Of a DNA stretch of 44,564 nt, positions 1-44,564 are shown piece after piece (positions within the stretch are counted from its first letter, which is position 1; each line of letters starts with the position of its first letter). Source of the DNA: Flavobacteriaceae bacterium. GTDB lineage: Bacteria; Bacteroidota; Bacteroidia; Flavobacteriales; Flavobacteriaceae. The DNA lies in assembly GCA_029942185.1 (NCBI GenBank), contig JAOZTK010000003.1:1-44564 (forward strand). The letters run 5' to 3'. Under the pieces are notes generated by a model. That model was not told where the DNA came from and searched no databases. It saw only the letters and a program-made list of their open reading frames with translations. The position numbers and the translations under genes were made by a program.

Positions 1-4
1 AAAT

Positions 5-55
5 GACCTAAAGTGTCATTTTTTTACTGTTTTGTGTCGCTTGTGCAACGATTAC
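5..55. repeat. 51-bp direct repeat, copy 1 (cassette-end-like)
   Basis: Positions 5-55 are identical, base for base, to 967-1017 (constant offset 962). On the minus strand, the coding strand of the neighbouring genes, each copy lies just downstream of a gene: this one after the RDD gene, the other after the HEAT-like gene. It contains a GTTGCACAAGCGAC-type motif. The match stops at position 4, so the window edge does not truncate it. The copies are too precise to be chance; the function is inferred, not known. Confidence 0.9.
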
Positions 56-73
56 AGTTGTTGGCAACTGTAA
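52..73. repeat. Perfect 9-bp-arm hairpin after the RDD gene
   Basis: TTACAGTTG and CAACTGTAA flank a four-base loop (TTGG). It lies about 20 bp past the RDD stop codon and overlaps the GTTGGCAACT arm at 60-69. That arm is the exact reverse complement of AGTTGCCAAC at 686-695, just upstream of the same gene. There is no U-run next to it in the minus direction, so it is not a standard terminator. Confidence 0.75.
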
Positions 74-93
74 CTTTTCAGAGTTATAGTCTG

Positions 94-672
94 TTATTTT
101 TCCTTTTTAGTTTTAATTACATATGTTTTTCCTATTCTGTCATGTAATGCTCTTTCCGTTTTTGTTTTGTCTGTCAGCAAAAAGATTATTTCAACGACAA
201 GAATTAACTGCATTAGGTTTGTGATATAATTTTGCATTGGATAATTGAGGGCTATTGCTTGACCATATTCAACAAATGAATTTATTTTTAAAATTTCTGG
301 ATTATTAAAAGCTAAATAAGATATTGGAATAAAGAATAAAGTAGGTAAAATTAATATTGAACTTCTTAGAAATGATTGTTGTAAAGTCAATTTATTAAAG
401 TCCGTATCAGTTACTTTTAAGTCTAATGCATATTTTCCAATTGTTGCTCCAAAATAATATTCCATCAGAGGCTTATAGAAAAACCCTATTAATGCCAATA
501 TCAAATACAGGCTAAAACTTTTATATTCAGTAATATTGAGATAAGTAACGGGTAAAACTATGAGCATTAATATAATTGCATCAGTCAAATAAGCTCCTGT
601 TCTTATCCAAAATTTTCCGTATTCAATATTTTCCTTATCAATATTATTTTCACTTAGTTCTTCTTTTTTCAT
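94..672 (-). CDS. RDD family integral membrane protein
   Basis: A 192-residue hydrophobic protein. Near the N-terminus it has RTGAYLTDAIILML, which fits the RDD signature in which an Arg and two Asp sit around the first membrane helix. The following hydrophobic stretches are at about residues 30-45, 53-70, 105-125 and 150-167, and the tail is Lys-rich. The segment GATIGKYALDLKV matches the usual RDD-domain centre. The family sits in the inner membrane; its role is mostly unknown, with some members implicated in ion or solute exchange. The start is a clear ATG with no in-frame alternative. The gene stands alone, bracketed by complementary 10-bp arms (60-69 and 686-695) and followed by the 51-bp repeat, which suggests accessory, possibly transferred DNA. 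Family call fairly sure; function unknown. Confidence 0.75.
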   Translation of the reverse strand: MKKEELSENNIDKENIEYGKFWIRTGAYLTDAIILMLIVLPVTYLNITEYKSFSLYLILALIGFFYKPLMEYYFGATIGKYALDLKVTDTDFNKLTLQQSFLRSSILILPTLFFIPISYLAFNNPEILKINSFVEYGQAIALNYPMQNYITNLMQLILVVEIIFLLTDKTKTERALHDRIGKTYVIKTKKEK

Positions 673-966
673 AGTATTTTTTTATAGTTGCCAACGGGAG
701 TCTGCGCACAAACTCACATTTCAATAGCCAAAGTTAACATATTACGTCAATAAGTAACTTATACCGTACTTAGTTTTGTTAATTTCCCTAAAAGTAAAAA
801 TTATTTTGATGCTTGTAGAGTTTTAAAAACACTAAGGCTACAAGCAAAGACTTGCTTTTTGTTTAAAACAAATAAAAGAGGCTGTAGTCGTCCAAATAAG
901 CCTTTTTAAGCCTTTCAAAAAATTACAAATATTTTATACAGAAAAAAGTGAAGTTTGCTTAAAAAC
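673..966. other. Gene-free spacer between two cassette-like units
   Basis: No convincing gene is present. Contents: AGTTGCCAAC at 686-695, pairing with the far side of the RDD gene; GCGCACAAAC at 704-713, partly complementary to the GTTGCACAAGC motif in the 51-bp repeat; and a perfect 9-bp inverted repeat TGCTTGTAG/CTACAAGCA at 810-818 and 838-846. Near 920-950 is an AT-rich stretch with two copies of AAGCCTTT. The layout resembles a long recombination-site spacer, but no integrase gene is in view. Confidence 0.5.
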
Positions 967-1017
967 GACCTAAAGTGTCATTTTTTTACTGTTTTGTGTC
1001 GCTTGTGCAACGATTAC
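967..1017. repeat. 51-bp direct repeat, copy 2 (cassette-end-like)
   Basis: Exact copy of 5-55. On the minus strand it starts 13 bp beyond the TTGTTGCCACC arm (1020-1030) that follows the HEAT-like gene. The two genes upstream of the copies are unrelated, so the repeat is tied to the gene end and not to a duplicated gene. This is the arrangement expected of cassette boundary sites. Confidence 0.9.
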
Positions 1018-1035
1018 CTTTGTTGCCACCAGTTT

Positions 1036-1983
1036 TTATTTCAGTTTTTCAATTGCTCCTTTCGGACTTGGAAAATGTGTTCCAACTCTTGGGTCCATTA
1101 TATTTCCACCAAATCCTGTTTCTTCGTCCGATTGATTTTCCACAATTCCCAATAGTTTTTCTTTGTATTTCTTTCCGCCAATTTTACTTAAAGACCAAAT
1201 TGCAATTACTTTTTCAAAGTTTTCATTCTGTTCATTATTCACAAAATCGAATAAATAGTCTTTAGTTTCTTCGTTATTTAAATTCGATAACAGTTGTAAT
1301 GCAGAAACTCTTGAATGAAAATTATCAGATTCCACAAACTTTTTAAGTCTTTCAAGCCCAATTGATATATCTAAAAGATAAGCTGTTTCTAATGTTGCGT
1401 GTTGAAGAAAGAAAGTTGAGATTTCATTTTCATCAAAACCTGCTGGGTCTTTGTCTATATTTTCATTTATAAGTTGAAGTACGTTTTCTCTATTGAATTC
1501 AGATGTCTTGTAGTAATTCCAAATTTCGGTATATGTTTTTTCATAAATAACTTGCGGAACTAACGCTTGGTGATAACTGTGTCTATAAGTTGCGTAAACA
1601 TTTTTATCTTCATCTAAAACTGCAAATCCAGAAGTTGGTGTAGGAATTGCATAATTTCCATCTTTCCTTTTTGTCAATAGAAAGTAGATAATTTGGTCTT
1701 TTTCAAAATCCAAATGAGTTCCGTGACCTGAAGAGCTTGTCATATTTAAAAGAGAAAATCCATTTATTAAAATTTTCCCTTCCAGTTTTTGATTTCCAAA
1801 ATATTTTAAGATTTCAATTTCAGTTCCAATACTATCAATATTACTTAAGACTTTTGCTAAAACAAAATAGTCGGCACTTTTTATTATTTCCTTTTGCCAA
1901 GGTTCGTCCCAAGTTTCCGCTGAAACTTTTGTTTGGATTGTCAATGTTAAAATAAGGAATAGAGCAATTTTTATTAATCTCAT
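1036..1983 (-). CDS. Secreted HEAT-repeat-like hypothetical protein
   Basis: A 315-residue protein with a Sec signal peptide (MRLIKIALFLILTL... cleaved near VSA-ET, residue 22). The first half (about 23-150) is beta-rich with no motif I recognise. The C-terminal part (about 185-290) has helical pairs such as RVSALQLLSNLNNEE and VIAIWSLSKIGG, which read like degenerate HEAT/armadillo repeats, often used for protein contacts. Periplasmic or surface location is likely. The gene is bracketed by its own complementary arms, 1020-1030 and 2000-2010, matching at 10 of 11 bases, and followed by the 51-bp repeat. No operon partner is evident. HEAT assignment is moderate; no function can be given. Confidence 0.6.
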   Translation of the reverse strand: MRLIKIALFLILTLTIQTKVSAETWDEPWQKEIIKSADYFVLAKVLSNIDSIGTEIEILKYFGNQKLEGKILINGFSLLNMTSSSGHGTHLDFEKDQIIYFLLTKRKDGNYAIPTPTSGFAVLDEDKNVYATYRHSYHQALVPQVIYEKTYTEIWNYYKTSEFNRENVLQLINENIDKDPAGFDENEISTFFLQHATLETAYLLDISIGLERLKKFVESDNFHSRVSALQLLSNLNNEETKDYLFDFVNNEQNENFEKVIAIWSLSKIGGKKYKEKLLGIVENQSDEETGFGGNIMDPRVGTHFPSPKGAIEKLK

Positions 1984-1999
1984 ATGTTTTTTTCAAATT

Positions 2000-2010
2000 G
2001 GTAGCAACAA
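2000..2010. repeat. Upstream arm of the HEAT-like gene unit
   Basis: GGTAGCAACAA on the plus strand is the reverse complement of TTGTTGCCACC (1020-1030) except for one base. It lies 17 bp before the ATG of the minus-strand gene. The corresponding arms of the RDD unit differ in sequence, so complementarity is private to each unit. Confidence 0.6.
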
Positions 2011-2011
2011 C

Positions 2012-2039
2012 CGTATAAAAACACCGGTGTTTTTATCCG
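2012..2039. repeat. Long palindrome upstream of the HEAT-like gene
   Basis: Positions 2015-2036 form a perfect 22-bp palindrome centred on ACACCGGTGT. With one mismatch (2014/2037) it extends to 2012-2039. It is followed by the small palindrome GCTATAGC at 2041-2048. It would form a 13-14 bp hairpin with almost no loop in single-stranded DNA. From memory, similar CGCTATAGCGCGG elements recur beside accessory genes in Bacteroidota; this was not checked. Confidence 0.8.
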
Positions 2040-2180
2040 CGCTATAGCATCTGCTAATGTAAAGAAAATAATTAAAATTTGAAATAGGTCTTTATTTTTT
2101 TAAAACAACAAAGATTTATGTAAGAATTTACTTTATTCAGAAGTGGTTTATAGTATCTTTACAGAAATATTATATAAATA

Positions 2181-3689
2181 ATGGAACGAAAAGAAGAATT
2201 TTTCAATTATATTACAGAAGGCTATAAAACAAAAGGAGATTTTATCATTTTAGGATCGGCCATGTTAGATGGTGAAACTCTAAAAGATGCTTATGTAAAA
2301 GTGCCTTTACGTACACTAAACAGACACGGATTGATAGCCGGTGCTACAGGTACCGGAAAAACAAAAAGTTTACAAGTATTAGCTGAAAACCTTTCTGAAA
2401 AAGGAATTCCTGTATTGTTGATGGATGTAAAAGGTGATTTAAGTGGTTTGGCGAAACCAAGTCCCGGTCATCCAAAAATTGATGAAAGACAAGCTGCTAT
2501 AGGATTGCCCTTTAAAGGAAAAGCCTTCCCTGTTGAAATATTGACTATTTCCGTACAAGATGGTGTTCGAATGCGAGCGACAGTTTCTGAATTTGGTCCG
2601 GTGCTCTTGTCTAGAATATTGAATCTTACAGATACCCAATCCGGTATCGTTTCTATATTATTTAAGTATTGTGACGATAATAAACTTCCTCTGTTAGACC
2701 TAAAAGATTTTAGAAAAATATTACAATACTCCACTAATGAAGGTAGAGAAGAAATACAATCTGAATATGGTCGTATTTCAACTGCGAGTACAGGTAGTAT
2801 TTTACGAAAAGTAGTTGAATTGGAACAACAAGGCGGGGATTTGTTTTTTGGAGAAAAATCATTTGATGTAGCTGATTTGACACGAATTGACGAAAACGGT
2901 CGTGGTGTTATTTCGGTATTACGACTTACGGATATTCAAGATAAACCAAAACTATTCTCAACCTTTATGCTGCAACTTCTCGCGGAGGTCTATACGACTT
3001 TTCCGGAACAAGGAGACAGTGATCAACCCGAATTGGTCATCTTTATAGATGAAGCACATTTGGTGTTTAAAGAAGCATCGAAAACTCTGCTGTCTCAAAT
3101 AGAAAGTGTGGTTAAATTAATTCGTTCCAAAGGTGTGGGAATCTACTTTGTAACACAAAATCCAAAAGATGTTCCTCAAGATGTTCTTGCACAACTGGGA
3201 ATGAAAATACAACACGCTTTACGCGCATTTACTGCAAAAGACAGAAAAGCCATTAAATTAGCTTCAGAAAACTACCCGGATTCTGACTATTACGATACAG
3301 ATAAAGCTCTTACAGAATTAGGTATAGGAGAAGCTTTTGTATCTGTTTTAGACAGAAAAGGTCGTCCGACTCCACTAGCAGCAACGATGATGCGCGCTCC
3401 TATGAGTAGAATGGATATTTTGGATAAAAATGAACTAAAAGAATTAATAAATAATTCTCAAATAGCAAGTAGATATAACGAAGAAATTGATAGAGAAAGT
3501 GCCTATGAAATATTAAATAAAAAAATTGATACGGTTCATAAAGAACACAAAGAAGAAGAGAAGGAAAAAAAGAAAAAAACAAGTAGTAGTTCACGAAAAA
3601 GCACACGTATGAATCCTGTTGTAAAAGTACTAACCAGTGCTACTTTTATCAGAGGTGCCTTAGGAATATTAAAAAAATTAATGCGGTAA
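2181..3689 (+). CDS. HerA-like ATPase, DUF853 family
   Basis: A 502-residue FtsK/HerA-type ATPase of the DUF853 group. The Walker A motif GATGTGKT is at residues 54-61, followed by VLLMDVKGDLSGLA. Walker B is IFIDEAHL with D290-E291, and a sensor-like IYFVTQNPKDVP follows. The tail is Lys- and Ser-rich (about 455-480). Length is normal for the family. HerA proteins are hexameric DNA translocases; archaeal HerA works with the nuclease NurA, but no nuclease gene is adjacent here and the bacterial DUF853 role is unclear. A TATCTTTA element at 2154-2161 may be its -7 box. It appears monocistronic and is the first core-type gene after the accessory zone. Family call sure; substrate unknown. Confidence 0.88.
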   Translation: MERKEEFFNYITEGYKTKGDFIILGSAMLDGETLKDAYVKVPLRTLNRHGLIAGATGTGKTKSLQVLAENLSEKGIPVLLMDVKGDLSGLAKPSPGHPKIDERQAAIGLPFKGKAFPVEILTISVQDGVRMRATVSEFGPVLLSRILNLTDTQSGIVSILFKYCDDNKLPLLDLKDFRKILQYSTNEGREEIQSEYGRISTASTGSILRKVVELEQQGGDLFFGEKSFDVADLTRIDENGRGVISVLRLTDIQDKPKLFSTFMLQLLAEVYTTFPEQGDSDQPELVIFIDEAHLVFKEASKTLLSQIESVVKLIRSKGVGIYFVTQNPKDVPQDVLAQLGMKIQHALRAFTAKDRKAIKLASENYPDSDYYDTDKALTELGIGEAFVSVLDRKGRPTPLAATMMRAPMSRMDILDKNELKELINNSQIASRYNEEIDRESAYEILNKKIDTVHKEHKEEEKEKKKKTSSSSRKSTRMNPVVKVLTSATFIRGALGILKKLMR

Positions 3690-3834
3690 ATAGCACTTTT
3701 TTTTTTTTTGGTTGTTTTGTCATTTTTTATCATTTTCGTTTGACAGAATTTAAAAAAAAAACAGGATGTTATGAGTTTTTCAAACTAAACTACCAATATT
3801 ATTAAGTTGTCATGTTAATTAAATTACACAAATA

Positions 3835-4407
3835 ATGAAAATTTATAAAGCGATTTTTGTACTAGTTGTCACTTTTTTAATTGGTATCAGTTGTAGTAAA
3901 AATTCAAATTTTCTAATTGAGAAGAACAGAGTTGGAAAGCTTAATAAAACCACTAAAGTATTTGAACTCTCAAATATTTTTGCAAAGGATTCTATAGTAG
4001 AAAAACTGAGTAAAAACAAGGCAAACCAGGGTACAAAAAGCAAGTATTTTAGAGAGGATGACCAATATTTGATTTATGATAAAAAAGGAAAACATCTGTT
4101 GACCATTATTCCAATTCAACAACATGACTCACTCTCAAAGCTAAAAAGTGTTGAAATATTCAGCAACAGATTTAAAACAAAGAAAGGGGTTTCCTTGTAT
4201 TCACCTTTTAAAGATATAATAGCTTCCTACCCAATAAGTATAACCAATACTTTAACATCTGCACATATTGATATTGATGACCTCAACGCTACAATGGCAA
4301 TTGATAAAAAGGAAATAGGTATCAATGAGTTTAATCGTGAAAAGATTAATATAAATCAAATTCCAAGTCTGGCAAAAATCAAACATTTTACTGTTTGGTT
4401 TAACTAG
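3835..4407 (+). CDS. Putative lipoprotein, unknown function
   Basis: A 190-residue protein with a lipoprotein signal, MKIYKAIFVLVVTFLIGISC, and the lipobox Cys at residue 20. The rest is polar and alternates short beta-like segments; I recognise no domain or catalytic motif. It follows the HerA-like gene after 145 bp of AT-rich DNA with a long T-run (about 3700-3712), so it is probably a separate unit. It converges on folD with 64 bp between. Envelope location is well supported; function cannot be stated. Confidence 0.65.
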   Translation: MKIYKAIFVLVVTFLIGISCSKNSNFLIEKNRVGKLNKTTKVFELSNIFAKDSIVEKLSKNKANQGTKSKYFREDDQYLIYDKKGKHLLTIIPIQQHDSLSKLKSVEIFSNRFKTKKGVSLYSPFKDIIASYPISITNTLTSAHIDIDDLNATMAIDKKEIGINEFNREKININQIPSLAKIKHFTVWFN

Positions 4408-4471
4408 CGTTTTGTTTTTAAGAACCCAAAACCTAGAACCCTACTAACATCTATCCCATCAGTGTCGATTA

Positions 4472-5350
4472 TTAAGAATTTAACTTTTTATTTGCCGAAA
4501 GCGTATTCTTTAACAACATCGCAATAGTCATGGGTCCTACGCCTCCCGGAACCGGGGTTATATAGGCGGCTTTTTTGCTGACACTTTCAAAATGCACATC
4601 CCCGGCTAAACGATATCCTCGTTTGCGTGTGGCGTCTTTAAGTCTTGTAATTCCAACATCGATAATCGTTACTCCTTCACGAACCATATCACCGGTAAGA
4701 AATTCTGCAACACCCAATGCTACCACGATAATATCCGCTTTTTGTGTAATTTCTTTTATGTTTTTCGTACGACTGTGAACCAAAGTAACGGTGGCATTAC
4801 CAAAGTCTCTTTTTTGACTTAATAAGATGCTTATAGGGCGTCCCACAATATGACTTCTACCGATTACCACTACATTTTTACCGGAAGTTTCAATCTTATA
4901 ACGTTTTAATAATTCCATAATTCCATAAGGCGTTGCAGAAAGAAAGCTCGGGAGATCCAAGGTCATCTTACCAACATTGGTTGGGTGGAATCCATCTACA
5001 TCTTTATCGGGATCAACTGCCATTAGAACCTTTTGTTCATCGATATGTTCTGGTAGCGGTAATTGAACAATATAACCATCTATTTCAGCATCTTTATTTA
5101 ACAATGCCAATTCGTGTAATAATTGTTCTTCGGTTATGTCTTCGGGCAAATCAATTAAGGTAGAATTAAACCCCACGCGTTCACAAGCTTTGACTTTACT
5201 GTTAACATAGGTTAAACTGGGTCCGAAATTTCCTACGATTACCGCGGCAAGATGTGGTATTTTACCTTTGTTTTTCTTTATTTTTTCTACTTCTAATGCA
5301 AGTTCATCTTTTATTTCAGCAGCTGTTTGTTTACCGTCTAATAGTATCAT
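4472..5350 (-). CDS. folD: Bifunctional methylenetetrahydrofolate dehydrogenase/cyclohydrolase
   Basis: FolD interconverts 5,10-methylene-THF and 10-formyl-THF in the cytosol, supplying one-carbon units for purines and formyl-Met. The 292 residues match the family. The YVNSK motif (Y48, K52) carries the catalytic lysine. [14 protein letters not shown] and the C-terminal [15 protein letters not shown] are signature segments, and [13 protein letters not shown] marks the NADP-binding fold. Its ATG lies inside the end of the upstream glycosyltransferase gene (20-bp overlap), which suggests translational coupling, although the two proteins share no pathway. Identification is firm. Confidence 0.97.
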
Positions 5351-6776
5351 TTTTTTTTAATTTATAGATGTATATATGTATTCTGAATTTTTTAAACTCC
5401 TTTATAATCACGTAATTATTATCTAAATTTGAATATTCATCATCTTTAAGGTTAAAAATATTTGAATAAAAAAGATAATTATTTTTCCCGTTATATCTTT
5501 GAAAAGCACGCGAATCCCCAGTAAAATCAATAGCATCCATAGGAAAAGTATTTATTGAAAACGAACCGGTTTCCGCTATTTCTATATTGTTTTTATCCAT
5601 ATAATTTATCGCTTTTAATCGTAGGCTATGATAGGGGATATGTGCGAGTGAAGCGTCCCAACCTTGGGCGATATTTCTTGGATAAATCCACAAATTGCCC
5701 GTTAATAAAGCTATAAACAAAAAGCTGTAAATAATTCTTCTTTTTTTATAAAACCGTATCAAAATGATATAAGACAAAAATACAATTACAATATTTGCAC
5801 TGATAAAATAACGGTGTCCCATGGTATTTGTCGAGAGTAAATTAGTAACAGAAACCACAATTATCGAACTGATTGCAAGTAATAGCAATTGTTTGACCTC
5901 TTTTGTAAACAACTTTTTTTTGAATCGAATAAAGCTAAAAATCAGAAAAATAAAAATAAAGACTCTTCCGAAGTCTAAAAATCTATGTCCGAATATCACA
6001 AAGTTTTTTAGAAATATTTCAGGAGAGGCGAAGTGCCAAAATCCCGACCAGGGTGATTCCGGATGGGTTTGTATGTAACCTTTTGTAAAAAGTCTCCATA
6101 AGATATAGATTACTCCGGGTAAACTACCCAACAAATAACTCAGAAAAAATTTGGGTTTTAGCAATGCTTTTAAACCTTTTTTTTCAATTGTTAAAATAGA
6201 AATCGATTCAAAAATAAAAATACCGGCAGCGAGCATCATGCTTCTTAAACTGATAATACTAAGAAAGGCCAAAGCGAGTATTTTCAGATAATACTTATCG
6301 TATAAAATTGCATTTACCGCTAATAGAAAAAAGAAAAGGAAAATAATTTCAGGATTTACAACAAAAAACTGTACGCTTAAAGTGGGATCTACAACAACGA
6401 GTAAGAAAGCAAAAAAAGCTAGGAAATTATTTTTTAAATAATAGTTGACAAATAGATGAAGCTGGTAAAAAAAACCTATGATAAAGGGCAAGATCACAAG
6501 ATGACTAACCCATAGTTTGTGTCCCAAAACCTTCCATGCGCTTGCCAGTAAAAAAGCTAAAAATGGCGGATGTCCAGTATCGATTGCAATCGGAAAATTC
6601 CAATTGAAAATACCGTGGTAATACAAGTGATTCCCCATAATGGAGCTAAACAAGATATTATCCCAAAACATTCCATTGTTGCGCGCAAAAGCAAAAATCA
6701 CTAGTCCTAAGCCTGTATAAAAGGCAATTCTATTCTGTTTCTTTAAAAAAAAACGGTCTATAAAATTGAGAGTCAT
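5331..6776 (-). CDS. GT39-like polytopic membrane glycosyltransferase (copy 1)
   Basis: A 481-residue protein with about ten hydrophobic helices and a short soluble C-terminus (about 400-481). The first periplasmic loop holds [10 protein letters not shown]; an acidic residue followed by HPP is characteristic of GT39/ArnT-like transferases that use polyprenyl-phosphate sugars. These enzymes add sugars to lipids or proteins on the outer face of the inner membrane; donor and acceptor are unknown here. It is clearly paralogous to the gene at 6866-8293 (for example [11 protein letters not shown] and RSMMLAAG are shared), so this is a tandem duplication. Its 3' end overlaps folD. Fold call is good, substrate unknown. 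Confidence 0.78.
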
Positions 6777-6865
6777 AATAATACTTGCTTATGGATGGAG
6801 AATAGATAGTTCGTCTACAAAACTATAAAAAATAAACGTATCCAACGTGTCATTCTCAGCGACAT

Positions 6866-8293
6866 TTAGTCCTTTAATTTATATATAAACAAATGGATTC
6901 CCCTTTTTCGAAATTCCCGTATAATTGTATAGTTCGTGTCCAGGTTTTTGTATTGCTCATCGGTTAAATTGAAAACATCGGCGTAAAAAATATAAGCATT
7001 TTTAGACGTATATGTTTCAAAGTGTCGCATATCACCACTTAAATCTACGTTATCAATACGAGTAGCATTTGGGAAGAATGTAGCAGTTTCCTCTATTTTT
7101 ATATTGTTTTTATCCATGTATTTAATAGCGTCTTGACGCAATTGAAAATAAGGAACATGTGCTAAAGAAGCATCCCAACCTTGTGCAATATCTCTTGGAT
7201 AAATCCATAGATTTCCGGTAATTAAACCTATAAATAGCAGTGAATAAATAATTTTTTTGTTTTTATAGAATTGACTCATTATCAGGAAACCTATAAGAGC
7301 AATAGCAATAAATGAAGTGATAAAATACCTGTGTCCCATTGTGTTTGTAGCAATTAAACTTGTAATTGTTACTACAAAAACAGATGTGATAGCGAGTAAT
7401 AAAAGTTGTTTGATTTCCTTTGTGAAAAGTAGTTTTTTAAAACGAAATACACTATAAATAATAAATAATAAAATAAATACTCTACCGAAATCAGCATACC
7501 GATGTCCTAAAACAAGGATGTTTCTTAAAAATATTTGAGGGGAAGCTACTTGCCACAATTCAGCCCATGGGGAATCCGGGTGTGATTGCAACCATCCTTT
7601 AGTCATTAATCTCCAGATAACAAACAAAACGCCCGGAATACTTCCAAGTACATAACTCAAAATAAACTTTGTATTCAAAATGGACTTAATTTTTTGTTTA
7701 TTTATAAATGCATAATTTAAAAACTCAAAAAGAAAAACACCTGCAGCCAACATCATACTCCTATAACTGACGATACTCAAGAAAAATAATGCAACAATTT
7801 TTAAATAATACTTGTCGTACAATATGGCGTTAATCGCTAAAAAGAAAAAGAACAATGAAATTATTTCTGGATTGACCAACACAAATTGTGCGGATAGGGT
7901 AGGGTCGACAGCGATAAATATAAATGCGAAGAATGCCAGTGTAGTATTCTTTACATAATAACTGACAAACAAGTGCAACTGATACAGCAGACCTATTGAA
8001 AATGGCAATATAAGCAGATGACTTACCCATAAATTATGTCCAAATAATTTCCATACAATAGCGAGTAAAAATCCTAAGAAAGGCGGGTGACCCGGATCAA
8101 AACTGTCGGGGATGTACCAATTAAAAACACTGTTTTCATAGAGTTGATTCCCCAACCTTGACGCAAACAATACATTGTCCCAAAACATCCCATTATTACG
8201 GGATAAAAAAAAGATTAATATCCCTATTAGACTAAAAAAAAGTGTCTTGTAAAGTTTGTTGTTAAAAATGACATCTATAAACTTTAATTTCAT
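6866..8293 (-). CDS. GT39-like polytopic membrane glycosyltransferase (copy 2)
   Basis: A 475-residue paralogue of the next gene downstream, colinear over the whole length. It shares RNNGMFWDN near the N-terminus, the acidic DPGHPPFLGF loop, [20 protein letters not shown] and [11 protein letters not shown]. Membrane helices alternate as in copy 1. The C-terminal soluble part (about 400-475) diverges more than the core, which suggests a different acceptor or partner. Spacing to copy 1 is 89 bp without an evident terminator, so the order copy 2, copy 1, folD is probably one transcript. It probably glycosylates an envelope molecule; the reaction cannot be specified from sequence. Confidence 0.78.
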   Translation of the reverse strand: MKLKFIDVIFNNKLYKTLFFSLIGILIFFLSRNNGMFWDNVLFASRLGNQLYENSVFNWYIPDSFDPGHPPFLGFLLAIVWKLFGHNLWVSHLLILPFSIGLLYQLHLFVSYYVKNTTLAFFAFIFIAVDPTLSAQFVLVNPEIISLFFFFLAINAILYDKYYLKIVALFFLSIVSYRSMMLAAGVFLFEFLNYAFINKQKIKSILNTKFILSYVLGSIPGVLFVIWRLMTKGWLQSHPDSPWAELWQVASPQIFLRNILVLGHRYADFGRVFILLFIIYSVFRFKKLLFTKEIKQLLLLAITSVFVVTITSLIATNTMGHRYFITSFIAIALIGFLIMSQFYKNKKIIYSLLFIGLITGNLWIYPRDIAQGWDASLAHVPYFQLRQDAIKYMDKNNIKIEETATFFPNATRIDNVDLSGDMRHFETYTSKNAYIFYADVFNLTDEQYKNLDTNYTIIREFRKRGIHLFIYKLKD

Positions 8294-8371
8294 GTGACTG
8301 GGGTTTATGGAGTGTGCTGTTTTAACAAATTAGTAATGAGAGTTCTACTTTTACGTTTTAGGCTCTTTAAC

Positions 8372-9703
8372 TTATTTCATTCCTCCCAACATATTCATCA
8401 TACGGCTTTTACCACCGGGACCTTGCATCATCTTCATCATTTTACTCATCTGTGTAAACTGTTTCATCAATTGATTTACGTCTTGGATACTAGAGCCGGA
8501 ACCCTTAGCAATACGTTTTTTTCTACTTGCAGTGATACTCTTTGGCTCACTTCTTTCGCTAGGTGTCATGGAATAAATAATTGCCTCAATTCCTTTAAAA
8601 GCATCGTCATCCATATCGACATCTTTCATCAATTTTCCGGCGCCGGGTAGCATTCCCACTAAATCTTTCATGCTTCCCATTTTTTTAATTTGCTTAATTT
8701 GCTTTAAAAAATCATCAAATCCAAATTTGTTTTTGGCAATTTTTTTCGAAATCTTTCTTGCTTCTTCTTCGTCGTATTGTTCTTGCGCGCGTTCTACAAG
8801 AGATACTACATCACCCATTCCTAAAATACGATCAGCCATACGATCCGGATAGAAAACATCAATTGCCTCCATCTTTTCTCCTGTTCCGATAAACTTGATG
8901 GGTTTATTGACGACGGATTTAATAGATAATGCGGCACCACCACGTGTGTCACCATCTAATTTTGTCAAAACAACTCCTTCAAAGTTTAATATATCATTAA
9001 AGGATTTTGCTGTATTCACCGCATCTTGTCCCGTCATTGAATCAACGACAAATAAGGTTTCTTGCGGTTGAACTGCTTTGTGAATATTCGAAATTTCAGT
9101 CATCATTTCTTCATCGATAGCTAAACGCCCTGCAGTATCTATAATGACTGTATTTTTTCCATTTTCCTTTGCGTATTTAATCGCATTTTTTGCTATTGCA
9201 ACCGGATTTTTATTTTCAGGTTCGCTGTATACTTCAACGCCAATTTGTTCACCCACAACTTGTAATTGTGTAATCGCAGCAGGTCGGTATACATCACAAG
9301 CAACTAAGAGTGGTTTTTTATTTTTTTTGTTCTTAAGAAAATTTGCTAGTTTTCCGGCAAATGTCGTTTTACCGGAACCTTGTAAACCTGACATTAATAT
9401 GATTGTAGGTAATCCTGATAAGTCAACACCTACTGTTTCACCTCCCATTAACTCAGTGAGTTCGTCTTTTACTATTTTAACAAGTAACTGACTGGGATTT
9501 AAAGTAGTCAATACATTTGCACCAATGGCTTTCTCCTTGATTCTTTTGGTGAAATCCCTAGCGATTTTAAAATTGACATCGGCATCTAAAAGTGCCCTAC
9601 GCACTTCTTTAAGAGTTTCTGCTACATTTACTTCTGTGATCTTCCCATGACCTTTAAGAACATGAAAAGCTTTATCTAATTTGTCGCTTAAATTATTAAA
9701 CAT
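8372..9703 (-). CDS. ffh: Signal recognition particle protein Ffh
   Basis: Ffh binds signal peptides on nascent chains and, with SRP RNA and FtsY, delivers ribosomes to the inner membrane. The N domain starts MFNNLSDKLDKAF. The G domain has GLQGSGKTT, DTAGRL and TKLDGDTRGGA. The Met-rich M domain forms the C-terminus (MKMMQGPGG...). I start it at the ATG at 9703 (443 residues). The longer frame would need a TTG at 9715 and would add four residues not typical of the family. It lies downstream of tRNA-Leu on the same strand. Identification is firm. Confidence 0.97.
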   Translation of the reverse strand: MFNNLSDKLDKAFHVLKGHGKITEVNVAETLKEVRRALLDADVNFKIARDFTKRIKEKAIGANVLTTLNPSQLLVKIVKDELTELMGGETVGVDLSGLPTIILMSGLQGSGKTTFAGKLANFLKNKKNKKPLLVACDVYRPAAITQLQVVGEQIGVEVYSEPENKNPVAIAKNAIKYAKENGKNTVIIDTAGRLAIDEEMMTEISNIHKAVQPQETLFVVDSMTGQDAVNTAKSFNDILNFEGVVLTKLDGDTRGGAALSIKSVVNKPIKFIGTGEKMEAIDVFYPDRMADRILGMGDVVSLVERAQEQYDEEEARKISKKIAKNKFGFDDFLKQIKQIKKMGSMKDLVGMLPGAGKLMKDVDMDDDAFKGIEAIIYSMTPSERSEPKSITASRKKRIAKGSGSSIQDVNQLMKQFTQMSKMMKMMQGPGGKSRMMNMLGGMK

Positions 9704-9795
9704 ATATCTATTCAATTAGTTTTGTGTGATTCAGAATTAAGAAACAAATGGAAAATCTCATCTTTTATTCTTAGCTCTTTGGCCTTCTAAAGTTG

Positions 9796-9880
9796 TGCGC
9801 ACAACAGGACTTGAACCTGCACGGACTATACGTCCACTAACCCCTCAAGCTAGCGTGTCTACCAATTTCACCATGTGCGC
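9796..9880 (-). tRNA. tRNA-Leu (anticodon GAG)
   Basis: An 85-nt class II tRNA. The acceptor stem GCGCACA pairs with TGTGCGC; the anticodon stem CTAGC/GTTAG has one G-U pair and the loop TTGAGGG, giving anticodon GAG (9844-9846). The long variable arm GGAC/GTCC and T-arm AGGTTCAAGTCCT fit tRNA-Leu. The discriminator is A. CCA is not encoded (the DNA continues CAA), so it must be added by CCA transferase. It reads Leu codons CUC/CUU. Confidence 0.95.
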
Positions 9881-9890
9881 TTTAATAAGA

Positions 9891-9922
9891 TTGGCAAAAT
9901 TACATAATTTTATTCATATTTG
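9891..9922 (+). promoter_or_regulatory. Predicted promoter of aroK
   Basis: A -33-like TTGG (9891-9894) and a -7-like CATATTTG (9915-9922) are 20 bp apart, one base off the TAnnTTTG consensus. Transcription would start near 9929, giving a leader of about 10 nt. The site lies directly behind the tRNA-Leu 5' end, so the two units diverge from here. Confidence 0.5.
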
Positions 9923-9939
9923 TACTCAATTTAAAGCAG

Positions 9940-10566
9940 ATGCAAAAAGATAAAAAAGAAGTCTCTAAGGTTGTGTCAAAACAGTTATTTTCAAAACCAA
10001 AGAGCAAGGGAATTAGACCTTTACTGATTAGTTCGGACTTCCGACACTTGAATAAAATTGTGCTATTAGGATATATGGCCAGTGGTAAAACTAGTGTAGG
10101 GCGGGAATTAGCTGATGATTTGAACCGATCGTTTATTGATTTAGACGCCTATATCGCCAAAAAAGAAAATTTATCTATTTCTGAATTGTTTTCTAAAAAG
10201 GGAGAAACTTTTTTTAGAGAAAAAGAGTTTAAATATTTAAAAGAAATACTGAATCGTGAAGACTCTTGTGTTTTAGCATTAGGTGGAGGAACTCCCCTGA
10301 TTAAAGGAGTGATGAAATTAATAAATGCTAAAAGTTTCAGTATATACCTAAAAGCAAGTACAAACACTTTATACAATCGTTTACGACCGGAAACAGTAGA
10401 ACGTCCTTTGCTTACGAATATTCCTGAAGGTTTTTTGCAAGAGTATATCCAAGAGCATGTAGCAAGAAGGGAAAAGTATTATAAGAAAGCCGACTTGTCT
10501 ATTGCTGTGGATGATTTGAGTATCAGTGAAATTATCCTATTAATTAAAAATACAATAAGAGATTAA
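9940..10566 (+). CDS. aroK: Shikimate kinase
   Basis: AroK phosphorylates shikimate at the 3-OH with ATP in the chorismate/aromatic amino acid pathway (cytosol). The P-loop GYMASGKT is at residues 44-51. FIDLDAYIA supplies the shikimate-binding Asp, and LALGGGTPL is the GGG motif. RLRPETVERPLL is the lid, with its conserved Arg. The family normally begins just before the P-loop; here there are about 36 extra basic residues from the ATG at 9940. A TTG at 10048 would give the usual length. The predicted promoter sits just upstream of 9940 and supports the longer form. Function is firm; the start is uncertain. Confidence 0.93.
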   Translation: MQKDKKEVSKVVSKQLFSKPKSKGIRPLLISSDFRHLNKIVLLGYMASGKTSVGRELADDLNRSFIDLDAYIAKKENLSISELFSKKGETFFREKEFKYLKEILNREDSCVLALGGGTPLIKGVMKLINAKSFSIYLKASTNTLYNRLRPETVERPLLTNIPEGFLQEYIQEHVARREKYYKKADLSIAVDDLSISEIILLIKNTIRD

Positions 10567-10633
10567 TTTGAATATAAGACTACTTCTCTAAGCTAAGACT
10601 GATTTTTTTCGATTATTAACTTATCCGGAACTT

Positions 10634-12325
10634 TTATTCCACAAGGAAATGCTGTTCCTTCCGAATAAAATCACCCGAAGCATTATGAGCTTCCAAAACC
10701 ACTTTAAATAATCCTTTGAGATCGGAGGTATAGAACTCAATTGTTTTGGAACTCGACTCAATTTCAATATCAGATTTCCAGTAAAGTTGCGATCTAAAAT
10801 CAGGGATTCTTTTAAGCTTTCCGGGAATACTATAATCGATACTATAAACTTGCTTTTCCTTTTGTGGAGCATGTATGATTCTTTTTAAGACGTAATCTTT
10901 GGAACCGGCCGGAGCAAAGTTTTCTTTTTTGGTTATAAAAGATAAAATTCCTTTATAAATCTTTGGACCATAAAAATATACCTCGTCAATAAGTTCGATA
11001 CTTTTTATATCAAAAGAAGACATATTGATAATGGTTTCGTGATTCTGTATAGGGAATCCATCTATTAATACAAGAGGTTCAAGCTCAGGTAATTTGCTCA
11101 ACAAATGATTTTGTACATTGTTAATGTCAAAATAGTAATGTCCATTTTTTCTCTTTATCGAAGCGTTTTTTATTATCTCAATAAACGTTTCTCTAAGTGT
11201 TGGGAAACGATTATAATCATCTAAAATGTACTTTTTCTTTGCCGTATGGAAAAATATTTTTGATTGATTTTCTGCGATGAATTTATCTTCCTTTAATTTA
11301 TAAAATGCATTATCAATTTGAGTATCGATACTTTTTTCTATCAGATAATTTTCTAAATTTGAGTTAAGAACAATCCGTTTAAAACTTAAATTGTTTAAAA
11401 ATGGAAATTCCTTTTTATCTTCAATTAGCGAATATTCAGATCTATTCTCATTTATAATTTGCGTAACTAGAAAGCCACTTTTATAAGGAGCATCTAAAAC
11501 AAAAAAGTAGGCTCCTTGTTCGTTTGTCAATACATTTTTATACAGAGAAGTATTTCCGGATATGGAAAGGGCAACAATGATATTCGATGCCGGTTCCTTT
11601 GTTTTTGTGTTAATTACTTTTCCTTGGATTACTTCACCACGAATTTCCGGAATATAAAAAGGCTGGTCATTAAATTGCTTATTTGTGCTGAATTCCTTAC
11701 TAGCTCCGGAAGGGAATAGTACAGGTTCTTGTTTTCGTACCGATATCATGTAATTCCCCTTAAAATTTACAGGCAACAAATCAGCGATATTTAGTTGAAC
11801 CTTACTTCTCGTAGGGTAGCTCTTTAATTTATTCGTAGGATTGGATACAAATAAGCTGTCTAGGGATAGCTCAATTTTCGGCAATTTTAAATTGTTTTCT
11901 GATTTAAAGTAGGGATTAATAATAAAAATATCTGTTTCAGAATAGGGATTCTTTCCATTGTTTAAAGACCAATTTGAGTAGGAAATAAGTTTGTAAACAC
12001 CTGTTTCAAGACTTGTTGGAATAAAAAAATCTCCATGGCCCATTCCATCTTCTAATTTGATTTTTAGTTGAGAAACGATGGTCTTGTTATCAGCAATAAG
12101 CTGTATATATGCTATTTTACTGATAGCACTGATCTCTTGTGATTTTTGTAAAAAACTATAGGTTTTAAAATATAGTGATTCACCAACCATTAAGAGATTG
12201 GTATTCACGGAAGTTTTAATCTCTTCCTTAGGAATATTTTTTAACAAAACACCGGATTGACTTAAGCCGATAAAAGGTGTACTTATAAAAATAAGTATGA
12301 CAAAAAATTTAAATAATTTTACCAA
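10634..12325 (-). CDS. MG2/carboxypeptidase-regulatory/plug-like outer-envelope protein
   Basis: A 563-residue exported protein with a signal peptide ending near GLSQ-SG. Residues about 25-140 look like an MG2-type beta domain (NLLMVGESLYFKTYSF, ...TGVYKLISY). At about 235-310 is a carboxypeptidase-regulatory-like domain (GEVIQGKVINTKTKEPA). About 400-470 resembles a TonB plug: LVLIDGFPI, then IKSIELIDEVYFYGPKIYKG. No barrel follows. The only plausible start is TTG (12323-12325), because a stop codon lies two codons upstream and the next Met removes the signal peptide. The start overlaps the end of the DUF4249 gene, so translation is likely coupled. It probably works with the TonB receptor operon; substrate unknown. 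Confidence 0.7.
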   Translation of the reverse strand: MVKLFKFFVILIFISTPFIGLSQSGVLLKNIPKEEIKTSVNTNLLMVGESLYFKTYSFLQKSQEISAISKIAYIQLIADNKTIVSQLKIKLEDGMGHGDFFIPTSLETGVYKLISYSNWSLNNGKNPYSETDIFIINPYFKSENNLKLPKIELSLDSLFVSNPTNKLKSYPTRSKVQLNIADLLPVNFKGNYMISVRKQEPVLFPSGASKEFSTNKQFNDQPFYIPEIRGEVIQGKVINTKTKEPASNIIVALSISGNTSLYKNVLTNEQGAYFFVLDAPYKSGFLVTQIINENRSEYSLIEDKKEFPFLNNLSFKRIVLNSNLENYLIEKSIDTQIDNAFYKLKEDKFIAENQSKIFFHTAKKKYILDDYNRFPTLRETFIEIIKNASIKRKNGHYYFDINNVQNHLLSKLPELEPLVLIDGFPIQNHETIINMSSFDIKSIELIDEVYFYGPKIYKGILSFITKKENFAPAGSKDYVLKRIIHAPQKEKQVYSIDYSIPGKLKRIPDFRSQLYWKSDIEIESSSKTIEFYTSDLKGLFKVVLEAHNASGDFIRKEQHFLVE

Positions 12326-13506
12326 AATTCAGGGATTATATTAGATGAATAAGTGGTACAATCACCACATTCCGGGTTTACAAAAGTATATATTGGTTGT
12401 GTCAAATCTTTTTCAACAAATCTAAATGGTTTTTGACCACTTAAAATAGATTTTATAAGAATCCGATCGTTTCTATCGCCATCGAGTGATGTGTTATCAT
12501 TATAGTCTAGCGTATAAACAATACACTCATAAGGATATTGGGGTTTTGGAAAATCAAAATCTGAATAACTGAGAAATATTCGTTTCGAAGAGATCGAATT
12601 AGCTTCAAAAAAACCTATAACTTTTTCATCGCTATCGACGGAGTGAACATTCCCAATGACAAAACCGGGTTGTGTTTCTAATAACAAATTTTCCACACTT
12701 CCTAAATCACGTAATGTCTTATAAAAAAAGTAAGTATCTCTAGTCAATACGTATTGCTTTACTAAAATACTGTATCGATTTCTAATTTTATGATTTGTTT
12801 TTTCTAAAAAATTTACAGGAAAACTCAAATTGTTATCATCGGCGACTTCAAAAACATTCGACAGAATAAATTTTGATGAGTTTTCGGTAGTATAACAGGT
12901 GCTGTCATCCTCATCTTTTGGATATATAATTAAATCGAATTCTCCATAAAGTCCATTTTCGATTCGGATATCGAAAATACTCAAGTACTCTGAAGGAATT
13001 ATGCTTTCATAGGTCTCCTCAAATTCATATCTATAAAATTCAGAATTATCAGCATTTGAATTCACTGTTGCATAAATTTGAACCCCTTCTGCGCCATTAA
13101 TTGTTTCCGTTTGTGCATAGAGGTTTTCAATGGCGTTTTGTGTTGTTAAATCAACGGGTTGTGATTCATAACGCTTTCCATCGGATGTGCTTATAAATAA
13201 TTGATAAGATGTATCCGGCTGGGCTGCAAACTCAATATTGGAGCTATAGACTCCGTTGCTGCTTTCATGAAAACTAAAGACTTCTTGATGGCTGTCCTCA
13301 ATCCAAATAGTTGCATTTGATTCACTGATTTCATCAATCTGCTCAATTCTTTGCGCTCTAGATAATTTAATTTTTTGAACGGAGACAACATCATTGATTC
13401 TTCCTTCAATAATCAAAACATCTTCATATGTTTCAGTTTCAATTCTGTGAGGTTCAACACAATTGTAAAAACTGAATAAGATTACTATTAATAAAATAAT
13501 TCTCAT
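12319..13506 (-). CDS. DUF4249 family lipoprotein
   Basis: A 395-residue protein with a lipoprotein signal MRIILLIVILFSFYNC (Cys16). The start of the mature region, EDVLIIEGRINDVVSVQKIKLSR, and the later Ig-like repeats match DUF4249 as I know it, as does the C-terminal ECGDCTTYSSN segment. Such lipoproteins are regularly encoded next to SusC-like TonB receptors in Bacteroidota and may act as surface partners of the receptor; no ligand is established. It starts 4 bp after the receptor gene and overlaps the next gene by 7 bp, so all are in one operon. Family call is good. Confidence 0.82.
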   Translation of the reverse strand: MRIILLIVILFSFYNCVEPHRIETETYEDVLIIEGRINDVVSVQKIKLSRAQRIEQIDEISESNATIWIEDSHQEVFSFHESSNGVYSSNIEFAAQPDTSYQLFISTSDGKRYESQPVDLTTQNAIENLYAQTETINGAEGVQIYATVNSNADNSEFYRYEFEETYESIIPSEYLSIFDIRIENGLYGEFDLIIYPKDEDDSTCYTTENSSKFILSNVFEVADDNNLSFPVNFLEKTNHKIRNRYSILVKQYVLTRDTYFFYKTLRDLGSVENLLLETQPGFVIGNVHSVDSDEKVIGFFEANSISSKRIFLSYSDFDFPKPQYPYECIVYTLDYNDNTSLDGDRNDRILIKSILSGQKPFRFVEKDLTQPIYTFVNPECGDCTTYSSNIIPEFW

Positions 13507-13509
13507 TTT

Positions 13510-16272
13510 TTAAAATTTAAAATTATAGGTAATTGTCGGAATCGGAACTGAAAAAATAAGGGTTTTATACGCCTTAATTTCTCCATCTTCATTAACAAAA
13601 TAAATAGAATAAGGATTGTTCCTTCCGAAAACATTATACACGGAAATATTCCAAAAACTATGAGCTAATTTTTTTACTTTATGATTCCCCTCTATATTAA
13701 TTCCAAAATCGAATCTATAGTAGTCGGGAATGCGATATTGGTTTCTGTCACTGTATAAAACTTGCTCAATACCCGCATAAGTATACCTACCTACAGGATA
13801 GGTTATGGGTCTGCCTGTTTGATAAACAAAGTTCATAGAGAAGCTGTATCTCTTTGTCAATTTATAATTTGCGATGACATTTAAGTCATGAGGTCTATCG
13901 TGATTAGTCGGAAAATAAGCGCCGTCATTAACTCTGTCAACAAGAAATTCACTGTCTAACTTCATCAAAGACCTCGAATAGGAATAACCGATCCAACCAT
14001 TGAGTTTCCCCTTTTTCTTTTTCAACAAAATTTCAGCGCCATAGGCTTCTCCTTCACCTTGTAATAATTCAGTCTCTAAGTTCTCATTTAGCAATAGTTC
14101 AGCACCAACTTTAAAATCCAAGATATCTTTCATTTTTTTATAATAGCCTTCCAAACTAAACTCATAGGTTTTATCTTTAAAATAGCTAAATAAACCAAGA
14201 GAGTACTGATCAGATTTCTGAGGAGCAATGTTTAAATTTGATAATTTCCAGCTATCTACCGGTGAAGCAGTCGTATTACTCGACATCATGTGTATATATT
14301 GAACGGTATTATTGTAGGCTGCTTTGATTGAAATATCAGGATTGATAGCATACCTTATAGAAGCTCTAACTTCCGGATTTCCATAGGATTTTATTTTTTC
14401 ATAATTGCCGTATTCTCTTGTTTCCAAAATTGTTTCTTCACTGAGTGGGTAATTTGGATCGTACACATTTTGTATTCCTTCACCTAAAGACAAGTAATAC
14501 GAATATCGAATACCTAAATCCAACAAAAACTTATCGTTTATTTTAAATTTATCGCTGATAAAAAGAGCAGATTCCAAACCTTTTTCTTGGGCTTGCTTTC
14601 GGAACAAAACGTCGGAATTAGCATCCAGAGGATTGATTTCCCCAGGGTTAATTATATAGAGTTTACTACTCAATCCATAATCGATTTTGTGCTTGGAATT
14701 GATTGTTTTTGTAAAGAGTGTTTTAAACTGTGTCTCATTTATATTGAATCCAAAATCGAAATTATCAGTATAGTTTCCATCATTTATGATATTAAATTGA
14801 TATTGGCTGTTATACAATTGAAAGGAGGCTTTATTCTTAGTATTAAATGCATGTTTTAACTCAAGTGATGCTATTCTGTTGCTGTATTTATAAGTTGAGT
14901 CCGATGCGATGCTAAAAGCATCATTGCTGTAATAGGCAGTAGCCTTTAAGCTAGTTTTATCACCAATCGCATGATCATATCTAAGGATAGCATCTAGGAA
15001 ATTCGCATGGCTTTTAATCGGTTCTGATTTTGTAATGGATTTTAAAAGCCAATCCGAATAGGTCATTCTAAAGCCGGTGAGCAGTCCTACTTTATCTTCT
15101 TTTAAAGGGATTTCTAAAACGAGATTTCCGGTGATGGGACTTATACTTCCTTCTCCTGAAAATTCTTTTTTATTTACGGATTTGGACTCCATATCAATAA
15201 CGGAAGATAAACGTCCACCATGATCGGCAGAAATACTTCCTTTGTATAAATTTACACTACCGGTAGTAAAAGGATTTATAGCGGAAAACATGCCAAAAAG
15301 ATGTGAAGGATTGTAAATAATTGCATTGTCTAAAAGGATTAAATTTTGGTCTGCTTTACCACCTCTGACATTAAATCCATAGGATCCTTCACCCGCTGTT
15401 TTAACTCCGGGCATGGTAGTGGCAATTTTAAGAATATCCCTATCACCCAAAACAAGCGGAATGGTTTTTATACCTTTGATATCTATATTTGTAATTCCGA
15501 CAACTGCTTCTTTAATAAAATCGTTCTTTTTTGAAGTAACGATGACTTCATCTAATCTTTCTGTACTTTCTTTAATAATAAAATCAAGTTTTCCTTCTCC
15601 ATAAACTATCACACTCTTTTTAATGGCATCAAATCCGATTACTTTTGTTTCAAAAACATTTAAACCTGTAGGGGCTTTTAGCAAATAATAACCGTTTTTG
15701 TCGGTTGTTGTTTTGACGCTACTCCCTTTAATATATACTAATAGATCTGCTATTGGCCTACCCGTTTCCTGATCTCTGACATATCCGTATACTTTATGTT
15801 TGGAATCACTATTATCCGATGATTCTTTTCCTATTATTATATAGTTCCCTTTATTTTCGGAAATAAATTGTTTTTGAAAGATTGGTGTATTCTTTATCAC
15901 TTTTGCCACCTCATCCTTACGCTCCTTAAAATAATTAATAGGCAAATTCCTTCTAATTATACTGTTGTTAGTGATAATAATATCATTATCACGAATAAAA
16001 TAATTAACAGAAGTTGCCTGTAATAAATCTTTTAAAATAAAATGTATTGATTGATTTGAATAATTCTTAGAATAGGTTTTTTTATCAAGTGTGTGTTCAT
16101 CAAAATAAAAAGAAAAATTTGAATTGTCTTCAATCGCTATAAATACATCTTTTAATTCGAGATTTGAAAATGCAACAGAATAGGATTTATCCAGTTGTGC
16201 AAACATCATTTGTGTTAAAAAGAATGTATAAAAAAGCAGGTGCAGTTTGGAGAAAAAAGATTTTATATCCAT
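13510..16272 (-). CDS. TonB-dependent outer-membrane receptor with STN domain
   Basis: A 920-residue receptor. After the signal peptide (ends near MMFAQ) is a secretin/TonB N-terminal (STN) domain, residues about 30-100 (LKDVFIAIEDNSNFSFYF...). A carboxypeptidase-regulatory-like domain (KVYGYVRDQETGRPIADLLVY) follows, then a plug at about 240-365 (MPGVKTAGEGSYGFNVRGG, LYKGSISADHGGRLSSV) and a 22-strand-type barrel ending in a terminal aromatic (KF). It imports a ligand using TonB/ExbBD energy. STN domains often signal to anti-sigma factors, but no sigma/anti-sigma pair is adjacent. Ligand unknown. The operon order on the minus strand is 236-aa protein, receptor, DUF4249, MG2/plug-like protein. 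Confidence 0.93.
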   Translation of the reverse strand: MDIKSFFSKLHLLFYTFFLTQMMFAQLDKSYSVAFSNLELKDVFIAIEDNSNFSFYFDEHTLDKKTYSKNYSNQSIHFILKDLLQATSVNYFIRDNDIIITNNSIIRRNLPINYFKERKDEVAKVIKNTPIFQKQFISENKGNYIIIGKESSDNSDSKHKVYGYVRDQETGRPIADLLVYIKGSSVKTTTDKNGYYLLKAPTGLNVFETKVIGFDAIKKSVIVYGEGKLDFIIKESTERLDEVIVTSKKNDFIKEAVVGITNIDIKGIKTIPLVLGDRDILKIATTMPGVKTAGEGSYGFNVRGGKADQNLILLDNAIIYNPSHLFGMFSAINPFTTGSVNLYKGSISADHGGRLSSVIDMESKSVNKKEFSGEGSISPITGNLVLEIPLKEDKVGLLTGFRMTYSDWLLKSITKSEPIKSHANFLDAILRYDHAIGDKTSLKATAYYSNDAFSIASDSTYKYSNRIASLELKHAFNTKNKASFQLYNSQYQFNIINDGNYTDNFDFGFNINETQFKTLFTKTINSKHKIDYGLSSKLYIINPGEINPLDANSDVLFRKQAQEKGLESALFISDKFKINDKFLLDLGIRYSYYLSLGEGIQNVYDPNYPLSEETILETREYGNYEKIKSYGNPEVRASIRYAINPDISIKAAYNNTVQYIHMMSSNTTASPVDSWKLSNLNIAPQKSDQYSLGLFSYFKDKTYEFSLEGYYKKMKDILDFKVGAELLLNENLETELLQGEGEAYGAEILLKKKKGKLNGWIGYSYSRSLMKLDSEFLVDRVNDGAYFPTNHDRPHDLNVIANYKLTKRYSFSMNFVYQTGRPITYPVGRYTYAGIEQVLYSDRNQYRIPDYYRFDFGINIEGNHKVKKLAHSFWNISVYNVFGRNNPYSIYFVNEDGEIKAYKTLIFSVPIPTITYNFKF

Positions 16273-16277
16273 CGATA

Positions 16278-16988
16278 TTATAGATTATCTAAATGTTTAA
16301 AAAGTTTCGTTAAAAATGAAGCGTTCAGTAATATTCCTCGTTTGTACATTTTTTTTATGATTTTGGAATATTCAGGAAGTACTTTTAAAATATCTTTACG
16401 TGAGTTGATTGTATAGTAGACTCCTTTGTACTTAAACAGGAAAGTAATTTTATCATTAAAATAGTAGCCGATGTAATCACCTTTCAGTACCTCATGTCTT
16501 AATTTGTTGTGTTTTGCCAATAATTCAAATGATTTTCCTGTGTATATTTTCTCAAAAATTCCATTTCCGTATAGTTTGTTCAGGGAACGATTCTTCTTTA
16601 AAACGACAAATTGATGCTGTCCAATTTCAAATTTATCGATCATTTGAGAATTCAATTTTAATGTAAAATTGTTTTGTTGATTAATATATTTCACAAGCAC
16701 ATGGTCGTTATAAACATCGTATTTAATCTTTTTAGTATAGGGTTGATTATTGTAGATAACAAAAGCATCTATAAAGTCGGATTGCTCAAAATAGATATGA
16801 CTGTTGTCTATGATTCGTGTTTGAGTGTTTGCATTGTAACCGTTGTTAATACTATTATTTTCTTCGCCTATATAACGATCAAATAATTGATAGTACGTAT
16901 CCGTCGATGAGTTGTGTTGACTAAAAATAAGCGAACTTGTGAACAAGAAAAATAATGCAAAAAAATACGAGAGTTTATAGTGAAACAT
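16278..16988 (-). CDS. Exported hypothetical protein, first gene of the TonB operon
   Basis: A 236-residue protein with a signal peptide (MFHYKLSYFFALFFLFTSSLIFSQ). Mature residues about 40-180 are rich in aromatic and charged residues with beta-like spacing (FVIYNNQPYTKKIKYDVYND, GDYIGYYF). The C-terminus is helical and basic (SKIIKKMYKRGILLNASFL). I do not recognise the family. It ends 5 bp before the TonB receptor start and follows the predicted promoter, so it leads that operon. It occupies the place where a regulator might be expected, but it has no DNA-binding or FecR-like feature. A periplasmic or surface accessory role is inferred from position only. Confidence 0.6.
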   Translation of the reverse strand: MFHYKLSYFFALFFLFTSSLIFSQHNSSTDTYYQLFDRYIGEENNSINNGYNANTQTRIIDNSHIYFEQSDFIDAFVIYNNQPYTKKIKYDVYNDHVLVKYINQQNNFTLKLNSQMIDKFEIGQHQFVVLKKNRSLNKLYGNGIFEKIYTGKSFELLAKHNKLRHEVLKGDYIGYYFNDKITFLFKYKGVYYTINSRKDILKVLPEYSKIIKKMYKRGILLNASFLTKLFKHLDNL

Positions 16989-17054
16989 AAAATGTGATTA
17001 AAAAATGTATTCTGTGAGATTCAGTGCGAATATCTTCTGATAAAATTGAACGCA

Positions 17055-17062
17055 CAAAACTA
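17055..17062 (-). promoter_or_regulatory. Predicted -7 element of the TonB operon
   Basis: On the minus strand this reads TAGTTTTG, a full match to TAnnTTTG. A start near 17048 would give a leader of about 60 nt before the gene at 16988. The -33 box is weak: no TTTG stands at the standard distance. Confidence 0.4.
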
Positions 17063-17444
17063 TACTAATTATAGCTATAAACCTTAAACTATTTGTTAAA
17101 AAAAAACAAAACAAATTTGTAGGAGTTAGCGCATGCTAAACGGAGTTTATCTAGGTTAGTTAAGTAGCACTTTACATTTTATTTTGCAAACAAAAGCTTT
17201 GTTGAGATATAAAAGAATTGATTGGTCTTTTATCAAATATTTGTGTACTTTTTTCAGTTGATAGTCAAAGTGCAAAATAGAGCTGTTATTACATTTTAAA
17301 CCTGTATTCTATAATTAAATCCGGTTTAAATAATCACTATATGCACATCCTTTTTGGTTGATGATTGCGTTAGTTTACAATCTTAATCTTATCACAAAAT
17401 CAAATAGCTTTTGGTTCAGAGAATAATATGGCGATTTTTTTTTA

Positions 17445-17452
17445 TATTTTTG
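17445..17452 (+). promoter_or_regulatory. Predicted -7 element of lpxD (near-leaderless)
   Basis: TATTTTTG is a full match to the Bacteroidota -7 consensus, only seven bases before the lpxD ATG at 17460. The transcript would begin within a few bases of the start codon. No good -33 match exists at about 19 bp; TTTG at 17410-17413 is too far away. Confidence 0.4.
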
Positions 17453-17459
17453 CACACAA

Positions 17460-18500
17460 ATGAAATATACAGCAGCACAAATAGCAACGATTTTAAACGG
17501 TACGATTACTGGTGATGATTCCGTTACAGTTGACAGGTTATCAAAAATTGAGGAAGGGGTAAAAGGATCCATTTCTTTTCTATCGAATTTGAAATACACC
17601 AAGCATTTATACAGTACAAAAGCAAGTATTGTCATTGTAAATGAGTCGTTTATCCCTGAAAAAGAAATCCGAACAACTTTGATAAAAGTAAAAGATGCCT
17701 ATCAAGCTTTTACACAACTTCTAGCATATTACAACAGCGTAAAGATTGATAAAAAAGGTTTTGAAGAACCTTGTTTTATTAGTAAGTCAGCCAAAATAGG
17801 AGAAAACCCCTACATAGGTGCTTTTGCGTATATTGGTGATAATGTAACATTAGGAGACGGTGTAAAAATATTTCCACAAGCTTATATTGGTGATAATGTA
17901 AAGATTGGTGATAACACGATAATTTTTTCAGGAAGTAAAATTTATTCTGAATCTTCTATAGGAAGCGACTGCATTATTCACGCAGGTGCTGTTATTGGAT
18001 CCGATGGTTTTGGTTTTGTCCCAACAGAAAATGGTGATTATCAAAAAATACCTCAAACAGGCGATGTGATTATTGGAAATAATGTTGAAATTGGAGCTGC
18101 TTGCACTATCGACAGAGCAACTTTAGGAAGCACTAGGATTCATGACGGAGTGAAGTTAGACAATCAAATACAAATAGCGCATAACGTAGAAATTGGTAAA
18201 AATACGGTTATTGCGGCACAAACAGGAGTTGCCGGCTCTACCAAAATTGGTAAAAATTGCATTATTGGAGGACAAGTTGGTATCGTAGGACATCTAAATA
18301 TTGAAGATAATGTTAAGATTCAAGCACAATCAGGTATTGTCAAAAATCTTAAAAATGGAGCAATAGTTCAGGGTTCTCCTTCTTTTAATTATTCTGATTG
18401 GAATAAATCGTATGTTTATTTCAAAAATTTACCTAAGACAATACCAAATATTGAGAAACAACTAAAATCTATTAACAATGGCCAAACAAAAAACAATTAG
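17460..18500 (+). CDS. lpxD: UDP-3-O-acylglucosamine N-acyltransferase
   Basis: LpxD adds the second hydroxyacyl chain (from acyl-ACP) to UDP-3-O-acylglucosamine in lipid A synthesis, after LpxC. Residues 1-105 form the uridine-binding domain (KYTAAQIATILNGTITGD). About 110-320 is a left-handed beta-helix of hexapeptide repeats (IGDNVTLGDGVKIFPQAYIG...). DGFGFVPTENGDYQKIPQ carries the loop typical of LpxD, and IAHNVEIGKN contains the catalytic His region. The length of 346 is normal. It overlaps the next gene by 23 bp and is first in the lpx cluster. Confidence 0.96.
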   Translation: MKYTAAQIATILNGTITGDDSVTVDRLSKIEEGVKGSISFLSNLKYTKHLYSTKASIVIVNESFIPEKEIRTTLIKVKDAYQAFTQLLAYYNSVKIDKKGFEEPCFISKSAKIGENPYIGAFAYIGDNVTLGDGVKIFPQAYIGDNVKIGDNTIIFSGSKIYSESSIGSDCIIHAGAVIGSDGFGFVPTENGDYQKIPQTGDVIIGNNVEIGAACTIDRATLGSTRIHDGVKLDNQIQIAHNVEIGKNTVIAAQTGVAGSTKIGKNCIIGGQVGIVGHLNIEDNVKIQAQSGIVKNLKNGAIVQGSPSFNYSDWNKSYVYFKNLPKTIPNIEKQLKSINNGQTKNN

Positions 18501-19863
18501 TAAAGAAATTACTATAACCGGAGTTGGTTTGCATACAGGGAAAGAAGTGACACTTACTTTTAAGCCTGCACCTGTCAACCACGGTTTTATTTTTGTACGT
18601 TCAGATTTGGAAGGTGCACCGATTATTGAAGCAAAAGCAACTTATGTAGTAAATACGGAAAGAGGTACTAACTTAGTTAAAAATGGGGTAGTCATAAATA
18701 CTTCTGAACACGTTTTAGCTGCGGCAGTGGGAGTTGATCTCGACAATTTAATAATTGATATCAACGCTTCTGAACCACCCATTATGGATGGTTCCTCCAA
18801 AATATTTATAGAAACTTTAGAAAAAGCAGAAATAGTTGAGCAAGATGTTGAACGTGAAGAATACATTGTAACCGAGAATATTACCTATACTGACGAGCAA
18901 ACCGGAAGTGAAATCGTTTTGATGCCTGCAGATGAATACCAAGTTACGGCTCTAGTCGATTTTGGGACCAAAATATTAGGCACACAAAATGCTAATTTAT
19001 TACACCTATCTGATTTTAAAAAAGAAATTAGTAAAGCGAGAACTTTCAGTTTTTTACATGAGTTGGAAAGTATGTTAGACAATAATCTAATCAAAGGAGG
19101 AGACCTTAATAATGCTATTGTTTATGTAGATAAGCCTATTTCAGACCAAACAATGGAAAAGCTCAAAAAAGCTTTTAACAGAAAAAAAATCACCCTACAA
19201 GCTAACGGAATACTTGACAATCTAGAATTGTATTGGAACAACGAGGCTGCACGTCATAAATTATTAGATGTAATTGGAGATTTAGCTTTGGTAGGTGTAA
19301 GAATTAGAGGTAAAGTTATCGCTACAAAGCCCGGACATAAAATCAATACTAATTTTGCTAAAAAATTAGCGAGAATTATACAATTAGAAAAGAGAAATAA
19401 GATTCCACAATTTGACTTAGATCAACCGCCTTTAATGGATATTCATCAAATAATGGAAATCTTACCACACAGGCCTCCTTTTCTTTTAATTGATAGAATA
19501 ATTGAACTGTCTGACAGACACGTTGTAGGAATGAAGAATGTCACGATGAACGAACCTTTCTTTATTGGACATTTTCCGGGAGCACCTGTTATGCCCGGTG
19601 TATTACAAGTCGAAGCCATGGCACAATGTGGAGGCGTGTTAGTTTTGAGTACGGTACCAGATCCGGAAAATTATTTGACTTATTTTATGAAAATGGATAA
19701 AGTTAAATTTAAACAAAAAGTGCTACCCGGAGACACTTTAATTTTTAGAGCAGAATTAATTACACCCATAAGACGCGGAATTTGCAATATGCAAGCCTAC
19801 GGGTATGCCAATAACAAATTGGTAGTCGAAGCCGAATTAATGGCTCAAATAGTACGAAAATAA
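18478..19863 (+). CDS. lpxC: Bifunctional LpxC deacetylase / FabZ dehydratase
   Basis: A 461-residue fusion typical of Bacteroidota. The N-terminal part (about 1-310) is LpxC, the Zn-dependent deacetylase that commits UDP-3-O-acyl-GlcNAc to lipid A: SEHVLAAAVG holds zinc ligand H78, and HKLLDVIGD supplies H260 and D264. The C-terminal part (about 320-461) is FabZ, the 3-hydroxyacyl-ACP dehydratase: LPHRPPFLLIDR with H331, then HFPGAPVMPGVLQVEAMAQ with the catalytic Glu. The fusion ties the two enzymes competing for hydroxyacyl-ACP at one expression level. It overlaps lpxD by 23 bp; lpxA follows after 14 bp. Confidence 0.97.
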   Translation: MAKQKTISKEITITGVGLHTGKEVTLTFKPAPVNHGFIFVRSDLEGAPIIEAKATYVVNTERGTNLVKNGVVINTSEHVLAAAVGVDLDNLIIDINASEPPIMDGSSKIFIETLEKAEIVEQDVEREEYIVTENITYTDEQTGSEIVLMPADEYQVTALVDFGTKILGTQNANLLHLSDFKKEISKARTFSFLHELESMLDNNLIKGGDLNNAIVYVDKPISDQTMEKLKKAFNRKKITLQANGILDNLELYWNNEAARHKLLDVIGDLALVGVRIRGKVIATKPGHKINTNFAKKLARIIQLEKRNKIPQFDLDQPPLMDIHQIMEILPHRPPFLLIDRIIELSDRHVVGMKNVTMNEPFFIGHFPGAPVMPGVLQVEAMAQCGGVLVLSTVPDPENYLTYFMKMDKVKFKQKVLPGDTLIFRAELITPIRRGICNMQAYGYANNKLVVEAELMAQIVRK

Positions 19864-19877
19864 GATCCTAAATAATT

Positions 19878-20669
19878 ATGAATCAACCATTAGCATACGT
19901 AAATCCGGGAGCAAAACTGGCTAAAAATGTTGTCATTGAGCCTTTTACAAATATTGAAAACAATGTTATCATAGGAGAAGGAACTTGGATTGGTTCTAAT
20001 GTTACGATAATGGAAGGAGCCCGAATTGGAAGAAATTGTAGAATTTTTCCAGGCGCCGTAATTTCTGCTATACCTCAAGATCTAAAATTTGAAGGAGAAG
20101 ATTCATTGGTTGTTATCGGTGACAATGTTACCATACGTGAATTTGTTACGATCAATAGAGGTACAAAAGCTTCGGGCGAAACAAGGGTAGGTAATAATTG
20201 TTTGATTATGGCAACAGCACACATTGCACACGATTGTGTGTTAGGTGAAAATGCGATTATTGTAAATGGCGTTGCATTAGCAGGGCATGTTATTATTGGT
20301 AATAATGCGATTATTGGAGGTTTAGCAGCTATCCACCAGTTTATCCACATTGGAGATCACGCAATGGTTTCAGGGGGTTCGCTTGTCCGAAAGGACGTTC
20401 CACCCTATACCAAAGCAGCAAAAGAACCTATTTCGTATGTTGGTGTTAATTCGATAGGATTGCGTAGAAGAGGTTTTACAAGTGAAAAAATAAGAGAAAT
20501 ACAAGATATCTATCGTATCATTTATCAAAAGAATTACAACACAACTCAGGCTCTAGGTATCCTAGAGGCTGAAATGCAGGCGAGTCGAGAAAGAGATCAA
20601 ATCATTCAATTTATCAAAGATTCCAAACGAGGAATTATGAAAGGTTATACGAGTATATACAACAGTTAA
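19878..20669 (+). CDS. lpxA: UDP-N-acetylglucosamine O-acyltransferase
   Basis: LpxA transfers a 3-hydroxyacyl chain from ACP to the 3-OH of UDP-GlcNAc, the first step of lipid A synthesis. The hexapeptide beta-helix covers about residues 5-190. MATAHIAHDC (111-120) contains H115 and the catalytic base H118, aligned with the E. coli HIAHDC motif. GVNSIGLRRRGFTSEKI starts the helical C-terminal domain. The length of 263 is standard. Its gene follows lpxC-fabZ by 14 bp, though its product acts before LpxC. Confidence 0.97.
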   Translation: MNQPLAYVNPGAKLAKNVVIEPFTNIENNVIIGEGTWIGSNVTIMEGARIGRNCRIFPGAVISAIPQDLKFEGEDSLVVIGDNVTIREFVTINRGTKASGETRVGNNCLIMATAHIAHDCVLGENAIIVNGVALAGHVIIGNNAIIGGLAAIHQFIHIGDHAMVSGGSLVRKDVPPYTKAAKEPISYVGVNSIGLRRRGFTSEKIREIQDIYRIIYQKNYNTTQALGILEAEMQASRERDQIIQFIKDSKRGIMKGYTSIYNS

Positions 20670-20730
20670 CTATTCTCGAATTAATTACAAACAGCTAATT
20701 ATTAATAGAAAAATTAAAATTTAAAACAAA

Positions 20731-21303
20731 ATGGCATCAACTTCTGATATTCGCAAAGGACTTTGTATTCTTTACAACAATGACACGTATAAAATAATAG
20801 AATTTTTACACGTAAAGCCCGGGAAAGGACCTGCTTTTGTAAGAACTAAGTTAAGAAGTTTGACAACCGGAAAAGTATTGGATAACACGTTTTCGGGAGG
20901 TAATAAGATAGAAGAGGTTCGTGTTGAAACTAGAAAATATCAATATCTATACGCAGATGCAGACGGTGTTACTTACAACTTTATGAATACGGATGACTAC
21001 AATCAAATCACGCTTCAAAAAGGAGTATTGGACGCTCCTGATTTATTAAAAGAAGGAGAAATAGTAACGATAATAGTCCGTGCTTCAGACGAGCAACCCT
21101 TATCGGTTGATATGCCTCAAAATGTCACTTTAGAAGTAACAGCAACTGAGCCGGGTGTTAGAGGAAATACTGCGACAAATGCTACAAAACCTGCTACTGT
21201 TGAAACAGGAGCTCGTGTCAATGTTCCCTTATTTATAAACGAAGGCGACTTGATAAAAGTAGACACCGAAAAAGGCACTTATATTGAACGTGTAAAAAAT
21301 TAA
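20731..21303 (+). CDS. efp: Translation elongation factor P
   Basis: EF-P binds between the ribosomal P and E sites and relieves stalling on polyproline. At 190 residues all three OB-like domains are present. The loop VKPGKGPAFVRTKL has the tip Lys at residue 32, flanked by Gly, as in EF-P species modified at Lys. The C-terminal GDLIKVDTEKGTYIERVKN matches the family signature. It lies 61 bp after lpxA, and no terminator separates them. No modifying enzyme gene (epmA or ymfI type) is in the window. Confidence 0.97.
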   Translation: MASTSDIRKGLCILYNNDTYKIIEFLHVKPGKGPAFVRTKLRSLTTGKVLDNTFSGGNKIEEVRVETRKYQYLYADADGVTYNFMNTDDYNQITLQKGVLDAPDLLKEGEIVTIIVRASDEQPLSVDMPQNVTLEVTATEPGVRGNTATNATKPATVETGARVNVPLFINEGDLIKVDTEKGTYIERVKN

Positions 21304-21332
21304 AAAAATATCAAAGAAATAAGGTAATTGGT

Positions 21333-21363
21333 TTTTTTATTGCAATTGATAGCCTTATTTTTG
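21333..21363 (+). promoter_or_regulatory. Predicted sucD promoter
   Basis: TTTT (21333-21336) and TATTTTTG (21356-21363), 19 bp apart, match the Bacteroidota -33/-7 pattern. A start near 21370 gives a leader of about 30 nt. This suggests sucD has its own promoter in addition to any read-through from the lpx-efp unit. Confidence 0.6.
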
Positions 21364-21400
21364 CGCATTAATTTATAATAGTTTAAAAATATAGTTTAAT

Positions 21401-22276
21401 ATGAGTGTTCTTGTAAATAAAGATTCAAAGATAATAGTTCAAGGTTTTACAGGTGGAGAAGGTACTTTTCACGCCTCACAAATGATTGAATACGGTACGA
21501 ACATTGTGGGAGGTGTAACTCCCGGAAAGGGAGGTCAAACTCATTTAGACAAACCTGTTTTTAATTCTGTAAGCGATGCGGTTAAAAAAGTAGCTGCAGA
21601 TACTTCAATTATATTTGTTCCACCGGCTTTTGCAGCAGATGCAATGATGGAAGCTGCCGAAGCAGGAATAAAAGTGATCATCTGTATAACAGAGGGGATT
21701 CCGGTTGCAGATATGGTCAAAGTACAAGATTATATCAGTAAAAAAGATTGTAGGCTGGTAGGGCCTAACTGTCCGGGTGTCATAACACCTGAAGAAGCTA
21801 AAGTGGGTATTATGCCTGGTTTTGTATTTAAAAAGGGTAGAGTAGGAGTTGTCTCGAAATCGGGTACACTCACCTATGAAGCTGCCGACCAAGTTGTAAA
21901 ACAAGGTTTGGGTATTTCAACTGCCATTGGTATTGGTGGTGATCCAATCATTGGAACTACGACAAAAGATGCTGTAGAAATGTTTATGAACGATCCGGAA
22001 ACCGATGCAATTGTAATGATTGGAGAAATTGGTGGAAATTTAGAAGCCGATGCAGCAAAGTGGATTAAAGAAGATGGTAACAGAAAACCGGTTATTAGTT
22101 TTATTGCCGGGCAAACCGCACCCAAAGGGCGTACAATGGGGCATGCAGGAGCTATTGTAGGAGGAAAAGACGATACAGCGCAGGCGAAAATGCGAATTTT
22201 AGCAGAACATGGGATTCATGTAGTTGAATCTCCTGCGGAAATTGGTAAAAAAGTAGCTGAGATTCTAAAGGGATAA
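21401..22276 (+). CDS. sucD: Succinyl-CoA synthetase alpha subunit
   Basis: SucD with SucC converts succinyl-CoA, phosphate and NDP to succinate, CoA and NTP in the TCA cycle. The CoA-binding Rossmann domain contains [19 protein letters not shown]. The ligase domain has [14 protein letters not shown] and the phospho-histidine motif [10 protein letters not shown] with H248. The length of 291 is normal. sucC is not in the window, so the subunits are encoded apart, as is usual in flavobacteria. A strong terminator follows at 22295-22330. Confidence 0.97.
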
Positions 22277-22294
22277 CAGAACACGATTTATAAA

Positions 22295-22330
22295 TAAAAA
22301 AGGCTTTCTTGTCTGAGAAAGCCTTTTTTT
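22295..22330. terminator. Bidirectional terminator between sucD and pepT
   Basis: The stem GGCTTTCT (22302-22309) pairs with AGAAAGCC (22316-22323) around a six-base loop. An A-run lies before it and a T-run after it, so it can end sucD on the plus strand and pepT on the minus strand. Confidence 0.9.
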
Positions 22331-22348
22331 ATTTGCCTATTTGGTCTG

Positions 22349-23587
22349 TTAATTCTTGTATTTTTTAGCTGTTAATTCAGCTATTTTAACAATTACTTCT
22401 GTCGCTTTTTGCATAGATTCTACAGTTACAAATTCATATTTACCATGAAAATTATGTCCTCCCGCAAAAATATTAGGACAAGGAAGTCCTTTATACGACA
22501 ACTGAGAACCGTCAGTTCCACCACGTATCGCTTTTATTAAAGGTTTTATACCTAAATCTTTCATGGCTTGCTCTGCTATATCAACGATGTGCATGACAGG
22601 CTCTACCTTTTTACGCATGTTAAAATACTGATCTTTAATCGTTACCTTGATTAAATCCTCTCCTAACTCTTTGTTTAAATCATCCGCTACTTTTTGAAAC
22701 AAAGCTTTGCGTTTCTCAAAAATTTCCAAATCGTGGTCTCGAATAATATAGTATAATTCGGTTTCTTCTACTTCCCCTTTCATCGTGTGCAAGTGAAAAA
22801 ATCCTTCATAACCTTCTGTGTGTTCGGGCACCTCTTTTGCCGGTAGCGCCTTGATAAAATCAGCAGCGATTGTCATAGAATTAACCAACTTATTCTTAGC
22901 ATATCCGGGATGTACAATTTTTCCGGTTATAATTACACGTCCACCTGCCGCATTAAAGTTTTCATATTCTAATTCTCCAACCTGACTTCCATCCATCGTG
23001 TATGCCCATTCTGCGTTAAACTTTTCAACATCAAATTTATGAGCTCCTTTCCCCACTTCTTCATCCGGTGTAAAACCAATTTTAATAGTACCGTGTTTGA
23101 TTTCTGGATGTGCAATCAAATATTCCATAGCGGTCATTATCTCAGTTATTCCCGCTTTATCATCTGCACCTAAAAGTGTTGTTCCGTCTGTAGTAATAAG
23201 TGTTTGACCTTTATACATCAATAAATCGTCAAAATAATCAGTGGTCATCACGATGTTTTCTTTTTCGTTAAGAACCACATCTTTTCCATCGTAATTTTCA
23301 TGGATTTGAGGATTTACACCGGTGCCGGAAAAATCAGGACTTGTATCCATATGTGCTATAAAGCCAATATTAGGTACTTTATAATCTACATTTGAAGGTA
23401 AGCTAGCCATTATGTAAGCATTTTCGTCAATACTCACGTCTTGCATACCTATTTCTTTGAGTTCTTTAACCAATAAATTGGCTAAATCCCATTGTTTTTC
23501 GGTACTTGGAAATACTGCTTCATTATTGGGGTCAGATTGCGTGTCAATTTTAATGTATTTAAAAAAACGATTGATTAAAGTTTGCAT
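22349..23587 (-). CDS. pepT: Peptidase T (tripeptide aminopeptidase)
   Basis: An M20-family dizinc aminopeptidase that releases N-terminal residues from tripeptides in the cytosol. Metal and catalytic motifs are all present: [33 protein letters not shown], and near the end [31 protein letters not shown]. The length of 412 is typical. It is convergent with sucD, sharing the terminator, and lies 31 bp downstream of a lipoprotein gene on the same strand. Confidence 0.97.
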
Positions 23588-23618
23588 GATTATTATTTTA
23601 AAATGTTATTGGTTATAA

Positions 23619-24194
23619 TTAGTTTTGAATTTTAATTTTCTCGATTAGTGCAAGCGACTCACAAAAACGAGAATCAAAATTCTCCTCTCCGTAAAACTCT
23701 GTTTTAATGAGCATATATTTGTCGTTATTAATCTTTATATAGTATTGAAATACATATAAGTCCATTCCTTTACTTTTTCCTTTTCCCAAATGTGCGTAAG
23801 CGGCATAACCCTTAAAATTATGAAAGCTTTCCTCAATCATTTCTAAATTATTATTCATCGTTTTTTGTCGCACTTTTTCCTTTAATACATCGTCTATTTC
23901 GATGCTACCTATCCGAGAAGAAAAGTCCATTATATAGGTGTCTGTTATTGTTTTTATCGTGTCCGCAGAAAATATTTCAGACTCCATATTGTCATAATAA
24001 AGCTTTGTTTTCCATCGTTTTGGAACTGCTATACTAAAGTTTTGCTTAAAGTCATCTACCCTTTCTAATTCCTCGGTTATCTCAATATTTTTACAAGAAA
24101 ATACTTTTGATATTTCAGAAACTGGATGCTGACAACTGCTGAATAATAATACACTGCAAATACTCACTGCAAACAATTTGCTTACATACTTCAT
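23619..24194 (-). CDS. Putative lipoprotein, unknown function
   Basis: A 191-residue protein with a lipoprotein signal, MKYVSKLFAVSICSVLLFSSC (lipobox LFSSC, Cys21). The mature part begins with NFSIAVPKRWKTKLYYDNMES, a pattern seen in PsbP/DUF1795-like beta-sandwich proteins of the periplasm, then alternating strands and a final helix. I offer that fold only as a possibility. It lies upstream of pepT on the same strand with a 31-bp gap and may be co-transcribed with it. A TATTTTTA element (minus strand, 24217-24224) may be its -7 box. Confidence 0.65.
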   Translation of the reverse strand: MKYVSKLFAVSICSVLLFSSCQHPVSEISKVFSCKNIEITEELERVDDFKQNFSIAVPKRWKTKLYYDNMESEIFSADTIKTITDTYIMDFSSRIGSIEIDDVLKEKVRQKTMNNNLEMIEESFHNFKGYAAYAHLGKGKSKGMDLYVFQYYIKINNDKYMLIKTEFYGEENFDSRFCESLALIEKIKIQN

Positions 24195-24570
24195 ACCGTA
24201 GTTTATTTAGGAGGTGTAAAAATACAAAATTTATTACAGCAAGTACCCAGCTATCAAGAATATTTAAATCTAAATAGAGGAGTATTCAGTCAATTCATTT
24301 TGCAGGAATTTGTTTTGTGTAAAGTGCCTAAAAGATGCTGCTAAATTAGCTAAAAATCTTAAGAATTGGACACTGTCGAATAATGCAATTTTTTTTTGTA
24401 TTGTTGATTCCTTCTCAAAATCAGTAGGTTGCATAAATTTTTTAGAGGCTTTATCGGCTGTAAATTTTTTGTACTAATGATCTGTTAAAAACTTATTTAT
24501 TAATCCTTGAAACTAGTTTCCAATAGTTGTATTTTTGGCAGAGCATTTAAAATCCTAATTTTAGCTAATC
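24195..24570. other. Divergent intergenic region before uvrD
   Basis: 376 bp without a gene. At the left edge are promoter-like bases for the minus-strand lipoprotein (TATTTTTA on the minus strand, 24217-24224). At the right edge is the uvrD promoter with an embedded palindrome (24507-24537). The middle (about 24240-24500) is AT-rich with a T-run near 24389; no hairpin, small ORF or RNA was convincing there. Confidence 0.6.
24507..24537 (+). promoter_or_regulatory. Predicted uvrD promoter with embedded operator-like palindrome
   Basis: TTGA (24507-24510) and TATTTTTG (24530-24537) are exactly 19 bp apart, a near-ideal Bacteroidota promoter. A start near 24544 would give a leader of about 27 nt. 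The perfect 12-bp palindrome GAAACTAGTTTC (24509-24520) overlaps the -33 box and enters the spacer, where a repressor would block polymerase. Confidence 0.6.
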
Positions 24571-26871
24571 GTGTCAAAATACTTAGAAGATCTCAATGAA
24601 GTCCAGCAAAAAGCAGTCCTGCAAAAAGAAGGTCCTATGATTATTATTGCCGGAGCAGGGTCGGGGAAAACGAGAGTATTGACCTATCGTATTGCTTATT
24701 TAATGGAACAGGGAATTGATCCTTTTAATATTTTGGCCTTAACTTTTACAAACAAAGCAGCACGAGAGATGAAAAATCGTATTGCATCTGTTGTTGGAGA
24801 AAGTGAGTCAAAAAATCTATGGATGGGTACTTTTCATTCTATCTTTGCCAAGATTTTACGTTTTGAAGCTACTAAATTGGGTTTTCCTACTAATTTTACC
24901 ATTTACGATGCTCAAGATTCACTACGTTCCATAGCAAGTGTTATTAAGGAAATGCATTTGGATAAAGATTTGTACAAGCCAAAAATAATTGCTTCACGAA
25001 TTTCAAAATTTAAAAACAATTTGATTACGGTAAGGGCTTATTTTAACAATCCTGAGCTTGTAGAATCCGATATGATGGCAAAACGTCCTAAAATGGGAGA
25101 AATCTATCATCATTATGTAGAAAGATGTTTTAAATCCGGAGCGATGGATTTTGATGATTTATTGTTACGTACCAATGAATTACTCACACGATTTCCGAAA
25201 GTATTAGCGAAATATCAAGATCGTTTTAGATATATTTTAGTCGACGAGTACCAAGACACAAATCATTCGCAGTATTTAATTGTTAGAGCATTAGCAGATC
25301 GTTTTCAAAATATTTGTGTCGTAGGAGATGATTCACAAAGTATTTATGCCTTTAGAGGGGCTAATATTCATAATATTTTAAATTTTCAAAAGGACTACAG
25401 CGATGTAAAAACTTTTAAATTAGAGCAAAATTATCGTTCTACTAAAAATATTGTTCGTGCAGCGAATTCTGTTATTGAAAAGAATAAAATTAAGCTAGAT
25501 AAGGAATTATGGACAGCAAATGATTTTGGAGAAAAGGTTGTTGTAATGCAATTGTTATCCGATGCTGAAGAAGGAAGATTCATCGCCAATTCAATATTTG
25601 AAAACAAACATCAAAAGCAATTAAAGAATACGGATATTGCCGTATTATACCGTACCAATGCACAATCAAGAGCCGTAGAAGACGCACTGCGAAAAAAAAA
25701 CATTAAGTATCGGATATACGGAGGTACCTCATTTTACCAACGTAAAGAAATTAAAGATGTAATCGCTTATTTACGTCTGTTGATCAATTCCAATGATGAA
25801 GAAGCCTTAAAGCGAGTTTTAAACTATCCGACAAGAGGAATAGGGCAGACCACACTTGATAGATTAATCGTAAAAGCTAACGAACTTAAAGAACCCATTT
25901 TTACGATAATTGAACAAATAGACAAGATTGATATTCAATTAAATCTCGGTACCAAGCGAAAATTAGCTGATTTTGCAATGTTGATTAAAAGTTTTAAGGT
26001 CTTTATGCAAACGCACAACGCTTTTGAAGTAGCGAAAGAAGTTGTACATAAATCAAACATTGTCAAAGAATTAGAAAAAGACGCTACTCCTGAAGATATT
26101 AGCCGAGTAGAAAATGTCCAAGAACTGCTCAATGGGATACAAGATTTTATTCTTGTCCAAGAAGAGTCTGAAGACGGAGATACTTCGCTTACCGAATTCT
26201 TGGAAAATGTTGCTCTTGCCACAGATTTTGATATTGATAAAAGAGAGACAGATGTGGTTACACTTATGACTGTGCACATGGCAAAAGGATTGGAATTTCC
26301 CTATGTGTATATCGCCGGTTTAGAAGAAGGGCTATTTCCCTCTGCGATGAATATGAATACTCGTGAAGACCTGGAAGAAGAGAGGCGATTATTTTATGTA
26401 GCGCTTACCAGAGCTGAGAAACAAGCTTATTTACTACACACACAAATGCGTTTTAGATGGGGAAAACTTATCGATGGAGAACCCAGTAGGTTTCTGATGG
26501 AATTGGATGAGAAGTATTTGGATATTAAAAATCCTTTAAAAATTGAATCCAAAGGAAACTTATTTGTAGATGCGGCTATTTTTGACACGCCACCCAAACA
26601 AAAAATACGGTATAAAAAACCTGCTCGCAGACCTTCTGAAAGCTTTAAACCTCCTAAAAATCTAAAAAAAGTATCCGAAGCTACGGCGAAACACAATAAT
26701 TTATTTGACACTGCTTTAACCGTAGGCAATATTGTATCACACAGTAGATTTGGCAAAGGAGAAGTTTTAAACTTAGAAGGAACAGGATCCAACATTAAAG
26801 CAAGTATAAAATTTAAAACTGGAATCAAACAATTGTTGTTAAAATTTGCTAAACTTAAAGTTCTAGGCTAG
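24571..26871 (+). CDS. pcrA: UvrD/PcrA-type superfamily 1A DNA helicase
   Basis: An ATP-dependent 3'-5' helicase for nucleotide-excision and mismatch repair and for clearing recombinase or stalled polymerase. At 766 residues, Walker A is AGAGSGKT (27-34), motif II is VDEYQDTN, and GDDSQSIYAFRGA, LEQNYRST, MTVHMAKGLEF and LTRAEKQAY follow in order. The C-terminal VGNIVSHSRFGKGEVLNLEG is the Tudor-like tail that contacts RNA polymerase in PcrA. The start is GTG at 24571; the sequence immediately downstream matches the family N-terminus and no ATG fits. It is likely controlled by the palindrome-bearing promoter. Confidence 0.96.
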   Translation: MSKYLEDLNEVQQKAVLQKEGPMIIIAGAGSGKTRVLTYRIAYLMEQGIDPFNILALTFTNKAAREMKNRIASVVGESESKNLWMGTFHSIFAKILRFEATKLGFPTNFTIYDAQDSLRSIASVIKEMHLDKDLYKPKIIASRISKFKNNLITVRAYFNNPELVESDMMAKRPKMGEIYHHYVERCFKSGAMDFDDLLLRTNELLTRFPKVLAKYQDRFRYILVDEYQDTNHSQYLIVRALADRFQNICVVGDDSQSIYAFRGANIHNILNFQKDYSDVKTFKLEQNYRSTKNIVRAANSVIEKNKIKLDKELWTANDFGEKVVVMQLLSDAEEGRFIANSIFENKHQKQLKNTDIAVLYRTNAQSRAVEDALRKKNIKYRIYGGTSFYQRKEIKDVIAYLRLLINSNDEEALKRVLNYPTRGIGQTTLDRLIVKANELKEPIFTIIEQIDKIDIQLNLGTKRKLADFAMLIKSFKVFMQTHNAFEVAKEVVHKSNIVKELEKDATPEDISRVENVQELLNGIQDFILVQEESEDGDTSLTEFLENVALATDFDIDKRETDVVTLMTVHMAKGLEFPYVYIAGLEEGLFPSAMNMNTREDLEEERRLFYVALTRAEKQAYLLHTQMRFRWGKLIDGEPSRFLMELDEKYLDIKNPLKIESKGNLFVDAAIFDTPPKQKIRYKKPARRPSESFKPPKNLKKVSEATAKHNNLFDTALTVGNIVSHSRFGKGEVLNLEGTGSNIKASIKFKTGIKQLLLKFAKLKVLG

Positions 26872-26957
26872 TTTTTTAGTGTTCATTATTCCTTTTAAAG
26901 GATAAAAAAAACTATTCAGAAATAATAAAAAATCGACGACTGTCAATCTATTAAAAT

Positions 26958-27806
26958 ATGTCTTTCCTAAAGAAGCCAAATAAACAACGTAGATTATTCC
27001 TTCAACTAAAAGGTTTTTTATCAAACACTTATCTAGATAAAGCAGGGGAGATGTTAGTGCTTCCAAACTTTAAACTCCCAAAATTAGAGCTCACAGAAAC
27101 CGATCTTTCGCGTTTGGATATGCCTGACAATTTACGTTTGGGAAATCGTCTTGAACGTTTCTTTTCATTTATCATAAAGGAGTCCGATCAATATGAATTA
27201 CTTGCCGAAAATCTTCAAATAAATGGAAAACTACAAACGATAGGCGAATTGGATTTTATTATCTATGACCACAAAAACAAACAAGTTATTCACATTGAAC
27301 TCGGTGGAAAAGTATATTTATACGATTTAAAGATTAAAGAAGAATTAGCCAGATGGATAGGCCCAAATAGGCGTGATTCTTTGCTAAACAAAACAGCAAA
27401 ATTACGCGACAAACAGTTTCCGTTGCTTTATCATAAAAGATCGATTAAAATTTTAGAAGATCAAAATATTAAAATCGATACCATCATACAGGAAGTCTGT
27501 TTTAAGGCGAGATTGTTTTTGCCATATTATCACAAAATTAGTCTTCCTCCTTTTGTGTCCAAAGAAAATATAAAGGGTTATTATTTAGATATAGAGATCT
27601 TTGTAAAATATAACAAGGATGCTTACAAGTATTTTATTCCAAAAAAACAAGATTGGATTGTAGATCCGAAGTATGCCGAGAATTGGTATCTGTTTTCTGA
27701 AGTAATCCACAGCATCAAAGAATCTCTACAAAAAAAGCAAAGCCCTTTAGTTTGGGTTAAAATATCAGAAAAGGAATATGAGGTCTTTATTGTGGTATGG
27801 TGGTAA
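26958..27806 (+). CDS. DUF1853 family protein
   Basis: A 282-residue cytosolic protein. LGNRLERFFSFIIKES, then GELDFIIYDHKNKQVIHIELGGKVYLY, then RDSLLNKTAKLRDKQFPLLY match the conserved layout of DUF1853 as I remember it. The pattern Glu-x-Asp, about 13 residues, then Glu-x-x-x-Lys resembles a PD-(D/E)xK nuclease core. Nuclease activity is inferred and undemonstrated. The gene sits 86 bp after uvrD on the same strand without an obvious terminator, so a link to DNA metabolism is possible. It converges on the methyltransferase gene with 12 bp between. Confidence 0.75.
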   Translation: MSFLKKPNKQRRLFLQLKGFLSNTYLDKAGEMLVLPNFKLPKLELTETDLSRLDMPDNLRLGNRLERFFSFIIKESDQYELLAENLQINGKLQTIGELDFIIYDHKNKQVIHIELGGKVYLYDLKIKEELARWIGPNRRDSLLNKTAKLRDKQFPLLYHKRSIKILEDQNIKIDTIIQEVCFKARLFLPYYHKISLPPFVSKENIKGYYLDIEIFVKYNKDAYKYFIPKKQDWIVDPKYAENWYLFSEVIHSIKESLQKKQSPLVWVKISEKEYEVFIVVWW

Positions 27807-27818
27807 TTGTTTTTGCAT

Positions 27819-28403
27819 TTATTTCTTTACCATCATTTTTACGAACAACTCGTTATTGCTACGAGGTTTTATAGAATTATAGGCTGTTTCGAGAATTTCA
27901 ATTTTAAATTTATTTGAGAATAATTTTTGATATTCTTTTTTACTGCCTCCAAAAGGGGGGAAATCATGGCCAAAATCTAGTTCAAATAATAATCCTATTA
28001 GTTTTCCATTCTTTTTTAACAAATCAAACACTTTATTGCGATATTCAATACGTGATTCAGGTTTTAAAGAACTAAAAAAAGTTTGTTCAATGATTAAATC
28101 ATACTGTCCTTGATGCATAAAAAAATTCTGTTTCACTATGTGTTTTTTTGGAAAAGTAGGAACACGTTTTAGAAAATTATTGATGGGTTCATCTGCATAT
28201 TCTAGGACATAGACGCTGCCAAAACCTCTTTTGTGTAAATATTCAGCCTCGTAAGCATTTCCGGCACCCGGTATTAATATTTTTATAGACTTATCTGTAA
28301 GTTGATCAATGTATTCCTTGATCGGAGTTGACACATAGCCGATATCCCAACCAATTCGGTTGTTTTTATATTGCTCTTTCCAATAGATTTCGTTGTATGA
28401 CAT
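27819..28403 (-). CDS. TPMT-like SAM-dependent methyltransferase
   Basis: A 194-residue class I methyltransferase of the thiopurine S-methyltransferase-like family. The N-terminal YWKEQYKNNRIGWDIGYVSTPI is characteristic of it. ILIPGAGNAYEAEYL is SAM motif I, VYVLEYADEPI the acidic end of strand 2, and YDLIIEQTFFSSL motif IV. Many bacterial members methylate small thiols, selenium or halides; the substrate here cannot be read from sequence. It is 43 bp downstream of the S4 gene on the same strand. Family call is good. Confidence 0.85.
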   Translation of the reverse strand: MSYNEIYWKEQYKNNRIGWDIGYVSTPIKEYIDQLTDKSIKILIPGAGNAYEAEYLHKRGFGSVYVLEYADEPINNFLKRVPTFPKKHIVKQNFFMHQGQYDLIIEQTFFSSLKPESRIEYRNKVFDLLKKNGKLIGLLFELDFGHDFPPFGGSKKEYQKLFSNKFKIEILETAYNSIKPRSNNELFVKMMVKK

Positions 28404-28446
28404 TTTATTTATTCTTGACGCGATAATTGTGCCTTTTGATTATAAT

Positions 28447-28818
28447 TTATGATTCATCATCTTTAAAACCATCAATATCTCTACGGTCTTTTTTGGTAGG
28501 CCTACCCATCCCTTTTTTACGATAGTAGGATTTAGAATACGAGACTAAATTTTGATGATCAAATGCTTCTTCGGGGGTCACATCTTTTCGAAATAAATCC
28601 ACAATTTTGGCTCCCACTCGATTTTTAGGAATATCAAGCACTTCTATTTCATAATTGATTTGATTCTTTCTGACTCTTATAAAATCACTTTTTAAGACTT
28701 CTTTTGATGGTTTTACTTTGTTATTATTGATACTGACATGTCCTTTTTTGCAAGCTTCAGCAGCTTGACTACGGGTTTTAAAGTACCTGATTGACCAAAG
28801 ATATTTGTCGATGCGCAT
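28447..28818 (-). CDS. S4-domain RNA-binding protein (Hsp15-like)
   Basis: A 123-residue protein beginning MRIDKYLWSIRYFKTRSQAAEACKKGHVSINN, the S4 domain of heat-shock protein 15 and relatives. The C-terminus is basic (YYRKKGMGRPTKKDRRDID), as in Hsp15. In E. coli, Hsp15 (HslR) recognises stalled 50S subunits carrying peptidyl-tRNA and helps recycle them. The same role is likely but not proven here. It precedes the methyltransferase gene in an apparent two-gene unit and diverges from the FKBP gene. Confidence 0.88.
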   Translation of the reverse strand: MRIDKYLWSIRYFKTRSQAAEACKKGHVSINNNKVKPSKEVLKSDFIRVRKNQINYEIEVLDIPKNRVGAKIVDLFRKDVTPEEAFDHQNLVSYSKSYYRKKGMGRPTKKDRRDIDGFKDDES

Positions 28819-28910
28819 TTTGTTAATGTTAATTATGCGTTAAATTAGAAAACAAAAATAGGAAAAATTGTATCTTGCGCCCACAAATAGTAATTTGAAT
28901 TTTTTATAAT

Positions 28911-29756
28911 ATGAAATACAAACTTCTTTTAATAATTGCTCTATTATTTATTTATGCTTCCAGTTGTGGAGACGATCCAATAGATGAGCCTTTTGACTAT
29001 GCTGCTCAAGCGCTTAAAGACAATGATTCATTAGTGAAATATATGCAAGAGCATTTTCTAAATCAAGATGGTGAATTGGAAGAAATCACAAATAATGAGC
29101 CTGCAATTTATGACGACCTTAATCTTTTTGAAGAAACGGTGACTTTAACTAGAGGAGATGAAGATATAGATTATACCCTATATCATTATGTTTCAGAGCA
29201 AGGCCTTTACGATCAACCCGAAAGAGTTGATAGAGCAAATGTAATATATAAAGGCTTTAAACTAGATGGCGAAGTTTTTGATCGAAATGATTATGGATTA
29301 TGGGTTGATTTATTTGGAGGTGTAATTTCCGGGTGGAGTTATGGCATCATTCATTTTAAATCCGGTGAAAAAACGGATTTAGGCGATGGAACTTTTTCTT
29401 ATTCTGACACAGGAAAAGGCATTTTGTTTATCCCTTCCGGATTGGCATATTCAAATAATGGTACCGCAGACATATTACCAAATGAATCAATTATTTTTTA
29501 TATAGAGTTAAATGAAGTTTTTTACATGGATCACGATGAAGATACGGTCTATTCAAGGTTTGAAGATATAAATGAGGATGGAAAATATTCTGATGACGAT
29601 ACCGATGAAGATGGAATCCCTAACTATCTTGATGATGACGATGATGGAGATGGAGTTTTGACCAAAGATGAAGATGCAGATGGAGATGGAGATCCTAGAA
29701 ATGACGATGCTGATGCTGATGATATTCCGGACTATTTAGATAGCGATACGCCATAA
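28911..29756 (+). CDS. FKBP-type peptidyl-prolyl isomerase lipoprotein with Asp-rich tail
   Basis: A 281-residue lipoprotein (lipobox Cys19). Residues about 95-205 form an FKBP domain: VIYKGFKLDGEVFDRND, GVISGWSYGIIHFKSGEK, GILFIPSGLAYS and ESIIFYIELNEV are recognisable. FKBPs catalyse cis-trans prolyl isomerisation and chaperone periplasmic proteins. Residues about 215-281 are Asp-rich (DINEDGKYSDDDTDEDGIPNY and later DGDG stretches), like thrombospondin type 3 or EF-hand-type calcium repeats. The tail would bind Ca2+ and may sit outside the cell or in the periplasm. A TATCTTGC element near 28870 may be part of its promoter. Confidence 0.88.
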   Translation: MKYKLLLIIALLFIYASSCGDDPIDEPFDYAAQALKDNDSLVKYMQEHFLNQDGELEEITNNEPAIYDDLNLFEETVTLTRGDEDIDYTLYHYVSEQGLYDQPERVDRANVIYKGFKLDGEVFDRNDYGLWVDLFGGVISGWSYGIIHFKSGEKTDLGDGTFSYSDTGKGILFIPSGLAYSNNGTADILPNESIIFYIELNEVFYMDHDEDTVYSRFEDINEDGKYSDDDTDEDGIPNYLDDDDDGDGVLTKDEDADGDGDPRNDDADADDIPDYLDSDTP

Positions 29757-29813
29757 TAAGTACTTAGATCCTACTTGCTTTTTAAAAATATTTTTGTTTT
29801 TTTTAGTTAAAAA

Positions 29814-29845
29814 CTTGCATAAGTCAAAAATGACTCGCATATTTG
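29814..29845 (+). promoter_or_regulatory. Predicted sigma-factor gene promoter with inverted repeat in the spacer
   Basis: CTTG (29814-29817) and CATATTTG (29838-29845) are 20 bp apart. Between them AGTCA (29822-29826) and TGACT (29831-29835) form an inverted repeat around four bases, where a regulator could act. The leader of about 90 nt contains a short hairpin AAAGGC/GCCTTT at 29910-29925, 15 bp before the ATG. Confidence 0.45.
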
Positions 29846-29940
29846 TATTCTAATTAACTAAAAGATACTTCTATAGCATATATTTACTTTTTTATTTTTT
29901 TCAAACAATAAAGGCTTTTGCCTTTTAAAAATGGTAAATT

Positions 29941-30522
29941 ATGCGGACCCAAGCAGTCTCTGATGCAATACTAATTTCCCGATTTATCAATGGTGATGAA
30001 AAGTCCTTAGGGCTGTTGATTGATAAATACAAAAATCGTATTTACAGTTTTATCTATTCAAAGGTTCTCGATAAAAATGCTACTGAAGATATATTCCAAG
30101 ACACTTTTATCAAAGTAATTAATACCTTAAAAAAGGGAAATTATCGAGAAGAAGGTAAATTTTTACCTTGGACCATGCGTATAGCTCACAATTTGGTAAT
30201 TGATTTTTTCAGGAAGAATAACAAAATAAAAGTATTTGACAATACCGATGAATTTGACATTTTTTCAATTTTAAAAGATGAATCTTTAAATGTTGAAAAT
30301 CAATTTGTCAAGGAGCAGGTATATGAAGATGTTAAAAGAATAATCGAAGAATTACCCAAGGATCAAAAGGAAGTGCTCATCATGCGTATGTATCGTGAAA
30401 TGAGTTTTAAAGAAATCGCTGAAATAACAGGAGTCAGCATTAATACAGCCTTAGGGCGTATGCGTTATGCTCTTATTAATATGAGAAAGTTAATTGAAGC
30501 TCATAACATAGTTTTACATTAA
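29941..30522 (+). CDS. Sigma-70 family RNA polymerase sigma factor (ECF-like)
   Basis: A 193-residue group 4-like sigma factor. Region 2 covers about 20-95: LIDKYKNRIYSFIYS, DIFQDTFIKVINTLKKG, FLPWTMRIAHNLVIDFFRK. Region 4 covers about 135-185: ELPKDQKEVLIMRMYREMSFKEIAEITGVSINTALGRMRYALINMRK, with a clear helix-turn-helix. No anti-sigma gene is next to it; instead a 47-residue ORF follows after 79 bp. This arrangement and a single highly conserved copy are, from memory, common in flavobacteria. The regulon is unknown. The other ATG nearby (29931) is out of frame. Confidence 0.92.
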   Translation: MRTQAVSDAILISRFINGDEKSLGLLIDKYKNRIYSFIYSKVLDKNATEDIFQDTFIKVINTLKKGNYREEGKFLPWTMRIAHNLVIDFFRKNNKIKVFDNTDEFDIFSILKDESLNVENQFVKEQVYEDVKRIIEELPKDQKEVLIMRMYREMSFKEIAEITGVSINTALGRMRYALINMRKLIEAHNIVLH

Positions 30523-30601
30523 TAACTCCGGTTAATAAGTTCTTTCGAGTACAATATTTAAAAAAAGGTTTCGTTATATATTTGAATATAGCAATAAATG
30601 T

Positions 30602-30745
30602 ATGATGAAACTTTACACGAAAAATGCAAATGCCAAACGTTTGCAACCAAAAAAAGAGACCATTCAGTTTTTGTTAAACTACTCTAAATCTTTTAAAATA
30701 GTTAAAACAAAGACAGATTTTTTCATTAAATTACATTTGAATTGA
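30602..30745 (+). CDS. Small basic protein downstream of the sigma factor
   Basis: A 47-residue ORF, MMKLYTKNANAKRLQPKKET..., ending FFIKLHLN; start ATG 30602 (or 30605). It contains LQPKKETIQFLLNYSKS, a segment I remember in short flavobacterial proteins encoded after this sigma factor. It is basic, with no signal or membrane segment. It lies between the sigma gene and a strong terminator on the same strand, which supports co-transcription and a real gene. It might modulate the sigma factor, which is inference from position only. Confidence 0.7.
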   Translation: MMKLYTKNANAKRLQPKKETIQFLLNYSKSFKIVKTKTDFFIKLHLN

Positions 30746-30757
30746 TGGATTATTTTT

Positions 30758-30790
30758 AAGGCCATTTACCTCGGGTAAATGGCCTTTTTT
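30758..30790 (+). terminator. Terminator after the sigma factor/small ORF unit
   Basis: GGCCATTTACC (30760-30770) pairs perfectly with GGTAAATGGCC (30774-30784) over a three-base loop, followed by a T-run. AA/TT flanks extend the stem. It can also serve the minus-strand carboxylase gene ending at 30811. Confidence 0.9.
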
Positions 30791-30810
30791 AGTTTTTAGA
30801 GTTTCGTTTT

Positions 30811-32442
30811 TTATACTTGTAAAACACCCATATTGAAAGCTTTTTGAATAGGAGCGTGGTTTGCTGCTTCAATCCCCATGCTAATCCACTTACGAGTATC
30901 CATAGGGTTAATTATAGCATCTGTCCACAATCGAGCTGCTGCATAATAAGGCGATGTTTCATTATCATATTTATTTTTAATTTTGTCAAAGAGGTCTTTT
31001 TCTTGTGTTTCTGTAATTTTTTCTCCTTTTTTCTTAAGAGAAGCTGTTTCAATCTGTAACAAGACTTTTGCGGCAGAAGATCCACTCATTACCGCTAATC
31101 GAGACGATGGCCAAGCAACAATCAATCTTGGGTCATAGGCTTTTCCACACATAGCATAATTGCCGGCACCATACGAGTTTCCAATAATAATTGTAATTTT
31201 TGGGACTATTGAATTGGCGACAGCATTAACCATCTTAGCTCCATCTTTTATAATACCACCGTGTTCAGCTTTGCTTCCGACCATAAAGCCGGTAACATCT
31301 TGTAAAAATACAAGTGGAATTCTTTTCTGGTTACAATTAGCGATAAAACGAGTTGCTTTATCAGCACTATCGGAATAAATAACGCCACCAAATTGCATCT
31401 CTTTGTTAGAGTTTTTAACCACTTTTCGTTGATTGGCAACAATTCCAACTGCCCATCCATCAATACGTGCATAACCACAAAGCAATGTTTTTCCATAATC
31501 AGCTTTGTACTCATCAAATTCGGAATCGTCTACCAAACGATCTATAATTTCTTTCATATCATACGATTCCGTACGCGTTTTGGGTAAAATTCCAAATATT
31601 TCCTCTGTATTTTTTTTAGGTTTTTCAGCCTTGATTCGATTGTAGCCTGCTTTTTCAAAAGAGCCAATTTTCCCAACAATACGCTTTATTTTTTGTAAAG
31701 CATCATTATCGTCAGAAGCTTTGTAATCAGCAACACCGGATATTTCATTATGTGTTGTTGCGCCACCTAATGTTTCATTATCTATCTTTTCGCCAATTGC
31801 CGCTTTAACTAAATAGCTTCCTGCTAAAAAAATACTCGCAGTCTTATCTACCATAATCGCTTCATCACTCATAATTGGCAAATAGGCTCCGCCTGCAACA
31901 CAACTACCCATCACAGCTGCTATTTGAGTTATTCCCAAGCTACTCATTAAAGCATTATTTCGAAATATTCTACCAAAATGTTCTTTGTCGGGGAAAATTT
32001 CATTTTGCATGGGAAGAAAAACACCGGCACTGTCCACTAAATAAATAATTGGTAACCTATTTTCAATAGCTATTTCCTGTGCTCTTAAATTCTTTTTCCC
32101 TGTTATTGGAAACCAAGCACCAGCTTTTACAGTCGCATCATTGGCAACAACAACACACTGCTTACCGGCTATATAGCCAACTGAAACAACGACACCTCCG
32201 GCAGGACAACCGCCATATTCTTTATACATTTCATATCCTGCAAATGCCCCTATTTCAATGTTTTGTGAATTTTTATCTAATAAAAAATTAACGCGCTCTC
32301 TTGCAGTTAGTTTTCCTTTATTGTGTTCTTTCTCTAATCTTTTCGTCCCTCCTCCTTTATAAACGTGTAATAATCTTTTTTTCAGAAGACTTATTTCCAA
32401 CTTATTGTGATCTTCATTGCTGTTAAATTGTATATCCATCAT
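30811..32442 (-). CDS. Acyl-CoA carboxylase carboxyltransferase (beta) subunit, methylcrotonyl-CoA type
   Basis: A 543-residue biotin-dependent carboxyltransferase, with the two crotonase-like halves of the family. GKLTARERVNFLLD is a hallmark of acyl-CoA carboxylase beta chains. MGSCVAGGAYLPIMSDEAIMV and, in the second half, FLQDVTGFMVGSKAEHGGIIKDGAKM and GNSYGAGNYAMCGKAYDPR are conserved CoA/biotin-site segments. The overall pattern is closest to 3-methylcrotonyl-CoA carboxylase (leucine breakdown), but propionyl- or geranyl-CoA cannot be excluded. The biotin-carboxylase/carrier subunit is not in the window. A perfect TAnnTTTG element lies upstream. Confidence 0.87.
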   Translation of the reverse strand: MMDIQFNSNEDHNKLEISLLKKRLLHVYKGGGTKRLEKEHNKGKLTARERVNFLLDKNSQNIEIGAFAGYEMYKEYGGCPAGGVVVSVGYIAGKQCVVVANDATVKAGAWFPITGKKNLRAQEIAIENRLPIIYLVDSAGVFLPMQNEIFPDKEHFGRIFRNNALMSSLGITQIAAVMGSCVAGGAYLPIMSDEAIMVDKTASIFLAGSYLVKAAIGEKIDNETLGGATTHNEISGVADYKASDDNDALQKIKRIVGKIGSFEKAGYNRIKAEKPKKNTEEIFGILPKTRTESYDMKEIIDRLVDDSEFDEYKADYGKTLLCGYARIDGWAVGIVANQRKVVKNSNKEMQFGGVIYSDSADKATRFIANCNQKRIPLVFLQDVTGFMVGSKAEHGGIIKDGAKMVNAVANSIVPKITIIIGNSYGAGNYAMCGKAYDPRLIVAWPSSRLAVMSGSSAAKVLLQIETASLKKKGEKITETQEKDLFDKIKNKYDNETSPYYAAARLWTDAIINPMDTRKWISMGIEAANHAPIQKAFNMGVLQV

Positions 32443-32465
32443 TTTTATACATAAAAGTAAGTTTA

Positions 32466-32491
32466 CAAAGATACCTATTTCTAGTATAGGT
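32466..32491 (-). promoter_or_regulatory. Predicted promoter and operator-like repeat of the carboxylase gene
   Basis: On the minus strand 32466-32473 reads TATCTTTG, a full match to the -7 consensus. ACCTAT (32473-32478) and ATAGGT (32486-32491) form an inverted repeat across the spacer. A start near 32459 gives a leader of about 17 nt. No clear -33 TTTG. Confidence 0.45.
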
Positions 32492-32677
32492 TTACATAAA
32501 AAACACTGTTGTCCGATAAAAGATATTAGACAGCTATTAGATGTTAGCTATTAGAATCGCTCAATGAAGCTAGAAGAAGTATTAAGAAAAACAACAATCG
32601 TAAATCGTATATCCCAAATCGTAAAAACAACAATCCCGGAAACAACTAGCTATAGGTTAAAAAAATGAGAAAAAGAA

Positions 32678-33274
32678 TTAAGACTTCTTGTGTTTATTAA
32701 TTTCGTCCTGTAACTTTCTATTTATTACTTGTTCGCGTTCTAAAGATCGTGTCCTGTAAACATTGTACTCAGATTCCAACTCTTTATAATCTGACAAACA
32801 TTTCTTTGTAATTTGATTGCTATTTTTAAAAAGGTAAATAAAATACAAAAGGGCAAACACCAAAAAGGCAATTATAGACCACATGACTGTTTTATATAGA
32901 CTTCTATTTAAAGGGATTCCAAGTAATTTTATGACATCTTTAGATTCTGTAACCTCTTTAAGCTCTTCTTTTAAGCTTACTAATTCTTGTTGAGCTGATT
33001 GATATTCATTTTTGTGTTTCTCAATTAAACGCTCAAATTCTATAAGTGTATTTTTTGCTTTTTTAATACTGTCATTTACATGCGATTTAAGGGTGTTTAA
33101 TAAACTTGTTTTGACAACTTTATAATTTCGGTAATTACTGGATTTCTTTAAGACATATTCAAATTGCTTATCAATAGTTCCATTCTTTAGAAGGTCGTTA
33201 TTGTTATTTTGTGCAGAAGCAAACAAATTTGTAATTATTAAGAAAGCCGATAAAAGTTTTGTAATTCGTTTCAT
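32678..33274 (-). CDS. Coiled-coil single-pass membrane protein, unknown function
   Basis: A 198-residue protein with a signal peptide ending near LFASA-QN. A long helical coiled coil spans about residues 65-115 (KKAKNTLIEFERLIEKHKNEY...). One membrane helix, VMWSIIAFLVFALLYFIYLF, sits at about 130-149, and a second charged helix follows to the end. From memory, similar flavobacterial proteins are often labelled tRNA (guanine-N1)-methyltransferase; nothing here resembles TrmD (no knot fold, no SAM motif) and I reject that label. Topology suggests an envelope scaffold. A perfect TAnnTTTG (minus strand, 33327-33334) lies upstream. Confidence 0.7.
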   Translation of the reverse strand: MKRITKLLSAFLIITNLFASAQNNNNDLLKNGTIDKQFEYVLKKSSNYRNYKVVKTSLLNTLKSHVNDSIKKAKNTLIEFERLIEKHKNEYQSAQQELVSLKEELKEVTESKDVIKLLGIPLNRSLYKTVMWSIIAFLVFALLYFIYLFKNSNQITKKCLSDYKELESEYNVYRTRSLEREQVINRKLQDEINKHKKS

Positions 33275-33326
33275 TTTTAAAGTATGAGTTTAGGGTAAAT
33301 ATAATTATAATTCCATAAGGGTTTGA

Positions 33327-33334
33327 CAAAGATA
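33327..33334 (-). promoter_or_regulatory. Predicted -7 element of the coiled-coil gene
   Basis: Minus strand reads TATCTTTG, a full match to TAnnTTTG, giving a leader of about 45 nt before 33274. A 10-bp palindrome TACTATAGTA (33333-33342) overlaps its upstream edge. Confidence 0.4.
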
Positions 33335-33453
33335 CTATAGTATGGTAAAATAATAAGAAATTAATAGGTTAAATATTGATACACAAATGGGGATGATTAA
33401 ATCACTAGAGTTCGGATAGTTATCGAGATTAGCGCTAAAAACACCTTATAAAC

Positions 33454-33864
33454 CTATTTATAATACAAATATGATTGCAATATTAAGGTCGCGCTAATTT
33501 CATCAATCAATGCCTTATTTCGTCTTTGTTTTTTCTTTAAACCGCTATCTATCATCGTTTGGAACGCCAATTTTGACGTAAAGCGTTCATCGATTCTTTT
33601 AACGGTCATATTCGGAAAAATATTTTTTAATTTTCTCAGGAATACTGTGATTAATTTTTCGCTTTCACTGGGTTTGTTCATCAGTGTTTTCGGTTCTCCT
33701 ACAAGAATTAATTCAACGGATTCCTTATTAAAATAATCTTTTAAAAACTCCAGTAAATACTTAGTTTCAACTGTAGTTAAACCACTTGCAATTAGTTGCA
33801 GTTCATCTGTTACGGCAATTCCCGTTTTTTTTTCACCATAATCTAAGGCTAGGATTCTTGACAT
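33454..33864 (-). CDS. ruvX: YqgF/RuvX family putative Holliday junction resolvase / pre-16S rRNA nuclease
   Basis: A 136-residue RNase H-like fold protein. It starts SRILALDYGEKKTGIAVTD, with the first catalytic Asp in LALDYG. LILVGEPKTLMNK holds the conserved Gly-x-Pro, and KRIDERFTSKLA the conserved E-R-F-T-S motif. The C-terminal DEISATLILQSYL gives the last acidic residue. In E. coli, YqgF processes the 5' end of 16S rRNA; a Holliday junction role is older and less certain. A terminator (33877-33912) separates it from the upstream TPR gene. Confidence 0.93.
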   Translation of the reverse strand: MSRILALDYGEKKTGIAVTDELQLIASGLTTVETKYLLEFLKDYFNKESVELILVGEPKTLMNKPSESEKLITVFLRKLKNIFPNMTVKRIDERFTSKLAFQTMIDSGLKKKQRRNKALIDEISATLILQSYLYYK

Positions 33865-33876
33865 AATTTAAAAGAT

Positions 33877-33912
33877 AAAAAAAACCTGAAAGTGTGCGCA
33901 ATCAGGTTTTTT
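33877..33912 (-). terminator. Terminator of the TPR gene
   Basis: AAAACCTGA (33881-33889) pairs with TCAGGTTTT (33902-33910) around a 12-base loop, with T-runs on both outer sides when read on either strand. It lies 20 bp past the TPR stop and before ruvX on the minus strand. Confidence 0.85.
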
Positions 33913-33931
33913 AAAACGTTAAAAAATAATA

Positions 33932-35230
33932 TTATTTAAGTTTTGCATACGCAGCTCTCAATTCTTTTGCTTTCGTACCCATCTCAAGATTTTCATAAAT
34001 ACCTATAAGTGTTTGAATCACGCTCCTATTAGTCTTACCCATTTTATAAACTTTTTCATAAAATGGCAAAGCTTCTCGATACACCTCTAATTGTTGCGCT
34101 TGTAATTGATCGTATTTTTTGAAATTGTTCAAATTTTGATTCATTTTTTCAACGATAGGTTCTGCTTTGGCTAATATTGCGGCTCCAATATTGTTGTAGG
34201 CATCTGTATAATCGGGTTTTAATTCAATCGCTTTATTAAAACTACGTATGGCAGCTTCATTATCTTTGAGTTCCATTTTCATTACACCAATATTATAATG
34301 CAACATAGGATCTGTTGGGTTTAATTTAACAGCCTCTTCTAATTTTTCTTTAAACTTGGCTTTATTTCCCATAGCAAAATACACATTTGCTTCATCTACC
34401 AACAAACCGTAATCATTAGGAGTTACTTTTTTTGCTTCTTTAATAGCTACTAAAGCTCTTTCATTGTCTTTAAGTGCTATATAATTCTTGGCAATCATTT
34501 TAACAATTCCATTTCTTTGAGACTTTCTTACATCAACGACAGGGTCAGCGGCTAATTTTAATTTAATCTGCTTTTCCATTTCACTTTTAGATGGAAATTG
34601 AATCTTCTGTCCATTAACAGTGCTTGTTGCGGAATAGCGAGTACTTATACCCGTATATCCTAAATCGAGTAGTTTTTGATAATTTTCATTAGATTTTTCA
34701 AAATCATTTGAAAAATGATATGCTAATGCGCTATTTTGAATAAAAGCTGTATCTCTACTAGAAATGGCATAGACGGTTTCAAAACCTTTTGCTGCTTTTT
34801 TAAATAGGACTACTGAGCGCTCTCTAGTGTCCGGTGATTTGTTTAACAAGATCGCTTTGCTATAATTAGCACTTGCACCATCAACAACTTTAGTAACCAT
34901 TGCGTTGACAATTCCGGCAGCATCGTTTGTGTATTTTAAAGAAGTATTTTTTTCTAATTCAAAAAGTGTGCTAAATGCCGCAGCTGATTTTACAAAGCTA
35001 TCTGGAGTGGTCCCATTTGCATATAAAGCTTTTCCCAATAAAAAATAATACTGTGTTTTGTATCTATCTTTTGCGTTACTTATTAAGGGTTGAGCCCTGT
35101 TTAAAGCACTTAGTGTTTCTGTATAATTATTCTTTTCCAAAGTTTTTAAAGCCTCTCTGAGTTCATGCTTTTGAGCAAAACTGATTGTGTTGATCAAGAC
35201 TACCAAAAGTAAAGTGATTATTTTTTTCAT
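33932..35230 (-). CDS. Exported tetratricopeptide-repeat protein
   Basis: A 432-residue protein with a signal peptide (ends FAQ-KH). TPR-like pairs run through it; the clearest are YIALKDNERALVAIKEAKK, KFKEKLEEAVKLNPTDPMLHYNIGV and NEAAIRSFNKAIELKPDYTDAYNNIGAAI at about 245-350. TPR proteins provide binding surfaces; a periplasmic scaffold role is likely, with unknown partners. It starts 51 bp downstream of gyrA on the same strand without a terminator, so it may be co-transcribed with gyrA. It ends at the strong terminator at 33877-33912. Confidence 0.88.
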   Translation of the reverse strand: MKKIITLLLVVLINTISFAQKHELREALKTLEKNNYTETLSALNRAQPLISNAKDRYKTQYYFLLGKALYANGTTPDSFVKSAAAFSTLFELEKNTSLKYTNDAAGIVNAMVTKVVDGASANYSKAILLNKSPDTRERSVVLFKKAAKGFETVYAISSRDTAFIQNSALAYHFSNDFEKSNENYQKLLDLGYTGISTRYSATSTVNGQKIQFPSKSEMEKQIKLKLAADPVVDVRKSQRNGIVKMIAKNYIALKDNERALVAIKEAKKVTPNDYGLLVDEANVYFAMGNKAKFKEKLEEAVKLNPTDPMLHYNIGVMKMELKDNEAAIRSFNKAIELKPDYTDAYNNIGAAILAKAEPIVEKMNQNLNNFKKYDQLQAQQLEVYREALPFYEKVYKMGKTNRSVIQTLIGIYENLEMGTKAKELRAAYAKLK

Positions 35231-35281
35231 TTTTAATAATTATTTAAATTTCTATTTTATTTTGAGTTACGCTATAAACTT

Positions 35282-37762
35282 CTAATCAATATCCGTACCA
35301 TTTTCATTTTCTTCCGCTTCCGGTTCTTCTTCATGAACAACTTTTGCAACAGAAGCGATGGCGTCATTTTCTTTGATATTTATCAAACGTACGCCTTGAG
35401 TAGCTCTGCCCATCACACGTAAATTTTTCACCTCCATACGTATCATGATACCTGATTTATTGATAATCATGATGTCATCTTCATCGGTGACATTTTTTAT
35501 GGCGACTAAGTTACCGGTTTTTTCTGTAATATTAATAGTTTTTACTCCTTTTCCGCCCCTATTTGTCAGACGGTAGTCCTCCAGACTAGAGCGTTTGCCA
35601 TAACCATTTTCAGAAACCACTAAGATATTACTTTCGTTTTCATCAATAGCGACCATTCCTATTACTTCATCTTCTTTATTAATTCGAATACCTCGAACAC
35701 CTGAAGCTGTACGTCCCATTGGTCGCGTTTTTGACTCTTCAAAACGTATTGCTTTACCGGATTTTGCCGCCAACATTATATGACTGTCGCCTGTTGTTAA
35801 TTTGGCTTCTAATAATTCATCTCCCTCTTTAATAGTAATCGCGTTGATACCGTTAGTTCTGGGTCTAGAATACTGTTCTAAAGAAGTTTTTTTAACCTGT
35901 CCCTTTTTTGTTGCCATAATCACATAATGTGTATTGACATAGGCTTCATCTCTGAGGTCTTGAGTCACTAAATATGCCATTACTTTATCATCATTCTCAA
36001 TGTTGATCAGGTTTTGTATCGCACGTCCTTTTGCTGTTTTACTTCCTTCCGGAATTTCAAAAACACGCATCCAAAAGACTTTTCCTTTTTGAGTAAAAAT
36101 CAGCATGTATTGGTGGTTGGTCGCTACAAACATATTTTCTAAGAAATCTTCACTACGAGTAGCAACTCCTTTATGACCACGACCTCCTCGATTTTGAACT
36201 TTATATTCATCCAGATTTGTTCGTTTCACATAACCGGCATGTGATATTGTAATCAATACTTTAGAATTAGGAATCATATCCTCAATATTTAATTCTCCAC
36301 CGGAATATTCAATCTCAGAACGTCTTTCATCTCCATATTTATCTTTTACTTCGAGTAATTCATCTTTTATAATTTGCATTCTACGTGATTCATCAGCCAA
36401 GATATCTTTCATATCCTTTATAAAATTCATAATCTCCTCATATTCTAAGCGGAGTTTGTCTTGTTCAAGACCTGTTAATTGGCGTAAGCGCATTTCCACA
36501 ATGGCTTTGGCTTGAATTTCAGAAAGCTTAAAATGCTTGATTAATTTCATTTTGGCCTCGTCTGCATTAGAGGAAGAACGAATTAATTTAATAACTTCAT
36601 CAATATTATCGGATGCGATAATGAGTCCTTCTAAGATATGTGCTCTTTTTTCAGCTTTATCTAATTCAAATTTAGTTCGACGAACCACTACTTCATGTCT
36701 GTGTTCCACAAAGTAATGTATGAGTTGCTTTAAGTTTAATTGTTCCGGACGTCCGTTAACAAGGGCTATGTTATTGACACTAAATGATGTTTGTAAAGCC
36801 GTGTATTTGAATAATTTATTTAATACGACATTGGGAATTGCATCGCGTTTTAAGGTATAAACGATACGCATTCCTTTTCGGTCGGATTCATCGCGGATGT
36901 TTGAGATGCCTTCCAGTTTTTTTTCATTCACCATATCAGCCGTTTTCTTGATCATATCGGCCTTATTAACTTGATAAGGGATTTCGGTAACAATAATGGT
37001 TTCGCGACCTTTTATTTCTTCAATTCGCGCTTTTGCTCGCATTACAACACGACCTCTACCGGTATGAAAAGCCTCTTTTACCCCTTCATAACCATAAATA
37101 ATTCCACCGGTTGGAAAATCAGGAGCTTTGATATATTCCATAAGCTCATCAATTTCAATGGCATTATTTTCTATATAGGCTATGGTTCCGTTAATTACTT
37201 CTGTCAGATTATGAGGAGCCATATTTGTCGCCATTCCAACAGCAATACCCGAGGCTCCATTTATCAATAAATTAGGAATACGTGTAGGTAGTACGGTTGG
37301 TTCATAGAGCGTATCATCAAAATTCAACCTGTGATCCACTGTGTCTTTCTCTATATCGCCCAACATATCTTCCGATATTTTTTTCATACGCGCTTCCGTA
37401 TAACGCATGGCTGCCGGATTATCTCCATCTATAGAACCAAAGTTTCCTTGTCCGTCAACCATTAAATAGCGCACACTCCAAGGTTGTGCCATACGAACCA
37501 TAGAATCATATACTGACGTATCTCCGTGTGGGTGATACTTTCCTAATACTTCACCTACTATTCTAGCAGATTTTTTATAACTGCCTGTTGCTTTAATACC
37601 CAATTCGTGCATGCCGAATAAGACTCTACGATGTACTGGTTTTAAACCATCTCTCACATCCGGCAGGGCACGTGATACAATAACCGACATCGAATAATCA
37701 ATGTAGGCAGTTTTCATCTGTTCTTCTATATTTACAGGTATTATCTTCTCTCCGGAATTCAT
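35282..37762 (-). CDS. gyrA: DNA gyrase subunit A
   Basis: GyrA forms the breakage-reunion core of gyrase and, with GyrB, introduces negative supercoils. At 826 residues, the winged-helix region contains [18 protein letters not shown]82 is at the position of E. coli S83 and D86 at D87. The catalytic Tyr is Y121 in RYTEARM. The C-terminal pinwheel has repeats such as [11 protein letters not shown], which matches the GyrA box (QxRGGxG) that distinguishes GyrA from ParC. The acidic tail ends [15 protein letters not shown]. The TPR gene follows after 51 bp. The quinolone-site Thr may be the lineage norm; no resistance claim is made. Confidence 0.97.
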
Positions 37763-37959
37763 ATTTGTAATTGTTAATTTAGTATAAAAATTAAGATACG
37801 CAATTTACAATTTTTAAGGTTTTTTTGTCGTATTTTTTTTCGTTGTTTTTAGGGGACTTATCAACAATTAAATCAACATTTATAAAGCTGTAATTAATTG
37901 ATATACAGAAAGAAATAATATACTTGAATTAATATGATAAATTAAATGCAATTTTTTAC

Positions 37960-37989
37960 TTTTTAAAATCAAAAAAAGGCCTAATTTTA
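37960..37989 (+). promoter_or_regulatory. Predicted clpC promoter
   Basis: TTTT (37960-37963) and TAATTTTA (37982-37989) are 18 bp apart; the -7 box differs from consensus only in its last base. The start near 37996 would give a leader of about 14 nt before the ATG at 38010. Confidence 0.4.
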
Positions 37990-38009
37990 CCTAATAAAAA
38001 AACGAATAA

Positions 38010-40553
38010 ATGCACGATAATTTTTCATCAAAAGTAAAAGATGTAATTGCTTTTAGCAAGGAAGAAGCTTTGCGACTAGGACAAGATTATATTGGTACAG
38101 AACACTTACTGCTAGGAATTTTAAGACAAGGTGAAGGTAAGGCGGTTACCATATTGAATTCTTTGGGCAACAACCTAAGACATTTACGGAATAAATTGGA
38201 GGGTCTCACACAGAAAGAAAGTGATTTGTCCGAGAATCCCAACAGAAACTTACATTTGACAAAACAAGCCGATAAAGCTTTAAAAACGACTTTTTTAGAA
38301 GCTAAATTATACAAAGATGATGCTATAAACACGGCACATTTGCTCTTGTGTATCTTACGTAACGACAATGATCCCGTTGCCAAAATACTTTATAAGTACA
38401 ACACTTCGTATGCAGTAGCACGAAATGAATATAATTTTTTATACAAATCAGATGCTAAAACGAATGATCCTAAAAGTGATTTTCCATCAGAAGAAAGTGG
38501 TAAAATGGAGGACAAACCCAAAAAACCATTTGAATCCAGTAGAAAACAACCCGGAAATAAAAGCAAAACACCTGTTTTAGATAATTTTGGTCGTGACTTA
38601 ACGGAATTAGCTCTTAACGACAAACTTGATCCTGTAGTGGGTCGAAAGAAGGAAATAGAACGAGTCTCACAGATTTTAAGTAGGCGCAAAAAGAATAATC
38701 CAATGCTAATTGGGGAACCCGGTGTTGGTAAATCTGCAATTGCAGAGGGCTTGGCTTTACGAATTGTACAACGCAAAGTTTCTCGTATTTTATTCAACAA
38801 ACGAATTGTCTCTTTAGATTTAGCCAGTCTTGTCGCCGGCACCAAATATCGCGGACAGTTTGAAGAACGTATGAAAGCACTTATGAATGAGCTTCAAAAA
38901 AATGATGATATAATTCTTTTTATAGACGAGATTCATACGATAGTTGGAGCGGGAGGTGCAACCGGGTCTTTAGATGCATCCAATATGCTTAAGCCGGCGC
39001 TGGCAAGAGGGGAACTACAATGTATTGGGGCAACTACTTTAGACGAATACAGACAGTATATCGAAAAAGATGGGGCTTTAGAGCGTCGTTTTCAAAAGAT
39101 AATGATCGAACCTACTTCTATTGAAGAAACCATTGAAATTTTACATAATATTAAAGATAAATATGAGGATCATCACAAAGTAACTTTTACAGATGAAGCC
39201 ATCGAAGCTTGTGTAAAATTGACAAATCGCTATATGACGGAGCGTTTTTTACCGGATAAAGCGATAGATGCCATGGATGAGGCGGGTTCGCGCATTCATA
39301 TTACCAATATTGTTGTGCCCAAAGAAGTATTGGCATTAGAAGAAGAACTGGAAAACATTAAAACAAAAAAAACCAAAGCAGTTGCTACTCAAAAGTACGA
39401 AGAGGCTGCTCGCTTACGCGATGATGAAAAACGAATAGAAAGTGAACTTCAAATCGCACAAAAAACATGGGAAGAAGCCACTAAACTACATCGTGAGATA
39501 GTCACTGAAGATAACGTAGCCGAAGTCGTTTCTATGATGACGGGTATTCCTGTAACCCGAGTGGTTGAAGCTGAAAGTTCCCGTTTAAAAGAACTGCCTC
39601 AACTCATTAAAAATAAAGTGGTTGGTCAAGACGAGGCCGTTGATAAAGTCGTAAAAGCCATTCAGCGAAACAGGGTAGGTCTTAAAGATCCTAACAAGCC
39701 CATCGGCTCCTTTATATTTTTAGGTCAAACCGGTGTAGGAAAAACGCAGCTAGCTAAAGTACTTTCTAGAGAATTATTTGATTCAGACGATTCATTGATA
39801 CGTGTTGATATGAGTGAATATATGGAGAAATTTGCTGTTTCACGTCTTATTGGAGCGCCACCGGGATACGTAGGTTATGAAGAAGGTGGACAACTCACGG
39901 AAAAAGTACGTCGCAAACCCTATTCGGTTGTATTGTTAGATGAGATTGAAAAAGCACATCCGGATGTTTTTAATACCTTGTTACAAATATTAGACGACGG
40001 GTATATCACAGACAGTTTGGGAAGACGTATTGATTTTAGGAACACCATTATTATTATGACTTCCAATATCGGTACACGTCAATTAAAAGATTTTGGACAG
40101 GGAGTTGGTTTTGGAACAGCTGCCAGAGCGGAACAAACAGAAGAGCATGCAAAGAGTGTTATTGAAAATGCGATGAAAAAAAGTTTTGCTCCGGAGTTTT
40201 TAAACCGTATTGATGATGTAATTGTATTTAATGCTCTTGAACGTGATTCCATTCATAAAATTATTGATATCGAACTCGGAATGTTGTTTGATCGAGTAAA
40301 AGATTTAGATTACAGTCTCACCTTAACAGATGCTGCTAAAGATTTTGTCGCAGATAAAGGTTTTGATAAAAAATACGGTGCGCGTCCTTTAAAACGAGCT
40401 ATTCAAAAGTATGTGGAAGATGCTTTAGCTGAGAAAATTGTCAATTCCAAGCTAAAAGAAGGAGATCGTATTGTAATGGATTTAGACAAAGATAAGGAAG
40501 CACTTACTATTGAAATTTCGAGAGGAAAGGAAAAGAAAATAGAAGAAAATTAA
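38010..40553 (+). CDS. clpC: ATP-dependent Clp protease ATP-binding subunit ClpC
   Basis: An 847-residue HSP100 unfoldase that feeds substrates to ClpP or disaggregates proteins. The N-terminal Clp-N double repeat covers about 1-145. AAA1 has GEPGVGKS (235-242) and [15 protein letters not shown]. The middle contains a UVR-like motif, [15 protein letters not shown], typical of ClpC and not ClpB. AAA2 has GQTGVGKT (572-579) and [14 protein letters not shown]. The ClpP-binding IGF/LGF-type loop lies near GVGFGTAA. A linker with basic and Ser-rich residues (about 150-190) follows the N-domain. Stress regulation is expected, but no CIRCE or CtsR site was seen. The propeller gene follows after 16 bp. 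Confidence 0.96.
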
Positions 40554-40569
40554 ATCTTAATATATAATT

Positions 40570-41616
40570 ATGAAAAACAAATTAATAGTATCATTAGTAC
40601 TCATTGTATCTTTATCAGTTAATTCTTTTGCTCAAATTAGAAGCAAAAACAAATTGATAAAAAAGAAAGTAAATCAAACTACGGTTCAGAAAGCCCCAGT
40701 TAATGGGACTATTGGCTCAGTAATTAGTACTCGTCAATTAGACAAAGAGGTTACTGAAAGTCAATTTTATACCATAAATAATAAAACCTTCTTATTTCTT
40801 TATCAATATTCAACAGGTGTTGCTAAAATTTACCCGATGAATAATGATGGTAAGATTGGTGTGAACCCAATTAAAGAATATAGTTGGTCTTCAAAATGGA
40901 CAATTAGTGAGTTTTATACGATTAACAATCAAACCTATTTATTTCTTTATAAATCTAGCACAGGTACAGTACATATTCATTTAATGAATAATAATGGTAC
41001 TATTGGTGATATGATTTTTGACAAGAAATGGTCAACTAAATGGCGTAGAGTCGAATTTTACACCATTAATAACCAAACCTATTTGTACTTAATGAAATAT
41101 TCAGGTCTTGTTCGTATTCATAAAATGGATTCAGATGGAAGTGTAGGTAGCTTAGTGAAAGAGTATAACTGGTCTAAAGGATGGACAAGTGCTGAATTTT
41201 ACACGATTAATAATCAGACATATTTATTCTTGTTAAAAGGAGCTATTTATCACAAAATTAAATATGGAATTATCATAGCTGATAATAAAGATGAAAAAAG
41301 GCCTGTTCGTATTCATAAAATGAACACAGACGGAAGTGTTGGTGAAATGATTATGGAACGGAAATGGACAAACGGATGGTCAAATGTTGAGTTTTATAAA
41401 AAAAACAACCAAACTTACCTATTTATCTCAAAATCAAAAACAGGTTTCACTAGAATTCATAAAGTAAATCAAAGAGGCCTTGTAGGTGAACTAGTGAAAG
41501 AATACGATTGGGGTAGTAAATGGGGAACAAGTGAGTTCTTTACTGTAAACAATACACCTTACTTATTTTTAAAGAGAAGCGGAACAGGAGAATCAATTAT
41601 CAATAAAGTTAATTAG
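40570..41616 (+). CDS. Secreted six-bladed beta-propeller-like repeat protein
   Basis: A 348-residue protein with a signal peptide (cleaved near SFA-QI). Six repeats begin with FYTINNQTYLFL-like strands at residues 66, 115, 163, 210, 275 and 323, period 47-49, except the fourth, which carries about 17 extra residues. Each repeat continues RIHKMNxDGxxG and then a KEYxWSxxW turn. The last repeat stops halfway, and residues 45-51 (NGTIGSV) supply the missing half, so N- and C-termini would share one blade, the velcro closure of a propeller. It resembles tachylectin-2/tectonin-type lectins in rhythm, but sugar binding is only a guess. It lies 16 bp after clpC and ends at a good terminator. Confidence 0.75.
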   Translation: MKNKLIVSLVLIVSLSVNSFAQIRSKNKLIKKKVNQTTVQKAPVNGTIGSVISTRQLDKEVTESQFYTINNKTFLFLYQYSTGVAKIYPMNNDGKIGVNPIKEYSWSSKWTISEFYTINNQTYLFLYKSSTGTVHIHLMNNNGTIGDMIFDKKWSTKWRRVEFYTINNQTYLYLMKYSGLVRIHKMDSDGSVGSLVKEYNWSKGWTSAEFYTINNQTYLFLLKGAIYHKIKYGIIIADNKDEKRPVRIHKMNTDGSVGEMIMERKWTNGWSNVEFYKKNNQTYLFISKSKTGFTRIHKVNQRGLVGELVKEYDWGSKWGTSEFFTVNNTPYLFLKRSGTGESIINKVN

Positions 41617-41633
41617 CAAAACGAATTTAATCG

Positions 41634-41673
41634 ACCAACATACTTAACTTAAAAGTAGTATGTTGGTTTTTTT
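41634..41673 (+). terminator. Terminator after the clpC-propeller unit
   Basis: ACCAACATACT (41634-41644) pairs perfectly with AGTATGTTGGT (41657-41667) and a T-run follows. It separates the propeller gene from the lipoprotein-umuD unit. Confidence 0.9.
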
Positions 41674-41697
41674 ATCAATAAATTTAAATTATTGACA

Positions 41698-42207
41698 ATG
41701 AAAACAATGAAAACAATCAAAACTATAGTACTTCTCTCTTTTATAAGTATTTTTATTTCTTGTGGGGAAAACTCAAAGAAGCATGATAATGATACGGAGC
41801 ATAAACATACAGAATCTGCTGAGGTTAACGAAAAAGAACACAAAGATGAATTAAAGAAAGAACATCATGAAGTAAAAGAAGTTTTGAGCTTAAATAAAGG
41901 TAGTCTATGGGACGCTAATTCAGAGACTACTTCTGGGATAAATAATATGATTGGTTTAATGGATTCGTTCACGGAAAAAGAAACTGTAAAATCTTATAAT
42001 TCATTAAAAGGCAGTCTTGAAAAAGAATTTATGTCCATTTTGACCAATTGTACCATGGAAGGTGAATCTCATAATCAATTACATACGTATCTAGTACCGA
42101 TGAAAGATGCGTTTAAAGGTTTAGAATCGGATGACTTGACTATTTGTAAAAAAAGTTTTGAAAACTTAAACATTAGATTAGCAGAATACAATACTTATTT
42201 TAAGTAA
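41698..42207 (+). CDS. His- and Glu-rich lipoprotein upstream of umuD
   Basis: I take the ATG at 41698 (169 residues) instead of the in-frame TTG at 41692. The lipoprotein signal ends IFISC (Cys22). Residues about 28-60 are rich in His, Asp, Glu and Lys (KKHDNDTEHKHTESAEV...), a likely metal-binding or flexible stretch. The C-terminal part is helical and includes MEGESHNQLHTYLVPMKD, which I remember from flavobacterial lipoproteins near metal-handling genes; this is from memory only. Its stop codon is one base before the umuD ATG, so the two are probably translated from one mRNA. The functional reason is unclear. Confidence 0.7.
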   Translation: MKTMKTIKTIVLLSFISIFISCGENSKKHDNDTEHKHTESAEVNEKEHKDELKKEHHEVKEVLSLNKGSLWDANSETTSGINNMIGLMDSFTEKETVKSYNSLKGSLEKEFMSILTNCTMEGESHNQLHTYLVPMKDAFKGLESDDLTICKKSFENLNIRLAEYNTYFK

Positions 42208-42208
42208 A

Positions 42209-42655
42209 ATGCTCCGAAAATTGCACCAAACTAATTCACTGGAAATTTATTCGGCAATTACCGATACGGAACTTCATTTACCCTATGCAGAGCAGGGTAT
42301 AAGTGCCGGTTTTCCTTCGCCGGCTGATGATTTTTTAGATATTTCGATAGATTTGAATAAAGAACTCATCAAAAATCCAAGCGCTACATTTTATGGTCGT
42401 GTAAAAGGTGATTCCATGAAAGATGCCGGTTTAGAAAATGGCGATTTACTTATTATAGATAAGAGTTTAGAACCCGTTGATAACAAAATTGCCGTCTGTT
42501 TTATCGATGGCGAATTTACTGTAAAACGCATTAAAATAGAAGCCAAAACCATTTGGCTTATCGCTGAAAACAAAGATTACCAACCTATAAAAGTAACCGC
42601 CGATAACGAATTTGTTATTTGGGGAATTGTGACTACGGTGATTAAAGCGGTGTAA
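42209..42655 (+). CDS. umuD: UmuD-like S24 peptidase, DNA polymerase V accessory subunit
   Basis: A 148-residue UmuD/LexA-family autoprotease. The cleavage site is A33-G34 in GISAGFPSPADDF. The nucleophile S69 lies in RVKGDSMKDAG and the general base K106 in FTVKRIKI; all three fit E. coli UmuD with an offset of 9. After RecA-stimulated self-cleavage, UmuD' joins UmuC to form polymerase V. No DNA-binding domain is present, so it is not LexA. It starts one base after the lipoprotein stop; umuC follows 170 bp downstream on the same strand. Identification is firm. Confidence 0.95.
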   Translation: MLRKLHQTNSLEIYSAITDTELHLPYAEQGISAGFPSPADDFLDISIDLNKELIKNPSATFYGRVKGDSMKDAGLENGDLLIIDKSLEPVDNKIAVCFIDGEFTVKRIKIEAKTIWLIAENKDYQPIKVTADNEFVIWGIVTTVIKAV

Positions 42656-42825
42656 TGCACCCTTAAGCCTTGTCAAAGTTTCGCTCTACCATTAAGCTTA
42701 CCAAAGTTTTGAGCTTTGACGAAGATACAGCCGATATTTTCACTAATTTTACTAGATTAATTAATAAGACTTAAGACTGTTTTTTATTAAACAAGAATAA
42801 GGCACAGATCCCAAATCGTAAATCC
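42656..42825. other. Spacer between umuD and umuC with degenerate repeat sequence
   Basis: No gene is present. TTGTCAAAG (near 42669) and CTTTGACGAAG (near 42714) form an imperfect inverted pair, and the end holds ATCCCAAATCGTAAA (42808-42822), the same 15 bases as 32611-32625. It looks like a decayed interspersed repeat inserted between two genes normally adjacent. No internal terminator was seen. Confidence 0.45.
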
Positions 42826-44085
42826 ATGTACGCCCTAGTTGACTGTAATAATTTTTTCGCTTCTTGTGAGCGTGTTTTTCGTCCTGATTTAAACGGAAAG
42901 CCCGTAGTTGTTTTGTCTAATAACGACGGTTGTGTCATAGCGCGAAGTAATGAGGCGAAAGCCTTGGGAATTCCTATGGGAGCACCTGCATTTAAATATA
43001 AAAGTTTGTTTGATAAACAGAACGTAACTGTTTTTTCGACCAATTTTGTCTTGTATGGCGATATGAGTATGCGTGTGATGACAATACTTGCTGAAATGGC
43101 TCCCGAAATAGAAATTTACAGTATTGATGAGGCTTTTTTGCGTTTTAGAGGTTTTGATTTGTTCGATCTCGAAAAGTACGGCAAAGAAATAGAGCAAAAA
43201 GTTTACAAATCTACCGGAATACCTGTCAGTGTTGGTTTTGCGCCAACGAAGGCATTGGCAAAAGTAGCCAATCGAATTGCCAAAAAATTTCCGGAACATA
43301 CAAAAGGAGTTTATGTTATCGATACAGATGAAAAACGTATAAAAGCATTGAAATGGCTGAAAGTAGCAGATGTTTGGGGTATTGGCAGACGTTTTAGCAA
43401 GCGATTACAAACAAAAAAAATAATCACTGCATTTGATTTTATCAATTTATCGGATGCTTATGTACGCAGTGAAATGAGTGTGGTGGGTTTGCGACTTAAA
43501 AAAGAACTGGAAGGGGAGGAGACCTTAGATTTGGAAAAATCAACAGCCAAAAAATCCATAGCTACCACAAGATCTTTTGAAACCATGTACACGGATTTTG
43601 AGGATGTAAAAGAGCGTGTTGCCACTTTTGCTGTAAATTGTGCAGAAAAACTACGAAAACAACACACGCATTGTAATAGTATTATGGTATTTGTACATTC
43701 AAATGGGTTTCGTAAAGATTTACCTCAATACCGTAGAAACATCCTTATAAAAACCGAATATCCTACACACTCCGGCAATGATTTGATTCGTTATGCAGTA
43801 TTGGGACTCAAAACAATTTTTAAACAAGGCTATTCTTATAAAAAAGCAGGTGTTGTTGTTATGGATTTAACTCCTGAAAATGAAAAACAACTCAGTCTTT
43901 TTAGCAGTGAAAACCCAAAGCACCAACCGTTGATGCAACGAATTGATGCTATTAATCAAAGTATCGGACAAAATAAAGTTAAGTTTGCTTGTCAGGATTT
44001 AGGACGTACCTGGAAAATGCGTCAGGAAAAACTATCTCCCAGGTATACGACACAACTGTGTGAGCTGATAGAGATAGTTGTATAA
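42826..44085 (+). CDS. umuC: DNA polymerase V catalytic subunit UmuC
   Basis: A 419-residue Y-family translesion polymerase. Catalytic acidic residues are in LVDCNNFFASCE and IYSIDEAFLRF. Finger and palm segments VVLSNNDGCVIARSNEAKALGI and GFAPTKALAKVANRIAKK are typical of UmuC. QLSLF at residues 355-359 is a beta-clamp-binding motif, and the C-terminus KMRQEKLSPRYTTQ is the UmuC-specific DUF4113 tail. With UmuD' and activated RecA it copies damaged DNA. It is separated from umuD by 170 bp and converges on a 48-residue ORF with 9 bp between. Confidence 0.96.
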   Translation: MYALVDCNNFFASCERVFRPDLNGKPVVVLSNNDGCVIARSNEAKALGIPMGAPAFKYKSLFDKQNVTVFSTNFVLYGDMSMRVMTILAEMAPEIEIYSIDEAFLRFRGFDLFDLEKYGKEIEQKVYKSTGIPVSVGFAPTKALAKVANRIAKKFPEHTKGVYVIDTDEKRIKALKWLKVADVWGIGRRFSKRLQTKKIITAFDFINLSDAYVRSEMSVVGLRLKKELEGEETLDLEKSTAKKSIATTRSFETMYTDFEDVKERVATFAVNCAEKLRKQHTHCNSIMVFVHSNGFRKDLPQYRRNILIKTEYPTHSGNDLIRYAVLGLKTIFKQGYSYKKAGVVVMDLTPENEKQLSLFSSENPKHQPLMQRIDAINQSIGQNKVKFACQDLGRTWKMRQEKLSPRYTTQLCELIEIVV

Positions 44086-44094
44086 AGCAGGATT

Positions 44095-44241
44095 TTAAGC
44101 TCTGAATAGTCCAAATCTTGAAGTGGTTCTAGTTGCCCGTTCGGTTAACATTCTGTAACGTCTGTGTAAATTCCAAATATTTCTTTTACAATTACAAAGA
44201 CTTAATTTCTTGATGCGTTTTTTGTTATTTGCTGTTTTCAT
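44095..44241 (-). CDS. Small basic hypothetical protein
   Basis: A 48-residue ORF on the minus strand, MKTANNKKRIKKLSL..., ending TSRFGLFRA. It is very basic, has a CNC pair near residues 16-18, and continues NLHRRYRMLTERATRTT. There is no signal or membrane segment. The composition resembles small nucleic-acid or ribosome-binding proteins, but I do not recognise it. The start is a clean ATG; the stop lies 9 bp from umuC. Its upstream region contains strong inverted repeats (44278-44386). Coding nature is plausible but rests on one sequence. Confidence 0.45.
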   Translation of the reverse strand: MKTANNKKRIKKLSLCNCKRNIWNLHRRYRMLTERATRTTSRFGLFRA

Positions 44242-44277
44242 GATATTAAAATATTAGTTGTTTATACCAAAAAGACG

Positions 44278-44337
44278 AAAGAAAGCAATGATTGTTACAG
44301 TACTGTGCTATGCAAGGTATCATTTTATGCTTTCTTT
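44278..44337. repeat. Long imperfect hairpin upstream of the small basic ORF
   Basis: AAAGAAAGCAATGAT (44278-44292) pairs with ATCATT...GCTTTCTTT (44319-44337), interrupted only by a four-base bulge (44325-44328). The loop contains the 10-bp palindrome ACAGTACTGT. It could be a terminator for a transcript from the right or a structured 5' leader for the minus-strand ORF. Confidence 0.65.
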
Positions 44338-44360
44338 AACATTAAAGCCCCTAAAAACAA

Positions 44361-44386
44361 GTTGATAACTAGTTCTAGTTAACAAC
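44361..44386. repeat. 26-bp inverted repeat with AACTAG/CTAGTT core
   Basis: Twelve-base arms around TT, with one mismatch (44365/44382). The core AACTAGTTCTAGTT shares ACTAGTT with the uvrD promoter palindrome. It is a candidate protein-binding site; no assay or second clear copy supports this. Confidence 0.6.
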
Positions 44387-44564
44387 TACCCATATAAATA
44401 ATACGAATTAAGAATCTGTAACTTCACTGATTCTGACTGTGGAAATAATTATTTTTTAAAAAAAGGGAGTTATTAAAAAACCATACATTAACTTTGCTTT
44501 AACAAAGATTACAGGCTTATTAGTGTAACTTTAGATTTTGTTTTCAGGACGAAAACTAAAAGGA

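Follow-up and report, generated by a model that had tools for sequence, protein, structure and literature searches.

The window (the whole stretch of 44,564 nt analysed here) is contig C3 of a Flavobacteriaceae genome (G000), taken from base 1, in a 2.2-Mb assembly of 204 contigs that is 96.7% complete. Near its left end lie two minus-strand genes, each followed by a copy of a 51-bp repeat, and the features around them, named in the terms of the reading argued for below, are as follows.

1 to 69, minus strand: left half of the attC-like site belonging to the RDD cassette, the remainder being off the contig
Reaching base 1, minus strand: weak hairpin AAATGACACTTTAGGTCATTT of the RDD-cassette attC-like site
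5 to 55, minus strand: first copy of the 51-bp repeat, made up of an L'' arm and the beginning of a terminator-like hairpin
39 to 55, minus strand: L'' (GTAATCGTTGCACAAGC) of the RDD cassette, within the site at 1 to 69
60 to 69, minus strand: R'' (AGTTGCCAAC) of the RDD cassette, within the site at 1 to 69
94 to 672, minus strand: RDD-family gene (PF06271, E 1e-21), the putative payload of cassette 2
686 to 695, minus strand: GTTGGCAACT, the inverted repeat on the 5' side of the RDD cassette, which complements that cassette's own 3' end at 10/10 positions
695 to 1030, minus strand: complete attC-like site (R''-L''-loop-L'-R') between the HEAT and RDD genes, unusually long, recognised by arm pairing
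695 to 2007, minus strand: putative entire HEAT cassette, from TT at 2007 to G at 695
696 to 713, minus strand: L' arm (GTTTGTGCGCAGACTCCC), which pairs with L'' at 1001-1017 and contains the motif at 704-713
967 to 1017, minus strand: second copy of the 51-bp repeat, with its L'' core at 1001-1017
1022 to 1030, minus strand: R'' of the HEAT cassette (GGTGGCAAC)
1036 to 1983, minus strand: HEAT-repeat-like gene, the putative payload of cassette 1 (HEAT_2 match weak, below cut-off)
1999 to 2008, minus strand: GTTGCTACCA, the inverted repeat on the 5' side of the HEAT cassette, which complements that cassette's own 3' end at 9/10 positions
2015 to 2036, no strand: perfect 22-bp palindrome, an orphan attI-like dyad, its centre 18 nt ahead of the cassette start
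2181 to 3689, plus strand: HerA-like ATPase gene (PF05872), a chromosomal neighbour outside the array

Direct comparison bears out the preliminary description in that the 51 nt of 5-55 recur unchanged at 967-1017 and that the copies stand behind two unrelated genes, of the RDD family (94-672) and HEAT-like (1036-1983), both on the minus strand. Under relaxed matching the pair widens to 1-71 and 963-1033 at 92% identity, and the contig end, where the window begins, truncates the left copy. Between the two genes the repeat unit measures about 340 nt, more than had been noted, with the 51 nt as its most conserved portion. The motif GCGCACAAAC at 704-713, which had been picked out as partly complementary to the repeat, is indeed complementary to the repeat core, and belongs to the other arm of the attC-like site.

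Two identical copies 962 nt apart might simply reflect a local 51-bp duplication within the window, which is what the preliminary description would have concluded had there been only these two copies and no conservation in relatives. A genome-wide count, which it had proposed, instead gives 18 matches to the repeat in this genome (the best ten at E 1.6e-35 to 0.04), well beyond chance, and eight exact copies of the 17-nt core GTAATCGTTGCACAAGC (on contigs C3, C14, C36, C69, C70 and C105), as against one two-mismatch match for the backward control of that core. Together with the recurrence of the core across many Flavobacteriaceae genera, this leaves a plain local duplication with practically no likelihood. 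Within the GTDB collection the 18-mer GGTAATCGTTGCACAAGC occurs in 45 stretches; Flavobacteriaceae or Flavobacteriales account for 42, nearly all of equal layout, while the remaining three (Proteobacteria, Saprospiraceae and Bacteroidales) resemble chance matches; the 17-mer is present within one mismatch in 15 of 100 family genomes (backward control, one match overall), and the genus mate G001 has the same core with one mismatch. No copy of the core was found in viral contigs, and no Rfam family matches the repeat.

Many of the copies in the own genome lie at contig ends, the usual place for repeats, where C8 and C46 carry partial copies; such cut copies probably mark further arrays. The genes beside them, with the copies just 3', encode ParD/ParE, a HigB-like toxin with its antitoxin, an HTH-ImmA protein and unknown small proteins, and the opposite arm GTTTGTGCGCAGACTCCCG/TT stands at the start of the next gene's unit (the stroke marks the presumed crossover). 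As an aside, the HTH-ImmA cassette protein (L012, 9324-10418) matches PADLOC PD-Lambda-2_B at E 3.7e-47, making it a candidate phage-defence gene within a cassette.

The earlier view that the repeat has been copied and conserved thus holds, but it does not appear to be an independent intergenic element. We read it, with a probability of roughly 0.87, as one conserved half (L'') of the attC-like sites that belong to an integron-like gene-cassette system in Flavobacteriaceae; integrons are best known as platforms that collect antibiotic-resistance genes in other bacteria. A cassette would span G/TT to the next G/TT. It would open with a short inverted repeat of its own (GTT...), carry a single gene or two paired genes, and close with the complementary R'' (...YAAC) and the attC core, in which the conserved L'' GGTAATCGTTGCACAAGC is followed in many cases by a transcription terminator, then by a middle that varies and by the L' arm. 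A tyrosine recombinase of about 380 aa, related to XerC/D and IntI and encoded in genus mates, would recognise the folded attC, use one folded strand, and insert cassettes at one of two places, an attI with dyad symmetry or the TT of an attC that comes before. On its sequence the mobile unit would be a gene plus its bracketing inverted repeat, with the 51-bp repeat as the L'' half of the attC-like site, and the crossover of the RDD cassette would fall between G (695) and TT (694).

Evidence for the cassette boundaries comes mainly from an inverted-repeat test, in which the 10 nt up to and including AAC (with AAC fixed at -6) were compared, attC by attC, with upstream GTT-starts. Of 36 attC from other genomes, 23 had an own start and end agreeing at 9/10 or more, as against 7.5% of swapped pairs, and none of 20,000 permutations reached 23; a looser AAC rule gave 16 of 37, likewise beyond every permutation. 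For about a third of attC no clear cassette start was found within 2.3 kb. For eight cassettes of the own genome the own-pair mean was 9.25 of 10, compared with 5.5 (2 of 40,320 permutations), four of these starts having been located by the L' motif alone and the rest partly by the inverted repeat itself. The HigBA cassettes of the own contig C69 and of G273, which belongs to another genus, are closely alike only from CGTTAGGCAACAT to CGTTGCNTAAC, and these limits therefore fix the unit as GTT...AAC; in G273 the cassette adjoins a recombinase and its attC differs from that in C69. Because attC varies between genomes while the HigBA cassette keeps its own inverted repeat, the system, if rightly read, would offer a natural test of host-specific attC acquisition by cassettes. 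A look for an empty site at the HerA gene in genus mates found neighbours that were not syntenic.

These boundaries bear directly on whether the repeat could be a dispersed intergenic element, of the REP or MITE kind or else a mobile terminator, whose copying beside genes did not depend on them. Such an element would account for the many copies, the AT-richness, the hairpin and the invariable position 3' of genes, but not for genes bracketed by matching cassette-specific ends, for homologous genes of two genera sharing that exact interval, or for recombinase genes at array heads; we consider it improbable.

The arms of the window attC, GGTGGCAACAAAGGTAATCGTTGCACAAGC and GTTTGTGCGCAGACTCCCGTTGGCA, pair to give two helices, R''/R' on the outside and L''/L' on the inside, with a bulge and a spacer between them, at -12.0 kcal/mol (p 0.04 against shuffles), with p 0.08 for the site on C14 and 0.17 for that on C69, so that at single sites the pairing is only weakly better than in shuffles. 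A hairpin with a T-run lies 15-29 nt past L'' in 25 of 41 sites, compared with 1.9% in controls, and the stem sequences vary; scans of the window for sigma-70 promoters and terminators gave no excess over shuffles, the window hairpin being too AT-rich for the scan. The attC-like sites are 206-387 nt long, which is longer than usual for attC. Immediately ahead of the L' arm (at 720-780 in the window, and in other L' halves) there is a conserved TAACTTTG, which we take to resemble the Bacteroidota -7 promoter box and which as such may drive the next cassette. A contig of Zobellia (G007:C13, 42001-140000; L175-L178) carries about a dozen attC, all on one strand, over about 95 kb, with a recombinase-like gene on the opposite strand.

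At the other end of the array, the palindrome at 2015-2036 has 11/11 arm matches, a figure reached in none of 20,000 shuffles, and its centre lies 18 nt ahead of the start of the HEAT cassette, in a gap between divergent genes in which a terminator would not be expected. No recombinase adjoins it. Among 21 recombinase-adjacent sites in relatives, 12 have a dyad of at least 8/11 centred 17-20 nt ahead of the cut, and nine have no clear dyad at the spacing tested. On this geometry the window holds two putative cassettes, HEAT-like and RDD, behind an orphan attI-like site (2008-2036).

In the relatives, a TT cassette start lies behind tyrosine recombinases some 380 aa long, in most cases no more than about 100 nt away. 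At L046 the recombinase is directly followed by an attI-like dyad and TT start, with GTTCTACGCA-gene-TGCGTAGAAC and then an attC of the window type; at L064 a recombinase, attI-like dyad, TT start and window-core cassette lie behind a remnant. Five of six genus mates (G001, G002, G004, G005 and G006) have one full-length recombinase gene each, and the enzymes of G001 and G002 group with that of L046 at 100/100 in the tree. The alignment (A1) retains the conserved R, K, H-x-x-R, H and Y positions. In the tree the recombinases join rAID, tet(X) TnpF and Chryseobacterium plasmid enzymes (89/89), less two flavobacterial enzymes; IntI1 lies nearby on a long branch, which leaves its exact place unsure. 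Sequence evidence establishes the cassette boundaries, the attC arms, the attI geometry and, in relatives, the linkage of recombinase to attC.

No tyrosine recombinase, XerC and XerD included, was found in the own assembly, and nor was hpf, which adjoins xerC in relatives, although genus mates carry these genes; because this region is missing too, the absence may represent an assembly gap. It may alternatively be that the cassettes are real, but have been spread and homogenised by homologous recombination between long repeats, with no site-specific recombination in this organism today, which is a version of the integron-like explanation rather than exclusive of it. The missing recombinase would fit such a fossil array, as would the likeness of attC within the genome and the terminal attC of C69, which has no L' half; the full-length genes in genus mates and the absence of the XerC/hpf region from the same assembly speak against it, and we regard it as a possible but rather unlikely state of affairs.

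The integron-like reading invites comparison with several known systems. Features shared with integrons are a tyrosine recombinase adjoining an attI-like site (in relatives), co-oriented small genes, cassette-specific R'/R'' complementarity, the G/TT start, and toxin-antitoxin cargo as in chromosomal integrons. The differences are that the flavobacterial cassettes lie 3' of the recombinase and co-directional with it, that attC is 206-387 nt long, has an L'' that hardly varies and in many cases includes a terminator, and that the recombinase has no IntI-specific insertion: 56-57 residues separate KGxKDR from HxLRH, as against 98 in IntI1, and TIGR02249 scores of 188-219 bits fall below the cut-off of 265. 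Judged strictly, the arrays have attC with R''/L''-L'/R' and cassette-specific complementarity (in overlong sites) and, by sequence geometry, a putative attI at the array head, while the relatives' recombinases lack the additional domain around patch III that defines IntI (PMC9668308); for this last reason the system is called integron-like, and not a strict integron. In IntegronFinder 2.0 the integrons of Bacteroidetes comprise only In0 and Salinibacter ruber (PMC9024848).

Another comparison is with the rAID arrays (recombinase-associated acquired interbacterial defence) of Bacteroidales, whose recombinase falls in the same clade (99/92 with Flavobacteriaceae enzymes) and which share co-oriented short genes, intergenic motifs and, as read by eye in L153, like inverted repeats; they differ in having immunity genes as cargo, short intergenic sites and an A/TT start. 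The same-clade recombinase heads arrays of SMI1/KNR4, Imm26 and T6SS immunity genes in L153 (a Bacteroides ovatus plasmid, 3785-8849) and L156, with gene-specific inverted repeats and an A/TT start in the former. The own array is not itself a rAID, having no T6SS immunity cargo but cassettes for RDD, HEAT-like, ParDE, HigBA and HTH-ImmA proteins. The original rAID paper may have remarked on a likeness to integrons, and parts of the present system may already have been described. In one account rAID is presented with its tyrosine recombinase and intergenic motifs, the words integron and attC being absent (PMC12247911).

The XerD/TnpF-tet(X) module likewise has a recombinase of this clade (55% identity to L095), with a dyad and TT start directly ahead of tet(X3) and a partly matching end (7/10 by eye), but is plasmid-borne, with a truncated recombinase and only one gene. 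In L150 (3600-3850 and 4960-5117) and L151, tet(X3) lies behind the truncated same-clade recombinase like a first cassette. XerD beside tet(X) has been noted in the literature, with its role unknown (PMC7473080). XerC and XerD themselves share superfamily and catalytic residues with the array recombinases, but form a separate branch, and the latter have some 80-90 additional N-terminal residues and an IntI-like SPLD/NPLD tail; chromosomal dimer resolution by Xer/dif was rejected as an explanation, as the recombinases do not group with XerC/XerD in the tree.

On balance we lean, if only slightly, towards the view that Bacteroidota have an integron lineage of their own, set apart by its recombinase and its type of attC. 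The rAID immunity arrays and the tet(X)-XerD module would be branches of this lineage, and the window an orphan attI array. If this is true, a widespread marine and environmental family has an integron-like gene-capture system that IntI-based searches would overlook; three things reported separately, namely flavobacterial cassettes, gut rAID arrays and XerD beside tet(X), would be linked; and the way in which tet(X) may have been mobilised would become open to testing.
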